This document shows, piece after piece, positions 1 through 64,000 of a DNA stretch of 64,000 bases (positions are counted from its first letter, which is position 1; every line of letters starts with the position of its first letter). The DNA comes from Candidatus Methanogranum gryphiswaldense (GTDB taxonomy: Archaea > Thermoplasmatota > Thermoplasmata > Methanomassiliicoccales > Methanomethylophilaceae): positions 1,361,093-1,425,092 of the forward strand of contig CP076745.1 in the NCBI GenBank assembly GCA_019262145.1, read 5' to 3'. The notes under the pieces were generated by a model, which was not told the DNA's origin, made no database searches, and saw only the letters and a program-made list of their open reading frames with translations. The position numbers were made by a program, and so were the translations under genes.

Positions 1-30
1 AGGAAAAAATTTGACCTTAAAAATATTTAG

Positions 31-76
31 AATGAGATTACCGGGCCGTTGATAACGACCCGGCATTTATCTCATT
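31..76 (-). terminator. Hairpin terminator of aspS
   Basis: An inner 10-bp stem (41-50 with 54-63, loop 51-53) lies inside outer 8-bp arms (31-38 with 69-76). Read on the minus strand one inner mismatch becomes a G-U pair. The outer arm overlaps the aspS stop codon, and a T-rich stretch follows on the minus strand, so this probably ends aspS transcription. Confidence 0.55.
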
Positions 77-1895
77 GATCCTCGTCAGGCTCCCCTTCGA
101 ATTTACCTATGTCCAGGTCTTCTGATGCCAAAGATATTATCTGAAGCTCTTCCAACTTGCTATCATCGATCTTCTCAGGAGAACCGTCGAACAAAGACAC
201 TGCTCTCTTGTTCTTTGGGAAAGCAATGACATCACGAATGGACTCTCTGCCTAGAAGTATCGCTGTAAATCTATCGACACCCATGGCGATACCGCCATGA
301 GGAGGAGCGCCATACCCGAGTGCTTCTATGAACCATCCAAAGTCCCTTTCGATCTTCTCGTCCGACATGCCAGTCTTCTTTAGTACAGCTCTCTGAAGTT
401 CGGGATTGTGTATCCTTAATGATCCGGAACCAAGCTCGTTGCCGTTAAGGCATATGTCGAAGCATGCTCCGCCAACATAATCGTCATCCAGATCATTCTC
501 TGGAAGAACGAACGGATGATGGAACGCGTCATATTTCCCGGAGACGGGGTCCACCTCGAACATAGGACAATCCACCATCCAGAAGAATTGGAATACATTT
601 TCCGGAACAAGTCTGAGATCTTCCGCGATCTTCCGTCTGAGAACTCCTCCGCCCTCGTATGTGGCCTTCCAAGGTCCTGCAACTAAGAATATGAGGTCGC
701 CTTCTTTGACGTTCATTGCGTACTTAATGTGCTCTAAAATCTCAGGAGTGAAGTACTTGGTGATATTACTGGTAAGAACACCGTTCTCGCATCTCATCCA
801 TGTGAGACCTCCGAGTTTGGCCTTGTTCTTCGCGAAATGAATGTAACGGTCGACCTCGTTCCTTCCGACCTTTGAACTATCCTTGCCCAGATTTATACCA
901 GCAACGATCCCGCCGCTCTTGAGTATCCTCTGGAATATCTCATAGGGAACATCCCTTACAATATCCGTAAGCTTAACGAATTCGAGACCATACCTCATAT
1001 CTGGCTTATCCGATCCGAATCTCTCCATCGCATCCTTATAGGCTATCCTGGGGAATGGCGTCTTAAGAACCTCATTGTAAAGTCCTTTCCAGATGTATGA
1101 TATCAAACCCTCGATCATATTCTGTATGTCTTTCATATCAACAAAGGACATTTCCATATCGATCTGGGTAAATTCAGGCTGACGGTCCTTACGCGAATCC
1201 TCATCACGGAAGCATCTTGCCACTTGATAATAACGATCCATGCTTCCAACCATGAGCATCTGCTTGAACAGCTGTGGCGACTGAGGAAGAGCATAGAACT
1301 TCCCAGGATGGATCCTGGAAGGAACGACGTAATCCCTGGCACCTTCTGGAGTTGATCTTCCCAGAATAGGCGTCTCAATTTCCAGGAATCCGTTTTGCTC
1401 CAGATACTGTCTCATTAAATGAACGAATTTGCTTCTGAACTCTATGGCCTGGATCATTTCTGTCCTTCTTAGGTCCAGATACCTGTATTTCATTCTGGTG
1501 TCTTCATTTGGAAGAACACCTTCCTTTTGATCCCCGATCTCGAAAGGCGGGGATGCCGATCTGTTAAGAAGTTCAGCCTTTATGATCAGGACCTCTACCT
1601 CTCCTGTGGGGTTCCTAGCATCGTTTGTTCCCTCTACTCTTTTTCTGACCGTACCGTTTATCGATACCACCGACTCACGAGTGAAAGTCTTCATAACCTC
1701 AGATATCGAATTGACATCCGCCCCATTAGGAAGGTCCTCAGGATCGAAAACAATCTGAGTTATTCCATATCTGTCGGCGAGATCGATGAAAGCCACTCCA
1801 CCATGATCTCTCGAGAATCTTACCCATCCTTGCAGACAGACCTCTTTACCGGCGTCTGAGAGTCTGAGTTCCCCACACGTGTTTGTTCTTCTCAT
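72..1895 (-). CDS. aspS: Aspartyl-tRNA synthetase, bacterial type
   Basis: This cytoplasmic class II aminoacyl-tRNA synthetase charges tRNA(Asp) with aspartate. The N-terminal OB-fold anticodon-binding domain covers about residues 1-110. Motif 2 is near residues 226-246 (FRDEDSRKDRQPEFTQID) and motif 3 near 534-550 (GGIAMGVDRFTAILLG). Between them, after GSDKPD at about 294-299, lies the roughly 130-residue GAD insertion typical of bacterial AspRS. The length of 607 aa matches the bacterial form; archaeal AspRS is about 430-440 aa and lacks this insert. The gene therefore looks acquired from bacteria, or inherited from a lineage that acquired it. The ATG at 1895 aligns with the usual bacterial start (CGEL near residue 8). 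It stands alone with its own terminator. Whether it also charges tRNA(Asn) cannot be judged from sequence alone. Confidence 0.95.
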   Translation of the reverse strand: MRRTNTCGELRLSDAGKEVCLQGWVRFSRDHGGVAFIDLADRYGITQIVFDPEDLPNGADVNSISEVMKTFTRESVVSINGTVRKRVEGTNDARNPTGEVEVLIIKAELLNRSASPPFEIGDQKEGVLPNEDTRMKYRYLDLRRTEMIQAIEFRSKFVHLMRQYLEQNGFLEIETPILGRSTPEGARDYVVPSRIHPGKFYALPQSPQLFKQMLMVGSMDRYYQVARCFRDEDSRKDRQPEFTQIDMEMSFVDMKDIQNMIEGLISYIWKGLYNEVLKTPFPRIAYKDAMERFGSDKPDMRYGLEFVKLTDIVRDVPYEIFQRILKSGGIVAGINLGKDSSKVGRNEVDRYIHFAKNKAKLGGLTWMRCENGVLTSNITKYFTPEILEHIKYAMNVKEGDLIFLVAGPWKATYEGGGVLRRKIAEDLRLVPENVFQFFWMVDCPMFEVDPVSGKYDAFHHPFVLPENDLDDDYVGGACFDICLNGNELGSGSLRIHNPELQRAVLKKTGMSDEKIERDFGWFIEALGYGAPPHGGIAMGVDRFTAILLGRESIRDVIAFPKNKRAVSLFDGSPEKIDDSKLEELQIISLASEDLDIGKFEGEPDEDQ

Positions 1896-1972
1896 TGCGG
1901 TACCTCAAAGGTATATACTACTCACGCGAAGAACAGCGCAATATAAAACCGTTGTTCTATTATCTGCGCTTA

Positions 1973-2440
1973 TCAGACGTCCATTATGTCAGGCACGTAA
2001 TCATTGGGGTCCTTTACGATACTTAACACGACTGAAGTATTGGTCTTAAGAACTCCTTTGAGAGAATTTATAGCTTTGACCGTAGAGGAAAACTCCTCAC
2101 GATCCCGACATGATATCGTTACTATGCAATCCGCATCCCCTGTAACATCGTATATTGCCATGACCTGAGAGATCTCCTTTAGCTCCCTCTGGACCTCAAC
2201 TACGTCCTCTGAATAAATGTGAACGATTCCCATGTACTCATAACCTAGATTCATATAGTCAACTTTTGCACGGTATCCTTTAATTACCCCTTTGCTCTCT
2301 AGATTCTTCACTCTCTGTATGAGTGTGGTCGGGTGTACACCTAATTGCTTTGCTATCTGCCTGTATGAACCTTGACTGGACATGCTCAAAAACCTTATGA
2401 TGCGTCTGTCCAATTCATCGAATTCCTCGACCTTTACCAT
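1973..2440 (-). CDS. Lrp/AsnC family transcriptional regulator
   Basis: This 155-aa protein has the Lrp/AsnC layout: an N-terminal winged helix-turn-helix (about residues 8-58, with DELDRRIIRFL and the recognition region around GVHPTTLIQRVKNLESKGVI), followed by a C-terminal RAM/AsnC ligand-binding domain (about 65-145) with the characteristic VTGDADCIV turn. Such proteins act as octamers or dimers that sense amino acids. It is divergent from alaX, and the short gap between them holds a perfect palindrome over positions 2455-2472 that could be its operator. The linkage to an alanyl-tRNA editing gene hints at an alanine or amino-acid signal, but the effector is not visible. Confidence 0.9.
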   Translation of the reverse strand: MVKVEEFDELDRRIIRFLSMSSQGSYRQIAKQLGVHPTTLIQRVKNLESKGVIKGYRAKVDYMNLGYEYMGIVHIYSEDVVEVQRELKEISQVMAIYDVTGDADCIVTISCRDREEFSSTVKAINSLKGVLKTNTSVVLSIVKDPNDYVPDIMDV

Positions 2441-2454
2441 GCCTTTTTCGCCTA

Positions 2455-2472
2455 ATTAGACAAATGTCTAAT
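2455..2472. promoter_or_regulatory. Perfect palindrome between lrp and alaX, candidate Lrp operator
   Basis: ATTAGACA-AA-TGTCTAAT: 8-bp arms around a 2-nt centre. It lies 14 bp before the lrp ATG and in front of alaX, so it is placed to control both divergent genes. A partial copy (TTAGACAAATGTC) recurs at 4565-4577 between the two 5S rRNA genes. Confidence 0.5.
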
Positions 2473-2515
2473 CGCATATTTATTACATGGGATTGCATTG
2501 ACTTCCATAGATAAT

Positions 2516-3685
2516 ATGACAGAAGAGATCTTCAAACGCGACGGATATGTGTTCGAATTCGAAAGCAAGGTCATCTCAAAAAAAGGCGATCTTATTGAAT
2601 TGGAAAGCACGGCCTTCTACCCTGGCGGGGGAGGTCAGATATGCGATACTGGAACAATACGTGGTGAAAAGGTCACAGAGGTCATATACGAAAACAACAG
2701 GATTCTTCACAGAGTGAAAAACAACAATCTCAATCCTGGTGATACGGTATGGTGTAGCGTAGATTGGGAAAGACGCTATGACCTAATGCAAGGACACACA
2801 GGGGAACACCTATTATTCTGTTCTTTGAAAAGACAAGACCCAGAACTTGAGATCACAAAGATATACATCTCATCTGAAAGCAAATACGTCATTGTAAATC
2901 ATGACATAAGCTGGGATAAAATAAAAGAAGCAGTAAAGTTCGCCAATCAGGCCATACGCGATAACCTACCCGTCACAAAGACCCTGATGAACAGAGATGA
3001 CCCAGATATATCAACTGTAAGAGTAAAGTTGGAACGTATCGAAGAGGAAGAGATATCTGTTGTCGCCATAGGTAACATTGATCTATCCGCTTGTAGTGGC
3101 ATCCATGTCATGGAAACATCTGAATTGGAATTCCTTTTCGTAGATCGCAAAGTATCCGCAGGAAAGGACGGTGTCGCAATACACTTTAAGATTGGAAATG
3201 CAGCAAAGGATGCTGCCATTGAATTAGCGAACATATGCCTACAAGCCACTGAAGAAGCAGAAAGCAAACCAGAACTTTTAGTCCGTACGATATCAAATAT
3301 CAAACAAGAGATAGAAACAGGCAGGGAGATGCTGAAAAATGCATCAAAACAACAACTGGCACACCTTAAACCCGAATCTTTGAATGGCGTTGATATTTAC
3401 AGCGGAAAATTTTCTGCAGACAAGAAAATACTTACAGATGCAGCTGAAAATTACAAATCAAAAGGAAACATAGCGGCATTTGTTTCGGTCTCTGATTCTG
3501 TATCGATCATTCTAGCCTCGGGTAATCAAAATATAGATTGCAAAAAAATACTCTCTGAAATACTAACTGAATTCGGAGGTCGCGGTGGAGGGAAATCCGA
3601 TTTCGCACAGGGTGGAATTGAGGATATTTCAAAAGCAGATGCCATACTTGAAAAAATGATAAAAACAATAAAATCCTCCCTATAA
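2516..3685 (+). CDS. alaX: Alanyl-tRNA editing protein AlaX, long form
   Basis: This is a free-standing relative of the AlaRS editing and C-terminal domains that hydrolyses mischarged Ser-tRNA(Ala). An N-terminal barrel (FYPGGGGQ near residue 35) precedes the metal-binding editing core, with zinc ligands in HTGEH (about residues 94-98) and CSGIH (about residue 200). A C-terminal DHHA1-like domain ends with the glycine-rich GGRGGGKSDFAQGG. The length of about 389 aa fits AlaX-L. I chose the ATG at 2516; a TTG at 2498 is in frame and would add six residues. It is divergent from the Lrp regulator and shares a palindromic intergenic region with it. Confidence 0.9.
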   Translation: MTEEIFKRDGYVFEFESKVISKKGDLIELESTAFYPGGGGQICDTGTIRGEKVTEVIYENNRILHRVKNNNLNPGDTVWCSVDWERRYDLMQGHTGEHLLFCSLKRQDPELEITKIYISSESKYVIVNHDISWDKIKEAVKFANQAIRDNLPVTKTLMNRDDPDISTVRVKLERIEEEEISVVAIGNIDLSACSGIHVMETSELEFLFVDRKVSAGKDGVAIHFKIGNAAKDAAIELANICLQATEEAESKPELLVRTISNIKQEIETGREMLKNASKQQLAHLKPESLNGVDIYSGKFSADKKILTDAAENYKSKGNIAAFVSVSDSVSIILASGNQNIDCKKILSEILTEFGGRGGGKSDFAQGGIEDISKADAILEKMIKTIKSSL

Positions 3686-3720
3686 AACTTAATTAAGAGA
3701 ACGACATTAGGTGATGTAAC

Positions 3721-4083
3721 ATGGTAGGAATGAAAGGCGTCAACCAACGCCAAATGCAGCAGGCAATGAAAAAAATGGGTATCAAACAATCCACCCTGAA
3801 CGACGTGCAGGAAGTAATAATACGAACCAGGAATGACGAGATTGTCATAACCAATGCCGAAGTAGTGTGTGTGGACATGCAAGGTAGCAAAAGCTATCAG
3901 ATATCGGGAACTGAAGAGACAAGACCACTTGGTTCCTACTGTACGACAAACAAATCATTCCCATCTGAGGACATAGATCTCATAATGTCCCAAACTGGCT
4001 GTAACAGAGAAAAAGCCGTTGCTGCCCTTGAAACGTGCGACGGACAACCGGCTGAAGCGATAATCAAAATAATGACGGAGTGA
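3721..4083 (+). CDS. nac: Nascent polypeptide-associated complex protein (archaeal NAC)
   Basis: This 120-aa ribosome-associated chaperone contacts emerging nascent chains as a homodimer. A methionine/glutamine-rich N-terminus (NQRQMQQAMKKMGI) precedes the NAC barrel (about residues 28-70, with NDVQEVIIRT and ITNAEVVCVDMQG). A C-terminal UBA domain occupies about 80-118 (DIDLIMSQTGCNREKAVAALE). This matches the NAC-UBA layout of archaeal aNAC. It sits 4 bp upstream of hypC in the same direction. The start ATG at 3721 follows a GGTGATGTAAC stretch that can serve as ribosome-binding site. Confidence 0.93.
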   Translation: MVGMKGVNQRQMQQAMKKMGIKQSTLNDVQEVIIRTRNDEIVITNAEVVCVDMQGSKSYQISGTEETRPLGSYCTTNKSFPSEDIDLIMSQTGCNREKAVAALETCDGQPAEAIIKIMTE

Positions 4084-4087
4084 TAAC

Positions 4088-4318
4088 ATGTGCTTGGCAA
4101 TTCCAGGGAAAATAATCAAAATTGAGGGAGACCTTGCCGATATTGATTTCGGTGGCGTAATAAGACAAGCAAATGTCGCCATGGTGGAAGCGAAAGTAGG
4201 TCAATGGGCCGTCATTCATGCAGGTTTCGCCATTGAAATAATGGACGAGGAAGAAGCCCAAGACACAATAAAACTCTGGAATGAGGTTTTAGATAGCGAT
4301 AAAATAACTTTTTGCTAA
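4088..4318 (+). CDS. hypC: HypC-type hydrogenase maturation chaperone
   Basis: This 76-aa member of the HypC/HybG family carries the invariant N-terminal MCLAIPGK, whose Cys2 binds the Fe(CN)2CO precursor with HypD during assembly of [NiFe]-hydrogenase active sites. The family pattern continues with ADIDFGGVIRQANVAMVE and GQWAVIHAGFAIEIMDEEEA. It follows nac by 4 bp and is likely cotranscribed. No hypD or hydrogenase gene is in the window, so the partners are encoded elsewhere. Its presence implies the organism makes [NiFe]-hydrogenases, as hydrogen-dependent methanogens do. Confidence 0.93.
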   Translation: MCLAIPGKIIKIEGDLADIDFGGVIRQANVAMVEAKVGQWAVIHAGFAIEIMDEEEAQDTIKLWNEVLDSDKITFC

Positions 4319-4349
4319 ACTACTTAGATCAATAAATTTTACTTCATTA

Positions 4350-4367
4350 CCGAAACCCTAATATACT
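4350..4367 (+). promoter_or_regulatory. Promoter (BRE/TATA) of 5S rRNA copy 1
   Basis: CCGAAA followed by CTAATATAC, with the TATA-like centre near 4362, 25 bp upstream of the mapped 5S 5' end. The same element recurs at the same distance before copy 2. Confidence 0.65.
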
Positions 4368-4386
4368 GTCTGTGTATCGCTTGTTT

Positions 4387-4512
4387 TGGTCTGACGGCCA
4401 TAGCAGCGGGGAAACACCCGGTCCCATTCCGAACCCGGAAGTAAAGTCCGCTCGCGTACCTTCCTGTACTGTATTGCGCAAGCATACGGGAACTTGGGCA
4501 CGCTGTCAACCA
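4387..4512 (+). rRNA. rrf: 5S ribosomal RNA, copy 1
   Basis: This 126-nt gene shows the conserved 5S landmarks: ACGGCCATAGCAGCGGGG near the 5' end, CCCATTCCGAACCCGGAAG in the loop C region and a GGGAACTTGGG-type helix. The ends pair as helix I (TGGT-C-TGAC with GTCA-ACCA). No 16S or 23S gene is nearby, so it is an unlinked gene with its own promoter. A T-rich tract follows at 4513-4531. The sequence is identical to copy 2 by eye. Confidence 0.92.
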
Positions 4513-4531
4513 CTTTTATCTCTCTTCTTTA
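4513..4531 (+). terminator. T-rich terminator of 5S copy 1
   Basis: A pyrimidine-rich tract (CTTTTATCTCTCTTCTTT) immediately after the mature 3' end, typical of archaeal termination. A similar tract follows copy 2. Confidence 0.5.
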
Positions 4532-4696
4532 TGCATAGCCCATTAATTGAAAAATGAGTTATTTTTAGACAAATGTCCACCACATCGAAATAAATTAAGA
4601 TGTTTATCGTCTCACGTTTTCAACGTAATCATTCGTAAAAACTAACCATGATCCATATTGATAAAAATGGATCATTCTCATGATCTTCACATACAA

Positions 4697-4714
4697 CCGA
4701 AATACTAATATACT
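4697..4714 (+). promoter_or_regulatory. Promoter (BRE/TATA) of 5S rRNA copy 2
   Basis: ACCGAAATA then CTAATATAC (4705-4713), centred 25 bp before the 5S start. Conservation with copy 1 begins at the ACCGAAA and continues to the gene, while the sequence further upstream differs. This marks the functional promoter. Confidence 0.65.
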
Positions 4715-4733
4715 ATCTATGTATCGCTTGTTT

Positions 4734-4859
4734 TGGTCTGACGGCCATAGCAGCGGGGAAACACCCGGTCCCATTCCGAACCCGGAAGTAAAGTCCGCTC
4801 GCGTACCTTCCTGTACTGTATTGCGCAAGCATACGGGAACTTGGGCACGCTGTCAACCA
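4734..4859 (+). rRNA. rrf: 5S ribosomal RNA, copy 2
   Basis: The 126-nt sequence is identical to copy 1 (4387-4512) by eye, with the same helix I ends and the same upstream promoter at the same spacing. The 221-nt spacer between the copies is AT-rich and unrelated to the flanks. The copy is followed by a pyrimidine-rich tract (CTTTTCTCTTTCTTCT). The arrangement is a tandem duplication in which gene and promoter have been kept identical or nearly so. Confidence 0.92.
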
Positions 4860-4945
4860 CTTTTCTCTTTCTTCTAAAATAAATTCTACATTTTATCAAA
4901 CTTGAATCGGTATCATTAATACAATCCTTGTCTTATGGACGTACA

Positions 4946-5725
4946 ATGATACTAATAAAACTGGGCGGTAGCATAATCACCGACAAGACCCAGTATAGGA
5001 CCTTCAATAAGGATACCGTATCTAGACTGTGCAACGAAATAGCCGATTCCGATAAAGGAACCATAATTGTTCACGGTGCCGGATCATTCGGACATGTTCT
5101 TGCAAAACAATACGCCCTCCAAGACGGATTCATGAACTATGGTCAGGTTGCGGCAGTGGCAAAGGTCCAACATGATGTGAGAGAACTGAACTCGATGGTC
5201 ATTGCAGAACTTCTAAAAGTAGGAATTCCTGCTGTTTCGATCCCACCTGGATCATGTTTCGTCATGGACGATGGAAAACTTGTTACAACTGATACTGAAG
5301 CCTTGAGATCTTTAGCGGCCATGGGCATAATGCCTGTAATGTTCGGAGATGTCGTCATGGATAGAAAAAAAGGATTCGGCATATGTTCTGGAGACCAACT
5401 TATGGAGATCCTCTGCGACCTTTTCAAACCAGAAAAAGTAATTTTTGTCTCAGATGTGGACGGACTTTATGACAAGGACCCAAAAAAACATCCAGATGCA
5501 AAGTTGATTGAATATGTCAGTGCAGATAAACTAAAGACGATTGACAGCAGTATAAGCGTTGATGATGTGACAGGCGGTGTCGGTGCGAAAATGGAAGCAA
5601 TGCTAAGAATTAGCACTGATAAAAGGGAATGCGTTCTAGTGAACGGTTCGGTTCCCGGAAGATTGTATTCACTTTTGAAAGGAGATAAGGTCATCTCCAC
5701 TACAGCTAGAGGCGGAATGAAATGA
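4946..5725 (+). CDS. ipk: Isopentenyl phosphate kinase
   Basis: This is an amino-acid-kinase-fold enzyme that phosphorylates isopentenyl phosphate to isopentenyl diphosphate, the last step of the archaeal alternative mevalonate route. It starts with [12 protein letters not shown] (phosphate-binding) and has [11 protein letters not shown], which contains the catalytic histidine characteristic of IPK. It also carries [17 protein letters not shown] and [10 protein letters not shown], typical of the fold. The ATG at 4946 gives about 259 aa; an upstream TTG (4928) is in frame but would place six extra residues before the first strand. The stop overlaps the next ATG (ATGA), so it is translationally coupled to fni. 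Confidence 0.93.
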
Positions 5726-6798
5726 TACCCCCCATAAAAGAAAGAAAAGCAGACCATATTGAGATCTGCCTCAACGAGAGGATCGCACCAGGATACTGTT
5801 ACTGGGACGATGTAAAACTCTTACATAATGCACTTCCAGAATTGGATGCTGACAACATAGACATGACAGCGGATGTCATGGGATACGAACTCGAATTCCC
5901 ACTTATAGTCACAGCAATAACTGGCGGATTCTCAGGAGCAAAAAAGATAAATGAGAATATCGCAAAAGCATGCTCTGAATTAGGGATAGGTATGGGCGTG
6001 GGAAGCGAACGCGCAGGCGTAAAAGGAATAGACCCAGAAAGTTATTCGGTCATAAAAGATTATGACCTTCCCCTTGTAATAGGAAATGTAGGGGCACCCC
6101 AACTCGTCCAACAAAAAAGTAAGGACAGATTCTACAAAGAAGATGTGGCCAAAGCAAAGGACCTTGTGGATGCGGACCTCATCGCCATTCATCTGAATTT
6201 CCTTCAAGAAACAATACAACCTGAAGGTGACACCAACTCTGTAGGATGTTATGATGCAATCCGCGATCTGGCAAAGGAATATCCCATCATCGTAAAAGAA
6301 ACAGGCGCCGGAATATCTGCCGATGTGTCCATGAGACTCAAAGGCACAGGTATACAAGGCATTGACATTGCAGGAATGGGAGGTACAAGTTTCTCTGCCG
6401 TCGAACTATACCGTTCCATTAAAGCAGGGAACGAAGTAAGATCCAATATGGGGGAGACGTTCTTCGATTGGGGAATACCTTCGCCAGTATCTCTTTTGGA
6501 AGCTAGGAACGGCCTTCCCCTGATAGCCTCCGGAGGCATTCTGGATGGTATCCATGTTGCTGCATCTATAGCAATGGGCGCATCTTGCGCCGGCGTAGCA
6601 CACTGTGTGCTCAGAGAAGCAACGGAATCTTCAGAAGCAGTAAAACAAAAACTAATGCTCATTAAAGAGGAACTGAGGGCAGCAATGATGCTCACAGGCT
6701 CCGCAAATATCAAACAACTTTCAAAGACCAGATACGTCATTCTAGGCGAATCGAAAGAATGGTTGGAAGGATTACAATGGACGCAAAAGAATATCTGA
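5722..6798 (+). CDS. fni: Isopentenyl-diphosphate delta-isomerase, type 2
   Basis: This FMN- and NADPH-dependent TIM-barrel enzyme interconverts IPP and DMAPP. The 358-aa protein has the type 2 hallmarks: [10 protein letters not shown] at the N-terminus, [23 protein letters not shown] (the catalytic Gln and metal-binding Glu), VKETGAGIS and [11 protein letters not shown], followed by the phosphate-binding ASGGILDG. Its ATG overlaps the ipk stop by ATGA, and its last 22 bases overlap the idsA start. The three genes form an isoprenoid operon leading to membrane lipids. Confidence 0.94.
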
Positions 6799-7760
6799 AC
6801 AAAACATCCCTTGAAGTGGATGCAGCAATCAAATCATATATACCTGACGAAGAGCCCATGAAGCTCATTGAAGCATCCAGAAGGTATCCTTACGCAGGTG
6901 GAAAAAGGATGCGCCCTGCAATTGTTCTGGCAGCATGTTCTGCTGTAGGCGGCGATAGGAAGAAGGCCATACCTCTTGCTGTGGCCATCGAATACATACA
7001 CAATTTCACATTGATCCATGACGATTACATGGATGGTGATGAGAAGAGAAGAGGGATGACGACGATCCACGTGGATTACGGTATGCCCACTGCCATACTC
7101 GCAGGAGATGCCCTCTTCGCAAAAGCATTCCAAATAATGGCAGAACTAGACATTGATGGTGAAAGGCTAAGAGATGCCCTGAGATATGTCACCAAAGCCG
7201 TTTGGGATCTGGCACGTGGACAAGAGATGGATACGGCCAATGAGGGAAAACTTGTCTCTGAGGAAATTTACATTGAGACAATCAGACTGAAGACCAGCGT
7301 GCTCTTTGCTGCAGCAGCTGCGGGAGGTGCGATCGTCGGAGGTGCCGATAAAAAGACTGTCAAAGCCATCGATGATTATGCTATGGCCCTGGGACTTGGC
7401 TTCCAAATATTCGATGATTATCTCGGAATATGTGGGGATGCATCCAAGACAGGAAAATCCGTCGGAAACGATATACGCAAGGGAAAGTGCACAATACTTA
7501 TAACGCACGCCATGGCAAATATAACGGATCCAAAGATCAAAAATGAATTCAAAGGCATCCTTGGAAATATGAATGCTGATGAAAAACAGATCACGAGAGC
7601 CAGACAGATACTTCAAGATACTGGCAGCATAGATTACGCAAAAGCTAAAGCGAAAGAGAAGGTCGACGAAGCGATATCCAAGATCAAATTCCTTGCACCC
7701 AGCGAAGACAAGGACTTCATGATCGCTCTTGCACAATACGCAATAAACAGAGACGTCTGA
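6777..7760 (+). CDS. idsA: Geranylgeranyl diphosphate synthase (bifunctional short-chain prenyl synthase)
   Basis: This all-alpha trans-prenyltransferase condenses IPP with allylic diphosphates to make C15/C20 chains for archaeal lipids. First aspartate-rich motif: HDDYMDGDEKRRG (about residues 80-92). Second motif: QIFDDYLGICGD (about 207-218). The basic GGKRMRPA lies near residue 41. I chose the ATG at 6777 because a GGAAGG Shine-Dalgarno sits 7-8 bases upstream; an ATG at 6759 is also in frame. It overlaps fni by 22 bp. Product chain length cannot be settled from sequence alone, though C20 is usual in this context. Confidence 0.92.
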   Translation: MDAKEYLNKTSLEVDAAIKSYIPDEEPMKLIEASRRYPYAGGKRMRPAIVLAACSAVGGDRKKAIPLAVAIEYIHNFTLIHDDYMDGDEKRRGMTTIHVDYGMPTAILAGDALFAKAFQIMAELDIDGERLRDALRYVTKAVWDLARGQEMDTANEGKLVSEEIYIETIRLKTSVLFAAAAAGGAIVGGADKKTVKAIDDYAMALGLGFQIFDDYLGICGDASKTGKSVGNDIRKGKCTILITHAMANITDPKIKNEFKGILGNMNADEKQITRARQILQDTGSIDYAKAKAKEKVDEAISKIKFLAPSEDKDFMIALAQYAINRDV

Positions 7761-7762
7761 AT

Positions 7763-8419
7763 TTAAACGTCGCTTATTCCGGTCGCAGTTATGCGATAAT
7801 TCGCGGTCCTCCCTTCGGGGAGGCTGCGATGCTTTATCACAACAGCAGTCCTGACACCGTTATTCCTTTTATCCAGCCTTATTATCGTCTTGGCATTATG
7901 CTGCATCGCGTGTCCGCCAAGGAATTCTATTGTACCAGTCTGCAGATTTGAATACACCTGAGAAGATATCAGGACCGGCACCTCGTATCTCCTTGCGATT
8001 CCGAGAAGCACCTCGGTCTGCCTTATGAGATCATTCCTTATCTTTGGGTCATCATGATTCAAACGATAAAATGTGGTCATTGAATCAATTATGACCATGC
8101 CGAGAACATCCTTCTCTGCCAATCTTGATATCTTATCTATACGATCGGATTGTTCCTCGAAACTGTGAACTTGGAATACCAGAAGATTCTTCACAGCATC
8201 ATCTTCGCCGAATATCTGACGTATACGATCGTAAGATATGCCTTCCGCATCAATGAAGGCGACCTTTTTACCACTTTTAACTACATTGAAAGCCAATTGC
8301 AGACATATGTTCGTTTTTCCACAACCTCCTTCGCCGTAAATAAGGGTCACACTGCTGTCCTCTATCCCTCCTCCCAATAGATCATCGAGAGCCTGACAGC
8401 CGATCGGTACACGCTTCAC
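7763..8419 (-). CDS. radB: DNA repair and recombination protein RadB
   Basis: This is a RecA-fold ATPase, the archaeal RadA paralogue thought to mediate homologous recombination. The 218-aa protein lacks the N-terminal HhH domain of RadA. Walker A is GEGGCGKT (29-36) and Walker B is VLGMVIIDSMT. It ends shortly after a region rich in basic residues (AVVIKHRSLPEGRTANYRIT). The start codon is GTG at 8419; the nearby ATGs are out of frame. It is convergent with idsA, whose stop lies 2 bp away. Confidence 0.92.
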   Translation of the reverse strand: MKRVPIGCQALDDLLGGGIEDSSVTLIYGEGGCGKTNICLQLAFNVVKSGKKVAFIDAEGISYDRIRQIFGEDDAVKNLLVFQVHSFEEQSDRIDKISRLAEKDVLGMVIIDSMTTFYRLNHDDPKIRNDLIRQTEVLLGIARRYEVPVLISSQVYSNLQTGTIEFLGGHAMQHNAKTIIRLDKRNNGVRTAVVIKHRSLPEGRTANYRITATGISDV

Positions 8420-8490
8420 GCCACATCATAGATGAAGAGATTGATAAAATGACCGAATGGAAAATAAAAAGGAAATGGTTTATTTAAGAC

Positions 8491-8850
8491 TCAATAGAGG
8501 TTTTGAAGGTCTTCATCCTTTGACTTGGGCTTATCTTCAGGTTTATCTTCAGACTTGTCCTCAGGATCGAGCTTCTCTTTTACAGACTTGACATCCTTGA
8601 TGTCGTACTTCATATCCGTCTGATGGGTCTCACCCTTCTTGATGTAATACGGGACTGCCAATAGGCCCATGGCGAGTACTATGATCACTCCGATCACAAT
8701 GAGGACTATCACTGCGATTATGATTATGCCCACTATGTCCTCCAGTATGCTGGGATTCAAAGCTACATATGCTACGATGGCGATCACGATCAATACGAGT
8801 ATCAGTATACCGATACCAGACCAAGTTGTACTTTTTCTTTCTTCTGTCAT
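8491..8850 (-). CDS. Small membrane protein with charged C-terminal tail
   Basis: I do not recognise a family for this 119-aa protein. Two strongly hydrophobic segments (about residues 12-35 and 40-68, rich in Ile/Val/Ala) form a probable helical hairpin. A highly charged tail follows (about 75-119) containing short DKSEDKPEDKPKSKDED repeats. A good Shine-Dalgarno (GAGG) precedes the ATG by about 7 bases. The start is 7 bp after the stop of the AIM24-like gene, so the two are likely cotranscribed and possibly act together at the membrane. Confidence 0.7.
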   Translation of the reverse strand: MTEERKSTTWSGIGILILVLIVIAIVAYVALNPSILEDIVGIIIIAVIVLIVIGVIIVLAMGLLAVPYYIKKGETHQTDMKYDIKDVKSVKEKLDPEDKSEDKPEDKPKSKDEDLQNLY

Positions 8851-8857
8851 ATTAACC

Positions 8858-9538
8858 TCAGCTGTGATTTGACGGCAAGTAGGGTATTAGAGCTCCAGCA
8901 AGATCGGCAAGGGTCATTGACTGTATTATGATCTTTCCCGGTCCAGTCAGTGTGGTGACGAACAATCCTTCTCCTGCGAAAAGAGCTGTCTTTATTCCTC
9001 CAGCAGCAGATATGTCGTACTGTACTGTATCTTGCCAAGCGACTGCGTTGGATGTGGATACCTTGTATTTCTCTCCGGCTTTTAGATCGACGATATTGAA
9101 ATCTCCGCATGCAGCAACGAAAGCGGTACCTGTACCGCTAAGTCTCTGCAAAATGAATCCCTCTCCTCCGAACAACGCAGATCCGAGTTTCTTCTGGAAT
9201 GCTAGATCCATGTCGACGGTCGTCTGAGCACCAAGGAAACCGCTCTTCTGAACGACCCATGATCCCTTTCCAATATCCAGATCTACTATCTTTCCAGGAG
9301 CCCATCCTCCAAGGCCGACAATTCCCGTCCCACCATGAGAGTTATATCTTACAAGGAACAAAGATGATCCTGTAATGGACCTCTTGATACCTTTGAATAA
9401 CCCACCATCAAGTTTGGCCTCCATTGTCATGTTACCAGTCATGTACCTCATAGCACCGGCAACGGATTGGAACTCCTCGCCTTCATCTATCTGTACATTT
9501 ACAAACTGCAAATTATCTCCGGTAATTGTGTACCTCAT
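8858..9538 (-). CDS. AIM24/TIGR00266 family protein
   Basis: This 226-aa protein of the AIM24-like (DUF124/TIGR00266) family forms a beta-rich, trimeric tubby-like barrel in solved homologues. Family marks include the glycine-rich GTGIVGLGGWAPGKIVDLDI, the internal echo of FGGEGFILQRLSGTG and FAGEGLFVTTLTGPG, and AYVAACG-like FVAACGDF. The repeated GEGxxxxxLxGxG unit is typical. The biological role of the prokaryotic family is not established. It is transcribed with the downstream small membrane protein and is divergent from bud32, sharing a short promoter region of about 60 bp. Confidence 0.85.
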   Translation of the reverse strand: MRYTITGDNLQFVNVQIDEGEEFQSVAGAMRYMTGNMTMEAKLDGGLFKGIKRSITGSSLFLVRYNSHGGTGIVGLGGWAPGKIVDLDIGKGSWVVQKSGFLGAQTTVDMDLAFQKKLGSALFGGEGFILQRLSGTGTAFVAACGDFNIVDLKAGEKYKVSTSNAVAWQDTVQYDISAAGGIKTALFAGEGLFVTTLTGPGKIIIQSMTLADLAGALIPYLPSNHS

Positions 9539-9597
9539 GCCGGAACATCCACCTTCAGGGTATTAAATATTTACACGTGAAGGGCGATCAAGACCCC

Positions 9598-10218
9598 ATG
9601 AACTCCCAACCCGTGGCGAGCGGTGCAGAGGCTGAGATCTTTGAAACAGAATTCCTCGGCCGCCCGGCAATGGTCAAGATAAGATCGCCCAAAGCGTATA
9701 GACATCCTGATCTGGATCAAAGAATAAGATCATCTAGGATAAAAAGCGAAGCAAGGCTCATGAGGGATGCCAGAAACATAGGGGTCAGAACCCCCATCAT
9801 CTATGATGTTGACATACAGGACTGCAGTATAACGATGGAGCGTATATCCGGAAGAAAGGTGAAGGACCTTTTAGACGAGGAACCGCAAAAAGCAGATATT
9901 ATCTGTAGAATGATTGGAAAGGCCGTTGCAGAACTTCATAACGCAGGTATTAGCCATGGTGACCTTACCACATCCAATATGATCGTGATGGAGGATGGCA
10001 AATTGTGTATGCTCGATTTTTCTATGGGCTCCTCGAAAATAGAGATAGAGGACATGGGAGTTGACATACGTCTCTTGGAAAGAGCATTCAGCTCCGCACA
10101 TCCTAAACTAAAAGGTTCCTATGAGATGCTGATCGAGGAATATTGTGCAAAAAAGACCAATTCCAAGATCATCATGAAAAAAGTACAGGAGATCAAGGAC
10201 AGAGGAAGATACACATGA
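9598..10218 (+). CDS. bud32: Bud32 (PRPK) kinase of the KEOPS complex, stand-alone
   Basis: This small atypical kinase/ATPase partners Kae1 in KEOPS, which makes the t6A modification at position 37 of ANN-decoding tRNAs. The 206-aa protein begins with a glycine-poor loop (ASGAEAEIFE). It carries the catalytic HGDLTTSNM and the metal-binding LDFSMG, and ends at RGRYT, close to the usual Bud32 C-terminus. In many archaea Bud32 is fused to Kae1; here it is separate and no kae1 is in the window. I chose the ATG at 9598. Its stop overlaps the rdgB start (ATGA). Confidence 0.92.
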   Translation: MNSQPVASGAEAEIFETEFLGRPAMVKIRSPKAYRHPDLDQRIRSSRIKSEARLMRDARNIGVRTPIIYDVDIQDCSITMERISGRKVKDLLDEEPQKADIICRMIGKAVAELHNAGISHGDLTTSNMIVMEDGKLCMLDFSMGSSKIEIEDMGVDIRLLERAFSSAHPKLKGSYEMLIEEYCAKKTNSKIIMKKVQEIKDRGRYT

Positions 10219-10772
10219 AACTGGCAGTGATCACATCCAACCCTGGAAAAGTGAAAGAGTTCGAAGAGTCATTAGGTCACCTGGGGATACAGATGGAGCA
10301 TCTACGCCACCCGTATGATGAGGTGCAGACCTCAGACCTTGAAGAAGTGGTCCGCAAGGGAATGAAAGAAATAAAAAAGGATGGGATCCGCGATTTCATA
10401 ATAGATGATTCAGGACTTTTCGTTGATTCCCTGAAGGGTTTTCCTGGAGTTTGGTCTGCATATGTTCAGAAGACAATTGGTAACAAAGGCATACTAAAGT
10501 TAATGAAAGATGTAGAAGACAGAAATGCTGAATTCAGATGCTGCATAGGTTGCGATATAAAAGGTGAGACGATAATCGTAACAGGAGTGTGCAGAGGAAC
10601 AATACTGCAAAAGGAACAGGGTATTGGAGGTTTCGGTTACGACCCCATATTCACATATGACGGAAAACTCTCCTTCGCTGAAATATCCACTCAAGAGAAG
10701 AATAAATTCTCACACCGCGGAACTGCAATAGATTTTCTTGTCCGTGAAATGAAAGAAAGGAACCTCATTTGA
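10215..10772 (+). CDS. rdgB: XTP/dITP diphosphatase (RdgB/HAM1 family)
   Basis: This house-cleaning enzyme hydrolyses deaminated purine nucleoside triphosphates (XTP, dITP, ITP) to monophosphates. The 185-aa sequence starts with MKLAVITSNPGKVKEFE, followed by DDSGLFVDSLKGFPGVWSAY and GIGGFGYDPIF, all family signatures; SHRGTA near the C-terminus completes them. The ATG at 10215 overlaps the bud32 stop by ATGA, so the two are coupled. The bud32-rdgB pairing is seen in several archaea. Confidence 0.93.
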   Translation: MKLAVITSNPGKVKEFEESLGHLGIQMEHLRHPYDEVQTSDLEEVVRKGMKEIKKDGIRDFIIDDSGLFVDSLKGFPGVWSAYVQKTIGNKGILKLMKDVEDRNAEFRCCIGCDIKGETIIVTGVCRGTILQKEQGIGGFGYDPIFTYDGKLSFAEISTQEKNKFSHRGTAIDFLVREMKERNLI

Positions 10773-10811
10773 CGATACCCTTATCTATAAATTATATTAT
10801 CCTCCAGATAA

Positions 10812-10884
10812 GGGTCTATGGGCTAGCCTGGTATACTTGTGGCTTTGGGAGCCATTGACCCCGGTTCAAATCCGGGTAGACCCA
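10812..10884 (+). tRNA. tRNA-Pro (anticodon UGG)
   Basis: The 73-nt cloverleaf has acceptor stem GGGTCTA/TAGACCC with discriminator A, anticodon stem GTGGC/GCCAT around loop TTTGGGA (anticodon TGG), and T arm CCCGG-TTCAAAT-CCGGG. The 3' CCA is not encoded. A TATA-like CTATAAATTA is centred about 24 bp upstream, and a T-rich tract follows within 30 bp. Confidence 0.93.
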
Positions 10885-11090
10885 CTCATACTTTTCTGAC
10901 TACTCTTTTTTCGTCTTGTTCGTTTTCATTTATTTTGTCCACATTTTTCTGTAAAAGTTTTTTATGATCTTGTAATACTCTCCTCATACCAATACGTATA
11001 ATCGAATATCTGTGATCCTCAACTGATTTCTAAAATAATATATACGAAAATCACAGAACTCCAAAAGAATCCTTTCAGAATTTATGACCT

Positions 11091-11753
11091 TCACCCTCCG
11101 ATATAGGCCGCGAAGATAGATAAAAACAAAGCAAATAACATGATCATCAAACCTTCTGCAAACCTCTTACCCTTTCCAGCCGCAGGATCTATATGAGAGC
11201 CTACAAAGAATAACGATATTGAGGCCAGTATTGCAGCGGCATCCAATGCATCGGACCTCTTGTCTATGGTAACAAGGGCTATGATCACAGGCAGTGTTGT
11301 CAATAATGTTATGAAAAAACAAGATATGGAGCTGTACATCATATTTTTACGATCGCTCTTCATCTCCGAATGCGTCTCTACCTTACCGTTGATCACTACA
11401 TCAACGCCTTTGATCTTATCTTCCTCGGCGAGAACATCGAATATCGTACTATCCAGTTCATCATAGATCTTCTGACGGTATTCATCATCATCTCTCTTCT
11501 GCCGTATGAGCTTTGCATATCTTTTTTGGGTTGCGACGTCTATCCTATAGAATATTACCATATCTATGGCGCCCCATACGAAATTCATCGCTACGATCAT
11601 GGTTACGAGTTCCCACGGAGAGATGTATGAAAGAATACCTACCCTTGCAGCTACTATGAATGTTAGGGCCATTACAAATCCATAAAGTATCTCTTGCACA
11701 GCCAACTCTGGTCCAGTATATTGCAATAGTTTCTCTGTGATCTTGTGGTTCAT
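11091..11753 (-). CDS. Integral membrane protein, possibly VIT1/CCC1-like
   Basis: This 220-aa protein has about five hydrophobic segments: near residues 22-45, 48-68, 140-160, 167-187 and 197-218. A hydrophilic loop of about 70 residues (TQKRYAKLIRQKRDDDEYR onward) follows the second segment. Five helices with a charged cytosolic insert resemble VIT1/CCC1 metal transporters, but I do not see their defining motifs, so the family is a guess. It stands alone, is AT-rich, lies downstream of tRNA-Pro(UGG), and is divergent from the phosphate operon. Confidence 0.65.
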   Translation of the reverse strand: MNHKITEKLLQYTGPELAVQEILYGFVMALTFIVAARVGILSYISPWELVTMIVAMNFVWGAIDMVIFYRIDVATQKRYAKLIRQKRDDDEYRQKIYDELDSTIFDVLAEEDKIKGVDVVINGKVETHSEMKSDRKNMMYSSISCFFITLLTTLPVIIALVTIDKRSDALDAAAILASISLFFVGSHIDPAAGKGKRFAEGLMIMLFALFLSIFAAYIGG

Positions 11754-11825
11754 ACTATGTTACTAAAACACATTACTTATATTTTTTATATTAGTATAAG
11801 CAAAAGCGATAATGTAACAAACTAT

Positions 11826-11868
11826 ATCCTATATACTGTTTTAGATAAATATATATGATATATAGGAT
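11826..11868. promoter_or_regulatory. Inverted repeat upstream of the pst operon
   Basis: ATCCTATATA (11826-11835) and its reverse complement TATATAGGAT (11859-11868) flank a 23-bp AT-rich spacer, about 65-108 bp before the pstS start. It is a candidate operator or promoter-associated site for phosphate control. AT-richness raises the chance of coincidence. Confidence 0.3.
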
Positions 11869-11933
11869 GATATATATTACATCGACATTCAATATATACG
11901 ATTCCGAGAATCTTTTACTTAAGGTGTAAGACC

Positions 11934-12788
11934 TTGAACAAGAACATGAAATTACTGACAGTCCTCATTGTTGCTGTCGTCGTGATTGCAGGGGTCGCTT
12001 TAGTCCTCAGCAAAAACAACGGTGGCAACAGCGAGAAGACCACGATCGTTATTCAGGGATCCACAACGGTTGCCCCTATAATGCTCGCGATCGAAAGCAT
12101 TTACGAAGAAGATAACAACGTAGACCTTCAGATCACCGCAAATGGATCTGGTGCAGGAGCAGCCGCTGCCATAAATGGAACAGCAGACCTTGCCATGCTC
12201 TCCCGTAACCTAAAAGATTCCGAGACATCTGCAGGTCTTGAACAAACCATCATTGGAATGGATGGTATAGCAATAATTTTCAATAGCTCAGTTACAGGTG
12301 TTACCAACCTAACAGTTGAACAGGCCGCTCAGATATTCAGCGGAGAGATCACCAACTGGAACCAGGTCGGAGGAAACAACCTTGACATCAACGTCATATC
12401 AAGAGAAGAGGGATCTGGAACCCGTGACGGATTCGAAGCTGCATTACTTGCTGCCGACTCCTCCTATGAATTGGTTGATGACGCCATCATCTGTTCCAGC
12501 ACAAACGCCATGATGAATGTGGTTGAGAACACCGGTGGCGCGATCGGATACATCAGTATCGGATACATAGACACCACAAACACAGACATCATCGTGTCTG
12601 ACTTGGACGGCGTAGAAGCCACTGAAGATAATGTTCTCAATGGTACCTACGGAATACAGAGAAACCTTGTAGTCGCAACAATGGGAGAACCTGAGGGAGC
12701 AGTAGCTGACCTCATCGATTGGCTCCTCAGCGACGAGGGTCAAGCATACGTTGCAAGTGAAGGATTCATTCCGATCATATCGACGTGA
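11934..12788 (+). CDS. pstS: Phosphate ABC transporter substrate-binding protein PstS
   Basis: This extracytoplasmic phosphate-binding protein delivers phosphate to the Pst permease. An N-terminal hydrophobic segment (about residues 5-26) acts as signal or membrane anchor. The phosphate-binding pattern follows: IVIQGSTTVAPI, ANGSGAGAAAAINGTADLAMLSR and ISREEGSGTRDGFE. Length (284 aa) fits the family. A TTG at 11934 is 7 bases after GGTG and is my preferred start; an ATG at 11946 is the alternative. It heads a five-gene phosphate operon. Confidence 0.93.
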   Translation: MNKNMKLLTVLIVAVVVIAGVALVLSKNNGGNSEKTTIVIQGSTTVAPIMLAIESIYEEDNNVDLQITANGSGAGAAAAINGTADLAMLSRNLKDSETSAGLEQTIIGMDGIAIIFNSSVTGVTNLTVEQAAQIFSGEITNWNQVGGNNLDINVISREEGSGTRDGFEAALLAADSSYELVDDAIICSSTNAMMNVVENTGGAIGYISIGYIDTTNTDIIVSDLDGVEATEDNVLNGTYGIQRNLVVATMGEPEGAVADLIDWLLSDEGQAYVASEGFIPIIST

Positions 12789-12798
12789 GGTTGACCAA

Positions 12799-14754
12799 AT
12801 GACAAACACTCAGGACGGATTCGCAAAAAAGAAGAAGATCGACACGGATGGAATATCCAAATATGTCCTCATGGCGGTCGCCTCTCTGACCGTCCTGATC
12901 CTTTTCTTCATTATATTATTCATTGTATACAATTCAACAACTGCGATATCTGACATAGGGTTCTGGGATTTCATAACTGGAACGAAATGGAAACCCTCAT
13001 CTGGACAATACGGTGCCGCGACTATAATCGTAGGTACTCTGTTGGTCACCGCGGGTGCCATCGCATTTGCAGTACCTGTGGGATTGGGCGCCGCGATATA
13101 TCTATCAGAAGTTTCGCCTGAACGTCACAGAAGATTCTTAAAACCCACCGTAGAACTGTTCGCAGGGATACCCTCCGTCGTCTACGGTTTCTTTGGATTA
13201 CTTGTCCTGGTCCCGTTCATGTCTGAACTGTTCCATGGCGAAATGCCGACAGGATTCTCCTGGCTTACAGGTTCCCTCTTGCTAGGGATCATGGCATTGC
13301 CCACGATAATCTCTGTTTCAGAGGATGCATTGAAAGCAGTACCTCGCTCTTATAGAGAAGCCTCATTGGCCATGGGTGCCACAAGATGGGAGACCACCAG
13401 AAGGATAGTGGTACCAGCGGCCATATCTGGTATATCTGCAGCTGTGATCCTTGGGATAGGAAGAGCCATTGGTGAGACAATGGCCGTCATGATGGTCACA
13501 GGAAATGCAGCCATATTTCCAGAACCGCTCTACAATATATTCTCGTTCGTGAGAACGATAACAGCAACATTAGCCTTGGAAATGCCAGAAGTTGTGGTCG
13601 GAAGCACTCACTATTCGGCATTATTCTTGCTTGCCCTGATACTGATGATAATAATATTGATTGTGAACTTCACAGCAAAATACATAGTAAAGAAGGTCAA
13701 GAAAAAGTTTGAAGGAGATGTGAAGGAAACCCGCATATCTGACTTCCTCAAGAAGGACAATATAAAAACACTGATAGATTCCATGAAACTAGGATTGATC
13801 TTCCTAATAATCCTAATGGCAGCATCATTGTTCGTGAACATTACGATTTCAGCTGTCATCGCTTTGGCGATCACCATCGGATCCAAAGTGTTCACGCGGT
13901 TCTACAGTAAAGTATCCAGAAAAACAAAGCAGAGGGTCGCTCACACAGGACTTCTCTGCATTGTCCTATTTGTGGTAGCGATGCTGATCGTGATAGTCGG
14001 CGATATCACGATTAACGCACTGCCCGCCCTATCCTGGGATTTCATAACCCAATACCCCAAGGATTCTGGTAGATCAGGCGGTATCTTCCCTGCAATAGTT
14101 GGAACATTGGAGTTGGTCGCAGGGACTGCCATAATAGCATTGCCTATAGGAATATTCTCAGGAACATACCTTGCAGAATATGCAAAGGACAGCAAGACCA
14201 CGAATATGATCAGACATGCCATAGACGTGCTTAACGGAACGCCCTCGATCGTCTTCGGACTATTTGGAATGGCAGCCCTGGTGATATACACCGGTTGGGG
14301 CTATTCGTTGATCGCTGGGTGTATTACATTATCTCTCATGATATTACCTGTGATAATAAGGACCACCGAAGAAGCGATCAAGAGCGTACCTGGTGAATTG
14401 AGAGAGGCCTCCTTCGCCATGGGGGCCACCAAATGGCAGACAACGACCAAGATCGTATTGCCGGCAGCATTGGGCGGCGTTATAACCGGTTCCATATTGG
14501 GACTTGGACGTGCGGCGGGAGAGACCGCGCCTATCATGTTCACAGCAGTGGTACTTATGCAGTCCCAATTATCGACATCGATATTCGACCCTGTGATGGC
14601 CTTACCGTATTACCTATACTATCTGGCCACAGAAGGTACTGCTGACTCGTCCGTACAATACGCTGCAGCCTTCGTACTGCTGGTAATGGTGCTATCCATG
14701 TTCGTGATAGCTTCGATAATAAGAGAACGCAGCGCAAAGAAAAACAAATGGTGA
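12799..14754 (+). CDS. Fused phosphate ABC permease PstC-PstA
   Basis: One 651-aa polypeptide holds both Pst membrane subunits. The first half (about residues 20-300) is PstC-like, with GAAIYLSEVSPERHRR and the coupling loop REASLAMGATRWETTRRIV. The second half (about 395-651) is PstA-like, with GTYLAEYAKDS and the loop REASFAMGATKWQTTTKIV. Between them a charged linker and two extra hydrophobic segments (about 330-375) occur. Normally these are two genes of about 300 aa each; the reading frame here is open throughout with no internal start signal at the junction. The ATG at 12799 follows pstS by 10 bp. Together with PstB it would form the phosphate importer. Confidence 0.93.
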   Translation: MTNTQDGFAKKKKIDTDGISKYVLMAVASLTVLILFFIILFIVYNSTTAISDIGFWDFITGTKWKPSSGQYGAATIIVGTLLVTAGAIAFAVPVGLGAAIYLSEVSPERHRRFLKPTVELFAGIPSVVYGFFGLLVLVPFMSELFHGEMPTGFSWLTGSLLLGIMALPTIISVSEDALKAVPRSYREASLAMGATRWETTRRIVVPAAISGISAAVILGIGRAIGETMAVMMVTGNAAIFPEPLYNIFSFVRTITATLALEMPEVVVGSTHYSALFLLALILMIIILIVNFTAKYIVKKVKKKFEGDVKETRISDFLKKDNIKTLIDSMKLGLIFLIILMAASLFVNITISAVIALAITIGSKVFTRFYSKVSRKTKQRVAHTGLLCIVLFVVAMLIVIVGDITINALPALSWDFITQYPKDSGRSGGIFPAIVGTLELVAGTAIIALPIGIFSGTYLAEYAKDSKTTNMIRHAIDVLNGTPSIVFGLFGMAALVIYTGWGYSLIAGCITLSLMILPVIIRTTEEAIKSVPGELREASFAMGATKWQTTTKIVLPAALGGVITGSILGLGRAAGETAPIMFTAVVLMQSQLSTSIFDPVMALPYYLYYLATEGTADSSVQYAAAFVLLVMVLSMFVIASIIRERSAKKNKW

Positions 14755-14760
14755 GATCAA

Positions 14761-15519
14761 ATGAGTGAAATAATACTAGACATCCAGAATGTCAACCTTT
14801 GGTACGGTGATAAACAGGCACTCTTCGATGTGAGCATGCCTGTTGAGAAGAACAAGATCACCGCTCTCATAGGTCCTTCTGGATGTGGAAAATCGACGCT
14901 CCTCAGGAGCATCAATAGGATGAACGACCTGATAACAGGCTGCAGGTTAGAAGGGAAAATGGACTTCCGTGGGGAGGACATATATGATCCTTCCAACGAT
15001 GTGAATTCAGTAAGAAAGAAGATAGGTATGATCTTCCAGAGACCGAATCCCTTCCCAATGTCCATAAGAGATAACATAACCTACGGACCGAAGATCCACG
15101 GCATAGAAGACAAGAAAGAATTGAACGAGATAGTGGAGAAAACACTCCACCATGCAGCACTCTGGGATGAAGTAGGGGACAGACTGGACAAGCCTGCACT
15201 ATCCTTATCCGGAGGACAACAGCAGAGATTATGCATCGCAAGAGCTCTTTCCATAAATCCAGATGTTCTCCTCATGGATGAACCAACATCTGCACTTGAT
15301 CCGATAGCGACATCCAAGATAGAGGACCTTGCATGCGAACTCCAAAAGGAATACACGGTGGTCATCGTCACCCATAACATGCAACAGGCTTCGCGTATAA
15401 GCGACAAAACAGGCTTCATGTTCATGGGAAAAATGATCGAATTCGGAGATACCGAGGGGATATTCAACAAACCTAAGGAAGAGACCACTGAGAGATACAT
15501 CACAGGAAGATTTGGGTGA
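14761..15519 (+). CDS. pstB: Phosphate ABC transporter ATP-binding protein PstB
   Basis: This cytoplasmic ATPase powers phosphate import through the fused permease. The 252-aa protein has Walker [10 protein letters not shown], signature [15 protein letters not shown], Walker [14 protein letters not shown] and the H-loop [10 protein letters not shown]. The PstB-typical [15 protein letters not shown] is also present. It starts 6 bp after the permease stop and is followed directly by phoU. Confidence 0.96.
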
Positions 15520-15523
15520 GAAA

Positions 15524-16174
15524 ATGAAGAAATTCGAAGACGATCTTAATAAGCTTATAGAAACCACAAATGAGATGGGTGACCTTTCATTGTCATTATT
15601 GGAAAGGGCCATAACCTCATTCAGGAACAAGGATACGGAATTAGCGGATAATGTCATCAAAGATTTCGAACGCGAAACCTTCTTGAACGAGATCATTGAA
15701 GAGGATTCAATAAGGATCCTCACACTCTATCAACCGACAGCGATTGACATAAGGACCGTATCGACGATCATGAAATCCATAACCTACCTGGAGAGGATAG
15801 GCAAGAACGGCAAGAACATAGCAAAAGTAGTAAAATCGCTTAAAAATCTGGAAGACACAGATATTGTACCTGAGATAGAAGAAATGAGTGACATTGCTCT
15901 CGAAATGACGAATATCGCTATAGCGGGTCTTAAAAAAGATTCAACTGAAAATTTTGAAAAACTTAGATGTCTAGATGACAAGATGGATAATCTGAGAGAC
16001 TCAGCACTCATGAATAGCCTATCCAAAATTCACCAATGTCCAGATAAGATCGATGTGTGCATGTATTACATGTCCATGTCCAGATATCTAGAGAGAATCG
16101 GAGACCACACCTGCAAGATAGCAGAGAAAGTAACCTATATGGTCACCGGAAAACATGTGGAGATAGACTCGTAA
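15524..16174 (+). CDS. phoU: PhoU phosphate transport regulator
   Basis: This 216-aa all-helical protein consists of two PhoU three-helix bundles. Each carries the acidic metal-binding E/DxxxD pattern (for example VIKDFERETFLNEI and LDDKMDNLRD) and the SYLERIGDH-type signature, seen here as SRYLERIGDHTCKIAE. PhoU restrains Pst uptake and phosphate-starvation signalling. The start ATG at 15524 follows GGTGAG by five bases; a TTG at 15512 would overlap pstB. It lies in the pst operon between pstB and a second PhoU-domain regulator. Confidence 0.92.
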   Translation: MKKFEDDLNKLIETTNEMGDLSLSLLERAITSFRNKDTELADNVIKDFERETFLNEIIEEDSIRILTLYQPTAIDIRTVSTIMKSITYLERIGKNGKNIAKVVKSLKNLEDTDIVPEIEEMSDIALEMTNIAIAGLKKDSTENFEKLRCLDDKMDNLRDSALMNSLSKIHQCPDKIDVCMYYMSMSRYLERIGDHTCKIAEKVTYMVTGKHVEIDS

Positions 16175-16233
16175 AAACTATTTACTATATATTTTTAATT
16201 TTAACAATATATTATTAAAGAGGAGAATGTGAT

Positions 16234-17226
16234 ATGTTAGGCGTGGAAATAAGAAAAATACAGATCACTGGTGGCTCCTCATACATGGTCACTCTCCCTA
16301 AGGAGTGGGCGGAATCGGTCAACCTCAAAAAGAATGATCCTGTAAGATTAGAGGTTCAACCCGATGGAAGTCTTCTAATAAGTACAAAGGAACCGACGGA
16401 AAAAGCTAGCAGTATCAAAAATATCTTGGCACATGAAGACTCGATATTACTTTACAGACAATTGATTGGAGCATATATCTCGGGACACAAAGAGATCAGA
16501 GTCTATTCAGAATCCAGATTATCTGGCGCAGTGACAGAAACAGTCTCGAGATTCACACAGACATCCATTGGATTGGAAATTGTCGAAGAAGACGATGACC
16601 ACATATTGATGCGGGACCTAATGAACCACAGCGAAATGAGACCTCAAAAAAGCATAGAGAGGATGAGAGTTCTCGTGAACAATATGCTCAACGATGTGTA
16701 TTCATCCGCTGGAAACGCTTCTGTCCTAATGAACATGGATCAGAGAGACACAGAGGTAGATAGGATCCACTGGTTGATATCCAGACAAGTAAGTATCTAT
16801 CTTAAGGATCCATGGCTTTGTAAAAAGATGGATGTCCGCCCATATGATGTATCCAGATGTCTTACTGCCAGCAGGATGATGGAAAGGATAGGGGACCACA
16901 TCGTGATAATCTCCAAGAACCTCATAAGGCTAGAAAGCGATGGAAAAGGTACAGATGTCGACAAAGGCATCAAAGAGATCGGAACCGACATGACAAAATT
17001 ATTCACTGCTTCTATGAACAGCTGGCTAAAAAAAGACATGATGCTTGCGGAAAATTGCATCGAAGTCTCCAACAAGACCGTCGACAAGATCAAAAAGACA
17101 TTCAAAAAAATAGAGATAGATACTGATACCGCGTCCCCAACAAACACCATCGCCGCAAGTACCAGGAGAATCGCCGAATACTGCGCCGATATTGCAGAAC
17201 AAACCATAAACGCCGCAATGGAATGA
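16234..17226 (+). CDS. AbrB/SpoVT-PhoU fusion, phosphate-type regulator
   Basis: This 330-aa protein combines an N-terminal swapped-hairpin AbrB/SpoVT DNA-binding domain (residues 1-50: RKIQITGGSSYMVTLPKEWA and KNDPVRLEVQPDGSLLI) with PhoU-like helical bundles (about 110-330), including SRMMERIGDHIVIISKN and TRRIAEYCADIAE. The layout is known in archaea as a PhoU-family phosphate uptake regulator. It suggests a DNA-binding PhoU that could read phosphate status directly at the pst promoter, since no PhoR/PhoB pair is present in the operon. It is separated from phoU by about 60 bp containing a TATA-like stretch. It is convergent with marR; the stops abut. Confidence 0.9.
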   Translation: MLGVEIRKIQITGGSSYMVTLPKEWAESVNLKKNDPVRLEVQPDGSLLISTKEPTEKASSIKNILAHEDSILLYRQLIGAYISGHKEIRVYSESRLSGAVTETVSRFTQTSIGLEIVEEDDDHILMRDLMNHSEMRPQKSIERMRVLVNNMLNDVYSSAGNASVLMNMDQRDTEVDRIHWLISRQVSIYLKDPWLCKKMDVRPYDVSRCLTASRMMERIGDHIVIISKNLIRLESDGKGTDVDKGIKEIGTDMTKLFTASMNSWLKKDMMLAENCIEVSNKTVDKIKKTFKKIEIDTDTASPTNTIAASTRRIAEYCADIAEQTINAAME

Positions 17227-17751
17227 TCAAGAACTATGATCCGATATCTGTTCCGAAGAACCGTGATTATCCACGGTTTTTCTCAGATATTCCATTGTCT
17301 GGGTGTATTTACCATCATTATCTACATTCTGGCACATTTTATTGACAACTTGAATGTAGATGTTCATCTCTTCATTGGAAACGCCCTCTAATAACATATC
17401 CAATGTCTGGTCCAGATCTTTCTTTAGATCATTAACAATCTCCTTGCCTTTATCTGTTAAGAATATGTTATATTTTCTTGAGTCCTCACAAGGACGATCA
17501 TCGTATACATATCCTCTATCTTTGAGATATCTTATTGCACGTGTTGTGTTGGCTTTATCAAAAAAAAGACAGTCGGAGAGACCACCTAATGTGTGCTCTC
17601 CGGCGTCCAAAGCAAAAAGATATTTGAAATGAATCATTGAGATCCCGTAAAGTTCCTTCGTCTTTGCATGCCTTATTTGAGATTCCCTTTCGAATATTCT
17701 CATTGCAACCGGCATGAAAAGCTTCCAGTACTCCTTGAGATCCTTGTCCAT
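17227..17751 (-). CDS. MarR family transcriptional regulator
   Basis: This 174-aa winged-helix protein has the MarR pattern: an N-terminal dimerisation helix, helix-turn-helix around HTLGGLSDCLFFDKANTTRAI, the wing RYLKDRGYVYDDRPCEDSRKYNIFLTDKGKEI, and a C-terminal dimerisation helix. It starts 6 bp downstream of the MFS exporter stop, forming an exporter-regulator pair. This is the usual arrangement for MarR control of a drug or metabolite efflux pump, probably including autoregulation. Confidence 0.9.
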   Translation of the reverse strand: MDKDLKEYWKLFMPVAMRIFERESQIRHAKTKELYGISMIHFKYLFALDAGEHTLGGLSDCLFFDKANTTRAIRYLKDRGYVYDDRPCEDSRKYNIFLTDKGKEIVNDLKKDLDQTLDMLLEGVSNEEMNIYIQVVNKMCQNVDNDGKYTQTMEYLRKTVDNHGSSEQISDHSS

Positions 17752-17757
17752 TTATGA

Positions 17758-19305
17758 TCACTCCTCGCTTGTTGTTTCATCCGATACTACTTCTTCAATC
17801 TCTTCCTTATTTTTTGCTTTGATGAAGAATCCCACGAATAGAAGAATTATCATTATTATTCCACCTACAAAGAAGGCAAAATCGACACTATTGGCAAATG
17901 ATGTTAGAACACCATCGTATGCAGCTTGACCATATTTAACGAATATCTGTGGAAGATAGTTCAATATCCCAATATCGTGAGGATAATTATTGTAGATCTC
18001 CGGAGAAACATTTACTGCCAATTCTGAAGATATCCTCTGCGCGATAAGCATGGAGAATATCGCTGTTCCAGATGTGGCACCTATGGAACGCATAAGGTTC
18101 ACAGAAGATGTAGTCATTCCCATCTCATCAGGTCTGGCACTGTTCTGAGTCACCACCATTACAACAGACATCATGCATCCAAGTCCCAATCCAAGGAAGA
18201 AGAGACACCAGACCATGCCCATTACATCTCCTCCATATTTGAGTCCCGACATCATCCACAAAGATGCAAAGGTGATTATTGGACCTGCAATAAGCCATGG
18301 TCTATAACCCGTACGATTCAACAAGCCTCCACTCGCAAGAGATGTTATCATCATACCTATAACAAGTGCCACAATCACTTCTCCGGCTTCCAGTGTAGTT
18401 AGTCCGTAAACATAGATCATGAACATCGATGCGTACGTCATTGCCCCCATCATGCCGATACCGAATATCATCATGAATATCGCGCATGCCACCAGAGTAC
18501 GGTCCTTGAATATGTGTGGAGCGAGAACTGGGTCATCAGCTTTTCTTTCAACGATTACAAACGCAACTAAGAGTAGTATCGCAGCTGCAATCATTGCAAA
18601 TGCTTCGATACTGACCCACTGTACCTCATCTCCTCCCCATTCCAAGAATAGCAACAGAACGATCAAGAAAGCTGAAAGGATTGCCATCCCGATATAGTCT
18701 ACCTTATGAAGGGCATCAACATTCGCACTGGGGAATTTCTTTAATGTCAAAGCCAGAACGATAATGGCTAGTGGAACATTCACATAGAATACCCAACGCC
18801 AGTCCATATATTCTGCGATGTAACCACCTAGAAGGGGTCCTATGGCACTTCCGATACCGAATATCGCACCCAACGAACCCTGTATCTTACCTCTTTGCTC
18901 CGGAGAGTAAAAGTCACCGACAGCTGCCATTGCAACTGGGATCAAAGTACCTCCTCCGAGTCCCTGTATAGCGCGGAATATGATCAGTTGGTCCATTGAA
19001 GTGGACATTCCTGCAAGAACCGACCCTCCAATGAACAATCCAAGTCCGAGGAAGAACAACGGTTTTCTTCCATAATGGTCAGACATCTTTCCACTGATTG
19101 GAATCATTATGGTCTCGCATAGCATGTACGCTGTGATCATCCATGCATAAAGTTCCATACCGTCAAGATCTGCGGCAATGACTGGGGCGCAGGTCCCGAC
19201 AATGGTCCCATCCAGACAGGCGATCAGCATCCCAAGCGATAACCCAATCATTGTAATTTTACGTACCTTTGGGTCTATATTGGCCCAGGTCACATTTGTT
19301 TGCAT
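17758..19305 (-). CDS. MFS drug exporter, DHA2 (EmrB/QacA) family
   Basis: This 515-aa integral membrane protein is predicted to have 14 transmembrane helices, as in DHA2 proton-coupled exporters. Family marks are LDGTIVGTCAPVIAADL in helix 1, SGKMSDHYGRKPLFFLG in the loop 2-3 motif A, IIFRAIQGLGGGTLIPVAM, and motif C in helix 5 (GAIFGIGSAIGPLLGGYI). A short acidic C-terminal tail follows the last helix. It is cotranscribed with the downstream marR gene. The substrate cannot be deduced. A small palindrome CCTGATCAGG lies at 19346-19355 upstream and might be the MarR site. Confidence 0.92.
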   Translation of the reverse strand: MQTNVTWANIDPKVRKITMIGLSLGMLIACLDGTIVGTCAPVIAADLDGMELYAWMITAYMLCETIMIPISGKMSDHYGRKPLFFLGLGLFIGGSVLAGMSTSMDQLIIFRAIQGLGGGTLIPVAMAAVGDFYSPEQRGKIQGSLGAIFGIGSAIGPLLGGYIAEYMDWRWVFYVNVPLAIIVLALTLKKFPSANVDALHKVDYIGMAILSAFLIVLLLFLEWGGDEVQWVSIEAFAMIAAAILLLVAFVIVERKADDPVLAPHIFKDRTLVACAIFMMIFGIGMMGAMTYASMFMIYVYGLTTLEAGEVIVALVIGMMITSLASGGLLNRTGYRPWLIAGPIITFASLWMMSGLKYGGDVMGMVWCLFFLGLGLGCMMSVVMVVTQNSARPDEMGMTTSSVNLMRSIGATSGTAIFSMLIAQRISSELAVNVSPEIYNNYPHDIGILNYLPQIFVKYGQAAYDGVLTSFANSVDFAFFVGGIIMIILLFVGFFIKAKNKEEIEEVVSDETTSEE

Positions 19306-19527
19306 ATATTTCCCCCATTACCCGAAATATCTCGAGAACGTTGTCCCTGATCAGGTATCGATAATGGCGTCCATCACAATAGAGTATAAAAATATGTTGA
19401 TTCCTCAACTTAAATTACTACTATACAAAAATACAATTCATCGTAGACATAAGACGTATAAAACTTTCACTGTGTACGTAACAATATTTACAAAAATAAC
19501 CTGACAACTGAATAATGATCTACATTT

Positions 19528-20724
19528 TTATAATACATATAAGAATCCAGTTATTATAACAATATTTATGAGGTCTATAAACACACTGCCAACAAGTGGT
19601 ACAACAAAATATGCCTTGGGCGCTATGCCGTATCTTTCAAAAAGCGCATCCATATTTACCATGGCATTTGATGTTGTACCGAGGCCGAATCCTGATGTCG
19701 CTGTGACCATTGCCGCCGATTCATAATTTTTACCTGTTACTCTAAATATGAAATAATAAGCGAATATTGCAACGAATGCAACTTGTACAGCTAATATCAA
19801 GAACATCGGTGCCGCTAAATCAGATATTTGCCAGAGCTTAAGATTTGTTAACGCCATGGCAAGGAACATCGACAGTGATATCCATCCCAATGTTTCGATC
19901 TCTTTGGACGGGACTTCTTTTTTCAACGCATCAGCACCATTACGGACCAAAACGGCGATTAACATCGCACCAATGTATATCGGAAGTGTAACGCCAAGAT
20001 CATCCAGACCATCATAGATCACTGTTCCGACGCCTATTGTAATCGCAATCAGTATCAAAGCTATGAGAAATCTGTTCTGATCTATCTGCGGCCCGCATGC
20101 ATCATGATGACCGAACCCCTGAACTTCCTTTATGTCCTCTTCAGAAGGCTTTAGATCATTTTTTTCTACGAGCCTTCTTGCTAAAGGTCCGCCAACAAAA
20201 CCACTGACCATCAATCCGAATGTTGCGGCGGCTATCGCAACAACAGTTGCCCCTTGCACACCATATGTATCTTCTAAAAGTGGCCCAAATGCAGCTGCAG
20301 TACCGTGCCCACCTATCAAACTTATCGAACCCATGGCAAGACCGAGTCTGTCGTCCAAACCAAGTACAGAGGACAGTAACACACCGATGATGTCCTGGGA
20401 CAATGCCAATAATGCAGCTGCAGCGAGAAGGATCAGTACTAACTTACCTCCGCTTTTAAGCATACGAAATGACGCCATGAACCCTATAGAACAAAAAAAT
20501 GTGATCATGAAAAGTGTCTGTAATGTTGTATCAAAAACGAATTCCAATACGCCTGCAGAATATAGGACAAGATGTAAAAAAGCAAAGATCAAACCGCCCA
20601 CAACCGCAGCAGGTATACAATATTTACGTAATGTGCCAGATCTCTTGACCAATAAAATACCTAAAGCTAAGACCAAAGCAGCTACTGCTGCCGTTTGATA
20701 CATGTCTAGCTGAAGTGTGAACAC
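19528..20724 (-). CDS. gltS: Sodium/glutamate symporter GltS
   Basis: This 398-aa membrane transporter of the ESS (GltS) family imports glutamate with sodium. It has about ten hydrophobic segments arranged as two inverted halves. Conserved regions are AAVVGGLIFAFLH, FFCSIGFMASFRMLK, ISLIGGHGTAAAFGP (a pore-loop signature), and in the second half TATSGFGLGTTSNAMVNM. It is a single gene with AT-rich flanks. The family is mostly bacterial, so transfer into this lineage is plausible but not shown by the sequence itself. Confidence 0.92.
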   Translation of the reverse strand: MFTLQLDMYQTAAVAALVLALGILLVKRSGTLRKYCIPAAVVGGLIFAFLHLVLYSAGVLEFVFDTTLQTLFMITFFCSIGFMASFRMLKSGGKLVLILLAAAALLALSQDIIGVLLSSVLGLDDRLGLAMGSISLIGGHGTAAAFGPLLEDTYGVQGATVVAIAAATFGLMVSGFVGGPLARRLVEKNDLKPSEEDIKEVQGFGHHDACGPQIDQNRFLIALILIAITIGVGTVIYDGLDDLGVTLPIYIGAMLIAVLVRNGADALKKEVPSKEIETLGWISLSMFLAMALTNLKLWQISDLAAPMFLILAVQVAFVAIFAYYFIFRVTGKNYESAAMVTATSGFGLGTTSNAMVNMDALFERYGIAPKAYFVVPLVGSVFIDLINIVIITGFLYVL

Positions 20725-20904
20725 GAATTAGACTAGGTCTTACCAATAAATAAAAAGACTGCAACAAATTTTAATTCGATCAAATAAGGAAAATATGAGT
20801 GGCCGTACATATCTGCATAAAATATGATCCAACAGTAAAAATTAAAAATATCAATAAAATAACTTACTGGGTCATAGAAGATCAACATCTTTTCGTTATA
20901 AGAA

Positions 20905-21648
20905 TTAACGAAGCATTACTGCGCTTTTGACCTCTTCTTCTGTTCTCTCGGTTTTACTCATTTTAACATCGAAATCTTCCGCAGTTATAACTACGCAGTA
21001 TGTATGGTAAGAAAAATACCAACTATACTCCTTACCGTACACTTTGACCTTCAAACCGTTTTCCTTACCCCAGGCTTCTTCCCTCTTTATGTCAAGAGGG
21101 TGATACGGATGATACACAACGATGATATCTCCATTTATATTCATAAATGAAGATTTATGATCTATATTTGGAGGTATATTTTCGCCGTTGCTATTTTTTT
21201 TATACCCTTTTATTCCAGTATAGGCTAAGCCTCTCGAAAAATAAACGATATCATTATCCTCAATGAATTTACCTAGCAATTCCCTATCGAATCCTGGGTC
21301 TGAATCCCCATATAATCTGATCTTTTTTATTGAAGTCCAAAATCTAGTCGAGTCATCAATTTCTATTCTTATATGAAGGATGTCCTTATAAGAAATATTC
21401 AACATATTTACTGCATCTATCGGAATTTCTACAATCATTTGTTTTCCCCGGACTATTGGTTTAGAAGTCCACGAGCGAGAAATTTCCTCATCAAAGATTT
21501 TTTCCGTTTGAATTTCAACATACATACCATCCATCGGAGTGATCTTCATATTTCTCACTGCCTCTGATGGCAAGAATAATGCTTTTTTAGATCCAATCAC
21601 ACAGACCTTTGCAGTCCATGTCCAATATTTAACTGGTATATCGTCCAA
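20905..21648 (-). CDS. Protein with two tandem AbrB-like half-domains, unknown function
   Basis: I do not recognise this 247-aa protein as a named family. Two successive segments look like swapped-hairpin AbrB/MazE units: residues about 12-47 (GSKKALFLPSEAVRNMKI then DGMYVEIQ) and about 62-98 (GKQMIVEIPIDAVNMLNI then DILHIRIEI). Each has the G-x-Q/K, I/LP-x-EAV and D-xVEI pattern. A short WT motif precedes each repeat and occurs a third time at FWTSIKKI. The C-terminal 140 residues have no recognised domain. It may bind DNA as an intramolecular pair. The gene is AT-rich, stands alone, and sits near tRNA-Pro(GGG). Confidence 0.6.
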   Translation of the reverse strand: MDDIPVKYWTWTAKVCVIGSKKALFLPSEAVRNMKITPMDGMYVEIQTEKIFDEEISRSWTSKPIVRGKQMIVEIPIDAVNMLNISYKDILHIRIEIDDSTRFWTSIKKIRLYGDSDPGFDRELLGKFIEDNDIVYFSRGLAYTGIKGYKKNSNGENIPPNIDHKSSFMNINGDIIVVYHPYHPLDIKREEAWGKENGLKVKVYGKEYSWYFSYHTYCVVITAEDFDVKMSKTERTEEEVKSAVMLR

Positions 21649-22017
21649 TATTTGATGTAATACTTATTTGATTTATATACTTATGTATTATTACTTCATT
21701 TTAATAAATATATACATTCAATATAATAATTATTTGTATAAAAAAATTAATTGCTAAAATGTGACAACCTTAAACATATAATCTCGCCTTTCAAAGAATT
21801 ATCTTTGTTTGTATCAACATGATATTCTGTTTTCCTTGTGTGTTAGTGCCACAGCACTATGGAAATATCTGTATTGAAGCTCCATTTGTTGATGATATAC
21901 AATCAATAATAAAAATTGAAAAAGCATAGATAACAATGATACAAAATTGGAATCTGAAATAGCGATCTAATAAAATCGATCATTAATTCAAAAATCAAAT
22001 ACTGAAAAAGGAATAAG
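21649..22017. other. AT-rich noncoding gap
   Basis: This stretch of about 370 bp lies between the AbrB-like gene and tRNA-Pro(GGG). I see no convincing gene, RNA or repeat in it. A 36-codon ATG frame at 21819-21929 ending in TAG is present but has no ribosome-binding site and no recognisable product. The composition is clearly AT-richer than the neighbouring ribosomal cluster. Confidence 0.5.
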
Positions 22018-22090
22018 TGGGCCCGTCCAGATTTGAACTGGAGTTACTTGCACCCCAAGCAAGAAGGATACCAAGCTACCCCACGGGCCC
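22018..22090 (-). tRNA. tRNA-Pro (anticodon GGG)
   Basis: Read on the minus strand: acceptor GGGCCCG/CGGGCCC with discriminator A, anticodon stem CTTGC/GCAAG around loop TTGGGGT (anticodon GGG), and T arm loop TTCAAAT. It is 73 nt, and the 3' CCA is not encoded. It lies 49 bp downstream of rpoN in the same direction. Its 3' side faces the AT-rich gap. Confidence 0.93.
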
Positions 22091-22139
22091 TGTATTTCGG
22101 GGATAATAAGTTTTGGGTTAAAAGGTTTACCCAGGAAGT

Positions 22140-22331
22140 TTATCCGAGGGGCGCGATCTCGCCGATGAGATCAGCATGAGATACGATCATCCTGCGACAG
22201 CAGTATCTGTCGAATCCCATGTCGTCGAGGACCTTTGAGGGATCCTCACCCATTCCGACGCGCTTAACGTACTCGGGGTAGGCAGAGCCTACGACCTTTC
22301 CGCATGTGAAACATCTCACCGGTATTATCAT
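22140..22331 (-). CDS. rpoN: RNA polymerase subunit N (Rpb10 homologue)
   Basis: This 63-aa zinc-binding assembly subunit of the archaeal RNA polymerase has the invariant N-terminus [12 protein letters not shown] and the second cysteine pair in RYCCRRM, giving the CxxC...CC zinc site of Rpb10. It is the last protein gene of the rpl18e-rpl13-rps9-rpoN cluster, starting 9 bp after the rps9 stop. Length and order are as in most Euryarchaeota. Confidence 0.96.
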
Positions 22332-22340
22332 GATATCGCC

Positions 22341-22739
22341 TTAACGGTATGACTTCTGCTTCTTGGCACGTGCACCGTGACCGAGTGGGTTCTTCGGCAG
22401 TTTCCTTCTGTCATCGTTGACAATGAGTGTTCTGTCATACGCCCTGAAGACCGCTTCAAGCTCCTCATCCTTGTAGAATGCTACGAGCCCCTTTGCGACT
22501 GCTGTCCTCGCAGCTGCAGCCTGTCCCATGACTCCGCCACCGTTTATTATGATGGCGATATCGACCTTGGCCACTTTGTCTGGAACGAGTTCCAAAGGCT
22601 CTTTGATCTTGAGCTTTGCGAGTTCGGGTGTGAAAATCTCTAAAGGAATCTTGTTGATTGTTACCTTACCAGTTCCCTCTTTTACAGAGGCCCTTGCAAC
22701 GGCCGTCTTCCTCTTTCCGCTTGTGTTTACGCAATCCAT
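22341..22739 (-). CDS. rps9: 30S ribosomal protein uS9
   Basis: This 132-aa small-subunit ribosomal protein has a C-terminal tail that reaches the P-site tRNA. Signatures: GKRKTAVARASVKEGTGKVTIN near the start, GGGVMGQAAAARTAVAKGLV in the middle, and the basic end GHGARAKKQKSYR. It follows rpl13 by 4 bp and precedes rpoN. Confidence 0.97.
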   Translation of the reverse strand: MDCVNTSGKRKTAVARASVKEGTGKVTINKIPLEIFTPELAKLKIKEPLELVPDKVAKVDIAIIINGGGVMGQAAAARTAVAKGLVAFYKDEELEAVFRAYDRTLIVNDDRRKLPKNPLGHGARAKKQKSYR

Positions 22740-22743
22740 AAGA

Positions 22744-23169
22744 TCATCTCACATTGGATCCCAGGAATTTTGAAACGGCTCCTAGGGTTGTGTATTTACC
22801 GGTGATTTCCCTTACTGCCTCCTGAGGCCTAACCATCTCGCAATCTACGAACTGCTTAGGAACCCCAACGAAGACGTGAAGTCTCCTGTAGGCATCCCTT
22901 CCAGTAGATGTTGTCCAGGGGATCATTCCTCTGACACATCTCTTGAAAAGAAGGTCTGCCCTGCGGGGGTAGAAAGGTCCTTTCCTTTTTGTTGTATCTC
23001 CGCAATCAACCTTCATTTTGAAGCTTGCGAATGTGACTTCCTTCTCTCCGGTGATCACTAGATATTCTGCGTTGAGAACGACGACCTCTTCGCCGCTCAT
23101 TATCATCTCAGCGACATTACTCGAAAGTCTGCCGTAGATGAGGTTCTTTCCGTCGATAACTGTAACCAT
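22744..23169 (-). CDS. rpl13: 50S ribosomal protein uL13
   Basis: This large-subunit ribosomal protein of about 141 aa has MVTVIDGKNLIYGRLSSNVAEM at its start and the archaeal/eukaryotic-type GPFYPRRADLLFKRCVRGMIPW motif. I prefer the ATG at 23169, because GAGGTG lies six bases upstream. A GTG at 23178 overlapping the rpl18e stop (GTGA) would add three residues. It is cotranscribed with rpl18e and rps9. Confidence 0.95.
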   Translation of the reverse strand: MVTVIDGKNLIYGRLSSNVAEMIMSGEEVVVLNAEYLVITGEKEVTFASFKMKVDCGDTTKRKGPFYPRRADLLFKRCVRGMIPWTTSTGRDAYRRLHVFVGVPKQFVDCEMVRPQEAVREITGKYTTLGAVSKFLGSNVR

Positions 23170-23174
23170 CCGAA

Positions 23175-23534
23175 TCACCTCATGATCCTGACCTTAGTAC
23201 CATGGGGATTGGCCTCCATGATCTCTCTGAGGGTCATAGTCTTACCGCCAGCGGCTTGGATGCCTGCCTTTGCTGCATCCGAAAAGTCGTACGCTGCGAC
23301 GGTCAATTTTTTTGTAATGCTTCCTGCTGCAAGAACTTTTCCGGGGACGATTACCATCTCTCCGTCCTTTGCATACATCTCTAATCTGCTAAGATTCGCC
23401 TCGGCCCAGTTACTCTTTGGTTTTTCGAGCCTAAGCGCGATGTCTCGCCAGATTGGAGCTTCTGTCTCCCTGGTCTTTGCCTTAAGATCGAAGATCAAGG
23501 CAATGAGGTGGGGATTTGTCTTTGTTGTGCTCAT
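23175..23534 (-). CDS. rpl18e: 50S ribosomal protein eL18
   Basis: This archaeal/eukaryotic-specific ribosomal protein of 119 aa begins MSTTKTNPHLIALIFDL. It includes VPGKVLAAGSITKKLTVAAYDFS and ends HGTKVRIMR. The ATG at 23534 is chosen because homologues start at this point; the upstream in-frame sequence is not conserved ribosomal protein. A TATA-like TTTATAA around 23581-23589 is suitably placed to start this ribosomal operon. Confidence 0.96.
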   Translation of the reverse strand: MSTTKTNPHLIALIFDLKAKTRETEAPIWRDIALRLEKPKSNWAEANLSRLEMYAKDGEMVIVPGKVLAAGSITKKLTVAAYDFSDAAKAGIQAAGGKTMTLREIMEANPHGTKVRIMR

Positions 23535-23846
23535 TTTACTGACTCTCCCGACATTGGGTAACCGTCGTAAGTGTAGGTTGTTTATAAAACTATCCCGCAC
23601 TGATTCTCAATAATAGAAGGATCTATGATCAACAGTATTGGACCGTAACCCTGTGCACGAAACCAATTGCGACCACACATCAGGATATCTCGATAGCCTT
23701 CCTTGAACCGGATACACACGTCACAGATATAATATTGGCGAAATTCAGAGACCATGTGCAGTGTTATTTTACCACTTACATGTAGCGCCTTATGTTAAGA
23801 TAAATTTAATACCAACCCCTGCTTACAGTGACCTTACCGTGATATC
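23535..23846. other. Divergent intergenic region with a small unverified ORF
   Basis: This 312-bp region lies between the divergent rpl18e operon and the TIM-barrel gene. It holds the probable TATA boxes of both. It also holds an uninterrupted minus-strand frame at 23582-23755 encoding 57 aa from ATG (MVSEFRQYYICDVCIRFKEG...), with a CxxC pair. That frame has no clear ribosome-binding site and its stop overlaps the predicted rpl18e TATA. I treat it as unproven. Confidence 0.35.
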
Positions 23847-24893
23847 ATGATAAGATTCGGACCCGCCGGAATACCGCTGTCCTGTAAAGGACGCACACTT
23901 AAAGACGGTGTAGAGGACGTCCATAACCTCAGCCTAACTGCACTAGAGATACAGATGGTAAGGGCGAACGCCTACAAGAGGTATCCTGAAGAAGAAGAAG
24001 TGGGCCTCACGATGAAGGATATTACGGAAGGCTTTGTCGTGGAAGTCTATAGAGATGGAGAAGCCTTAATGCCAGATGAAGAAATTGCAGACGAGGATGA
24101 ACTCGTCTTCATGCCGTCTGGAATCACAGATTTCTTTGGAGAGCTTTACGAAGTTGGCCATATGGCCAAAAGATTGGATGTTGGCCTGTCCCTACATACT
24201 CCTTATTACATGGACCTCGGTTCGAATTCAGAATTAACAAACGTATGCATGGATTCCATAAGACATGCAGGACTTATCGTTGACGCTCTTGACGGAGAGG
24301 TCGTTGTTACCAATCTGGGACTATATACTGGAAAGATACCTGATGAAGAGATAGATGCCAACATATACAGTAATGTTGCAGATCTTATGGAATGGTGGCA
24401 AGGCATGAACCTCAAACCAAAGCTCGGTGTGGAAATAACCGGACAAAGATCTGTATTTGGATCTCTTGATCAGGTTCTGGACCTATGTTCGGAAATAGAT
24501 GGGGTCGTTCCTGTTATCAATTTCCCTCACTACCATTCACGCACAGAAGGGTCACTTCTGGAAGTGGATGATTTTGCAGATATTATCAAACAAGTTGAAC
24601 CTTACTATGGTAAAGACAACATTCATACAGCATTCGCTGGTGTAGAACACGAAGGTGGCTACGAAAAAAGACTCACCCCTATCAAAAAGGGAGACCTCAA
24701 ATTCGAGCCTCTCGCTGAAGCACTCTGTGAAGTACAACCGAGTGCGACCATTATCTCAAGCTCTCCTCTACTGGAACATGATGCCATGTACATGAGGATC
24801 ATAAATGAGAGGGTCCTCAGCAAGAGAGTTGCAAAACAGATCAAAGAGAGGAAAAAGGCGGAGGCGGCTGCTACCGCATCTCCAGAGGCGTGA
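23847..24893 (+). CDS. Endonuclease IV-like TIM-barrel protein, archaeal type
   Basis: This 348-aa protein of the AP-endonuclease 2/xylose isomerase-like TIM-barrel superfamily opens with RFGPAGIPLSCKG, as Nfo-like archaeal proteins do. It has metal-site-like segments LSLHTPYYMDLGS, LGVEITGQRSVFGSLDQVLDLC, PVINFPHYHSRTEGS and HTAFAGVEHEGG. A charged C-terminal tail is rich in Lys/Glu/Ala. The family includes archaeal proteins annotated as deoxyribonuclease IV, but true repair activity is not certain. Its GTGA stop overlap couples it to hxlB. Confidence 0.82.
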   Translation: MIRFGPAGIPLSCKGRTLKDGVEDVHNLSLTALEIQMVRANAYKRYPEEEEVGLTMKDITEGFVVEVYRDGEALMPDEEIADEDELVFMPSGITDFFGELYEVGHMAKRLDVGLSLHTPYYMDLGSNSELTNVCMDSIRHAGLIVDALDGEVVVTNLGLYTGKIPDEEIDANIYSNVADLMEWWQGMNLKPKLGVEITGQRSVFGSLDQVLDLCSEIDGVVPVINFPHYHSRTEGSLLEVDDFADIIKQVEPYYGKDNIHTAFAGVEHEGGYEKRLTPIKKGDLKFEPLAEALCEVQPSATIISSSPLLEHDAMYMRIINERVLSKRVAKQIKERKKAEAAATASPEA

Positions 24894-25435
24894 TCTTGGA
24901 AGAAAACATAAGATATATCAACGACTGTTGTAAAACAGCAGTCAATTCCATATCTAGTGACAGCATCCAGGAATTGATAGATCTTATAACCAAAAAAGAA
25001 AAGATTTTCATTTACGGGTCCGGAAGATCTGGTTTGATCGGGCAGCTTTTTGCCGTTCGTCTTGTGCAATTAGGATTCAATGTCTATTTCGTAGGAGACA
25101 TGACGACGCCCATAATAGGAAAAAATGATCTTACTATTCTCATATCCAACACTGGACATACAGTATCGGTCGTACAGACAGCAGATATCGCTCGTCGTAT
25201 CGGATCTCATGTTGTATCTGTAACATCTTCCCCTTCCAGCAAACTGGCTCATATTTCTAATTCAAAGATAATCATAAACGTGCCAAAAGATTCTAAATCC
25301 CCAGAACTGGCCCCGTTGGGAACAATATTTGAGGACAGCGTACTTCTATTTTTCGATTCACTTGTACCTGAACTAATGAAAAAAATGAATGTATCAGAAG
25401 ATGAAATGCGCAAGAGACATGCGATCTGGGTATGA
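24890..25435 (+). CDS. hxlB: 6-phospho-3-hexuloisomerase (SIS domain)
   Basis: This 181-aa SIS-domain isomerase interconverts 3-hexulose-6-phosphate and fructose-6-phosphate, part of the ribulose monophosphate route that archaea use in reverse to make pentoses. Signatures: IFIYGSGRSGLIGQLFAVRLVQLGF, GDMTTPIIGKNDLTILISNTGHT, ELAPLGTIFEDSVLLFFD and the terminal RKRHAIWV. The GTG start overlaps the previous stop (GTGA); a TTG at 24896 is an alternative. The partner hxlA is not in the window. Confidence 0.92.
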   Translation: MILEENIRYINDCCKTAVNSISSDSIQELIDLITKKEKIFIYGSGRSGLIGQLFAVRLVQLGFNVYFVGDMTTPIIGKNDLTILISNTGHTVSVVQTADIARRIGSHVVSVTSSPSSKLAHISNSKIIINVPKDSKSPELAPLGTIFEDSVLLFFDSLVPELMKKMNVSEDEMRKRHAIWV

Positions 25436-25945
25436 TCATATGGATTCCATGAGCACCATCTGTGCATCATTTTGCTGACCGTCTTTACATATGAATGCCT
25501 TTATGGTCCCATCCGAGGGATCTATAACTATTGCAAACCCCGTATCCTTTCCGAATACACCCATATGCGTATTGATATCCGTCTCTGACAGATAACATCC
25601 AAATCCTGGATGAGAATGATACCATCCAACAACCATCCTACCTTGAGAACGGTCCATTCCATCAAACAGGCCTTCGAAAGAATCCCTGTTGAACCTTACT
25701 CCGACCTCATTGGAATCCAGAATTGTAGTGATTATATCCGCAACGACCGCATATTCTCCCAGATCATCACGATATACAGTACCCATCATCAGGCCCATTA
25801 CCTCTTTATCATCAAGATAACCTGTATCGGCATGATCTGCCATCATTTCCAGGATAGCCTCTGGCATGAAAAGGGTTGCACCTTTGACCTTACGAGGACG
25901 AAATTCCAGTACATTTTCTTCTGAGGACAATATCTTAGGCATCAT
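25436..25945 (-). CDS. Rpn11-like JAMM/MPN+ deubiquitinase of the Ubl operon
   Basis: This 169-aa zinc metalloprotease would cleave ubiquitin-like protein precursors or conjugates. It carries a full JAMM site: Glu in DDKEVMGLMMG (about residue 48), then WYHSHPGFGCYLSETD with the two His, Ser and Asp ligands/catalytic residues (about 109-123). The segment MVVGWYHSHPGFGC matches, from memory, the eukaryotic proteasome subunit Rpn11 almost residue for residue. I chose the ATG at 25945 (or the adjacent 25942), overlapping the end of the E2 gene by 11 bp; upstream codons do not look like JAMM protein. It is the last gene of the operon E1-Ubl-E2-JAMM, and its likely first job is removing the final Met after the Ubl Gly-Gly. 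Confidence 0.93.
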   Translation of the reverse strand: MMPKILSSEENVLEFRPRKVKGATLFMPEAILEMMADHADTGYLDDKEVMGLMMGTVYRDDLGEYAVVADIITTILDSNEVGVRFNRDSFEGLFDGMDRSQGRMVVGWYHSHPGFGCYLSETDINTHMGVFGKDTGFAIVIDPSDGTIKAFICKDGQQNDAQMVLMESI

Positions 25946-26420
25946 TATCACCAAAATTAACACTTGCATTGAATTTAGGACGATTCGTTTGATACCATTT
26001 CGCTGCAAGAATACATGACTCTGTTCCATATGGGTTCATTGGATTAGGGTCCGAAAGTAACTGTTCAACCCCTTTCACAAATGATAAAAGCGTGGATCCG
26101 AAGGACCAGTTGTCCAATGTCTTGACACATACGTGTCCTCCGTCTTCCGGGATCATTATATTCGGATGGAAGATCGGTGTAAGCCAACGTGCTCTAGGCC
26201 GCTCATATGGATATTCCTGAGATATGGACATCATGAAAGAATGATCGCTTCTCATCTCATCCTCTGATATCCTAACAGAAATGTTTGACAGGCCGATACG
26301 TATCTCGATCGGAAACTGAACATCGTCTTTAACAAATGGTATCCTCAGATTCAGATAATCATTGAGGTCGTTGATCTCGTTGTTTATCCTCCTTATTAGG
26401 ACCGGCCTTACAAGCCCCAT
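25935..26420 (-). CDS. E2 ubiquitin-conjugating enzyme homologue
   Basis: This 161-aa protein has a complete UBC fold signature. YPYERPRARWLTPIFHPN (about 70-87) contains the HPN tripeptide, followed by GGHVCVKTLDNW with the catalytic cysteine at C98 and the conserved Trp at 105. LLSFVKGVEQLLSDPNPMNP (111-130) matches the E2 helix and the PNP turn. E2 enzymes receive the activated ubiquitin-like protein from E1 as a thioester and transfer it to lysines. E2s are rare in archaea outside a few lineages. The gene starts one base after the Ubl stop and overlaps the JAMM gene, so expression is coupled. Confidence 0.94.
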   Translation of the reverse strand: MGLVRPVLIRRINNEINDLNDYLNLRIPFVKDDVQFPIEIRIGLSNISVRISEDEMRSDHSFMMSISQEYPYERPRARWLTPIFHPNIMIPEDGGHVCVKTLDNWSFGSTLLSFVKGVEQLLSDPNPMNPYGTESCILAAKWYQTNRPKFNASVNFGDNDA

Positions 26421-26421
26421 A

Positions 26422-26664
26422 TCACATTCCGCCTTCTGGATCCGGGATCATTTCGATCACGTCATCCTCGGAAATATTGATCTCATTGACGGTCTGACTT
26501 TTGTTGAGTAGCTTGGAACCTTTCCTTAGAACATATGCTCCAGCATTCTTTCCCCAATATTCTGCTGCAGTATCGATGATATCTTCAACCGATTCGTATG
26601 ATTCCAACTCCATCCTTATCGAAGAATTGTTGAGCGTGTTAACCACAGTTATCCTTACTGTCAT
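26422..26664 (-). CDS. Ubiquitin-like protein with C-terminal Gly-Gly-Met
   Basis: This 80-aa beta-grasp protein aligns with ubiquitin in order and spacing: strand VRITVVNT, strand IRMELESY, helix SVEDIIDTAAEYWG, AYVLRKGSKLLNKSQTVNEI (compare ubiquitin RLIFAGKQLEDGRTLSDY), and EDDVIEMIPDPEGG. The Gly-Gly pair is at 78-79 with one extra Met80, so a protease must trim it before E1 activation, a job for the JAMM protein of the same operon. It is not a ThiS or MoaD type by context, as no thiamine or molybdopterin genes adjoin. Its ATG overlaps the E1 stop (ATGA) and its stop is one base from the E2 ATG. Confidence 0.92.
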   Translation of the reverse strand: MTVRITVVNTLNNSSIRMELESYESVEDIIDTAAEYWGKNAGAYVLRKGSKLLNKSQTVNEINISEDDVIEMIPDPEGGM

Positions 26665-27431
26665 TTAGATCCCCCATTATCATGATTTGGACAACAGGGA
26701 TCGATAGATAACTCATATGTATCCATGCTCCCGGTCTCTCCATTATAATACATGACGTTATGGATGCACATATCCTTTCTGCCAGATAATATCTTCATCG
26801 CTTCACGCACCTGTGCAGCCGCAATTATCGATGTGGTCGTTATCTCTGATGCTGTTTTAGGTTGGAATAACATGCCATTCCCCGTGCATGAGAAACGTTG
26901 ATCCAAGATCTGCATATGGCTGCAGTTCATCATACACTCCATGCACGCGGTATCTGATAGTATCACCTGTACCTTACCCCTGAATCCATCCGTCGCTCCG
27001 TCTATATATGGCACTTTGTGATATTTTGCATGGGAATTTACATGAAGCCTTGCAGAAATATTATCTAAACATCCAAAGATTATATCATAATCCCACGATT
27101 CAAGATCTTGGACCTTGGATACCACTGACGTCAAATTTACATCTGGATTTAACTCGGCTGCTCTTTTTACAAGAATGTTGGATTTGAGGGTGCCTTGATC
27201 ATCGGTGTCTCTAAAAAATAGGCAACGACTCAAGTTAGAAACTACGATCTGATCCATATCAACAACTGTAATATTACAAAATCCTGCCAAGGCCATGCAT
27301 TTTACTACCTCATTGCCTAATGCCCCGGCTCCTACGACCAAACATTTGGCATCATGCAACCTATCCACATCTAGCCAGCTTATACGTCTCATCCTATCAT
27401 AACGATCACTGTCATATTCCCTTACCCTCAT
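26661..27431 (-). CDS. E1-like ubiquitin-activating enzyme (ThiF/MoeB/UBA fold)
   Basis: This protein of about 256 aa adenylates the C-terminus of a ubiquitin-like protein. Using numbering from the upstream TTG (27440): nucleotide loop GAGALG 37-42, DMDQIVVSNLSR 61-72 with the arginine, K86, GCLDN 123-127 and R131. Zinc-site cysteines are CMEC (166-169) and a C-terminal CCPNH (249-253). A candidate catalytic cysteine sits at FSCTGNG (C185), followed by the TASEITTTSIIAAAQVREAM helix. No rhodanese domain is fused, unlike sulfur-transfer enzymes. I prefer the ATG at 27431. It heads the operon, and the short upstream region suggests a leaderless transcript. Confidence 0.92.
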   Translation of the reverse strand: MRVREYDSDRYDRMRRISWLDVDRLHDAKCLVVGAGALGNEVVKCMALAGFCNITVVDMDQIVVSNLSRCLFFRDTDDQGTLKSNILVKRAAELNPDVNLTSVVSKVQDLESWDYDIIFGCLDNISARLHVNSHAKYHKVPYIDGATDGFRGKVQVILSDTACMECMMNCSHMQILDQRFSCTGNGMLFQPKTASEITTTSIIAAAQVREAMKILSGRKDMCIHNVMYYNGETGSMDTYELSIDPCCPNHDNGGSK

Positions 27432-27484
27432 ACATGACAATGGTCATACCGCAATAATAATTTTAATACAGTGAAGACGATGAA

Positions 27485-27688
27485 GTGGCCATGGTCTCAC
27501 TTCCTGAACACGATCACTGCAAGAATTGCGGCGACCCTGTACCATTTGACATGGAATACTGCTGCATGGAATGCTACAATGAATATCAGAAGAGACAAAA
27601 AAAGGAAAAAAAGAAAGAAATGATGTTCTGGGGCATAGCCTGTCTCAGTGTAGTGGTGATAATCATTGTAGCATTACTGTTGAAGTAA
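27485..27688 (+). CDS. Small zinc-ribbon membrane protein (DUF2116-like)
   Basis: This 67-aa protein has an N-terminal treble-clef-like zinc site (HDHCKNCGDPVPFDMEYCCMECYNEY), then a lysine-rich linker and one C-terminal transmembrane helix (FWGIACLSVVVIIIVALLL). This is the layout of archaeal DUF2116. The zinc domain would face the cytoplasm. It is divergent from the E1 gene with only about 50 bp between, so the two may share regulation; functional connection is not shown. The start is GTG 27485 or ATG 27491. Its 3' end overlaps folP by 15 bp. Confidence 0.8.
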   Translation: MAMVSLPEHDHCKNCGDPVPFDMEYCCMECYNEYQKRQKKEKKKEMMFWGIACLSVVVIIIVALLLK

Positions 27689-28471
27689 TGCGTCCAGTGT
27701 TGACGAGACATCGTGAACACGTATTATATCGGCACCTGCCTTGGCCGCCAGCTTGGCAGCTTCCAAACTTGCATCATCACGACTGATTCCAGGGAATGCC
27801 TTTTCCAAGAATCTTTTTCTCGATGCTCCGACAAGAACAGGATATCCTCTCACAAGATGGGAACAATTCTGCAACAGTTGTAGACTTTGTTCATGTGTAA
27901 CGCCAAAACCTATGCCGGGATCTATGATTATGTTCTCTTTACGAACACCAGCCTCCAAAGCCGCTTCGATCCTGAATGTGAGGAAACGCTGAACTTCCGA
28001 TATTATGTCCCCTTTGAAAACATCTTCCGCCAGGGTCTTTGGGTTTCCGTGCATGTACATTATGACCACTGGAACCCCTGAAGATGCGGCAACTTCCAAC
28101 ATCCCCTCTCCCCTCAATCCAAAGACATCATTTATCATGGAAGCACCAGCATCGATACACGCCTCTGCCACCTCTGCTTTCATGGTATCTACAGATATTG
28201 GGACATCAGTCAGCCCGGAAAGTTCTCCGATCATTGGAAGTATCCTATCCAATTCCTCATCCGCACATACTGGATACGAACCGGGACGTGTCGACTCTCC
28301 ACCGATGTCAATTATATCGGCACCTTGATCGATCATTTCCAGGGCATGCGTCAAAGCATCAGCTGAATTCAAATATCTGCCCCCGTCCGAAAAAGAGTCG
28401 GGGGTGATATTCACTATTCCCATCATCAGTGGTCTGTGCCTCGAACGAGCCAAAGATTTCCAATCTGTCAT
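27674..28471 (-). CDS. folP: Dihydropteroate synthase
   Basis: This 265-aa TIM-barrel enzyme condenses p-aminobenzoate (or a derivative) with a pterin diphosphate. Signatures: MMGIVNITPDSFSDGG (residues about 16-31), DIIDIGGESTRPGS, PISVDTMKAEVAEACIDAGA, MINDVFGL, MYMHGNP, DPGIGFG, GASRKRFL and the C-terminal IIRVHDV. In archaea such enzymes serve folate or methanopterin synthesis; which applies here cannot be told. It lies 4 bp downstream of the LarA-HdrD fusion gene in the same direction and may be read from the same transcript. Confidence 0.93.
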   Translation of the reverse strand: MTDWKSLARSRHRPLMMGIVNITPDSFSDGGRYLNSADALTHALEMIDQGADIIDIGGESTRPGSYPVCADEELDRILPMIGELSGLTDVPISVDTMKAEVAEACIDAGASMINDVFGLRGEGMLEVAASSGVPVVIMYMHGNPKTLAEDVFKGDIISEVQRFLTFRIEAALEAGVRKENIIIDPGIGFGVTHEQSLQLLQNCSHLVRGYPVLVGASRKRFLEKAFPGISRDDASLEAAKLAAKAGADIIRVHDVSSTLDALLQQ

Positions 28472-28475
28472 CTTA

Positions 28476-30821
28476 TCACAGGTGGCTGTCTACCAATTCC
28501 ACAAGGTCTACAACCTCTACCTTCCTGTCACCTTTGGCAGATGCCAAGTTCGTCACACAGAAAGGACAGGTGGTAACGATGATATCCGCAAAGGATGCCT
28601 CATCGAGCCTAGAACCTGCAATGGCCATCGCTGTCTCTGGATAAGCGGCCCTTACTCCGCCACCTCCCCCGCAACAGTGACTTGTAGAACGGTTGTAGGC
28701 CATCTCCTTGAAATCCACCCCGGGGAATTTCTTTATTACCTCTCTCGGTGCGTCGTAGACATCGCAATGCCTTCCGAGATGACACGGATCGTGATATGTT
28801 ATCCTTCCCTTCAATGGTTTTAACTTCAGGTCCTGTTTGGCAAGGAACTCGGTCATGTGAAGGACCTCGAACGGCACATCAACATATTTTGGATATTCAT
28901 GCTTGAACATCCTGTAACACCCGGCACAGGACAGTATCAGTGTCTCTACGCCTTGTGCCTTTATGGCCTCGACGTTCTTCTGCATGAGTTTAGTTACCTC
29001 TGCCTGATCGACACCTACCCTTTGAAGAACAGACCCGCAACATACCTCATCCAATGTTGTATAGTCCACTCCTAACTTATCAAGTATCGAAATGGATGCG
29101 GCCGATGTCTTCTTCGATCTGTATGTGGCCGTACACCCGGCAAAGTAAGCATACTTAGCTTTGTGTGGCTTGCGGCCCAGCGTCTCTGCGACGGATTTCT
29201 TCTCATTGAATGGGTTACCATTAGAAAGAATACTGTCCACCATCGCCTTGTGCTTCGGAAGCATGTGGCCGTTCTTGACAAGGTCTGCACGGCATGTCTC
29301 AATAATATCCACGATGTTTACCTTGGAAGGACATCTTCTGACACAATCCGCACATGTTGTACATGTGTACATGTTCTCAACAACGGAATCATCGGCTTGT
29401 ATGTCTCCGTGCAGAAGACCATATGTGAGCACGATACGTCCTCTCGATAGTGCTGAATCCCATCCGATCGCTTTGAATGACGGGCACACGCTCTTGCAGA
29501 ATCCACACATCGTACATGTGTTGAGTGCGTTGGAAACCTCTTTGATCTTATCTGCTTTGAAATCCTTCATATGCTCTACCTTGGGTATTGTAACACTTCC
29601 GTCCATGAGTATTATGAATGTCGCATTCTTTTTCCATTTGAGTGCGGCCTTTACCGCTTCGTCAACAGATGAAAAAGGCGTAATATTTGCCGATCTTATT
29701 ATCTCTGGATCTAGGTCGGTGACCGCCCAGATATCAGCCCATGTAGCGATCTCCGCCATCTTTGCCGCTTTGTGATATCCTAGTTTGTATTCTGTATCAA
29801 GATTGTTCAATACATGTTTCGGATCCTTCGATGTGGACAATTGCTTCAGGAATGTAGAATGACCTATACCTTCCCTGCACTTTGACACCATTATGATCTT
29901 GCCGCCCTCTTTGAGAGCCCATTTTCCATTATCCAATGCCTTTTGTGACTGGTAAAGATCTACATCCATTGGATATGGTGCAACCGAAATGACAACATCC
30001 GCCTTTTCTGGAATGGGTACGCAGAACACATCTTGGGCCCACTCAACGGCCTGATCGAATGCGGGGTTTAAATCTCCGGATGCGACCTTGTAAATGTGCT
30101 GATGTCTATCCAACACCATCTGGATCGAGAATATTGCCTTCCCCTTGATCACTTCGAGTGCATCCATCATATCTTCGTGAACGGGATTGCCTTTAAGAAC
30201 CAATGATTGTGCCGACTTATTCATAGCAAGCTTATGATTCGCCTCGATGGTCTCATAAGAAGCGACTCCTGGAAGGAAAGATTTCCTTCCACCGGTGAAT
30301 CCTGCGAAGTAATGAGGTTCAACACTGGTTATTATGACCAGACGGTCAGCCTCGACCGCGATCTTATTGACGTTCATGGGAGTGCCGTTCTTTGACTGCC
30401 CCAGATATATGCACTCGGATTTCTTTGCGTCATGCGCTATTATACGGTCCTTGAGCTCTGGATACAAAGACCCAAAAACGAAGTCGTACTCCTCTTCGGT
30501 CATGTCTCTGTGAGTTCCCGTGGCCACGAGATATCTGGCCTTTTTGAGGTCCATCCTCTTGGAAAGTGCCTGAAGCACCTTTGCTGTAGGCGTAGGACGG
30601 GTCCCATCGTTGACGATGAACACAATATCCTTTCCGCCCTCGAGAAAACTCGTAAGTGAATCGTATCCAATAGGACTATCGATAGATCTGTTGATCACAT
30701 CATCAGCATTACCGCACTTGACATCCTTGGGATAGAATGTACCGATATAGGCTTCATCGGGAATCTCTGTCCTTTGAACACAATCCTTTCCGTATTTCAC
30801 GTCTACAATCATTGAGACCAA
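28476..30821 (-). CDS. LarA-type nickel racemase fused to HdrD/GlpC-like Fe-S oxidoreductase
   Basis: One 781-aa protein has two modules. Residues 1 to about 420 are LarA-like (DUF2088): NDGTRPTP (71-78), ATGTHR with His104, EPHYFAGFTGGRKSFLPG with Lys180, and His196 in EANHK. These match the residues that hold the nickel-pincer cofactor in lactate racemase. Residues about 430-781 contain two 4Fe-4S motifs (C436/439/442/446 and C487/490/493/497) and two CCG domains (C563, C594-595, C632/635; C680, C716-717, C752/755), as in HdrD, GlpC and LutA. The fusion suggests racemisation or dehydrogenation of a hydroxy acid joined to electron transfer. No larBCE genes are here. It is divergent from thiL. 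Confidence 0.9.
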   Translation of the reverse strand: MVSMIVDVKYGKDCVQRTEIPDEAYIGTFYPKDVKCGNADDVINRSIDSPIGYDSLTSFLEGGKDIVFIVNDGTRPTPTAKVLQALSKRMDLKKARYLVATGTHRDMTEEEYDFVFGSLYPELKDRIIAHDAKKSECIYLGQSKNGTPMNVNKIAVEADRLVIITSVEPHYFAGFTGGRKSFLPGVASYETIEANHKLAMNKSAQSLVLKGNPVHEDMMDALEVIKGKAIFSIQMVLDRHQHIYKVASGDLNPAFDQAVEWAQDVFCVPIPEKADVVISVAPYPMDVDLYQSQKALDNGKWALKEGGKIIMVSKCREGIGHSTFLKQLSTSKDPKHVLNNLDTEYKLGYHKAAKMAEIATWADIWAVTDLDPEIIRSANITPFSSVDEAVKAALKWKKNATFIILMDGSVTIPKVEHMKDFKADKIKEVSNALNTCTMCGFCKSVCPSFKAIGWDSALSRGRIVLTYGLLHGDIQADDSVVENMYTCTTCADCVRRCPSKVNIVDIIETCRADLVKNGHMLPKHKAMVDSILSNGNPFNEKKSVAETLGRKPHKAKYAYFAGCTATYRSKKTSAASISILDKLGVDYTTLDEVCCGSVLQRVGVDQAEVTKLMQKNVEAIKAQGVETLILSCAGCYRMFKHEYPKYVDVPFEVLHMTEFLAKQDLKLKPLKGRITYHDPCHLGRHCDVYDAPREVIKKFPGVDFKEMAYNRSTSHCCGGGGGVRAAYPETAMAIAGSRLDEASFADIIVTTCPFCVTNLASAKGDRKVEVVDLVELVDSHL

Positions 30822-30904
30822 ACACTGAATTACGCGACCGTATTAAAGCATATTTGCGCGTGATAGGAAATAGTATTTGAACAGCAATCACATTCAAAGG
30901 AACA

Positions 30905-31843
30905 ATGGTCTCTCTGAAAGATGTGGGTGAACGGACGCTTATCAGCAACATCAAGAAGATCATAAGACCTGCACCACAGATCGGACCCGGAGATGATGCG
31001 GCAGTAGTGAATATAACCGATAAGGTCGTAATTACGACAGATACTGTCACCATTGAGAGACACAAACCTCAGAACATGACGTGGGAACAGTTCGGATGGA
31101 CGGCCGCCGCGGTCAATCTCAGCGACATAGCCAGTATGGGAGCCAGACCAGTAGGGATACTTGCTGCACTGGTATTGCCTGAAGACATGGACGAGAACGA
31201 CCTTTATGACATCATGAGCGGAATGGATCAATGCGCCGAATTCTGCGATACATACATAGTGGGCGGCGATACCAAATTCGGACATGGATCCGTAACAGGT
31301 ACCGCTATCGGAACCCTTGATGGAAGAGCGCCCCTGATAAGGTCCGGAGCAAAACCAGGAGATATGATCGCTGTGACCGGAAATCTGGGATCTGCCGCTG
31401 CCGGATTCTATGCGATAGAGAACGACATCGATGACGAGGAAACAACCTTTGCCCTGCTTGTGCCTGTTCCCAGAGTGGATGAAGGGATGATGATGTCAAA
31501 ATCTGGTGCGGTAACCTCGTGCATGGATCTTTCAGACGGCCTTGCAGAAGCAGCCAGAGCTATATGCTCGGCTAGCCATGTAGGGATGGAGATACAGATG
31601 GAATTTCTCCCGGTACTACCTAACGTGGACGATATAGCATCCCAACTTCAAATGGACAGAAAGGACCTTATCCTATACTGGGGTGGGGACTACGAACTCC
31701 TGTTCACATTCAAAAAGGAAAAAATAACCGATCTTTACAAAGCCGGCCTCGCCTTCTCCATCATAGGAATGGTAACCAACGAGGATGGCCCGTACATATT
31801 GGAAGATGGCAAAAGGACAATGATGAAAAATGGCCAATATTAA
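30905..31843 (+). CDS. thiL: Thiamine-monophosphate kinase
   Basis: This 312-aa enzyme of the PurM-like fold phosphorylates thiamine monophosphate to thiamine diphosphate. It has IGPGDDAAVV near residue 27, TTDTVTIERHKPQNMTW, the DIASMGARPVG segment, IVGGDTKFG, and later SCMDLSDGLAEAARAIC and YWGGDYELLFT. The ATG at 30905 gives the usual length. Its 3' end overlaps amrS by 14 bp, so the genes are coupled. It is relevant to the nearby acetolactate synthases, which need thiamine diphosphate. Confidence 0.94.
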   Translation: MVSLKDVGERTLISNIKKIIRPAPQIGPGDDAAVVNITDKVVITTDTVTIERHKPQNMTWEQFGWTAAAVNLSDIASMGARPVGILAALVLPEDMDENDLYDIMSGMDQCAEFCDTYIVGGDTKFGHGSVTGTAIGTLDGRAPLIRSGAKPGDMIAVTGNLGSAAAGFYAIENDIDDEETTFALLVPVPRVDEGMMMSKSGAVTSCMDLSDGLAEAARAICSASHVGMEIQMEFLPVLPNVDDIASQLQMDRKDLILYWGGDYELLFTFKKEKITDLYKAGLAFSIIGMVTNEDGPYILEDGKRTMMKNGQY

Positions 31844-32843
31844 CCCAAGCATCGAGGCCAAATACTACCACCGCGACGGAGACATATATGTCTGTGACCT
31901 GTGCCCCCATAGGTGCAGGATACCTGTAGGCGGTCTGGGAAAATGCAATGCTAGGAAAGGCGAAGAGAATTTCCTTTCCGCTTACAGTTACGGCAGAGTA
32001 TCTTCGATATGTGTAGACCCAGTTGAGAAAAAACCACTTTACCACTTCTATCCTGGAAGCATGGTCTTTTCCATCGGAGGGATCGGATGCAACATGTCCT
32101 GTAAAAATTGTCAGAACTATGCGATATCACTCTCTCCCACCGGGAAAAAACGCACAACATACGAAGACCCAGAAGAGATAGTAGCACTCTGCAGAAAAGA
32201 AAAGATGGACGCTATTGCGTTCACATACAACGAACCCATGATCTGGTACGAATATATACTGGACATAATGAGGTGCGACCCAGATCTCAAATGCATTATC
32301 GTAAGTAACGGGTTAGTGAACGAAGAACCCCTCAGAGACCTTTGTAAAGTAAGCGATGCTATGAATATCGATATCAAAGGCTTCACCGATGAATTCTATA
32401 TGAAGATCTGCGGAGCACATTTGGAAGATGTGCTAAGATCTGTCAAAATAATATTCGAGGAAAAGGTCCATGTAGAATTGACCTATCTTGTGATACCGGG
32501 CCTTAATGACTCAAACAAAGAAGTAGAAAAATTCTGTATCTGGGTAAGGGATAATCTATCACCAAATGTACCTGTGCATTTCACAAGATTCCATCCCGAC
32601 TTCGAGATGCTAGATATACCGATCACACCGATAGAAACGGTATTGGAATGTCAGAATATCGCAGAGAACTGCGGATTGAATTATGCTTATGTCGGCAATG
32701 TAATTACAGATGATGCTTCTGACACTTATTGTCCGGAATGTGGAACTGCTGTGATAAAGCGCATAGGCTACTTGGTGAACATTGTAGCACTGGACGGCAT
32801 GAGATGCTCCTGCTGTAAGACCAAACTTCCCATCATACGCTGA
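31830..32843 (+). CDS. amrS: AmmeMemoRadiSam system radical SAM enzyme
   Basis: This 337-aa radical SAM protein is related to pyruvate formate-lyase activating enzymes. The cluster motif is GIGCNMSCKNCQNYAIS (CxxxCxxC, about residues 88-104). It is preceded by a cysteine-rich N-terminal segment CDLCPHRCRIPVGGLGKC, and the C-terminus carries two CxxC pairs (CPECG, CSCCKTK). This is the AmrS layout; its exact reaction is not established in general. The Memo and AMMECR1 partner genes are not in the window. It overlaps thiL by 14 bp and is convergent with the prepilin peptidase, overlapping by 11 bp. Confidence 0.9.
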   Translation: MANINPSIEAKYYHRDGDIYVCDLCPHRCRIPVGGLGKCNARKGEENFLSAYSYGRVSSICVDPVEKKPLYHFYPGSMVFSIGGIGCNMSCKNCQNYAISLSPTGKKRTTYEDPEEIVALCRKEKMDAIAFTYNEPMIWYEYILDIMRCDPDLKCIIVSNGLVNEEPLRDLCKVSDAMNIDIKGFTDEFYMKICGAHLEDVLRSVKIIFEEKVHVELTYLVIPGLNDSNKEVEKFCIWVRDNLSPNVPVHFTRFHPDFEMLDIPITPIETVLECQNIAENCGLNYAYVGNVITDDASDTYCPECGTAVIKRIGYLVNIVALDGMRCSCCKTKLPIIR

Positions 32844-33696
32844 CCAAGAATAGCGGATTTCCTACCAATACTAGTATGACCGCCACCAATGTCAAAGGTA
32901 TCATAAATGGCACCATAGGCGTCACCCATATCCTTGTATGCCCTGCATTCTCCAAACGATCGTATATGTCCTTTGGGTCGTCTGGCACATCACATTTTGC
33001 CAACTCTCCGTTTTCAAAATCATACATAGGCCAAACGTGAGAATTTCTTGCCTCTCCGATGTCCATCATATAACCAATTGCCATGCCTTTGCCCTTATCC
33101 CCCCTCAAAGAATTCAAAACAAGATAATAGACGCAAAGAAGGACCACTAAGAAAGCTCCGATGAAAAGAGAGGAGATCGCGAATGTGAATATGTCACTCA
33201 ACAAATTTCCGGGAACGGATATGACAGGTAAAAAGAACATACTGGGATATATGGGAAACAACATTGCCAGGCAGATCAAACATTTTGTATCGGCACCTCC
33301 CTGAAGTATGCCAAAAATGTACATCCCTGCGAAGACGATATAACTCAAAGGTACGGAAACCCATGCCACAAGATACGGATTGCCTAAACCGTACATATTA
33401 TACAAAGGCAAGATGAATAATATCGCCATGATGAAATAAAAGGGTACCAACAATTTATCAGAATCCACAAAAAGATCGATCAATATCATGAATGAACCTA
33501 TAGCCAGACAAATATATTCCCACCTAAGTTCATCCTCAATTATACACATGATCGTAAAGCCAATTATTCCGGCAGAACCCAGTATCATCCAATGTTCATC
33601 GGATACTTCACGTTCTTTCCAATCACTTATGCTTGCTGATACCATCACAACAAGCATTACTGCAAAAAGAACAAAAAATATCCAATCCGTTTCCAT
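32833..33696 (-). CDS. Type IV prepilin/preflagellin peptidase (A24 family, PibD/FlaK-like)
   Basis: This 287-aa polytopic membrane aspartic protease cleaves class III signal peptides of pilin-like proteins. The two catalytic aspartates are visible in SISDWKEREV (near residue 26) and LQGGADTKCLI (about residue 135, the GxxD motif). About seven to eight hydrophobic segments, and a cytosolic loop of about 60 residues before the last helix, fit archaeal members. No pilin or archaellum gene lies near, so its substrates are encoded elsewhere. Confidence 0.88.
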   Translation of the reverse strand: METDWIFFVLFAVMLVVMVSASISDWKEREVSDEHWMILGSAGIIGFTIMCIIEDELRWEYICLAIGSFMILIDLFVDSDKLLVPFYFIMAILFILPLYNMYGLGNPYLVAWVSVPLSYIVFAGMYIFGILQGGADTKCLICLAMLFPIYPSMFFLPVISVPGNLLSDIFTFAISSLFIGAFLVVLLCVYYLVLNSLRGDKGKGMAIGYMMDIGEARNSHVWPMYDFENGELAKCDVPDDPKDIYDRLENAGHTRIWVTPMVPFMIPLTLVAVILVLVGNPLFLVSV

Positions 33697-33725
33697 GTCT
33701 CTCCCCTACCCATCAATACCATTTT

Positions 33726-35348
33726 ATGTTAAAATGGCTTGCCCGTAGACCAATGAGGTCAAAGAGGGCAATTATCGCACTTTCCATTATGGCTCTTCTT
33801 GCCACAATAGTAGTGTGCCCTATCGCTACTGCTGACGCTACTGACGAAAGTGATGTAAGCCTCATAAGTACAAGTGAGAAATTTGAGATAGAGTCCTCGT
33901 ACACATACGTTCTTTATGTAATCGTAGCAAACAATCTGGAGTACCAAGAGGATCCTAGTTTATCCAATCAACGTTGGATATCGATCACTATCGAATCCGT
34001 GGACAATGTGACTGGTGTATCCAGTGAGAATAATTTCATACTTGCAGGGCAGGAAACAAAGGAGCTGACGATCACCCTCACAGCCGATAGATATTCATCC
34101 TCGGGTACATTCGATCTTGTTATATCGCTTCAGATACAGTCCCTTGATTCGGACGACACTACAATAGTATACAATGAATATACATTCCAGATGACTGTAT
34201 CCTCATCCCTGGACGACGGAGAGAGTTATAACAAGATCATAGGTATATTCGTCAATCCTTTTCCAAGTCCCTTTAACAGCCCTCTCGCGACCGCTGTGAT
34301 ATCCTTCTTCATCGCATTGATTATCGGAATGATAATAATAATGATAGTCGCACCTATTTTGATGAAGATCATCTTCCACGGCTACACAAAAGAGGAAAGG
34401 AAGAAGTACAGAAGAAGTCTCGAGAAATTCCTATCTCTCATCGCAATACTATATTCAATAGATCTTTCATTGGCCATATACGGAGCGCCAGTCGATGTAA
34501 TATCGACCTTCAAAACTTGGAGCTACGTGCTATACATATGCCTAGGGGCGACAATAGCCTGGAATCTGTACAAGGCATTCATAACATACACATTGACCAG
34601 GATCCACAATGAGATCGTACTTGGTGATGTGGATGACCTATATCCCGACGAACCCAGCGATCTTGAGCCGCTATTCCATCTGATAGGAAAGATCATAATA
34701 TCCCTAGTTGCCGTCGCAGCGATATTAACGAGTTTTGGATTCGACATGGCAGCTGTCATAACAAGCGCCGGATTGGTCACCCTTGGAATCACATGGGGTG
34801 CACAGAGTGTTCTGAACCAGTTCTTCAGCGGAATCGTATTACTGACAACACGTCCATTCAAAACGGGTGATCTGGTACAAGTCGGGACCAGCGAAAAAAC
34901 TTACAAGGTCAAGAAGGTCAGTGTCATGAACACGACCTTCGAGAACTGGGCCAATGAGGATGTGATCATCATGCCCAACAACTCGGTCGCATCATCTGCG
35001 ATAACGAATCTGACCGGCAAAAGCCTGGTCTACAAGATACACGTCTTCATGACCGTTGCATACGGAACAGACCTGGACAAAGCCAAACAGATAATGTTGG
35101 ACATCGGAAGAACCCACGCGGAAGTCATCATCGATGGTTCGGTAGAACTCCCCTACGTAAGAGTGACCGCATTCCAAGATTCCTCCATACAGATAAGATT
35201 GACCGTCTATGTCAAAGATTATAACAACTACTCCAAAGTCGGGGCTGAACTTGGTGAAGAGATCTACAAGAAATTCATGGCAGAGGGCATAAACATACCC
35301 TACCCACAAATGGACGTCCATGTAGACTATGTACACAACGACGGATAA
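33726..35348 (+). CDS. MscS-family mechanosensitive channel with large extracytoplasmic N-domain
   Basis: This protein of about 540 aa has, in order: a signal peptide (KRAIIALSIMALLATIVVCPIATA), an extracytoplasmic beta-rich domain of about 130 residues (likely NEW1-like/Ig-like, inferred only from composition and threonine/serine pattern), then several transmembrane helices. The MscS core follows: ITSAGLVTLGITWGAQSVLNQFFSG forms the pore helix TM3, and FKTGDLVQVG, NEDVIIMPNNSV belong to the beta domain. It should release solutes during osmotic downshock. ATG 33726 or 33753 could be the start; both precede the signal peptide. Confidence 0.9.
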   Translation: MLKWLARRPMRSKRAIIALSIMALLATIVVCPIATADATDESDVSLISTSEKFEIESSYTYVLYVIVANNLEYQEDPSLSNQRWISITIESVDNVTGVSSENNFILAGQETKELTITLTADRYSSSGTFDLVISLQIQSLDSDDTTIVYNEYTFQMTVSSSLDDGESYNKIIGIFVNPFPSPFNSPLATAVISFFIALIIGMIIIMIVAPILMKIIFHGYTKEERKKYRRSLEKFLSLIAILYSIDLSLAIYGAPVDVISTFKTWSYVLYICLGATIAWNLYKAFITYTLTRIHNEIVLGDVDDLYPDEPSDLEPLFHLIGKIIISLVAVAAILTSFGFDMAAVITSAGLVTLGITWGAQSVLNQFFSGIVLLTTRPFKTGDLVQVGTSEKTYKVKKVSVMNTTFENWANEDVIIMPNNSVASSAITNLTGKSLVYKIHVFMTVAYGTDLDKAKQIMLDIGRTHAEVIIDGSVELPYVRVTAFQDSSIQIRLTVYVKDYNNYSKVGAELGEEIYKKFMAEGINIPYPQMDVHVDYVHNDG

Positions 35349-35450
35349 ACCCCTTCTCAGACATTTTTGTTTATAATCTTCGTTTATTGTTTTCGAAGAG
35401 ATGCTCACGCTTAATAAGAGTTTATATAGTATAATTTGGGTTATCCGCAA

Positions 35451-35475
35451 CAGATTTACGAAAAACGAAAATCTG
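35451..35475. promoter_or_regulatory. Inverted repeat at the promoter of the lysine operon
   Basis: CAGATTT (35451-35457) and AAATCTG (35469-35475) with an 11-bp spacer, just after a TATA-like TTTATATAGTATAAT (35421-35435), so the repeat covers the predicted transcription start. It is a likely operator for the Lrp protein encoded right after it. A weaker repeat TCTTCG/CGAAGA lies at 35377-35399. Confidence 0.5.
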
Positions 35476-35485
35476 ACGAAGTACG

Positions 35486-35917
35486 GTGACAAAAATGATA
35501 GACAACCTTGACAAACACATCCTGGAGATCATGAAGAAGGACTCCAGGTGCCCGTTCGTAGAGATAGCCAGCCAATTAGGTGTATCCGAAGGGACGGTAA
35601 GAAGCAGGGTACACAGGATGACAGAAGAAGGTATAATCCGCGGATTTACCATTAAAACAAGCTCGAAGAATGTCAAAGCACTTGTAGAGATAAGGATTGA
35701 CGTCAACACAGACACCGAAGCTATTGCAAAAGAACTTGCTGGGTATGAAGGCGTTACTGAAGTATTCGAAGTCACCGGAGATCAAGATATAATCGCCATA
35801 GTTGATGTGGAGTCATCCCAGAACCTTAATGAGATAATAGAAAGGGTCCGCCGTTATGACAATATATTGAGTACTCGTACTCGTCTTATCCTCAAAGAAC
35901 ATTTCGGAGATAGTTAA
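35486..35917 (+). CDS. Lrp/AsnC family regulator heading the lysine operon
   Basis: This 143-aa regulator has an N-terminal winged HTH (LDKHILEIMKKDSRCPFVEIA, GVSEGTVRSRVHRMTEEGII) and a C-terminal RAM domain with VTGDQDIIAIVDV. It starts at GTG 35486 or ATG 35495. It is directly followed by dapA with one base between. Its position and type recall LysM, the Lrp-type regulator of lysine biosynthesis in Sulfolobus, so lysine is a reasonable effector; this is inference. The promoter in front carries an inverted repeat. Confidence 0.9.
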   Translation: MTKMIDNLDKHILEIMKKDSRCPFVEIASQLGVSEGTVRSRVHRMTEEGIIRGFTIKTSSKNVKALVEIRIDVNTDTEAIAKELAGYEGVTEVFEVTGDQDIIAIVDVESSQNLNEIIERVRRYDNILSTRTRLILKEHFGDS

Positions 35918-35918
35918 G

Positions 35919-36788
35919 ATGTTCAAAGGCACGTCGACCGCGATCATCACCCCGTTCTCCAAGAACGGATCTGTAGATGAGGACAGTCTCAGAAGATTGG
36001 TGGATTTCCAGGAAGAGAATGGAGTGAACACACTAGTACCCTGCGGATCAACAGGAGAATCAGCTACACTTTCCCACGAAGAACACGTGCATGTAATCCA
36101 GATCGTGATGGACCAGGTCAAAAGAGCAAAGGTCCTAGCAGGAGCAGGCAGCAATTGTACGTCTGAAGCAGTTATGCTGAGCAGAAGAGCAGAGGACCTA
36201 GGGGCTGATGGCATATTGTCCATATCACCTTACTACGTCAAGCCCACGCAAGAAGGCATATACCAACACTACAAGACAATAGCCGAAGCGATTGACATAC
36301 CTCTTGTACCTTACAATGTACCTGGAAGAACGGGATCCAACATCGACGCGGACACCACGTTGAGATTGGCGAACATAGATAACATCATTGCAATAAAGGA
36401 AGCAAGCGGTAATCTTTCGCAAATCGAAAAGATTATTAGGAACAGACCCGAAGGTTTCGAGGTCCTTAGCGGTGACGATGCACTAACCTACACCCTTATG
36501 TGTAAGGGGGCCGACGGGGTTATCTCCGTTGCGTCGAATTGCTGCCCAGATAAGGTCTCCAATATGGTAAATCTGCTCATGGAAGACAAGAAAGCAGAAG
36601 GCGAAGCGATAGACAAATATCTGCATCCTCTTTTCGTTGCACTATTCGTAGAATCGAATCCGATACCTATAAAATACATAATGGAAAGACTCGGATATGG
36701 GAACGGATGCCCACGTCTTCCTCTTCTTCCCATATCGGAAGAAGCAAAGAAGAAGATAGACCCTGTCTTGAAACAAATGGGTCTCTGA
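35919..36788 (+). CDS. dapA: 4-Hydroxy-tetrahydrodipicolinate synthase
   Basis: This 289-aa TIM-barrel aldolase condenses pyruvate and aspartate semialdehyde, the first committed step to lysine. Signatures: VNTLVPCGSTGESATLSHEEH, PYYVKPTQEGIYQHYK, the tyrosine in YNVPGRTG and the Schiff-base lysine in IAIKEASGNL, then SGDDAL. It begins one base after the regulator stop and is followed by dapB after 9 bp. Confidence 0.96.
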   Translation: MFKGTSTAIITPFSKNGSVDEDSLRRLVDFQEENGVNTLVPCGSTGESATLSHEEHVHVIQIVMDQVKRAKVLAGAGSNCTSEAVMLSRRAEDLGADGILSISPYYVKPTQEGIYQHYKTIAEAIDIPLVPYNVPGRTGSNIDADTTLRLANIDNIIAIKEASGNLSQIEKIIRNRPEGFEVLSGDDALTYTLMCKGADGVISVASNCCPDKVSNMVNLLMEDKKAEGEAIDKYLHPLFVALFVESNPIPIKYIMERLGYGNGCPRLPLLPISEEAKKKIDPVLKQMGL

Positions 36789-36797
36789 GTTGATAAA

Positions 36798-37577
36798 ATG
36801 ATAAATGTCGTCGTAGGGGGCGCGACAGGCAAATTGGGAAGCCTGGTCTGCGAACTGATTATTGGATCCGAAGATATGAACCTCTCCGGTACTATCGTCT
36901 CGGCCTCTGGTGGAAACATAGGTAAAGAACTGTACCCCGGTATCATAGCTAGAGGGCCTGATTCTCTCAAAGAACTGCTCAAGGATGCTGATGTTTATGT
37001 GGACCTAACCACACCCTCGGCAGCATCCAAGATACTCGTGGATATCCCGAATACGGGGGCTAACATCGTCCTCGGAACCACTGCTGTGCCAAAGGATATC
37101 ATCGACGAGATGTCTGCTAATGTTGCCAAAAACAACACCTCGGCACTCATCTCAGCTAATTTCGCCGTCGGAGTGAACGTATTCTGGAAGATGTGCGAGA
37201 TCATGGCAACATATCTCGATGATTACGACATCGAGGTTATAGAAGCGCACCACAGCGCCAAAAAGGATGCCCCCTCAGGTACCGCTATGGAAGCAGTAAA
37301 AAGACTCCAGGCGGCAACCGGCATTGAGAAGACAGTATGCGGGAGGGAAGGTGTCACCGGTCCGAGACAAAAAGAGATCGGTATCCACTCCATCCGTGCC
37401 GGTGACATCATCGGTGACCATACGGTGATCTTCGCAAAGAACATGGAGCGCTTGGAACTGACACATAAGGCCATATCTCGCGAGGCTTTGGCGAGAGGAT
37501 GTGTCACATCGATAAGATGGATGGCCTACAAGAAGGACGGAAAGGTCCACAGCATGAACGAGGTGTTAGACCTATGA
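36798..37577 (+). CDS. dapB: 4-Hydroxy-tetrahydrodipicolinate reductase
   Basis: This 259-aa NAD(P)H-dependent reductase has the N-terminal nucleotide loop GGATGKLGSLV (residues 7-17), the catalytic segment EAHHSAKKDAPSGTA (about 150-164) and the C-terminal RGCVTSIRWM. It acts after DapA in the lysine pathway. The stop overlaps the aspartokinase ATG (ATGA). Confidence 0.96.
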   Translation: MINVVVGGATGKLGSLVCELIIGSEDMNLSGTIVSASGGNIGKELYPGIIARGPDSLKELLKDADVYVDLTTPSAASKILVDIPNTGANIVLGTTAVPKDIIDEMSANVAKNNTSALISANFAVGVNVFWKMCEIMATYLDDYDIEVIEAHHSAKKDAPSGTAMEAVKRLQAATGIEKTVCGREGVTGPRQKEIGIHSIRAGDIIGDHTVIFAKNMERLELTHKAISREALARGCVTSIRWMAYKKDGKVHSMNEVLDL

Positions 37578-38938
37578 TCACAGTCATGAAATTCGGAGGC
37601 ACAAGCGTAGGGTCTCCAGAAGCATTGAAGAGAGTTGCAAGTATAATAATCAACAGCGAAGGCCAAAAAGTGGTTGTAGCATCAGCGATGTCTGGTGTGA
37701 CCAATTTCCTTGTGAGTGCCGCTGAAACAGCAAACGAGAAGGAAAAAGAAAAGGTAATTGATGATTTCAATGAGAAACATCTAGATGCCGCCAAGAAACT
37801 CTTCAACGAAGAGCAACTGGCTGCGTTCATGAAAGAATACAATATCAGGTTCGATAAGTTCAGGAAACTGATCATGAACAAGAAGGCAGCAGAGGACCCC
37901 TTCTACAAGGATAATGTATCCTCTCAGGGAGAAAGGTTCTCCACCCTCATACTTGCACATGTGTTGAAATCCATGGGACAAAAGGCAATCGCAATGACCT
38001 CCGAAGATTGCGGCATAAGCGCGGAAGGAAGGCCTTTGAACGGAAGCGCCATGTTGAGCAAAACGGAAACGCTGATGACCATGAAGCTCAAACCTGTCGT
38101 CGAAAACAACATAATACCCGTGATCACCGGGTTCTATGGAATAAACGATGAGGGGAAGGTCCTGACCTTCGGAAGAGGTGGCTCAGATTATTCCGCTGCG
38201 GTGGTAGCAAATGGTCTCAATGCAGATATGCTTGAGATCTGGACAGATGTGAACGGTTTCATGTCAGCAGACCCAAGGGTGATACCCGATGCGGTAAGCA
38301 TTGACGAAATGAACTACGCAGAAGCTGCAGAACTGGCATATTTTGGCGCCAAGGTGCTCCACCCCAGAACGATAGAGCCTGTTAGGATGAAGCATATCCC
38401 TCTCAAGGTGAAGAACTCGTTCAAACCTGAAGACCCGGGAACACTGATACATCATCTAAAGAAAAAGACAGACGAAATGCTGAAAAGCGTGGCTGTAAAA
38501 ACAGACCTATCCATCATATCGATAAGTTCCGCAGAGATAGCATACAGGCCAAAAATGGTCGCTAGGATCATCGAGAAGATGTCCGAGAACGACGTAATCA
38601 TCTATTCAATATCAACATCACTTTCCACAGTAGCGTTCCTGATACACAACAACGATGTCAAGATGACAATGATGAAGTTGAACACACTGGAACCAGGTGA
38701 CATTGAGAGAATAGAAGTGAAGAGCGATGTTGCACTGGTTTGCGCCGTTGGGGACGACCTGCTATCAAGATGTGGAGTATCTGGAGATATCTTTACTGCT
38801 GTGAAAGAAGCAAGGGCGAACGTCGAGATGATATCCGAAGGGGCATCTGATGTTTCACTCAACTTCGTGGTTCCGATGTTCAGAGTGACAGAAGTAATCA
38901 AGATACTCCACAAGAAATTCGTAGGTGAAAACATATGA
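37574..38938 (+). CDS. lysC: Aspartokinase
   Basis: This 454-aa enzyme phosphorylates aspartate, opening the aspartate family pathway. The N-terminal amino-acid kinase domain has VMKFGGTSVGS and, later, VLTFGRGGSDYSAAVVA and WTDVNGFMSADPRV. The C-terminal part (about 315-454) holds two ACT domains, usual sites of feedback inhibition by lysine or threonine. I chose ATG 37574, overlapping the dapB stop; codons upstream lie inside dapB. The ATGA overlap with lysA continues the operon. Confidence 0.95.
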   Translation: MITVMKFGGTSVGSPEALKRVASIIINSEGQKVVVASAMSGVTNFLVSAAETANEKEKEKVIDDFNEKHLDAAKKLFNEEQLAAFMKEYNIRFDKFRKLIMNKKAAEDPFYKDNVSSQGERFSTLILAHVLKSMGQKAIAMTSEDCGISAEGRPLNGSAMLSKTETLMTMKLKPVVENNIIPVITGFYGINDEGKVLTFGRGGSDYSAAVVANGLNADMLEIWTDVNGFMSADPRVIPDAVSIDEMNYAEAAELAYFGAKVLHPRTIEPVRMKHIPLKVKNSFKPEDPGTLIHHLKKKTDEMLKSVAVKTDLSIISISSAEIAYRPKMVARIIEKMSENDVIIYSISTSLSTVAFLIHNNDVKMTMMKLNTLEPGDIERIEVKSDVALVCAVGDDLLSRCGVSGDIFTAVKEARANVEMISEGASDVSLNFVVPMFRVTEVIKILHKKFVGENI

Positions 38939-40191
38939 GGGATTTCGAAGGAAAGAGCGGAATCATGATGTTCGGCGGAATGCCAGTAACAGAAATCGCT
39001 GATAAGTTCGGCACGCCAGTATACGTCACCGACGAACAGATGCTCAGAGAGAACTATAGGAATCTATACGGTGCATTCTCGAAATACATGAACACCAAGA
39101 TACATTATGCCTGCAAGGCTAACACCAGTTTGGCCATACTAAGCATATTGAATCAAGAAGGCTGTGGCATTGATGCGGTGTCTGTAGGAGAGGTTATGAC
39201 CTGCATCAAAGCAGGAATTCCCCCTGAGCGCATAATGTACACTGGTGTAAACGTAAGTAACGCCGAACTCAAAGCCGTAACCGACATGGGTGTGATGATA
39301 AACGTCGATTCCAGATCTGAATTGGAAAGACTGTCGAAGATCAACAAAAACCTCCCCATCTCATTCCGTGTGACCCCGGGGGTTGGCTCTGGACACAGTG
39401 ATAAGGTCATAACAGGCAAAAAAGGCTCCAAATTCGGAATACCCAAGGAAGAGGTCATACAAACATACCTCAGAGCAAAGGAACTTGGATTCAATATCAA
39501 AGGCATACATGCACACATCGGCTCCGGAGGACAATCGGTAGAACCCTTCATGGAAATGATGGATGTGCTTACCGATACCGTGAACGAACTGAAGGAGAAC
39601 GGCATAGAACTGGAGTTCATAGACATGGGCGGAGGCATCGGCGTCCCCTATAGAATGAATGAGGAAGAGATGGACCTCGATGAACTGGCCATGAATGTGA
39701 CCGATATCATAACCGAGAACACCGATATCAAGACGATCATCCTAGAGCCCGGAAGATACATCATATGTGATTCCACCATACTTCTAACAAGGTGTGTCGA
39801 CGTCAAGGATGCGGGGACCAAGAAATACATCGGCGTGGACGCTGGCTTCAACACGCTCATCCGTCCGGCAATGTATGATTCCTATCACTACGTCGCCATA
39901 GGGAACAGATTCGGAAAAGCGGCGACCGATAAATACGATATCGCCGGGCCCATATGCGAATCTGGGGACTTCCTTGCACATGACAGGGCACTGCCTACAC
40001 CCGAGGAAGGAGATGTCGTTGTCGTGTACAATGCGGGAGCGTATGGATTCACCATGTCAAGCAACTATAATTCGAGACCTCTCTGTGCAGAAGTGCTGGT
40101 AAACAACGGCAAGGCGGATCTCATACGCGAAAAGGAGACCGTCGAAGAACAGTGGAGACACCAGATTATACCCAAGAGGCTCATAAAATGA
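38935..40191 (+). CDS. lysA: Diaminopimelate decarboxylase
   Basis: This 418-aa PLP enzyme of the alanine racemase-like fold decarboxylates meso-diaminopimelate to lysine. The PLP lysine is in IHYACKANTSLAIL. HAHIGSGGQ, MGGGIGVPY and EPGRYI follow, and the active-site Cys is in CESGDFLA. It overlaps lysC by ATGA and dapF by ATGA, so it is in the middle of a tightly coupled operon. Confidence 0.96.
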   Translation: MRDFEGKSGIMMFGGMPVTEIADKFGTPVYVTDEQMLRENYRNLYGAFSKYMNTKIHYACKANTSLAILSILNQEGCGIDAVSVGEVMTCIKAGIPPERIMYTGVNVSNAELKAVTDMGVMINVDSRSELERLSKINKNLPISFRVTPGVGSGHSDKVITGKKGSKFGIPKEEVIQTYLRAKELGFNIKGIHAHIGSGGQSVEPFMEMMDVLTDTVNELKENGIELEFIDMGGGIGVPYRMNEEEMDLDELAMNVTDIITENTDIKTIILEPGRYIICDSTILLTRCVDVKDAGTKKYIGVDAGFNTLIRPAMYDSYHYVAIGNRFGKAATDKYDIAGPICESGDFLAHDRALPTPEEGDVVVVYNAGAYGFTMSSNYNSRPLCAEVLVNNGKADLIREKETVEEQWRHQIIPKRLIK

Positions 40192-41015
40192 TCTTCTGGA
40201 AATACCATGGCATCGGCAATGACTTCATCTTATTGGACGGCTCCAAAGGAGACCTGAGTATAGATACGGAATTCTGCAAGAAGTATTGCGACCGCAACTT
40301 CGGCATTGGGGCAGACGGAGTGCTCTATCTCCTACCAGGGGAAGGGACCGACATAACCATGAGGATAATCAACGCCGACGGTTCCGAAGCAGAGATGTGC
40401 GGCAACGGCATCAGATGCATAGCCAAACATGCATACGATTTCAACATAGTGAAAAAAGAAGAATTCACCATCCATACACTCGCCGGAAACATGAAGGCGA
40501 AGCTTAACATAGAGAATGGAAAGGTCTCTACGGTGCAGATAGACATGGGCGCCCCCATACTGGATGCGAAAAAGGTCCCGATCAATGCAGATGGAAGGTT
40601 CCTAGATCAACCGTTCCAAGCAGATGGCATAAGATTCAAAGCAAATGCCGTATCCATGGGAAATCCCCATTTCATAACATTCTCGGACCTTTCCAACGAG
40701 CAGGTCAGAAGATTGGGACCCATCATAGAATGCCATCCATTCTTTCCCAAGAAGACCAACGTCGAATTCTGCAAGATAAAGGATGGAAAAATATACATCA
40801 CCGTATATGAGAGGGGTGCGGCATGGACCCTGGCCTGCGGGACAGGGGCGTGTGCCACAACAACCGCTGCAGCGATCAATGGATTGGTGCCTTTCAATGT
40901 GCCGATCGATGTTCACCTACCCGGAGGATGGCTAAAGATAACGGTCGACAAGGACCTTACTTATGTACTCATGGAAGGGCCAGCAGAACTAGTTTACGAA
41001 GGAAAACTCAATTAA
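40188..41015 (+). CDS. dapF: Diaminopimelate epimerase
   Basis: This 275-aa cofactor-free epimerase converts LL- to meso-diaminopimelate. The two catalytic cysteines are visible in EMCGNGIRC (about residue 73) and LACGTGACATT (about 218). It begins FWKYHGIGNDFILLDG. I chose ATG 40188, overlapping the lysA stop by ATGA. It is followed 8 bp later by dapL. Confidence 0.96.
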   Translation: MIFWKYHGIGNDFILLDGSKGDLSIDTEFCKKYCDRNFGIGADGVLYLLPGEGTDITMRIINADGSEAEMCGNGIRCIAKHAYDFNIVKKEEFTIHTLAGNMKAKLNIENGKVSTVQIDMGAPILDAKKVPINADGRFLDQPFQADGIRFKANAVSMGNPHFITFSDLSNEQVRRLGPIIECHPFFPKKTNVEFCKIKDGKIYITVYERGAAWTLACGTGACATTTAAAINGLVPFNVPIDVHLPGGWLKITVDKDLTYVLMEGPAELVYEGKLN

Positions 41016-41023
41016 GTGATATC

Positions 41024-42187
41024 ATGACCAAATTCGAACAATCGGAAAGACTCCAAAAATTACCGCCTTATCTGTTCGTAAGGCTGGAAGAACTCACTGC
41101 TTCCAAGAAGAAAGAGGGATGGGACCTCATCGATTTCGGCATAGGGGACCCTGATCTTCCAACGCCAGAACCTATCGTCGATGCATTGAAAAAGGCCGTA
41201 GAGATCAATTCCAATCAAAAGTATTCGTCATCCCAAGGAGAAAAAGACCTTAGAGTGGCAGTGGCCAAATGGTACAAGAAAAGATTCGATCTGGATATCG
41301 ATCCTGATAAGAATGTTTGCATAACCATAGGTTCTAAAGAAGCGATATTCAACATATCTCAGGCATTCGTGAACTGCGGTGAAACAATAATCGCTCCAAG
41401 CCCCGGATACCCAGTTTACTCTGGAGCTTCGACCCTGTTCAATGAAGCCAAATGCGTTCTGGTACCTCTAAAGGCGGAGAACAACTGGCTCCTTGATATG
41501 AATGAATGCCCCAAAGGGGCGAGGATGTTGTATATCAACTATCCGAACAATCCCACCGGAGCGACATGCGACAAGAAATACCTGAAAAATGTGTATGACT
41601 GGTGCGAGAAGAACAAGACCATCCTTTGCTACGATAACGCCTACTCGGAAATGTGCTATGACGGTTACAAGGCCCCCTCGATACTTGAGATCGGCCCTGA
41701 TGCCATAGAATTCGGATCGTTCTCCAAGACATTCAATATGACCGGATGGAGACTCGGATACGCCGTCGGTCATCCAGACCTCATCGCGGGATTGAAGAAA
41801 TGCAAAGGACAGATCGATTCAGGAGCGCCCATATTCATACAGAAGGCCGCCATCGCAGCACTTGAGATGTATGGACCAAATGGAGAGATCCCTCAAGTCG
41901 TCCAGAACAGCATGAAGGAATATGCACTCAGAAGGAAGGTGCTCGTGGACGGTCTGAGAGAACTAGGGTACGAAGTTACCATGCCCAAAGGGACCTTCTA
42001 TATCTGGTTCGACTGTGGAATGCCCTCGTTCGATTTCACAGCAAAGATGGTGGACCTCGGCATCGTCGTAACACCTGGATCCGGATTCGGTGAATCTGCG
42101 GAAGGATACATCAGGATGACCGTGACCGAACCTGTCGAAAGGATCAAAGAAGCACTCGCCAGAATGAAGAGAGGCAGTTATCTTTAA
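41024..42187 (+). CDS. dapL: LL-diaminopimelate aminotransferase
   Basis: This 387-aa class I PLP aminotransferase converts tetrahydrodipicolinate directly to LL-DAP, bypassing the acylated intermediates. Signatures: FGIGDPDLPTPEPIVDAL near the start, NYPNNPTGA, YDNAYSEMCYDG, and the PLP lysine in GSFSKTFNMTGWRLGY. A related aspartate aminotransferase function is possible by sequence, but its place as the last gene after dapA-dapB-lysC-lysA-dapF, and the absence of dapC/D/E, supports DapL. A strong double hairpin follows. Confidence 0.92.
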   Translation: MTKFEQSERLQKLPPYLFVRLEELTASKKKEGWDLIDFGIGDPDLPTPEPIVDALKKAVEINSNQKYSSSQGEKDLRVAVAKWYKKRFDLDIDPDKNVCITIGSKEAIFNISQAFVNCGETIIAPSPGYPVYSGASTLFNEAKCVLVPLKAENNWLLDMNECPKGARMLYINYPNNPTGATCDKKYLKNVYDWCEKNKTILCYDNAYSEMCYDGYKAPSILEIGPDAIEFGSFSKTFNMTGWRLGYAVGHPDLIAGLKKCKGQIDSGAPIFIQKAAIAALEMYGPNGEIPQVVQNSMKEYALRRKVLVDGLRELGYEVTMPKGTFYIWFDCGMPSFDFTAKMVDLGIVVTPGSGFGESAEGYIRMTVTEPVERIKEALARMKRGSYL

Positions 42188-42193
42188 ACTTGA

Positions 42194-42235
42194 AGGGGGA
42201 ATTCCCCCTGAAACCACTTAAAAAAGATCTTTTTT
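42194..42235. terminator. Bidirectional terminator between dapL and the CAT-like gene
   Basis: Two perfect palindromes in series: AGGGGGAATTCCCCCT (42194-42209) and AAAAAAGATCTTTTTT (42220-42235). The second gives a T tract on either strand. They separate the convergent dapL and CAT-like genes. Confidence 0.7.
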
Positions 42236-42254
42236 ATTAAAATTCTACGATGAC

Positions 42255-42899
42255 TCACTTGTAAGAATCGATATGTGACTGAATGGATGCGACCAATTTC
42301 CCTATGTGTATCCCGTCCACAAAAGAATGGTGTACCTGCACTGAGAACGGCATCACCGTTCTTCCGTTCTTTTCATAGTATTTTCCCCAATCGAACATGG
42401 GGACCGCATTATCCTTCTTACCTGAATCTGTATGAGATATGTGAGTGTAAGACACCCAAGGCATCGATGAAAAAACAAATACATCGTTACTAGGCGACCC
42501 AGTGAAATATTCCTTCTGATCCTTTATAACATCCGACGCCGCAGATATGTATTCGCACATAGAATCATGCATTGGGACCTTTATCACCTTGAATAGGTCT
42601 TCGCCGTCCTCGATGTATGTGAACATCGTTCCTATCCTTTCATAAAGAACGACCTTTCCATCCAAAAACCGATATCTGAACTCTTCGATCCCATTTGCAC
42701 ATTCAGCGACCGTGTGAACGAACGCCAGCGTGAATGAGATGTCCCTTCTTCTGACCATTTGGAGGAAATCTGTTATATCGAGATCTAATGTCACACAGTA
42801 TTGAGGTTGAACACAGTCCCTGAACGCGGCACAGTGTTGAGAGCGTTTCCAATTCTTTGTATCGATCTCGATATATTTTGACGTGCTTATATCAATCAT
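42255..42899 (-). CDS. Chloramphenicol acetyltransferase-like O-acetyltransferase
   Basis: This 214-aa CatA-fold protein has the catalytic motif QVHHSFVDGIHIG (HHxxxDG) near the C-terminus, and FSSMPWVSYTHIS and FDWGKYYEKNG in places typical of CAT trimers. CAT family members transfer acetyl from acetyl-CoA to a hydroxyl; actual chloramphenicol resistance cannot be inferred. The gene is the last of a gap-pgk-CAT run, overlapping pgk by 8 bp. That coupling to glycolytic genes is odd and suggests insertion after acquisition. Confidence 0.88.
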   Translation of the reverse strand: MIDISTSKYIEIDTKNWKRSQHCAAFRDCVQPQYCVTLDLDITDFLQMVRRRDISFTLAFVHTVAECANGIEEFRYRFLDGKVVLYERIGTMFTYIEDGEDLFKVIKVPMHDSMCEYISAASDVIKDQKEYFTGSPSNDVFVFSSMPWVSYTHISHTDSGKKDNAVPMFDWGKYYEKNGRTVMPFSVQVHHSFVDGIHIGKLVASIQSHIDSYK

Positions 42900-44139
42900 C
42901 TGCCTTGAAGACCTTTTTGGACTGCTTCAACGCTTCTATCACAGGCATGGGCTCTCTCAGAAGGAATGCCTCGAGCGCCCCTCCCCCTGTACTCAGATAG
43001 GACATCCTGTCTGCATAGTCGAACTTCTCAGCCGCCCCTGCGGTGTGTCCTCCTCCAATGACAGAAAGCCCCTTGCTATTGACCATGGCCTCCATCAATG
43101 CCCTTGTACCAACCTCGAAACCGGGTTTCTCGAACATTCCTGCAGGACCTGACATGAAAGAGGTCTGAGATGATTCGATGACCTTCTGGAACTTCTCGAT
43201 GGATTGATCTCCTATGTCCAAAGCAGGTTCGGGAGTTGGCATGTCACCTATGTTGACGGATACACGCTTTCCGTTCCTTTCGACCGCCACATCCACAGGC
43301 AGCAAGATATGAGAACCGTATTTGGAAATGACCGCTCTGGCAGTATTGATGTTCTCGGGAGTGAGCTCTTCCTTCAAAATGGCACTACTGGCCTCACCGA
43401 TATCCACCCCCCTGGCATATAAGAATGCGTTACCGGCCAGACCGACTATGATCACCGTGTCGGCCATATCATGCTCCATCACCACATCGATCATATGCGG
43501 CACATCACCGAACTTGGCCCCTCCAAGAATGAATACTGAGGGACGACGAGGGTTATTGAATATGGATTGAAGGGCATAGAGTTCTCTGGCCATCAATCTT
43601 CCAGATGCAGAGGGGACCTTTATCTGGAATCCAACAAGGGAACATTGGGAACGGTGGGCGGCTCCGAAAGCATCACACACATAGTAATCGATCAAAGGCG
43701 TCAACTCTCTTACGATCTCGCCCTCGGCATGGACATACATGTCCAACTCCTCGCTCTCTGAGTCTATCTCCCTGACATTCCCCAAAAGAAGGACCTGTCC
43801 GGGTTCCAATGCTTTGATCGCCTTCTTGGCCTCATCGCCGATGACATCATTGACGTATTTCACCGGTATATTGAGATTTCTCGAAAGCTTCTTTGCGTGC
43901 TGCTCCAGGCCTATGCAATCCCACTTTCCTTTCCTTGATTGGTGTGCCAGGATCACGAGTTTGGCCCTTTTGCCAATAAGTTCCCTGACCGTAGGGACTA
44001 TCGACCTTATCCTGACATCGTTTATTATCTCCAATTTATCCTTCGATATGGGGCAATTGATATCCACCCTCAAAAGGACGGTCTTGTCCTTGAAATCAAA
44101 GTCATCGAGCGTGTAAAAGTCGTGTTGCGTGTTCATCAC
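42892..44139 (-). CDS. pgk: Phosphoglycerate kinase
   Basis: This 415-aa enzyme interconverts 1,3-bisphosphoglycerate and 3-phosphoglycerate with ADP/ATP. Signatures: KTVLLRVDINCPI near residue 18, AKLVILAHQSRKGK, the archaeal-type ADAFGAAHR-like CDAFGAAHRSQ, VFILGGAKFGDVP and SVIGGGHTAGAAEKF. It follows gap with ATGA overlap, as expected for coupled gluconeogenic/glycolytic genes. It lies upstream of the CAT-like gene. Confidence 0.95.
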   Translation of the reverse strand: MMNTQHDFYTLDDFDFKDKTVLLRVDINCPISKDKLEIINDVRIRSIVPTVRELIGKRAKLVILAHQSRKGKWDCIGLEQHAKKLSRNLNIPVKYVNDVIGDEAKKAIKALEPGQVLLLGNVREIDSESEELDMYVHAEGEIVRELTPLIDYYVCDAFGAAHRSQCSLVGFQIKVPSASGRLMARELYALQSIFNNPRRPSVFILGGAKFGDVPHMIDVVMEHDMADTVIIVGLAGNAFLYARGVDIGEASSAILKEELTPENINTARAVISKYGSHILLPVDVAVERNGKRVSVNIGDMPTPEPALDIGDQSIEKFQKVIESSQTSFMSGPAGMFEKPGFEVGTRALMEAMVNSKGLSVIGGGHTAGAAEKFDYADRMSYLSTGGGALEAFLLREPMPVIEALKQSKKVFKADD

Positions 44140-45158
44140 CCTTTGTTGGGGATGTGCATGGAATCATTGGTCTTCTTTACAGACCTCGCCACATCCTCAT
44201 CCAACTTGCACATTGATCTTATACAATCTACATTCTCTGGAACAACATCGGATTCCTGATGGACGCCCTGATAGTAGTAGAGCTTGTTGCCGACCACCTT
44301 GACACCGTCCTCCCAGATCACGATCTCATACATGTCGGACCTGTCCCTGCCGATATCTCTTGCCATCTCCATGACCTCTGCTGTGGTCTTTATCCCGTCC
44401 TTGCTCTTGACCATCCTGACCCTGGGAGAGGACCTGAAGACGTTCAGTACCTCTTCTGTGGTCGTCTCTCTGGAAAGCTCAACGACGACGGTATGCATAT
44501 GCATCAGAGTTGTGGATGCCTTCACTGCCATGGTGTTTATGTTGAGCCACGGCATTATGCTCTGCACATCCGGACCATGATGGGTGGGAAGCTTGACCGA
44601 GGGCTCCAATCCGTTGATGGGGCCGGTGACACTGTCTCCAGGATCGGCCGCTCTTCTGACGATCGTAACGTAAATGTTCTTGATCTTGAATTCCTTGTCT
44701 ATCGGGAAAAGGGTCCTGAGAAGACCTGTTGTATTGCAAGAGACGACACGCGAGAACTGGGCGCCCCATGATTCACTGTAATTGGCAGTGGAATTGAACG
44801 ATATGCCTGTAAGCCCGTGGTCCTCGCCTCCCTGGAATATTCCTTTGATTCCAGCTGCGGCATACTCCGCCTTATACTGTTCACCAAAATCACCTGGTGT
44901 ACAGTCCACCATGATATCGATCCTATCGTAAAGGTCTTTGATGGTTCCAGCATATTTCACATTAGCTTTATTGAATGCATCAACGCTCGTTTCTGGAATG
45001 TAAACATCGAACCCTTTCTCTATGGCCATCAGTGTCTCGAAGTTGGGCCTTGTCTTGGTGACCCCCACGACCTCCATGTCCTTCTGGAGACTGACCGCTG
45101 TGGCAACTCTTTTTCCAATGGTTCCGTATCCGTTAATCCCGACCTTTACTTTCGCCAT
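44136..45158 (-). CDS. gap: Glyceraldehyde-3-phosphate dehydrogenase, archaeal type II
   Basis: This NAD(P)-dependent enzyme of about 340 aa belongs to the archaeal class. The Rossmann loop is VKVGINGYGTIGKRVA, the catalytic cysteine is in VVSCNTTGLLR, and RRAADPGDSVTGPINGLEP and HHGPDVQSIMPWLNI are archaeal-type regions. I chose ATG 45158, giving MAKVKVGINGYG. It is the first gene of the gap-pgk-CAT run, and its stop overlaps the pgk ATG. It is divergent from ilvB by about 100 bp. Confidence 0.95.
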   Translation of the reverse strand: MAKVKVGINGYGTIGKRVATAVSLQKDMEVVGVTKTRPNFETLMAIEKGFDVYIPETSVDAFNKANVKYAGTIKDLYDRIDIMVDCTPGDFGEQYKAEYAAAGIKGIFQGGEDHGLTGISFNSTANYSESWGAQFSRVVSCNTTGLLRTLFPIDKEFKIKNIYVTIVRRAADPGDSVTGPINGLEPSVKLPTHHGPDVQSIMPWLNINTMAVKASTTLMHMHTVVVELSRETTTEEVLNVFRSSPRVRMVKSKDGIKTTAEVMEMARDIGRDRSDMYEIVIWEDGVKVVGNKLYYYQGVHQESDVVPENVDCIRSMCKLDEDVARSVKKTNDSMHIPNKG

Positions 45159-45264
45159 ATAGTTTCCCTGCATAGGTCAAATGGTCTACCCATAAAATAA
45201 TCTTACGTGACTCGCACGCGACAAATTATTAACGGAACAGCCAATACTACCCCGAGGATTCCAA

Positions 45265-46932
45265 ATGAAAGGATCTAGAGCACTGCTGAAAATGCTGGAG
45301 GACAGAGATGTAGAATACGTCTTCGGATATCCCGGAGCCACCGTCATTCCTATCTATGACGAGATCATAGATTCGTCCGTAAGGCATGTACTCGTCAGAC
45401 ACGAGCAGTGCGCCGCGCACATGGCAGATGCCTATGCCAGGGCCTGTGGGATACCTGGTGTCTGTCTATCCACCAGCGGTCCTGGTGTCACCAACCTTAT
45501 AACCGGTGTCGCCACCGCATATGCAGATTCGTCGCCTATCATAGCCTTGACCGGACAGGTCGGAACTGGATCGCTGGGACTCGGTGCCTTCCAAGAGATA
45601 GATGCATACAGTCTGATGATGCCAGTCACAAAACATAACTATCGTGTTCTGAGCCCAGAGAAGCTACCGCATATACTCGCAGAAGCCTGGGACATATGCC
45701 AGACAGGCAGACCTGGACCTGTCCACATAGATCTTCCCGTCGATCAGCTTAATGCTGAGCTGGATGAGAGATTGCTTACCGAGGAATATGGCATCAAACC
45801 CATAAGGACGGATGTCTCTGAATTGGGTCAGGCCGTCAAATGGATCCGTGAAGCGAGACAACCGGTCATGATGGTCGGGGGCGGTGCCATAACCGGAAAT
45901 GCCAGTAAAGAGGTCATAAGACTTGCTGAATTGACGAATATACCTGTTGTCACACCGATGATGGGGATAGGCATCATTCCATGGGACCATCCGCTTAACA
46001 TGGGGCCGCTGGGAATGCATGGCAGGATGCCGGCGCTCGATGCATTCAGCCATGCGGACCTGATCATCGCCATAGGGACAAGATTCTCTGACAGGACATA
46101 CAGTCCACACACGGCCCCAGGTGAAAAATGCAGGGTCATCCACATCGATATAGATGCCACCGAGTTCGGCAAGCACAACCGTGAGTCCGTCAACCTTCTA
46201 TGCGATGCAAAGAAAGGGACACAGTTGCTTATCGACGCATTGAGCGGATACTCGGACCAACACACGACCTGGGACAGGACCGTGGAAGAATACAGGAAGC
46301 GCTGCTGCTGCAATTGCAACCTCGACGCTGATCCCATAAATCCGAGAAGGGTCATGTACGAGATAAACAAGCTCATCGACGACGATATGATCATAACAAC
46401 GGATGTCGGACAGAACCAGATGTGGGCGATGCATCATCTCCACATAAAGAACCCAAGACAGTTCATTTCTTCTGGAAGCATGGGCACAATGGGATTCGGA
46501 CTTCCTTCCGCACTCGGAGCGAAGGCCGCAAAACCGGAAAAGAATGTCATGACGATAGTCGGGGACGGAGGACTCCAGATGGTCATACAGGAACTTGCCA
46601 CATCGGTCGCAGAGGATTTCCCCGTCGTCATATGCCTGTTGAACAACGGATGGTTGGGGATGGTCAGACAGCATCAGAAATTCTTCTGGAACAAACGCTA
46701 CAGCGGTGTCGAACTTGATGCAGACCCAGACTTCTGTATGATAGCGAAGGCGTACGGTGCCAAAGGCATACGCGTCGAAAAACCGGGAGAGATCGGCGAT
46801 GCCCTTAAAGAGGCATTGGACTGCGGAAAGACATGTCTTGTCGATATACCTACGGACTGTGAGGCCGATATAACCCCGATGATCCCTGGAAACAGATCGG
46901 CCAACATCATCAAGGGTGACTGCTCTTACTAA
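45265..46932 (+). CDS. ilvB: Acetolactate synthase large subunit-like, copy 1
   Basis: This 555-aa thiamine-diphosphate enzyme makes acetolactate or acetohydroxybutyrate from pyruvate. The activating glutamate is in VRHEQCAAHMADAYARA, the FAD/CoA-fold middle domain has MVGGGAITGNA and PMMGIGIIPWDHP, and the ThDP motif is GDGGLQMVIQELATS ... LLNNGWLGMVRQ. An identical domain order is in the next gene. No small regulatory subunit (ilvN/ilvH) is adjacent. A strong hairpin follows its stop. Confidence 0.93.
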   Translation: MKGSRALLKMLEDRDVEYVFGYPGATVIPIYDEIIDSSVRHVLVRHEQCAAHMADAYARACGIPGVCLSTSGPGVTNLITGVATAYADSSPIIALTGQVGTGSLGLGAFQEIDAYSLMMPVTKHNYRVLSPEKLPHILAEAWDICQTGRPGPVHIDLPVDQLNAELDERLLTEEYGIKPIRTDVSELGQAVKWIREARQPVMMVGGGAITGNASKEVIRLAELTNIPVVTPMMGIGIIPWDHPLNMGPLGMHGRMPALDAFSHADLIIAIGTRFSDRTYSPHTAPGEKCRVIHIDIDATEFGKHNRESVNLLCDAKKGTQLLIDALSGYSDQHTTWDRTVEEYRKRCCCNCNLDADPINPRRVMYEINKLIDDDMIITTDVGQNQMWAMHHLHIKNPRQFISSGSMGTMGFGLPSALGAKAAKPEKNVMTIVGDGGLQMVIQELATSVAEDFPVVICLLNNGWLGMVRQHQKFFWNKRYSGVELDADPDFCMIAKAYGAKGIRVEKPGEIGDALKEALDCGKTCLVDIPTDCEADITPMIPGNRSANIIKGDCSY

Positions 46933-46942
46933 ATCACTTAAC

Positions 46943-46980
46943 GGGACGGTCGATGACCGTCCCATTTACCTTTTTCTTCT
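46943..46980 (+). terminator. Hairpin and T tract between the two ilvB copies
   Basis: GGGACGGTC (46943-46951) pairs perfectly with GACCGTCCC (46955-46963) around a GAT loop, and a T-rich stretch (46964-46980) follows. It looks like an intrinsic terminator after copy 1; an attenuator role before copy 2 is possible. Confidence 0.6.
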
Positions 46981-47029
46981 GTAATACTTTTAATGGATGA
47001 CGTTAATCCGGTCTCAGAAGGTTCATTGT

Positions 47030-48700
47030 ATGAAAGGATCAAGAGCACTGCTAAAAACGCTCGAGGACAGGAACGTCGAAACCATGTTCGGCTACCCGGG
47101 AGGAGTAGTCATCCCGATATACGACGAGATACTCGACTCCTCGATCAGGCACGTGCTTGTAAGGCACGAGCAGTGCGCCGCACACATGGCGGATGCCTAT
47201 GCCAGGGCCTGCGGGATACCGGGTGTTTGCCTCGCCACCAGCGGTCCGGGGGCGACCAATCTCACAACTGGTATCGCCACCGCATATGCAGACTCCTCCC
47301 CGATGCTCGCCATAACAGGACAGGTGGGAACTGGCTCCCTCGGCCTTGGTGCCTTCCAAGAGGTCGATGCGTACAGCCTGATGATGCCTATCACAAAACA
47401 CAACTTCCGTGTTCTGGACATCGACAAGATGCCGAACACCATAGCCGAAGCTTGGCAGATCTGCCAGACAGGCAGACCTGGACCCGTCCACATAGACATA
47501 CCAGTGGATCAGGTCAATTCACAGATAGATGAGAGACTCATAAACGAGGCCGAACACAGCATCAAACCTCTAGCGACCGATATATCTGGACTCCAGGAAG
47601 CAGCAGATTGGATAAGAATGGCCAACCGGCCTGTGCTCATGATCGGAGGAGGAGTGATAACTGGTAACGCCTGTGCAGAGGTCCAGAAATTGGCAGAGAT
47701 GACCAACACCCCCATCGTGACACCGATGATGGGAATAGGTGCTGTCCCTTCAAAACATCCCCTCAACATGGGACCCCTGGGTATGCATGGAAGGCTCAGC
47801 GCTCTCGAGGTCTTCAAGAATTCCGATCTCATAATCGCGATCGGCACCAAGTTCTCGGATAGGACATTCAGCGCTCATACGGATCCGGCAAGTTGCAAGG
47901 TCATACACATAGACATAGACGCGACCGAATTCAGCAAACATATCAACCATCCGTCCATCAATCTGCTTTGCGATGCAAAAATAGGAACACAGATGCTCAT
48001 AGAAGCACTCGGTGGGTATACTGATAACCATGCTCAGTGGAACGCGAAGATCAGAGAGGCGAAGAAAAGATGTCCCTGTGATTTTGACTACGGATGCTCC
48101 CCTATTGTGCCCCAGAAGGTCATGCATGAACTCAACAAATTCCTGGACAAGGACATCATAGTTACTACCGACGTCGGACAGAACCAGATGTGGGCGATGC
48201 ACTACCTTGACATAAGACGCCCGAGACAATTCATATCCTCAGGAAGTTTCGGAACGATGGGATTCGGATTGCCCTCGGCCATAGGTGCCAAGGCCGCAAA
48301 GCCCGAATCCAAGGTGGTCACCGTTACCGGAGATGGTGGACTTCTGATGGTCATACAGGAACTGGCCACATCTGTCGCCGAGGACCTGCCTGTCGTCATC
48401 TGCCTACTGAACAACGGATGGCTCGGAATGGTCAAGCAGTGGCAGAATCTGTTCTGGAATTCAAGATACAGCGAAACCAAGCTTGATGCCGACCCAGACT
48501 TCGTAAAGGTCGCCGAGGCATTTGGAGCCAGAGGCATACGTGTAGAAAGGCCAGGCGAGATCGCCGATGCGTTCAAACAGGCATTCGAATGTGACAGGAC
48601 ATGTCTCGTCGAGATCAAGATCGATCCCGAAGAGAATATAACTCCGATGCTGCCGCCGAATTCCCAGCTCCCAATAATCAAAGGCCGCTGCAGATTCTGA
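47030..48700 (+). CDS. ilvB: Acetolactate synthase large subunit-like, copy 2
   Basis: This 556-aa paralogue of copy 1 has the same motifs: KGSRALLKTLEDR, VRHEQCAAHMADAYARA, MIGGGVITGNA, GDGGLLMVIQELATS and LLNNGWLGMVKQ. The two proteins are very similar along the whole length, roughly two thirds identical by eye. ATG 47030 gives the same N-terminus as copy 1; upstream in-frame codons are not conserved. It is followed by ilvC, so this copy is the more likely biosynthetic enzyme. Confidence 0.92.
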   Translation: MKGSRALLKTLEDRNVETMFGYPGGVVIPIYDEILDSSIRHVLVRHEQCAAHMADAYARACGIPGVCLATSGPGATNLTTGIATAYADSSPMLAITGQVGTGSLGLGAFQEVDAYSLMMPITKHNFRVLDIDKMPNTIAEAWQICQTGRPGPVHIDIPVDQVNSQIDERLINEAEHSIKPLATDISGLQEAADWIRMANRPVLMIGGGVITGNACAEVQKLAEMTNTPIVTPMMGIGAVPSKHPLNMGPLGMHGRLSALEVFKNSDLIIAIGTKFSDRTFSAHTDPASCKVIHIDIDATEFSKHINHPSINLLCDAKIGTQMLIEALGGYTDNHAQWNAKIREAKKRCPCDFDYGCSPIVPQKVMHELNKFLDKDIIVTTDVGQNQMWAMHYLDIRRPRQFISSGSFGTMGFGLPSAIGAKAAKPESKVVTVTGDGGLLMVIQELATSVAEDLPVVICLLNNGWLGMVKQWQNLFWNSRYSETKLDADPDFVKVAEAFGARGIRVERPGEIADAFKQAFECDRTCLVEIKIDPEENITPMLPPNSQLPIIKGRCRF

Positions 48701-48805
48701 CCGAACTACGGTAAATGACTCTTGGTTTCAGTGTAAGCAAGGCCTTGTACATGCGATATATTTTAGTGTGATAAGGAGTTGGGTCTACCAACACTAGGTG
48801 TAATT

Positions 48806-49792
48806 ATGCACATTTACCACGATGCAGATGTGGACATCAATGTCCTCAAAGGCAAGAAGATCGCAGTCCTCGGATATGGGTCCCAGGGAAGGGCACAGGC
48901 CCTTTGCTTCCATGATTCCGGCCTCGACGTAACAGTCGGAGCAAGGAAAACAGGAAAATCTTGGAACATCATAAAAGAGGATGGACTCAAGGTCGCAGAG
49001 TTCGCAGATGCGGTCAAAGGCGCAGATGTTGTCATGATGCTTCTCCCCGACGAGATCCAGCCTGACATATACAAGGACTATGTAGCACCCAACCTTAAAA
49101 AGGGCGCAGCACTCGAATTCGCACACGGATTTGCTATCACGTACAAGCTCATCGTCCCCCCTAAGGATATCGATGTCGTCATGATGGCACCGAAATCCCC
49201 TGGAGCAATGGAAAGGGTCCAGTTCCTTGAGGGATTCGGAGTTCCAGCACTTGTCTGTGTCCACCAGGATGCAACCGGCAACGCGAAGAAGATCGCATTG
49301 GCATTGGCAAAAGGCCTGGGGGCCACACGTGCCGGTGTCTTCGAGACCACCTTCGACAACGAGACAAAGACCGATCTGTTCGGAGAACAGGCCGTTCTGT
49401 GCGGTGGACTGACCGCCATGATCGCAGCAGGCTTCAAAACCCTGGTCGATGCGGGTTACCCACCTGAGATGGCATATTTCGAAGTACTTCACGAAACAAA
49501 ACTCATCACCGACCTGATCAACAAGGGCGGATTCATGGGAATGTGGGACGGCGTCTCGAACACAGCAGAGTACGGAGGAATGACGAGAAGGGACAGGGTA
49601 ATAACACCTGAGTCCTACAAAGGCATGAAATCCATCCTCGGCGACATAGAGTCCGGTAAATTCAAGGACGACTGGCGCGCAGAGTGGCACGCAGGCCTTG
49701 TGAACCTCAAGAAGATGGAGTCTGACGAGAGCAAACTCCAGATAGAGGTAACCGGAAGAGAGATCAGACATCTCTTCGAGAGGAAGAAATAA
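48806..49792 (+). CDS. ilvC: Ketol-acid reductoisomerase
   Basis: This 328-aa NAD(P)H enzyme isomerises and reduces acetolactate, the second step of valine/leucine/isoleucine synthesis. Signatures: IAVLGYGSQGRAQALCFHDSG, DEIQPDIYKDYVAP, MMAPKSPGAMER, FETTFDNETKTDLFGEQAVLCGG and YFEVLHETKLITDL. Length fits class I. The ATG at 48806 starts MHIYHDADVD. It lies about 105 bp downstream of ilvB copy 2. Confidence 0.96.
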   Translation: MHIYHDADVDINVLKGKKIAVLGYGSQGRAQALCFHDSGLDVTVGARKTGKSWNIIKEDGLKVAEFADAVKGADVVMMLLPDEIQPDIYKDYVAPNLKKGAALEFAHGFAITYKLIVPPKDIDVVMMAPKSPGAMERVQFLEGFGVPALVCVHQDATGNAKKIALALAKGLGATRAGVFETTFDNETKTDLFGEQAVLCGGLTAMIAAGFKTLVDAGYPPEMAYFEVLHETKLITDLINKGGFMGMWDGVSNTAEYGGMTRRDRVITPESYKGMKSILGDIESGKFKDDWRAEWHAGLVNLKKMESDESKLQIEVTGREIRHLFERKK

Positions 49793-49815
49793 ACAATAAC
49801 TGACCAGGTGATGTC

Positions 49816-50193
49816 GTGAACAATATCAGAATCCGTACAAGAAGCGGCGATTATGCCGCTGAACTCGACGATTCAGATATCTCCAACACCATCTGGTTAT
49901 CCTTACCTTTTAGAGCCCAGATAAATATGCTGGGCAATCAGATCTATTTCGAGATGCCTCTGGATACCGATATAACCGGAGAGAAAAAGACCGTCTTCGA
50001 GATCGGAGACATCGCGTACTGGCCGAAAGCAAATGCACTCTGCATATTCTTTGGCCCTACACCTCTGAGCGGTGATGACGGCCTCCCTGTATCCAAGTAC
50101 CCGCTGATAAAGATCGGAAAGATCACCAGCGATTGTTCTGACATGGAAGACTCTGGCGACAGACAGAAGATCACATTAGAACAATCATTCTGA
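49816..50193 (+). CDS. Cyclophilin-like fold protein (TM1367/DUF369-like)
   Basis: This 125-aa protein resembles the small cyclophilin-like family represented by TM1367. NTIWLSLPFRAQINMLGNQIYFEMP and GDIAYWPKANALCIFFGPTPLS are the most family-like stretches. It lacks the usual cyclophilin active-site arginine pattern, so proline isomerase activity is doubtful. The start is GTG 49816, 7 bases after an AGGTGA Shine-Dalgarno. It follows ilvC by 23 bp and may be part of that transcript. Confidence 0.8.
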   Translation: MNNIRIRTRSGDYAAELDDSDISNTIWLSLPFRAQINMLGNQIYFEMPLDTDITGEKKTVFEIGDIAYWPKANALCIFFGPTPLSGDDGLPVSKYPLIKIGKITSDCSDMEDSGDRQKITLEQSF

Positions 50194-50194
50194 A

Positions 50195-51283
50195 TCAGAC
50201 GATCGTGAGATCGTGATCGAAACTCGTGAGTCTTTCGGCTCCGTTCTTTTTTACCAGACACGTATCCTCTATCCTTATGCCGCCAATGCCTGGAAGATAT
50301 ATTCCGGGTTCTGCGGATATGACATTCCCTGAACGCAGGATCTGTTCTGATTTTGAATATATCGATATGTCCTGATGGACCTCCATGCCGATACCGTGTC
50401 CGAAGGTGTGGATGAACCTTCCATTGAACTCGCTTTCATCTATGATCTTTCTCGCGATTATATCCGCCGCGCTCGCATCGGCACCATCACGATATTCCAA
50501 GAACCCTGCCTGCTGAGCATCCTTGACCAGGATATAGGCACGTTTGAGGACGTCCGGAGGTTCTCCGAAGAAAACAGTACGTGTCATATCGGAACAATAT
50601 CTTTCGTATTTGGTTCCGAAATCGAAAAGAGCCACGTCACCTTTAATCAATTTCCTGTCCGTGGGACTGTGATGCGGTTTGGACGCATTTTCTCCAAAGG
50701 CGGCGATCGTCTCGAACGCGTTGCCTTCTCCTCCGAGCTCCCTCATCCTGCTGTCGATGAAGAACCCCATGTCCTTCTCCGTCATACCCTCGCGAAGTGC
50801 GTCTGGAATCTCCCTGGCTACCTTGGATGATATTTCACATGCCCTCTTGGTGGCCTCGATCTCCCTCGCATCTTTCACTGCGACCGTGTCGGATATGCCC
50901 TTGCCGACATCCAATATCTCTACTTCGCCCGCTACTTTTTTTACGTACTGAACTGCCGCATATGTTGCGTTATGGTAGTTGAAACCGATCTTCTTTGAGT
51001 CGCCCAGTATGCTCTTGATGATGTTGTTCTTATCCTCGCGGGTCTTGTATACATGGACCTCACCTTTCCCGGCCCTAGCTGTCTCCTCCTCAAGGGATCC
51101 TGTTATGACGTGCAGGCCCCCGTTCTTGGTGACTATCGCGATCGACCCCTCAAAACATCCTGACATCTGCTCTGTGAGATACCAAAATGTAGAATCGAGA
51201 AAAGGTTCCCCATCATTGAGGATCACGACGGCATCGAGGCCGTCGCAGTTAGAAATAAGCCTCTCGGCCCTTGAACCGGACAT
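50195..51283 (-). CDS. M24 family metallopeptidase (Xaa-Pro aminopeptidase-like)
   Basis: This 362-aa pita-bread peptidase removes N-terminal residues before proline. The five metal ligands are visible: Asp in LFDFGTKYERYCSD (two), His in HTFGHGIGMEVHQD, Glu in ISAEPGIYLPG and Glu in GGIRIEDTCLV. An N-terminal creatinase-like domain covers about residues 1-130. I chose ATG 51283; the upstream in-frame stretch overlaps nadX and is not family-like. It follows nadX by 38 bp in the same direction. Confidence 0.92.
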   Translation of the reverse strand: MSGSRAERLISNCDGLDAVVILNDGEPFLDSTFWYLTEQMSGCFEGSIAIVTKNGGLHVITGSLEEETARAGKGEVHVYKTREDKNNIIKSILGDSKKIGFNYHNATYAAVQYVKKVAGEVEILDVGKGISDTVAVKDAREIEATKRACEISSKVAREIPDALREGMTEKDMGFFIDSRMRELGGEGNAFETIAAFGENASKPHHSPTDRKLIKGDVALFDFGTKYERYCSDMTRTVFFGEPPDVLKRAYILVKDAQQAGFLEYRDGADASAADIIARKIIDESEFNGRFIHTFGHGIGMEVHQDISIYSKSEQILRSGNVISAEPGIYLPGIGGIRIEDTCLVKKNGAERLTSFDHDLTIV

Positions 51284-51321
51284 AAAAAGAAGATGATAAA
51301 GGTTTGAGAAATAGGTTTGTA

Positions 51322-52128
51322 TCAGATTCCGAACCATTCGCCTCTGACTATCCTTTTAAGCGCAGATATTGCGGATAAAGTGGCAAGGTGAGAGGTCTTG
51401 GGATTATCGGACTCAGGCACATTATAAGTGTGACATTCCATCTCCCCGAACTTCCCTTTGACCTTGAGATCGTGGGAATTGCTCTTTATCGCCGGGTCAA
51501 GAACCACGGTCACTTTCGTATCATCAAATCCGATACCAAGGAGACTGACCGTAGCGGCCACATTGACATTCTTGGGGAATATCCTTACTGCTTCCCTTGC
51601 AGGACCGGTATATATCACGGTCCTCTCGGTTATCGTATTGACATCGATGCCCTTGTCCATCAGATACTTGACATCCGCAAGCGACTTGGGGCCTTTCGTG
51701 GTTATCAGTTCTACGGATTCTATCTCGTCCACGGAGGCAGACCTCAACCCATCCGTACCGCAAAGGGCACCTGTCGGGATGTATATCTTCGCCCCGCTCA
51801 CTTTTGCCCTGTCGAATACCATCTTTCTGAAATCATCATCGACCAGAGAACCAACTGACATTATCATCATGTCAACACCTCTGGCGATCACCATTGGAAG
51901 GATCTGTTTGGCGGCATCCTGTGTTGCAGCCTCGATAACAAGATCGCAATGATACAACTCTTCTTCGACAGAATTGATGACGACGGCCTTGTTCATGCTA
52001 GCCGCGACACTATCGGAAACGTCCTTGCGGATATCCATCAGGTATATCCTCCTGACCTCCTGCATCTGATCGGCGGCCCTAGCAAGCTTGGAACCGATGG
52101 AACCACATCCAATAATCGTTATGCGCAT
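51322..52128 (-). CDS. nadX: L-aspartate dehydrogenase
   Basis: This 268-aa NAD(P)-dependent enzyme oxidises aspartate to iminoaspartate for NAD synthesis. The Rossmann loop is ITIIGCGSIGSKLA at the start. Family stretches are LVIEAATQDAAKQILP, MIMSVGSLVD, IYIPTGALCGTDGL, IFPKNVNVAATVSLLGIG and a C-terminal HLATLSAISALKRI. I chose ATG 52128 because the nucleotide loop must begin near it. The partner nadA is not in the window. Confidence 0.92.
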   Translation of the reverse strand: MRITIIGCGSIGSKLARAADQMQEVRRIYLMDIRKDVSDSVAASMNKAVVINSVEEELYHCDLVIEAATQDAAKQILPMVIARGVDMMIMSVGSLVDDDFRKMVFDRAKVSGAKIYIPTGALCGTDGLRSASVDEIESVELITTKGPKSLADVKYLMDKGIDVNTITERTVIYTGPAREAVRIFPKNVNVAATVSLLGIGFDDTKVTVVLDPAIKSNSHDLKVKGKFGEMECHTYNVPESDNPKTSHLATLSAISALKRIVRGEWFGI

Positions 52129-52302
52129 AAGCGGGGACACAGAATGCGTTATATTAAGAATTTGCGGGTTTGTCATACGAAAATCGTAATTAAATTGTAA
52201 ATACCAACAATTTAACATCATATTTTCTTCGATTTATGGAACTCACATAGAAAGCCAAAGCTCCAAGAATAGATTATCTATGAATACACACTTCCGGATG
52301 AT

Positions 52303-52710
52303 GTGAGAAGATACCAGGTCATGGACCATACGGCCGACCTAATGGTCAAGGCATACGGAAAGGATCTCGAGGAATGTTTCGCCAATGCGGGATATGCTCT
52401 CTTTGACCAGACAGTCGACCTTTCGACTGTGGATGTCGTCCAATCCATTCATTTCGAGATATCGAGTGAGGTCGTGGAGGACAGACTATATTCCTTCCTC
52501 TCCGAACTGTTGTTCATAGAGGACTGCGATAACCTGATACTCAAGGAATTCGAGGTCAAGTTCGAAGGAGAGAAGGTGATATGCGATGCCAAGGGAGAAT
52601 TACTGGATCGTGACAAGCACCGTCTGAAATCGGAGATAAAGGCCGTTACTTACCACATGATGGCCATCGATCCCGATACGCCATCGGTCACCGTCATCTT
52701 CGACGTTTAA
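52303..52710 (+). CDS. Archease
   Basis: This 135-aa protein activates the RNA ligase RtcB, helping guanylylation during tRNA splicing. It begins YQVMDHTADLMVKAYGKDLEECFANAGYALF, has SEVVEDRLYSFLSELLFI, and ends DRDKHRLKSEIKAVTYH then an aspartate-rich tail, with the acidic metal ligands of the family (D8-like HTAD, D in the C-terminal strand). The start is GTG 52303, since the ATG just before it is out of frame. rtcB is not in the window. Confidence 0.93.
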   Translation: MRRYQVMDHTADLMVKAYGKDLEECFANAGYALFDQTVDLSTVDVVQSIHFEISSEVVEDRLYSFLSELLFIEDCDNLILKEFEVKFEGEKVICDAKGELLDRDKHRLKSEIKAVTYHMMAIDPDTPSVTVIFDV

Positions 52711-52748
52711 CTTATAATAGTCCCACTACTTACAGAGGAAGGATATTC

Positions 52749-53567
52749 ATGCTCAAACTAGGTTGGTTCTCCACAGGCAGAGGCCCGGGTTCCCGCAATC
52801 TTCTAAAGACCGTCATGGATAAGAAGAAGAATGGCGAACTTGATGTGGACATCTCTTTTGTATTTTGCAATTGGGATAATACTGAGGAACCCAATCCTAA
52901 GAAAGAACAGAGACAGATGTTCTTCGACATGGTGAGAGGATACAACATACCTCTGATCGCAGAATCATGGAAAAAATACAGACCTGACCTGTTGAAGACC
53001 GACGAGGTCGCTTGGAGGAACGAATATGGAAAGATCCTTAGGAAAAGGACCGAAGAATACGGATTCGACCTTGGCATACTAGCAGGATACATGCTTTGGA
53101 TGGACGACGAGACATGCGACCGTTACGATATGCTCAACCTCCACCCGGCATTGCCTGATGGCCCGAAGGGGACATGGCAGGATGTCATCTGGCAGCTCAT
53201 AAAGGAAAAAGCGGACAGACAGGGAATAATGTTACATATCTGTACCAAAGAATGGGACAGAGGAGATGCACTCACATATTGCGGGTTCTCGATAAGAGGC
53301 AGAGAATATGATACACTCTGGAAAAACATGGATGAAAAATTGAGAACGACTACCCTCGAAGAGATAATCAAGAATGAGGGTACCGACGAACCGCTGTTCA
53401 ATAAGATAAGGGAGGAAGGCGCGAAACGCGAGCAACCTCTCATCGTCTCGACGATAAAACTCTTCGCAGACGGAAAAGTAACGATCAAGGACAAAAGACT
53501 ATACCATAACGGTGTAAAACTTGATCATCCCTACGACCTCAGCAAAGAGGTAGACGAATCGATCTGA
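52749..53567 (+). CDS. Formyltransferase-family protein, GART/PurN-like
   Basis: This 272-aa protein has the formyltransferase catalytic pattern: NLHPALPDGPKGTWQDVI (N-x-H), and an aspartate in EWDRGDALTY that matches the third catalytic residue of GART. The N-terminus LGWFSTGRGPGSRNLL resembles the phosphate-binding loop. It is longer than PurN (about 210 aa), with a C-terminal extension of about 60 residues (KLFADGKVTIKDKRLYHNG). Both purine synthesis and another one-carbon transfer are possible. It is followed 10 bp later by the HAD-like gene. Confidence 0.8.
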   Translation: MLKLGWFSTGRGPGSRNLLKTVMDKKKNGELDVDISFVFCNWDNTEEPNPKKEQRQMFFDMVRGYNIPLIAESWKKYRPDLLKTDEVAWRNEYGKILRKRTEEYGFDLGILAGYMLWMDDETCDRYDMLNLHPALPDGPKGTWQDVIWQLIKEKADRQGIMLHICTKEWDRGDALTYCGFSIRGREYDTLWKNMDEKLRTTTLEEIIKNEGTDEPLFNKIREEGAKREQPLIVSTIKLFADGKVTIKDKRLYHNGVKLDHPYDLSKEVDESI

Positions 53568-53577
53568 GGAATGAAAA

Positions 53578-54690
53578 ATGGCAGAATACGACCCAATGGA
53601 AGAACTTGGATTCATCCACGACAAACAACTGGTCTGCAGCTGTCTCGGATTCCTGCACACCAACAACAGTACAAGAGACCTATGCAGTAAATTCATAAGG
53701 AACGGAGACAAATTCTACGACCTTATAGCCAGATATGAGGACGTCTCCTCGTATGTCCTCAACAGGAAGGACAACAGATCAGGCAACACCATGAGGTCCC
53801 TGACACCTTTTCTCAAAGCGTTCGGAGCAACGGACTACGCCATGCTGCAATGTTGCAAGGAATCCCTTAGGCTCATGCCAGAGGCAAAGAAGGTAATGAA
53901 TTACCTCACTGACGTACTCCCCACATTCGTATCCACCTCATCCTACGAACATCAAGTGATGGCGCTATGCGAAGCATTGGAACTTCCCATAAGCATCTGT
54001 GACTACAGCACCGTCGACATGGACAGCTACGAAATGAGCCGCTCCGAAGGACGCTCCATCAGGGACTTCGCAAGCAAGATAGATGCTCTGAAGGTCCCTA
54101 GATCCGAATACAGACTCAACACCCCGGTGGCACTCGACAAGGATGAGACGAAACTCATAGAGGTCATGGACGATATCTTCGATAACAAGATCAAAGAGCT
54201 TGAATGCAACTCGATGATGACCGGAATGAAGTCCGTCGGTGCGAATGAGAAAGCATACGCCCTGCTCGACATAAGAAAAAGGACGATGATCGATTTCGAC
54301 GGGACCGCTTACATAGGCGGAGACCTCATGGATTACCAGGCCATGGACCTCATACGTGACGGAAGCGGCCTTTCACTTGCATTCAACGGAAGCGAATTCG
54401 CCGTTCACGGAAGCAATATAGCGGTCATGTCCAGAGATTGCACCGTCGCGGCAGTACTGGTTGAAGAATTCTACAATCAAGGCATCGAGGCCGTTTACGA
54501 CCTCGTGAGTAATTGGGACAGAACCTCACTTAAGAAGATGGACTGTCCGGACAGGGCCCTTATGGACACCATGCTGGCTGCCAACCCTCGCAAGCTTCCG
54601 GAGGTCTACATCGTGAACAGGAGCAATGTCACTGAGATAGCGCTGAAAAGCGATACTTACCGGAAGAAACTACTCAGAAGCAATTATTGA
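53578..54690 (+). CDS. HAD-superfamily archaeal protein of unknown function (COG4030-like)
   Basis: This 370-aa protein has HAD-like features. TFVSTSSYEHQVMALCEALELP (about residues 120-140) resembles archaeal HAD proteins, and ISICDYSTVDMD follows. The late motif IGGDLMDYQAMDLIRDGSGLSLAFNGSEFAVHGSN matches the HAD GDxxxDxxAL phosphatase loop. The first HAD aspartate (DxD) is not obvious, so catalysis is unproven. The N-terminal 100 residues are unlike any family I know. It is read with the preceding formyltransferase-like gene, which may share its pathway. Confidence 0.7.
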   Translation: MAEYDPMEELGFIHDKQLVCSCLGFLHTNNSTRDLCSKFIRNGDKFYDLIARYEDVSSYVLNRKDNRSGNTMRSLTPFLKAFGATDYAMLQCCKESLRLMPEAKKVMNYLTDVLPTFVSTSSYEHQVMALCEALELPISICDYSTVDMDSYEMSRSEGRSIRDFASKIDALKVPRSEYRLNTPVALDKDETKLIEVMDDIFDNKIKELECNSMMTGMKSVGANEKAYALLDIRKRTMIDFDGTAYIGGDLMDYQAMDLIRDGSGLSLAFNGSEFAVHGSNIAVMSRDCTVAAVLVEEFYNQGIEAVYDLVSNWDRTSLKKMDCPDRALMDTMLAANPRKLPEVYIVNRSNVTEIALKSDTYRKKLLRSNY

Positions 54691-54714
54691 TTAAAACATT
54701 TGTTTTACAAAAAA

Positions 54715-54735
54715 CGATCGGATCCATTCCGATCG
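54715..54735 (+). terminator. Hairpin after the HAD-like gene
   Basis: CGATCGGA and TCCGATCG (54715-54722 and 54728-54735) pair perfectly around a 5-nt loop, followed by CTCCCTCTTAAT. It lies 25 bp after the stop at 54690 and probably ends that transcript. Confidence 0.5.
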
Positions 54736-54781
54736 CTCCCTCTTAATAAAAACTATATAGAGATAAAATTCTACAAAGAAT

Positions 54782-55225
54782 ATGGACCGCATACCGAGAT
54801 ATAGGCTGAAAATAGATGCTGCCGTGTGTGTATCCACCTCGATCATCATCTTTGTGATCTCGTTGACATTAGGATACATATTCAAACTAAATTTTGAATC
54901 CCTACTGATCAGAACCGGTATTCTTTCCATATTTTTACCGATAATCTTTATCATTATCGCTTCCCGCGCAAACCTCGTATTCTATGATAACATGCTGATA
55001 TTGAATTGGGGGGTCATGAGAAAAGAAATGATGTATTCCACGATCACAGAGATAGACGTCCCAGGAAATTTCTGGATCGCTTATGGTCTGTCCGTAAAAA
55101 CGATCCAAGTAAAATGCGGAAAAAGAAAGGTCTCGTTCGCTCCCGCGGATAAGGATGAAGTTTTAAAACTGCTAAGAGAACGTTGTCCACAAGCATATTT
55201 TAAGATCAGGGGAATTAACGCCTAA
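54782..55225 (+). CDS. Membrane protein with bacterial PH-like domain
   Basis: This 147-aa protein has two transmembrane helices at about residues 10-32 and 42-60, then a bPH_4/YyaB-like domain (about 65-140), with NLVFYDNMLILNWG, YSTITEIDVP, RKVSFAPADKDEVLKLLRERCP. The function of such proteins is unknown. A TATA-like ACTATATAG lies about 30 bp before the ATG, so it has its own promoter. It borders an AT-rich accessory stretch. Confidence 0.75.
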   Translation: MDRIPRYRLKIDAAVCVSTSIIIFVISLTLGYIFKLNFESLLIRTGILSIFLPIIFIIIASRANLVFYDNMLILNWGVMRKEMMYSTITEIDVPGNFWIAYGLSVKTIQVKCGKRKVSFAPADKDEVLKLLRERCPQAYFKIRGINA

Positions 55226-55275
55226 ATAAACACACTTGCTCTTATTAGACCGAAAATGTCAATAGAACAAAGGTT

Positions 55276-55298
55276 ACCAGGAGTGCCATTCTCCTGGT
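55276..55298. other. Isolated stem-loop downstream of the PH-like gene
   Basis: ACCAGGAG (55276-55283) pairs with CTCCTGGT (55291-55298) around a 7-nt loop. No T tract follows closely, so it may be a processing or small-RNA element rather than a terminator. Confidence 0.3.
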
Positions 55299-55377
55299 CG
55301 TTACATAGACGTCCATGATGGGGATCTACATATCGAATCAAAATTGTTTTATTGCATTGCCTTTGTTTTTACGGCCA

Positions 55378-55737
55378 TTACACAAATTCTATACTGTAAT
55401 TGTTGTTTTTATCAAAATAAGTCTCTACATACGTATCTTTTTGAACATCAATTTTTGTCGTTATCTTGTCAAACAGATTCATCCCGATACTTAATTCATG
55501 TATTCCTTTGTCTACTTCTATCTCTAAGATTTCATTCAACAATATCAAACCACAGTACTTATCATCAATCCATATCCTAAATTTTTTATTCAAATAACAC
55601 CCGTTGGTCCAAGTGATATTTATTGATGCCCTATCTTGTTCTTCCATCTCTGTGATTTGCACATTGTTTTCACATTCTAGTATAGATGATTCTATGCACC
55701 TATCTGTTTGTAACTTATATTTGGAATGCGCGCTCAT
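55378..55737 (-). CDS. Hypothetical protein, probable beta-sandwich
   Basis: I do not recognise this 119-aa protein. Alternating short hydrophobic and charged runs (ASINITWTNGCYLNKKFRIWIDD, LEIEVDKGIHELSIG, TKIDVQKDTYVETYF) suggest a PEGA-like or DUF2846-like beta-sandwich. It has no signal peptide or membrane segment. It lies in an AT-rich patch of 55.2-57.3 kb with no close partner, and base composition differs from the neighbouring housekeeping genes. Confidence 0.55.
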   Translation of the reverse strand: MSAHSKYKLQTDRCIESSILECENNVQITEMEEQDRASINITWTNGCYLNKKFRIWIDDKYCGLILLNEILEIEVDKGIHELSIGMNLFDKITTKIDVQKDTYVETYFDKNNNYSIEFV

Positions 55738-55892
55738 ATTACCGTCTCATATTTGTACATTTAATCGGACCTGAAACCATATTTTATTGCTTTACTTTCA
55801 AAAACACAGGATAAAAACATTCCAGAACAAACGCATTCTGTAATTTCAATCCAGTTTTCTATAATCATGATCTCATCGGATGGCCCTTTGAT

Positions 55893-56216
55893 TCATTCCT
55901 TCATAACATTACACTCTGCTTCCAACGGTGCGCTAAAATTTGTATGCATTCGGGTAGACCTGTCATTCAATATCTCCTGTAACTTTTCTGCATATTGAAG
56001 AGCTGTCAATCCTTTTTCGGTTATTCGAATCTCCTTTACGTTATACTGTCCGTGTCTAGATTCGAATATCAAACCATTTTCGATCATTGCATTAATTCTA
56101 TTTTTTTGCGGCATACCTTTATTATACAGTTTACTTTTCTGAACATATTGGTTGTCTGCAACTGTCCTTAATGTATTGATCATAAATTCATCCAAAGTTA
56201 AGTTTAATGTTTCCAT
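55893..56216 (-). CDS. Winged helix-turn-helix protein
   Basis: This 107-aa protein has no named family that I recognise. The pattern LDEFMINTLRTVAD, RINAMIENGLIFESRHGQYNVKEIRITEKGLTALQYAEKL resembles a PadR/MarR-like winged helix: two helices, a recognition helix, then a wing ending ITEKG. A transcriptional regulator role is an inference. It sits in the AT-rich patch, two genes from tRNA-Glu. Confidence 0.6.
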   Translation of the reverse strand: METLNLTLDEFMINTLRTVADNQYVQKSKLYNKGMPQKNRINAMIENGLIFESRHGQYNVKEIRITEKGLTALQYAEKLQEILNDRSTRMHTNFSAPLEAECNVMKE

Positions 56217-56551
56217 AGAAACTAATTAATGTGTTGATTAAAATTATCTTCCTTCTTTTTAGTTCCTTACAAAATTAATATGTGCTTAAATTAATCGTTC
56301 ATTAAAAAAAATTTTGAATTTAGATCGGAAATATCTCTATCTTTGAAACATGTTTTAATCTTTTACTTTCCATTCATTAATTATATTTAAGCTTTATCCA
56401 GATGCTCAAATTTATTTCTAAATTGTTCATATGTTTAACATATTGCCTAATTGATTTATCAACTCCGATGAATACAAAAATTTGGTCAGTATAATTCTTT
56501 AAACATACACTATTGAATATTGGCTATAACAAAAAATAAAAAATAAATTGT
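56217..56551. other. AT-rich noncoding stretch
   Basis: About 335 bp between the wHTH gene and the nuclease-like gene, dominated by A and T runs. I see no gene, RNA or long repeat in it. Confidence 0.5.
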
Positions 56552-57055
56552 TTATGGTAATTGTTCTTCTAAATGATCCAAAGACTTGAAACTTTCGACC
56601 TTCAATTCGCATGGTCCATAGACCGATTTCAACGGTTTCTCATATGGTGATTTCTTGAGATCCAAACAGAATATCTTATCGGGGGATTGTGGTTTCCCCT
56701 CGAATCCTATCATTATGTAGACCTTTTCCCCTGTCGTCTCCATGATCTCTTTGTATTTTTTAAATTGACGAGGGTCACAAAATTGAATCGAACCGTCGGG
56801 AAAAGCACCAGAACGGAATTTACATTCCACCCAGAAGCCTTTGTTTGTCTTTTTGTCCCTGAAGTGATAATCTGGATTTTTGCATTGTTCCACCCCTTTT
56901 CCGTCCGGATCAGATGTGCCTACGGAACTTTCGATCAACTCGAAATTCTCTTCAGGGAACATTTCAAGAGCACGTTTTTCAAAAAGATTTTCTTTTGCAT
57001 GCGGGTCCTTTGTCGCCGCTTTCATCTTTGCTTCTACGTTCGTTAAAAACTTCAT
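56552..57055 (-). CDS. PD-(D/E)xK nuclease-like protein
   Basis: This 167-aa protein shows a plausible restriction-endonuclease-fold core: NPDYHFRDKKTNKGFWVECKF has a PD..ECK pattern (Asp then Glu-x-Lys) like Mrr or archaeal Holliday junction resolvases, with the glutamate before GTSDPDG possibly completing the site. The C-terminal part (DKIFCLDLKKSPYEKP) is strand-rich. No HTH or helicase partner is fused. It stands alone next to tRNA-Glu in the AT-rich patch, consistent with an accessory or mobile-element nuclease. Assignment rests on the motif only. Confidence 0.6.
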   Translation of the reverse strand: MKFLTNVEAKMKAATKDPHAKENLFEKRALEMFPEENFELIESSVGTSDPDGKGVEQCKNPDYHFRDKKTNKGFWVECKFRSGAFPDGSIQFCDPRQFKKYKEIMETTGEKVYIMIGFEGKPQSPDKIFCLDLKKSPYEKPLKSVYGPCELKVESFKSLDHLEEQLP

Positions 57056-57312
57056 TGTACCACTAGCTTTTTGATATGATCCCTCATTTGATCATTTGGG
57101 AAATCATTCAAAGATGTTGATATCAAATGGGTGCAGAATACTTCTATTATTTATGATTTGTACTCAAATCCTATAAAGAGTAAATACGAAATCGACTTTG
57201 CTACCGCAGTGTCTAATAAGCTCTAAAAATCACATAGATCATAAGAACTAAATATATTGAAGACCAACAATTTAAAAAAATCAGTATTTTTGACTAATCT
57301 AGATAAAAAGAA

Positions 57313-57388
57313 TGGTGCTCCAGTCGGGATTCGAACCCGAGTGTCGGCCTCGAAAGGGCCGAATGATTGGCCGCTACACTACTGGAGC
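57313..57388 (-). tRNA. tRNA-Glu (anticodon UUC), CCA encoded
   Basis: On the minus strand: acceptor GCTCCAG/CTGGAGC with discriminator A, anticodon loop CTTTCGA (TTC) on a GGCC/GGCC stem, T arm CTCGG-GTTCGAA-TCCCGA-like. The sequence continues ACCA, so the 3' CCA is encoded, unlike the two tRNA-Pro genes in this window. It lies at the right edge of an AT-rich patch; its 3' end faces that patch. Confidence 0.94.
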
Positions 57389-57557
57389 TTATCCGGCCAT
57401 ACCATGATTTGGTTAAAATACTTTTTTGTGGGGGACGCACTATTGTGTCGCTCTTCCCAATAAAATCTTTCAAATTAAAGCCCGTAAGCTAACCCCGTAG
57501 TAAAGGAAACCTTTATAATAGTCGCGCAATCATGTGAGCGTTAACGGAGAAAGGAAA

Positions 57558-57890
57558 ATGACCGCAGTAGAAGGACCATTCGAGAGTTCTGACGAGGATG
57601 TATCACGCGTACGCCTCCCCAACATAAAAGAGGGGGAGATGTTCGGGATAGCCGACCAGCTTCTCGGAGCATCAAAAATCAAAGTAATGTGCGAGGACGG
57701 AGTATCACGTGTAGGACGTATACCAGGCAAAATCAAGAAGAGAATGTGGATAAGAGAGGGAGACCTGCTCATAATCTCACTTTGGGACTTCCAAACTGAC
57801 AAATGCGATGTAAGATTCAGGTACACCAGGACCCAAGCTGTCAACCTCAGCAAGAAAGGAAGAGTACCTAAGAACCTCGATATATTCTGA
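57558..57890 (+). CDS. Translation initiation factor aIF1A
   Basis: This protein of about 110 aa is homologous to eIF1A and bacterial IF1; it binds the A site of the small subunit. The OB fold spans VRLPNIKEGEMFGIADQLLGASKIKVMCEDGVSRVGRIPGK (in parts), then KKRMWIREGDLLIISLWDFQ. I chose ATG 57558, which follows GGAGAAAGGAAA; a GTG at 57534 is in frame. It is followed by rio1 after 14 bp and begins a translation cluster. Confidence 0.94.
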   Translation: MTAVEGPFESSDEDVSRVRLPNIKEGEMFGIADQLLGASKIKVMCEDGVSRVGRIPGKIKKRMWIREGDLLIISLWDFQTDKCDVRFRYTRTQAVNLSKKGRVPKNLDIF

Positions 57891-57904
57891 AAGAGTGAGA
57901 ATCG

Positions 57905-58708
57905 ATGCCCTCTTACGACGAGAAATATGCATTCCTTGAGAGACGTGTCGATGCACTCAAGACCAACAAGACCGGTGACGAAAGACAGACCGACGGAGAG
58001 GTCTTCGATAAAAAGACCCTCCTGACGATATACGATCTGATGACCGGGGGCTACATCGATGCCATCCATTATCCAATCTCCACGGGTAAAGAGGGCAATG
58101 TGTTCTACACTGAGGACGAGAACCGTGAACCTTTCGCACTCAAGATATTCAGAACATCGACATCCACCTTCAAAAGGGTCACAAGATACATCGAAGGGGA
58201 CCCCAGATTCAAAGGCGTAGCGGGAAACCGCTGGAAAATGATCTACGCATGGGTCAACAAAGAATTCAGAAATCTGCAAAGATACTCTGAAGCAGGCATC
58301 CCTGTACCCGAACCTGTCACATTCGAGAAGAATTGTCTTCTCATGGAGTACATCGGGGACGAGAACGGACCTGCACCTCAACTCAAGGACTATCCCATGG
58401 ATAACCCCACAGAGATGTACGATGAGGTCGTATCCTTCATTATCGACGGATGGCAAGACGCACATCTTGTGCACGGTGACCTTAGTGAATATAACGTCCT
58501 CATACAGAACGGACAACCAATACTGATCGACTGCGGACAGGCTATGACGAACGACTTCTTCAATGCCAAGGACCTGTTGATAAGGGACATTAACAATATA
58601 AACCGCTTCTTCAAGAACAAAGATGCGGAAACCATAGATCTGGAAACAATAATCAACGAGACGATCAACGGATCAAAGGACGACGAAGAGGAGGATGAGG
58701 AAGAATGA
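57905..58708 (+). CDS. rio1: RIO1-type serine protein kinase
   Basis: This 267-aa kinase/ATPase acts in small-ribosomal-subunit maturation. STGKEGNVFY (about residues 60-69) is the RIO P-loop, KIFRTSTSTFKRV contains the catalytic lysine region, HGDLSEYNVLI is the catalytic loop and IDCGQAM the metal-binding D-loop. It ends in an acidic tail (DEEEDEEE). It overlaps the KH gene start by ATGA, as is usual for these two partners. Confidence 0.95.
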   Translation: MPSYDEKYAFLERRVDALKTNKTGDERQTDGEVFDKKTLLTIYDLMTGGYIDAIHYPISTGKEGNVFYTEDENREPFALKIFRTSTSTFKRVTRYIEGDPRFKGVAGNRWKMIYAWVNKEFRNLQRYSEAGIPVPEPVTFEKNCLLMEYIGDENGPAPQLKDYPMDNPTEMYDEVVSFIIDGWQDAHLVHGDLSEYNVLIQNGQPILIDCGQAMTNDFFNAKDLLIRDINNINRFFKNKDAETIDLETIINETINGSKDDEEEDEEE

Positions 58709-59250
58709 GGTCAATCAGAATACCGGCCGACCGCGTAGGTACCATAATCGGAAAGAACGGGGAAACAAAAAGAATGATCGAACGTATCGCCGGAATAAGG
58801 ATGAAGGTAAATACCGAAGGTGAGGTCACATTCAATGAGGAAGCAAAAGGAGTTGACCCCCTCAAGGCCCTACAGCTGATGGATGTCATAAAGGCCATCG
58901 GCAGAGGGATCAATCCTGATAAGGCTACAAGACTCTTCGAGAACGACGAATATCTGGAGGCCATAGACCTCAAGGATCTCGTAGGCGACAGGCCCAACCA
59001 ACTCGGAAGGGTCAGAGGAAGGCTCATCGGAACGGACGGTAAGACCAGACAATTGATAGAGGACCTTACCGGATGTTGTATGTCCGTTTACGGTAATACG
59101 GTGTGCCTGATCGGTAATTCCGTCAGCTTGCCTGTGGCCAAACATGCAGTGGAATTGATATTGAACGGAAGCGAACACGCGACCGTATACCACTATCTAG
59201 AGAGTCAGCGCCCTAGACTCAGAATTTCAGAAATGGGCTTCGATATCTAA
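58705..59250 (+). CDS. KH-domain protein (Krr1/Dim2/Pno1-like)
   Basis: This 181-aa RNA-binding protein has two KH domains. KH1 at about residues 1-60 has IIGKNGETKRMIERIAGI (GxxG), KH2 at about 95-165 has RLIGTDGKTRQLIEDLTGC. Homologues assist small-subunit ribosome biogenesis alongside Rio1. Its position, directly behind rio1 with overlap, fits that role. It is followed 11 bp later by pus10. Confidence 0.94.
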   Translation: MRSIRIPADRVGTIIGKNGETKRMIERIAGIRMKVNTEGEVTFNEEAKGVDPLKALQLMDVIKAIGRGINPDKATRLFENDEYLEAIDLKDLVGDRPNQLGRVRGRLIGTDGKTRQLIEDLTGCCMSVYGNTVCLIGNSVSLPVAKHAVELILNGSEHATVYHYLESQRPRLRISEMGFDI

Positions 59251-59261
59251 AGTGAGAATCA

Positions 59262-60500
59262 ATGGAAGACTGGATCAAGGATAATTTAGAGACCGCGAGA
59301 AAATTAGCGGATCTGGGTCTTTGCGACCACTGTCTCGGCAGGATGTTCGGCAAGATCGGAACAGGGATGACCAATGACATGCGCGGCAGAATGCTCCGCA
59401 ATGCCTTAGAAGAAGAAGGCAAAGCTGTTCCAGCACCAGATTTCTGTCCTCTTTGTGAGAACGTGTTCGACATGATGGAAAGATTCTCCGACGAAGTTGC
59501 CGACAAGATCAACAGCATCGAATCTGACAATTTCCTTGTAGGGTGCAGGGTAGAACCCGATACCTTGGAGAAAGAGAAGAAGATCTGGGAAGAATACGGT
59601 ATCGAGAGCGGAGAGAGCATAAAGACCGAACTCAACCGTGAGATAGGCAAACTGGCACTGCCGAAGATAAACCGTGCGGTAGAGTTCAAACAGCCTCAGA
59701 TCGTCGCATGCATCGACACAAGATTTGCCAATGTGGAACTAGATATTGCGCCCATTTTCATAGCAGGACGCTACAACAAACTCAGCAGAGAGATACCACA
59801 AACGATCTGGCCGTGCAGAGTCTGTCATGGAAAGGGATGTCCCAGATGTCATGATACAGGAAAAATGTACCAGACATCTGTCCAAGAGATCATCGGCGAC
59901 ATAGCCCGCGATATGTCCGGTGGAGAAGAACATTTCTTCCACGGAATGGGCAGAGAAGATATCGACGCGTGTATGCTGGGAGAAGGAAGGCCGTTCGTTC
60001 TGGAGATCAGTAACCCACACAAAAGGGACATTGATCTAGACGAATTAGAACTTAAAGCCAACCAATCGGATTTAGCAAAATATAACAGTTTGTGCTTTGT
60101 TCCTAGAGAGACGGTACAACGCTACAAAGGGGCCGATCCCGACAAAACATATCGTGCAATCGTGAGATCACAGGGTAAGGTTAATAAAGAAAGAGTGATT
60201 GAGGTTGCTTTAGCGTTCAAAAATGTCAACATCGACCAGAGGACTCCCCAGAGAGTTGAGCACCGTCGTGCCGACCTCATAAGAAAGAGGAAAGTCCATT
60301 GGGTCGAGGCGGAAGTAACGGGCGAAGATACTTTTGAATTGACACTTAGCACGGAATCTGGTACATATATCAAAGAGTTCGTGTCGGGTGACGATGGAAG
60401 GACCAAGCCCAATTTCTCCGAGACATTGGGGATCCAGTGTAAAGTGGAGACCCTCGATGTATTAGCCATCGACTATCAAGAACTACCAATGAGGGATTAA
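59262..60500 (+). CDS. pus10: tRNA pseudouridine synthase Pus10
   Basis: This 412-aa enzyme makes pseudouridine at positions 54/55 of archaeal tRNA. An N-terminal zinc module has cysteines in CDHCLGRMF and CPLCENVF, followed by a THUMP-like region. The catalytic domain has PCRVCHGKGCPRCHDTGK and the catalytic aspartate in FHGMGREDIDACMLGEGRP. The C-terminus carries TESGTYIKEFVSGDDGRTKPN. It sits between the KH gene and rpl21e, a common archaeal arrangement. Confidence 0.95.
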   Translation: MEDWIKDNLETARKLADLGLCDHCLGRMFGKIGTGMTNDMRGRMLRNALEEEGKAVPAPDFCPLCENVFDMMERFSDEVADKINSIESDNFLVGCRVEPDTLEKEKKIWEEYGIESGESIKTELNREIGKLALPKINRAVEFKQPQIVACIDTRFANVELDIAPIFIAGRYNKLSREIPQTIWPCRVCHGKGCPRCHDTGKMYQTSVQEIIGDIARDMSGGEEHFFHGMGREDIDACMLGEGRPFVLEISNPHKRDIDLDELELKANQSDLAKYNSLCFVPRETVQRYKGADPDKTYRAIVRSQGKVNKERVIEVALAFKNVNIDQRTPQRVEHRRADLIRKRKVHWVEAEVTGEDTFELTLSTESGTYIKEFVSGDDGRTKPNFSETLGIQCKVETLDVLAIDYQELPMRD

Positions 60501-60501
60501 A

Positions 60502-60795
60502 ATGCAAGCATCCAGAGGAACAAGAACAAAGACCCGCCAGGTCCTGAAGAAGAAACCAAGGGCGAGTGGACTTTCACCAATAACAAAGGCCTTCCAGACC
60601 TTTGACAGCGGAGAAAGGGTCAACATATTCATAGACCCAAGCGTCCACAAGGGAATGCCCTTCTCAAGGTTTCACGGCCTCACCGGAGTCATAATCGGCC
60701 CCAGAGGAGCAGCGTACGAAGTCAGTGTCAAAGCTGGAAACAAGACAAAGACAGTCGTAGCTCGTCCTGAGCACCTTGTAAGAACAAAAATTTAA
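60502..60795 (+). CDS. rpl21e: 50S ribosomal protein eL21
   Basis: This 97-aa archaeal/eukaryotic-type ribosomal protein has RGTRTKTRQVLKKKPRASGL at the N-terminus, VNIFIDPSVHKGMPFSRFHG, and TGVIIGPRGAAYEVSVKAGNK. It starts one base after the pus10 stop and lies upstream of rpoF, the standard archaeal order. Confidence 0.97.
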   Translation: MQASRGTRTKTRQVLKKKPRASGLSPITKAFQTFDSGERVNIFIDPSVHKGMPFSRFHGLTGVIIGPRGAAYEVSVKAGNKTKTVVARPEHLVRTKI

Positions 60796-60817
60796 ACACG
60801 ATAAACGAGGGAAACAC

Positions 60818-61135
60818 ATGTCCGAACATTACATAAGCCTGGCTGAGGTAAGAGATCTCCTCATTGCAGAAAACGAGAAAAGAGAACTTCTTACTACGCA
60901 AAAGGCTGCCATGGAACATGCAAGGGCTGTTTCCCTTCTCACTGTCGAACAGTCAAAGAAACTCGTAACGGAGATCATGGAGATTCACGAGATCCCAGAA
61001 TCCGTTGCAGTGAAGATGGCTGATCTTCTTCCCCAATATCCTGAAGACATCCGTGCTATACTTTCCAAAGAGAGAATAAACCTGGATGTGGCGACTACCG
61101 ACCGTGTTATAGAGATAGTCGCTAAATACCTGTAA
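60818..61135 (+). CDS. rpoF: RNA polymerase subunit F (Rpb4 homologue)
   Basis: This 105-aa stalk subunit of archaeal RNA polymerase pairs with RpoE. It is helix-rich: EVRDLLIAENEKRELLTTQK, ARAVSLLTVEQSKKLVTEIMEIH, and PQYPEDIRAILSKERINLD at the C-terminus, as in Rpb4. It lies between rpl21e and the DUF655 gene, as expected. Confidence 0.96.
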   Translation: MSEHYISLAEVRDLLIAENEKRELLTTQKAAMEHARAVSLLTVEQSKKLVTEIMEIHEIPESVAVKMADLLPQYPEDIRAILSKERINLDVATTDRVIEIVAKYL

Positions 61136-61159
61136 TTACATTCTCGGCCAGGGATTACA

Positions 61160-61702
61160 GTGGAAGAATACGCATACATTCTAGATTATTTGCCTCAGGG
61201 CACACCCAGCGGCAATTTCGGTAAAAAGGAACCCCTATGCTACGCTGTAGGGGATGAAGAGTTCAAACTCTTCGAACTTGTTCCCAAAAAGGGAGTGGTT
61301 ATCGGAGATAGGGTCTACATAGGCAAAGATAATGCCAAAAGGACCGCCATAGACCACGTAAAGAGACGCATCAATTCAACCGAGCTTTCCCGCGCAGCGG
61401 ACGCAGAGCTCGAATACGCAGTAGATGGCATTGTTGTCGCCCACCAGGACAGGTTCATAAAATTCTACAACGAGGCAGAACCGATCTCGATGCGCAAGCA
61501 CTTGCTCGAGGAACTTCCTGGACTTGGAAAGAAGACGATGCAGGCCATCATCGATGAGAGGACGAGGAACGGAGCATTCAAGGATTTTGCAGATCTCAGC
61601 AAGAGAGCTGGAGTCAAAACCCCGGAAAAACTGATCGCAGCACGTATATTGCTAGAGATCAGAGACCCCGACAGAAAACGCTACCTCTTCGTATCCAGAT
61701 GA
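61160..61702 (+). CDS. DUF655 protein with helix-hairpin-helix
   Basis: This 180-aa archaeal protein is of unknown exact function. The N-terminal part contains an OB-like beta region (EEYAYILDYLPQGTPSGNFG ... VIGDRVYIGKDNAKRT). The C-terminal part has HhH motifs: LLEELPGLGKKTMQAIIDERT and FADLSKRAGVKTPEKLIAARI, indicating nucleic-acid binding. The start is GTG 61160. It overlaps ksgA by ATGA, an arrangement seen in most archaea with rpl21e-rpoF-DUF655-ksgA, hence a likely ribosome or RNA role. Confidence 0.93.
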   Translation: MEEYAYILDYLPQGTPSGNFGKKEPLCYAVGDEEFKLFELVPKKGVVIGDRVYIGKDNAKRTAIDHVKRRINSTELSRAADAELEYAVDGIVVAHQDRFIKFYNEAEPISMRKHLLEELPGLGKKTMQAIIDERTRNGAFKDFADLSKRAGVKTPEKLIAARILLEIRDPDRKRYLFVSR

Positions 61703-62493
61703 GCAAAAATGAAATGGGAAGACTGATCGCCGAAACAGGCATCACCCCCAAAAAAAGCAAAGGTCAGAATTTCTTGATTGATGACCGTGTGGCCGAACGT
61801 CACGTAACTTATGCTGGAATCTCCAAAGAAGAAGAAGTTCTAGAAGTGGGACCAGGCCTCGGTGTGCTGACAAAAAGGCTCATCGAGGTCTCCGACCACG
61901 TCACATGTATAGAATTGGATGATATTCTCGCGAATTACATACAAGGAACATACGGCGATAGGTTGACCCTTCTGAGAGGGGATGCCGTTAAGTTGGAATT
62001 CCCTCATTTTGATAAATTCGTCAGCAACCTTCCCTACAGCGTTTCGACACCGATAATATTCAAACTTCTGGATTACGACTTCAAAAAAGCCATTGTGATG
62101 GTACAGAAAGAATTTGCTGACAGGATGGTCGCAGATGTCGGAAGCCCTGACTATTCACGTCTCACCGTGAATCTCTTCTTTAGAGCTGAATGCAAAATAT
62201 TGGAAAAGGTGCCCCGCTCCAGATTCAATCCTGCTCCGCAGGTCGATTCCGCCCTGGTCGAGATCTTGCCTAGGCCTGCCCCGTTCACGGTCAAGGACGA
62301 GAGACTGTTCTTTAAGGTCACAGAGGCCACCTTCAATCACAGACGCAAGAAGATAGGCACATCTCTGAAGGCTGCTAACCTTATTCCAAAAGAGACGATC
62401 GTCCCATATATGGACGAACGCGTCGAGAACCTGAGGCCGGTCGAGATAGGCGAGATCGCAGATGCGATATATGATCTCAACAACAGGTCTTGA
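61699..62493 (+). CDS. ksgA: 16S rRNA dimethyladenosine transferase
   Basis: This 264-aa SAM-dependent enzyme dimethylates two adenosines in the 3' hairpin of 16S rRNA. KSKGQNFLIDDRVAERHV is the N-terminus, EVGPGLGVLTKRL binds SAM, and SNLPYSVSTPIIFKL is the catalytic NLPY motif. The C-terminus FNHRRKKIGTSLK is typical. It closes the translation cluster and is convergent with trmB. Confidence 0.96.
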   Translation: MSKNEMGRLIAETGITPKKSKGQNFLIDDRVAERHVTYAGISKEEEVLEVGPGLGVLTKRLIEVSDHVTCIELDDILANYIQGTYGDRLTLLRGDAVKLEFPHFDKFVSNLPYSVSTPIIFKLLDYDFKKAIVMVQKEFADRMVADVGSPDYSRLTVNLFFRAECKILEKVPRSRFNPAPQVDSALVEILPRPAPFTVKDERLFFKVTEATFNHRRKKIGTSLKAANLIPKETIVPYMDERVENLRPVEIGEIADAIYDLNNRS

Positions 62494-62496
62494 ACC

Positions 62497-63288
62497 TCAC
62501 AGGGAATGTTCACTGACCTCGCCGATTAAATTTTTTATTGCGCCTTTCTGCATCATTGTGATTATCGGCAGTTCAAAAACGACCCCGGTCTGCTCGTCCT
62601 TGTCGTAATATGTCAATATGGAGCGCTTTCCATCCACTATAACCAGCATCTCGACCCTGAGCTGCGTTCCCTCTATAGCACTCTTGCTCATGAATAATGA
62701 ATGGTACATTTCTGCGAATGTATCATTGTCGATGGTCGGATTTATGAACCGAACATTTGGCATATCCTCCTTGAAGGACGAGGGAGACCCCGGAGACACA
62801 CATACGACGTCGATCGAATCTTTCAATGCTTTCAGGTCGTCGATGAAAGGACGTATCGCTGAGACCCTTGGGCTTACTATCATCAGCTCTTTCTTTGCTT
62901 CTTTCATCATATCGGATATCTGTTTTTTGATTGATATGCTTCCTTTGATATGCCATACGGGAAATGTCTTTTGCTTGGCACTCACACTGCGTTCGCTCAA
63001 TTCCTTGGATATCAATAACACGGATTCTTCGAATTCGTCCCTCATGATGTGGAGAAGACGCTCTACTGGTATCGCCCTGTAACTTTTCGGCCTACTTTGG
63101 AATACCTCGACATACCCTTTCTCTTCCATCAGGTCCAATATGTCATATATGCGGGTCCTAGGCACCCCGGATTCCTCGTGTATCTGCCTGGCCGTTCCTT
63201 CTCCCAAACCTACCAACGCGACGTATGCCATGGCCTCATACTGAACCATGCCTAATCTTGTGAGCTCATCTACGACATTATCTTTCAT
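62497..63288 (-). CDS. TrmB family transcriptional regulator
   Basis: This protein of about 263 aa starts with the TrmB winged helix (VDELTRLGMVQYEAMAYVALVGLGEGTARQI, VPRTRIYDILDLMEEKGYVEV), followed by the linker helix and a ligand-binding domain (VWHIKGSISIKKQISDMMKEA). TrmB proteins control sugar uptake in several archaea, but many respond to other compounds. I chose ATG 63288, just where the operator-like palindrome begins. It is divergent from an MFS transporter and probably controls it and itself. Confidence 0.9.
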   Translation of the reverse strand: MKDNVVDELTRLGMVQYEAMAYVALVGLGEGTARQIHEESGVPRTRIYDILDLMEEKGYVEVFQSRPKSYRAIPVERLLHIMRDEFEESVLLISKELSERSVSAKQKTFPVWHIKGSISIKKQISDMMKEAKKELMIVSPRVSAIRPFIDDLKALKDSIDVVCVSPGSPSSFKEDMPNVRFINPTIDNDTFAEMYHSLFMSKSAIEGTQLRVEMLVIVDGKRSILTYYDKDEQTGVVFELPIITMMQKGAIKNLIGEVSEHSL

Positions 63289-63308
63289 TGTAACCCTTAA
63301 AGTTACAA
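63288..63308. promoter_or_regulatory. Palindromic operator candidate for TrmB
   Basis: TTGTAAC and GTTACAA (7 bp each) flank a 7-bp spacer, exactly at the TrmB start codon. An AT-rich TATA-like stretch lies on the right. Binding here would block a leaderless TrmB transcript, and could also regulate the divergent MFS gene. Confidence 0.5.
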
Positions 63309-63411
63309 CATTAATTAATATAATTTTTACGTTGAAGTGATAGCAGAATGGATTTGTTCCCAATCAGAACAGATTATGAACTTTGATACTGAAATGGAGA
63401 GCTGAAAGAGG

Positions 63412-64000
63412 ATGAATAATATTATGCACAGATCAAATGGCAGCAAAACTGATGCCGATAGGTATGCAACAAAATTATTGCTGACGATGACCGCGGTAGC
63501 CTTACTTGTCAATTATGTTGAAACGATGGTCATTCCGGGGATCCCTACCATCCAAGACGAGTTCGGTACGACCGCAAGTCTTGCATCGTGGATCACGTCC
63601 GCATTCCTTATCGTCGGAGCGGCCACAGCCCCCCTGTTCGGTAAACTAGGCGACATATACGGGAAGAGAAAGATCTTCATAATCGTACTTTTGATCTACA
63701 TAGCAGGCCTGATATTCGCAATAGTCTCAACGTCGATATACGAACTCCTTGCCGCAAGAGCAATACAGGGAATGGGCTTTGCCGTGGTGCCTCTTGCTTT
63801 GGCACTTTTAGCAGATAAATTGCCTCCTGAGAAGATAGGCACAGCACAAGGAATAATCAGCGCAACGTTCGCCATAGGAGCTGTATTGGGACTGATAATC
63901 GGTGCATATATCGAAGAGATGCATGGATGGCGTGATGCCTTCCTAATGGCATTGATACTGAGCATTCTTCTGCTCATATTCTCCCTCAAGATCATTGAAA
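63412..64000 (+). CDS. MFS transporter, truncated by the window end
   Basis: The first 196 codons are visible. Hydrophobic segments begin around residue 24 (LLLTMTAVALLVNYVETMV), with PGIPTIQDEFGTT then WITSAFLIVGAATAPLFGKLGDIYGKRK, the last part being the MFS motif A loop. The pattern IQGMGFAVVPLALALLADK and GAVLGLIIGAYIEE is DHA-type, so a drug or metabolite exporter is likely. ATG 63412 directly follows GAGG; ATG 63424 is an alternative. It is divergent from trmB. Confidence 0.88.
   Translation, partial: MNNIMHRSNGSKTDADRYATKLLLTMTAVALLVNYVETMVIPGIPTIQDEFGTTASLASWITSAFLIVGAATAPLFGKLGDIYGKRKIFIIVLLIYIAGLIFAIVSTSIYELLAARAIQGMGFAVVPLALALLADKLPPEKIGTAQGIISATFAIGAVLGLIIGAYIEEMHGWRDAFLMALILSILLLIFSLKIIE

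Follow-up and report, generated by a model that had tools for sequence, protein, structure and literature searches.

The ubiquitin-like cascade of Caldarchaeum subterraneum has been reconstituted (Hennell James et al. 2017, PMC5654768) and consists of a ubiquitin homolog with a tail after its di-glycine motif, an E1, an E2, a RING protein and the MPN+ JAMM protease CsRpn11, which acts in trimming and deconjugation (PMC5654768, PMC6043591). According to the main text of Fuchs et al. (2018, PMC6043591), the prokaryotic proteins designated JAMM-3 are encoded in Ub-E1-E2 operons, are closer to Rpn11 and Csn5 than JAMM-1 and JAMM-2 are, and show poor links to AMSH and BRCC36. An Rpn11 relative of Methanomassiliicoccus luminyensis, WP_019177758, was described by Fort et al. 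(2015, PMC4453063) and belongs to the same archaeal order as the protein analysed here, so that an Rpn11-like JAMM protein of the Methanomassiliicoccales has been known since 2015. An E3 enzyme is named neither for the JAMM-3 proteins nor for WP_019177758 in the main texts of these two reports (PMC6043591, PMC4453063). The Haloferax desampylase HvJAMM1 and SAMP likewise represent an archaeal protein of the JAMM fold and a GG-ended modifier, but SAMP systems include neither an E2 nor a RING protein. Comparable sets of Ubl, E1, E2 and JAB genes occur in the bacterial BilABCD and CBASS Cap2/Cap3 systems, which are defence systems of patchy distribution.

The window considered here is the whole analysed stretch of 64,000 nucleotides from Candidatus Methanogranum gryphiswaldense, the genome of which is represented by one contig of 1.52 Mb and is 99.9% complete. 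An intact gene for a JAMM/MPN+ metalloprotease of 169 amino acids (P0001) is located at positions 25945..25436 on the minus strand, with the reading frame remaining open upstream to position 26029. The deduced protein matched the Pfam family JAB (7.2e-14), and its closest solved chains were Rpn11 (1e-15), Csn5 (1e-12), CsRpn11 (8e-8) and AMSH (2e-5); the JAB match together with the Rpn11 chains places the JAMM assignment far above chance. The residues E48, H110, H112, S120 and D123, representing the JAMM ligands and the catalytic residue, are all present and are invariant in 17 relatives. The protein thus shows the upstream glutamate and the HxHx(7)SxxD pattern on an MPN fold that characterize the JAMM/MPN+ superfamily, and a Foldseek search with its AlphaFold model (pLDDT 86) yielded the Rpn11 chain 5u4p_B as best match (E 2e-11).

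Directly upstream, with overlaps or gaps of 1-11 bases, the minus strand encodes an E1-like adenylating enzyme (27431..26661), a ubiquitin-like modifier (26664..26422) and an E2 ubiquitin-conjugating-like enzyme (26420..25935). Both the JAMM gene and these three neighbours had been proposed in the first-pass annotation and were confirmed; the four genes are packed as in a translationally coupled operon, with the JAMM gene in last position. The E1-like protein comprises 256 amino acids and is restricted to the ThiF/MoeB-fold core (Pfam ThiF, 1.5e-44), scoring better against ThiF/MoeB models than against Ube1, whereas the E1 of Caldarchaeum subterraneum has about 400 amino acids compared with about 256 in the window system. 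A candidate thioester cysteine, invariant throughout the order, resides in the motif [FYHN][STN]C[TS]G. The Ubl protein of 80 amino acids ends in IPDPEGG-M, one residue past the di-glycine. Its family profile matched ubiquitin chains among the solved structures, while the Pfam ubiquitin match (1.4e-4) remained under the cut-off. The PDPEGG end, which has no Lys or Arg close by, is invariant in the Ubl alignment, with PDPQGG in one degenerate case, and it is followed by nothing at 27 loci and by 1-15 residues at the others. The E2-like protein of 161 amino acids contains the HPN motif, the catalytic cysteine and the WS loop; it matched Pfam UQ_con (4.9e-15), its best solved relatives are E2s of the RAD6/UBE2B type (E 2e-10), and the FHPNI...GGHVC region with the HPN motif and catalytic cysteine expected of an E2 is conserved in the family.

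The JAMM gene is present in 47 of 61 genomes of the Methanomassiliicoccales, and the order and direction of the E1-Ubl-E2-JAMM genes are kept in the relatives from this order that were examined, wherever the contig reaches. In these relatives the JAMM gene is also adjoined by the convergent plus-strand gene for a SIS-domain 6-phospho-3-hexuloisomerase (HxlB, 24890..25435; NCBIfam RuMP_HxlB above cut-off). Together with the similarly syntenic plus-strand gene for an AP-endonuclease-2-like TIM-barrel protein (23847..24893; Pfam), it serves as a marker of the region and stands outside the Ubl system. The possibility that the E3 is a DUF2116 zinc protein encoded at 27485-27688 was rejected, as this protein has a single treble clef, a divergent orientation and no RING pattern. 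Elsewhere in the window, a 781-aa frame on the minus strand (28476-30821) fuses the N and C domains of the lactate racemase LarA to a 4Fe-4S/two-CCG oxidoreductase subunit, and a 247-aa frame (20905-21648, minus strand) gave no Pfam match. Two tandem paralogous acetolactate synthase-like genes (45265-48700, plus strand) are followed at 48779 by an ilvC-like gene, named from reading of its sequence.

The gene content and order, the catalytic residues, the family placement and the co-distribution, linkage and fusion of a RING gene are observed features of these genomes; the biochemical steps, the E3 activity of the RING protein and the connection to proteasomal degradation are what we infer. The JAMM protein probably serves as the specific protease for both processing and deconjugation in a housekeeping Ubl system that includes a RING E3 and was inherited in the Methanomassiliicoccales and other Thermoplasmatota. 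In the proposed cycle, the E1 would adenylate the C-terminal GG of the Ubl and load it onto its cysteine, and the E2 would take the modifier over as a thioester. The RING protein, whose gene precedes pop5 and the proteasome alpha gene, would then promote transfer of the Ubl to lysines of target proteins, and the JAMM protein would trim residues past the GG where these are present and remove the Ubl from its targets.

The operon itself encodes no E3, and a zf-RING_2 search of the genome yielded one candidate, beside the proteasome alpha gene (psmA). This gene lies outside the window operon and is followed on its own strand by pop5 and psmA; pop5 was identified by sequence reading, with no match in NCBIfam. 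The deduced protein of 172 amino acids comprises an N-terminal helix, a C-x2-C-x11-C-x-C-x4-H-x2-C-x6-C-x2-C finger and two zinc ribbons. Among 20 homologues, the zinc ligands C61, C64, C76, H83, C86, C93 and C96 of the first half do not vary and C78 hardly does, and the ligands of the zinc ribbons are likewise invariant. Matches of the RING proteins to zf-RING_2 and Prok-RING_1 ranged from 1e-6 to 6e-3 and were mostly under the Pfam cut-offs, with one genome above. The nearest PDB folds of the modelled protein were mostly RING E3 ligases, at weak E-values of 0.006 at best.

The assignment of this protein to the Ubl system follows from its co-distribution with the E2, the gene linkage and a fusion to JAMM. 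Presence of E2 and RING genes agreed in 34/34 genomes of the order (25 with both, 9 with neither), G032 and G035 being counted as RING-less as only the zinc-ribbon part was matched. The RING-less genomes retain psmA and, ahead of it, pop5. When mapped on a psmA tree, joint losses of E2 and RING were found in 4/4 cases on supported branches and in 6/6 on the best tree, with none discordant, although four well-supported pairs are too few for a sign test to reach 0.05. The gene order RING-pop5-psmA occurs throughout the own family and in G058. Outside the order, eight of ten genomes with an E2 gave a RING match. In other families of the phylum, two genomes (G065 and G076) encode, directly upstream of Ubl-E2-JAMM, a protein of at least 1376 amino acids that has the RING as its C-terminal domain, and in G133 a single frame of 1703 amino acids combines beta-helix repeats with a RING at residues 1435-1472 and, at 1560-1660, a full JAB domain. 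These data suggest that the RING candidate is the probable missing E3 part of the Ubl kit. RING domains of the same family were also seen at the C-terminus of very large proteins in other Thermoplasmatota families (L273:1-4167, L274:1-4128, L275:514-4470, L213 and L219), several of which carry repeats characteristic of surface proteins, of the beta-helix, Ig-like or PKD kind.

Moreover, the genome encodes the 20S alpha and beta subunits and PAN (TIGR01242, above cut-off), which makes a proteasomal use of the Ubl system possible, as is also suggested by the RING-psmA neighbourhood. The system resembles that of Caldarchaeum subterraneum in its tailed Ubl, E1, E2, candidate RING and MPN+ JAMM components. 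It differs in that CsRpn11 belongs to a separate JAMM clade and is divergently transcribed, whereas the window JAMM is the last gene of the operon, and in that the RING protein of the window genome is putatively membrane-anchored, bears zinc ribbons and is encoded at psmA, unlike its Caldarchaeum counterpart. Beyond the reports on JAMM-3 and WP_019177758, the present data add the conservation of the operon across the order, a RING partner, its fusion to JAMM, the nature of the Ubl end and a set of inactive JAMM proteins. Literature searches on Ubl or E2 proteins of this order yielded Fort et al. (2015) and general papers only. In open-access main texts neither the RING partner nor its fusion to JAMM nor the inactive JAMM proteins were found to be described, and the RING protein, encoded away from the operon, appears to be new.

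The inactive JAMM proteins are encoded in two genomes of one genus, G013 and G023 (L276:2326-2778 and L277:2717-3145), and lack E48, H110, H112 and S120. The E1, Ubl, E2 and RING genes persist in both genomes, and the Ubl stops exactly at the GG; a third genome of this genus (G032) has lost the E2, JAMM and RING genes. The E2 gene of G023 was considered as disrupted, a reading that was dropped since the frame merely ends earlier, past the catalytic core. This constellation fits the view that the trimming role of JAMM may be dispensable only when the Ubl has no tail, and it shows that conjugation genes can outlast deconjugation. As the Ubl of the window extends one residue past the GG, processing would be needed there, while the many tail-less Ubls found alongside an active JAMM point to deconjugation as the more general role. 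An in-frame fusion of Ubl to E2 (...VPRPVGG|AMLPQDK...) was observed in Calditenuis fumarioli (L108:4142-4960, plus strand). A JAMM-3-like gene follows shortly downstream, so its product may be needed to split the Ubl from the E2. A Prok-RING_1-like gene is located nearby, at 1791-2090 of L108.

The first-pass annotation had regarded the JAMM protein as almost identical to eukaryotic Rpn11 around the active site and as bearing on the origin of the proteasome lid enzyme, a reading in which the Thermoplasmatota JAMM would be sister or direct progenitor of Rpn11/Csn5 and the operon a relic of the lid lineage. The near-identity holds in the active-site stretch MVVGWYHSHPGFGCYLSETDINTH (25636..25565, minus strand; JAMM residues 104-127), in which 20/24 residues match human Rpn11, the highest value among the non-Rpn11 sequences compared, but not in the rest of the protein, where identity falls to 24/101 (24%). 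One detail of the earlier comparison was corrected, as human Rpn11 reads SGVD and the SSVD given for the eukaryotic protein is that of yeast; the human Rpn11, CSN5, AMSH (JAMM domain) and BRCC36 references were verified letter by letter against PDB chains. Outside the stretch, Caldarchaeum, Asgard and cyanobacterial groups reach mean identities of 26-28% to human Rpn11, the window JAMM being no higher, and two of its own relatives exceed it (L028, 35/102; L030, 31/102). Against yeast Rpn11 the protein scored 60.8 bits, but only 11.7 bits once the 24 residues were masked, whereas the scores against other Thermoplasmata remained at 47-59 bits. A special closeness to Rpn11 was thus not borne out. 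Additionally, the turn in this stretch varies among Methanomassiliicoccales JAMM proteins (PGFGC, LGIGC, PGHGC, PSYHC), and PGFGC recurs in Asgard Jordarchaeia and Freyarchaeia, so that the exact match to Rpn11 is in part a coincidence on a constrained site. An Rpn11-like active site alone is accordingly no mark of eukaryotic ancestry. The window JAMM shares with Rpn11/PSMD14 and Csn5 the MPN+ core, the catalytic residues and the GC[FYW][LM]S turn, but it has 169 amino acids compared with 310 in Rpn11 and ends shortly past the MPN core, without the C-terminal region for lid assembly. It also differs in having no MPN- partner, since no Rpn8-like dimer partner was detected and the complete genome encodes a single PF01398 protein.

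When 84,980 species genomes were scanned and the matches ranked by their similarity to yeast Rpn11, Asgard archaea, Caldarchaeales and Methanomassiliicoccales were retrieved, along with other Thermoplasmata and a small number of cyanobacterial loci. Two maximum-likelihood trees were calculated, the second leaving out AMSH, BRCC36 and some JAMM-1 rows because these long branches joined each other. In both trees the window JAMM fell inside a Thermoplasmata clade (support 100/99, and 96/99 in the second tree) that joins the Calditenuaceae 'type 2' and Okeania/Trichodesmium JAMM proteins (97/87; 91/88). CsRpn11 and several Asgard groups formed a separate clade (94/86 versus 97/87; second tree 97/83 versus 91/88), and Rpn11/Csn5 a third (89/81; 95/85). 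Bacterial and SAMP-type (JAMM-1) proteins were remote from the window JAMM (split 100/98), as the earlier annotation had anticipated, and a recent transfer from a eukaryote is excluded because the JAMM gene, the whole operon and its neighbours are conserved across the order. A second, short SAMP-type JAB protein with an intact HSHP...S..D motif is encoded in the same genome (G000:C1:1435860-1436138, L172), 11 kb past the end of the window. The window JAMM itself reached 32 of the required 130 bits with the NCBIfam desampylase model, which sets it apart from JAMM-1. In phmmer comparisons it scored 61 bits against Rpn11, 54 against Csn5 and at most 24 against AMSH/BRCC36; these values and its Ub-E1-E2 operon agree with JAMM-3 as described in the main text of PMC6043591, the comparison being with that published description. 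The window JAMM is accordingly assigned, by its sequence, to a third, 'JAMM-3'-like clade of archaeal MPN+ proteins that is not demonstrably the stem of Rpn11. Two systems, one with a CsRpn11-type and one with a window-type JAMM, were observed in one Calditenuis MAG (L069, L108). The Okeania and Trichodesmium loci (L089, L116, L118, L115) encode E2 and JAMM, those of Okeania also an E1, and an old inter-domain transfer is possible for these cyanobacterial JAMM proteins branching with the Thermoplasmatota clade.

A sister relationship of the window JAMM to Rpn11/Csn5 was recovered in neither tree. AU tests nevertheless retained a clade of Thermoplasmata and Rpn11/Csn5 (p 0.14, 12.8 log-likelihood units worse) and one of the JAMM-3-like proteins as a whole with Rpn11/Csn5 (p 0.145, only 2.8 units worse), barely kept Thermoplasmata with Rpn11 alone (p 0.052) and rejected CsRpn11 with Rpn11/Csn5 (p 0.026). 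The preference of the window JAMM for solved Rpn11 and then Csn5 chains before CsRpn11 and the shared GC[FYW][LM]S turn speak in the same direction, but human Rpn11 itself prefers CsRpn11 (78.6 bits) to P0001 (57.8 bits), the likeness lies almost wholly within the catalytic stretch, and the PGFGC turn is shared with the Asgard groups. About 150 alignment columns are too few to decide where the lid enzyme came from, and we regard a sister-group or progenitor position of the Thermoplasmatota JAMM as unlikely.

An anti-phage defence function of the Bil or CBASS Cap2-Cap3 kind would involve the same Ubl, E1, E2 and JAB components, and weak matches to the defence E1-E2 and JAB models of PADLOC were obtained. 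It is nonetheless very improbable: profile similarity to BilABCD and Cap2/Cap3 was weak, the Ubl system received no specific name in searches with PADLOC, NCBIfam and PHROGs and no defence model names it, the surroundings are of housekeeping type with synteny kept across the order and not a patchy mobile island, and a RING gene beside psmA fits proteostasis better. A sulfur-carrier or cofactor system of the MoaD/ThiS/SAMP type, with a MoeB-like E1 and JAMM-1 and no more than a likeness to ubiquitination, would account for the best E1 scores against ThiF/MoeB models and a weak archaeal MoaD match of the Ubl but is very improbable, given that sulfur transfer has no role for a canonical E2 or a RING, that the Ubl profile retrieves ubiquitin and not MoaD among solved chains, that the genome has a separate SAMP-type JAB, and that the window JAMM is far from JAMM-1 in the tree.

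Studies of archaeal ubiquitin systems have dealt with uncultured Caldarchaeum and Asgard lineages. The order Methanomassiliicoccales has cultured members, and thus an archaeal E1-E2-RING-JAMM cycle, along with a possible connection to the proteasome, would be open to testing in living cells. A wider reading of the housekeeping Ubl system is advanced here tentatively and remains doubtful: the Thermoplasmatota might possess a complete Ubl system of their own, apart from those of Caldarchaeum and Asgard archaea, in which the psmA-linked, membrane-anchored RING sends tagged proteins to PAN-20S, and the JAMM of one genus, if it became an MPN- protein devoid of activity with conjugation continuing, might parallel in nature the way in which Rpn8-like subunits arose. 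The inactivation of JAMM, the RING-JAMM fusion and the Ubl-E2 fusion represent natural cases in which the assembly and loss of such systems can be studied.
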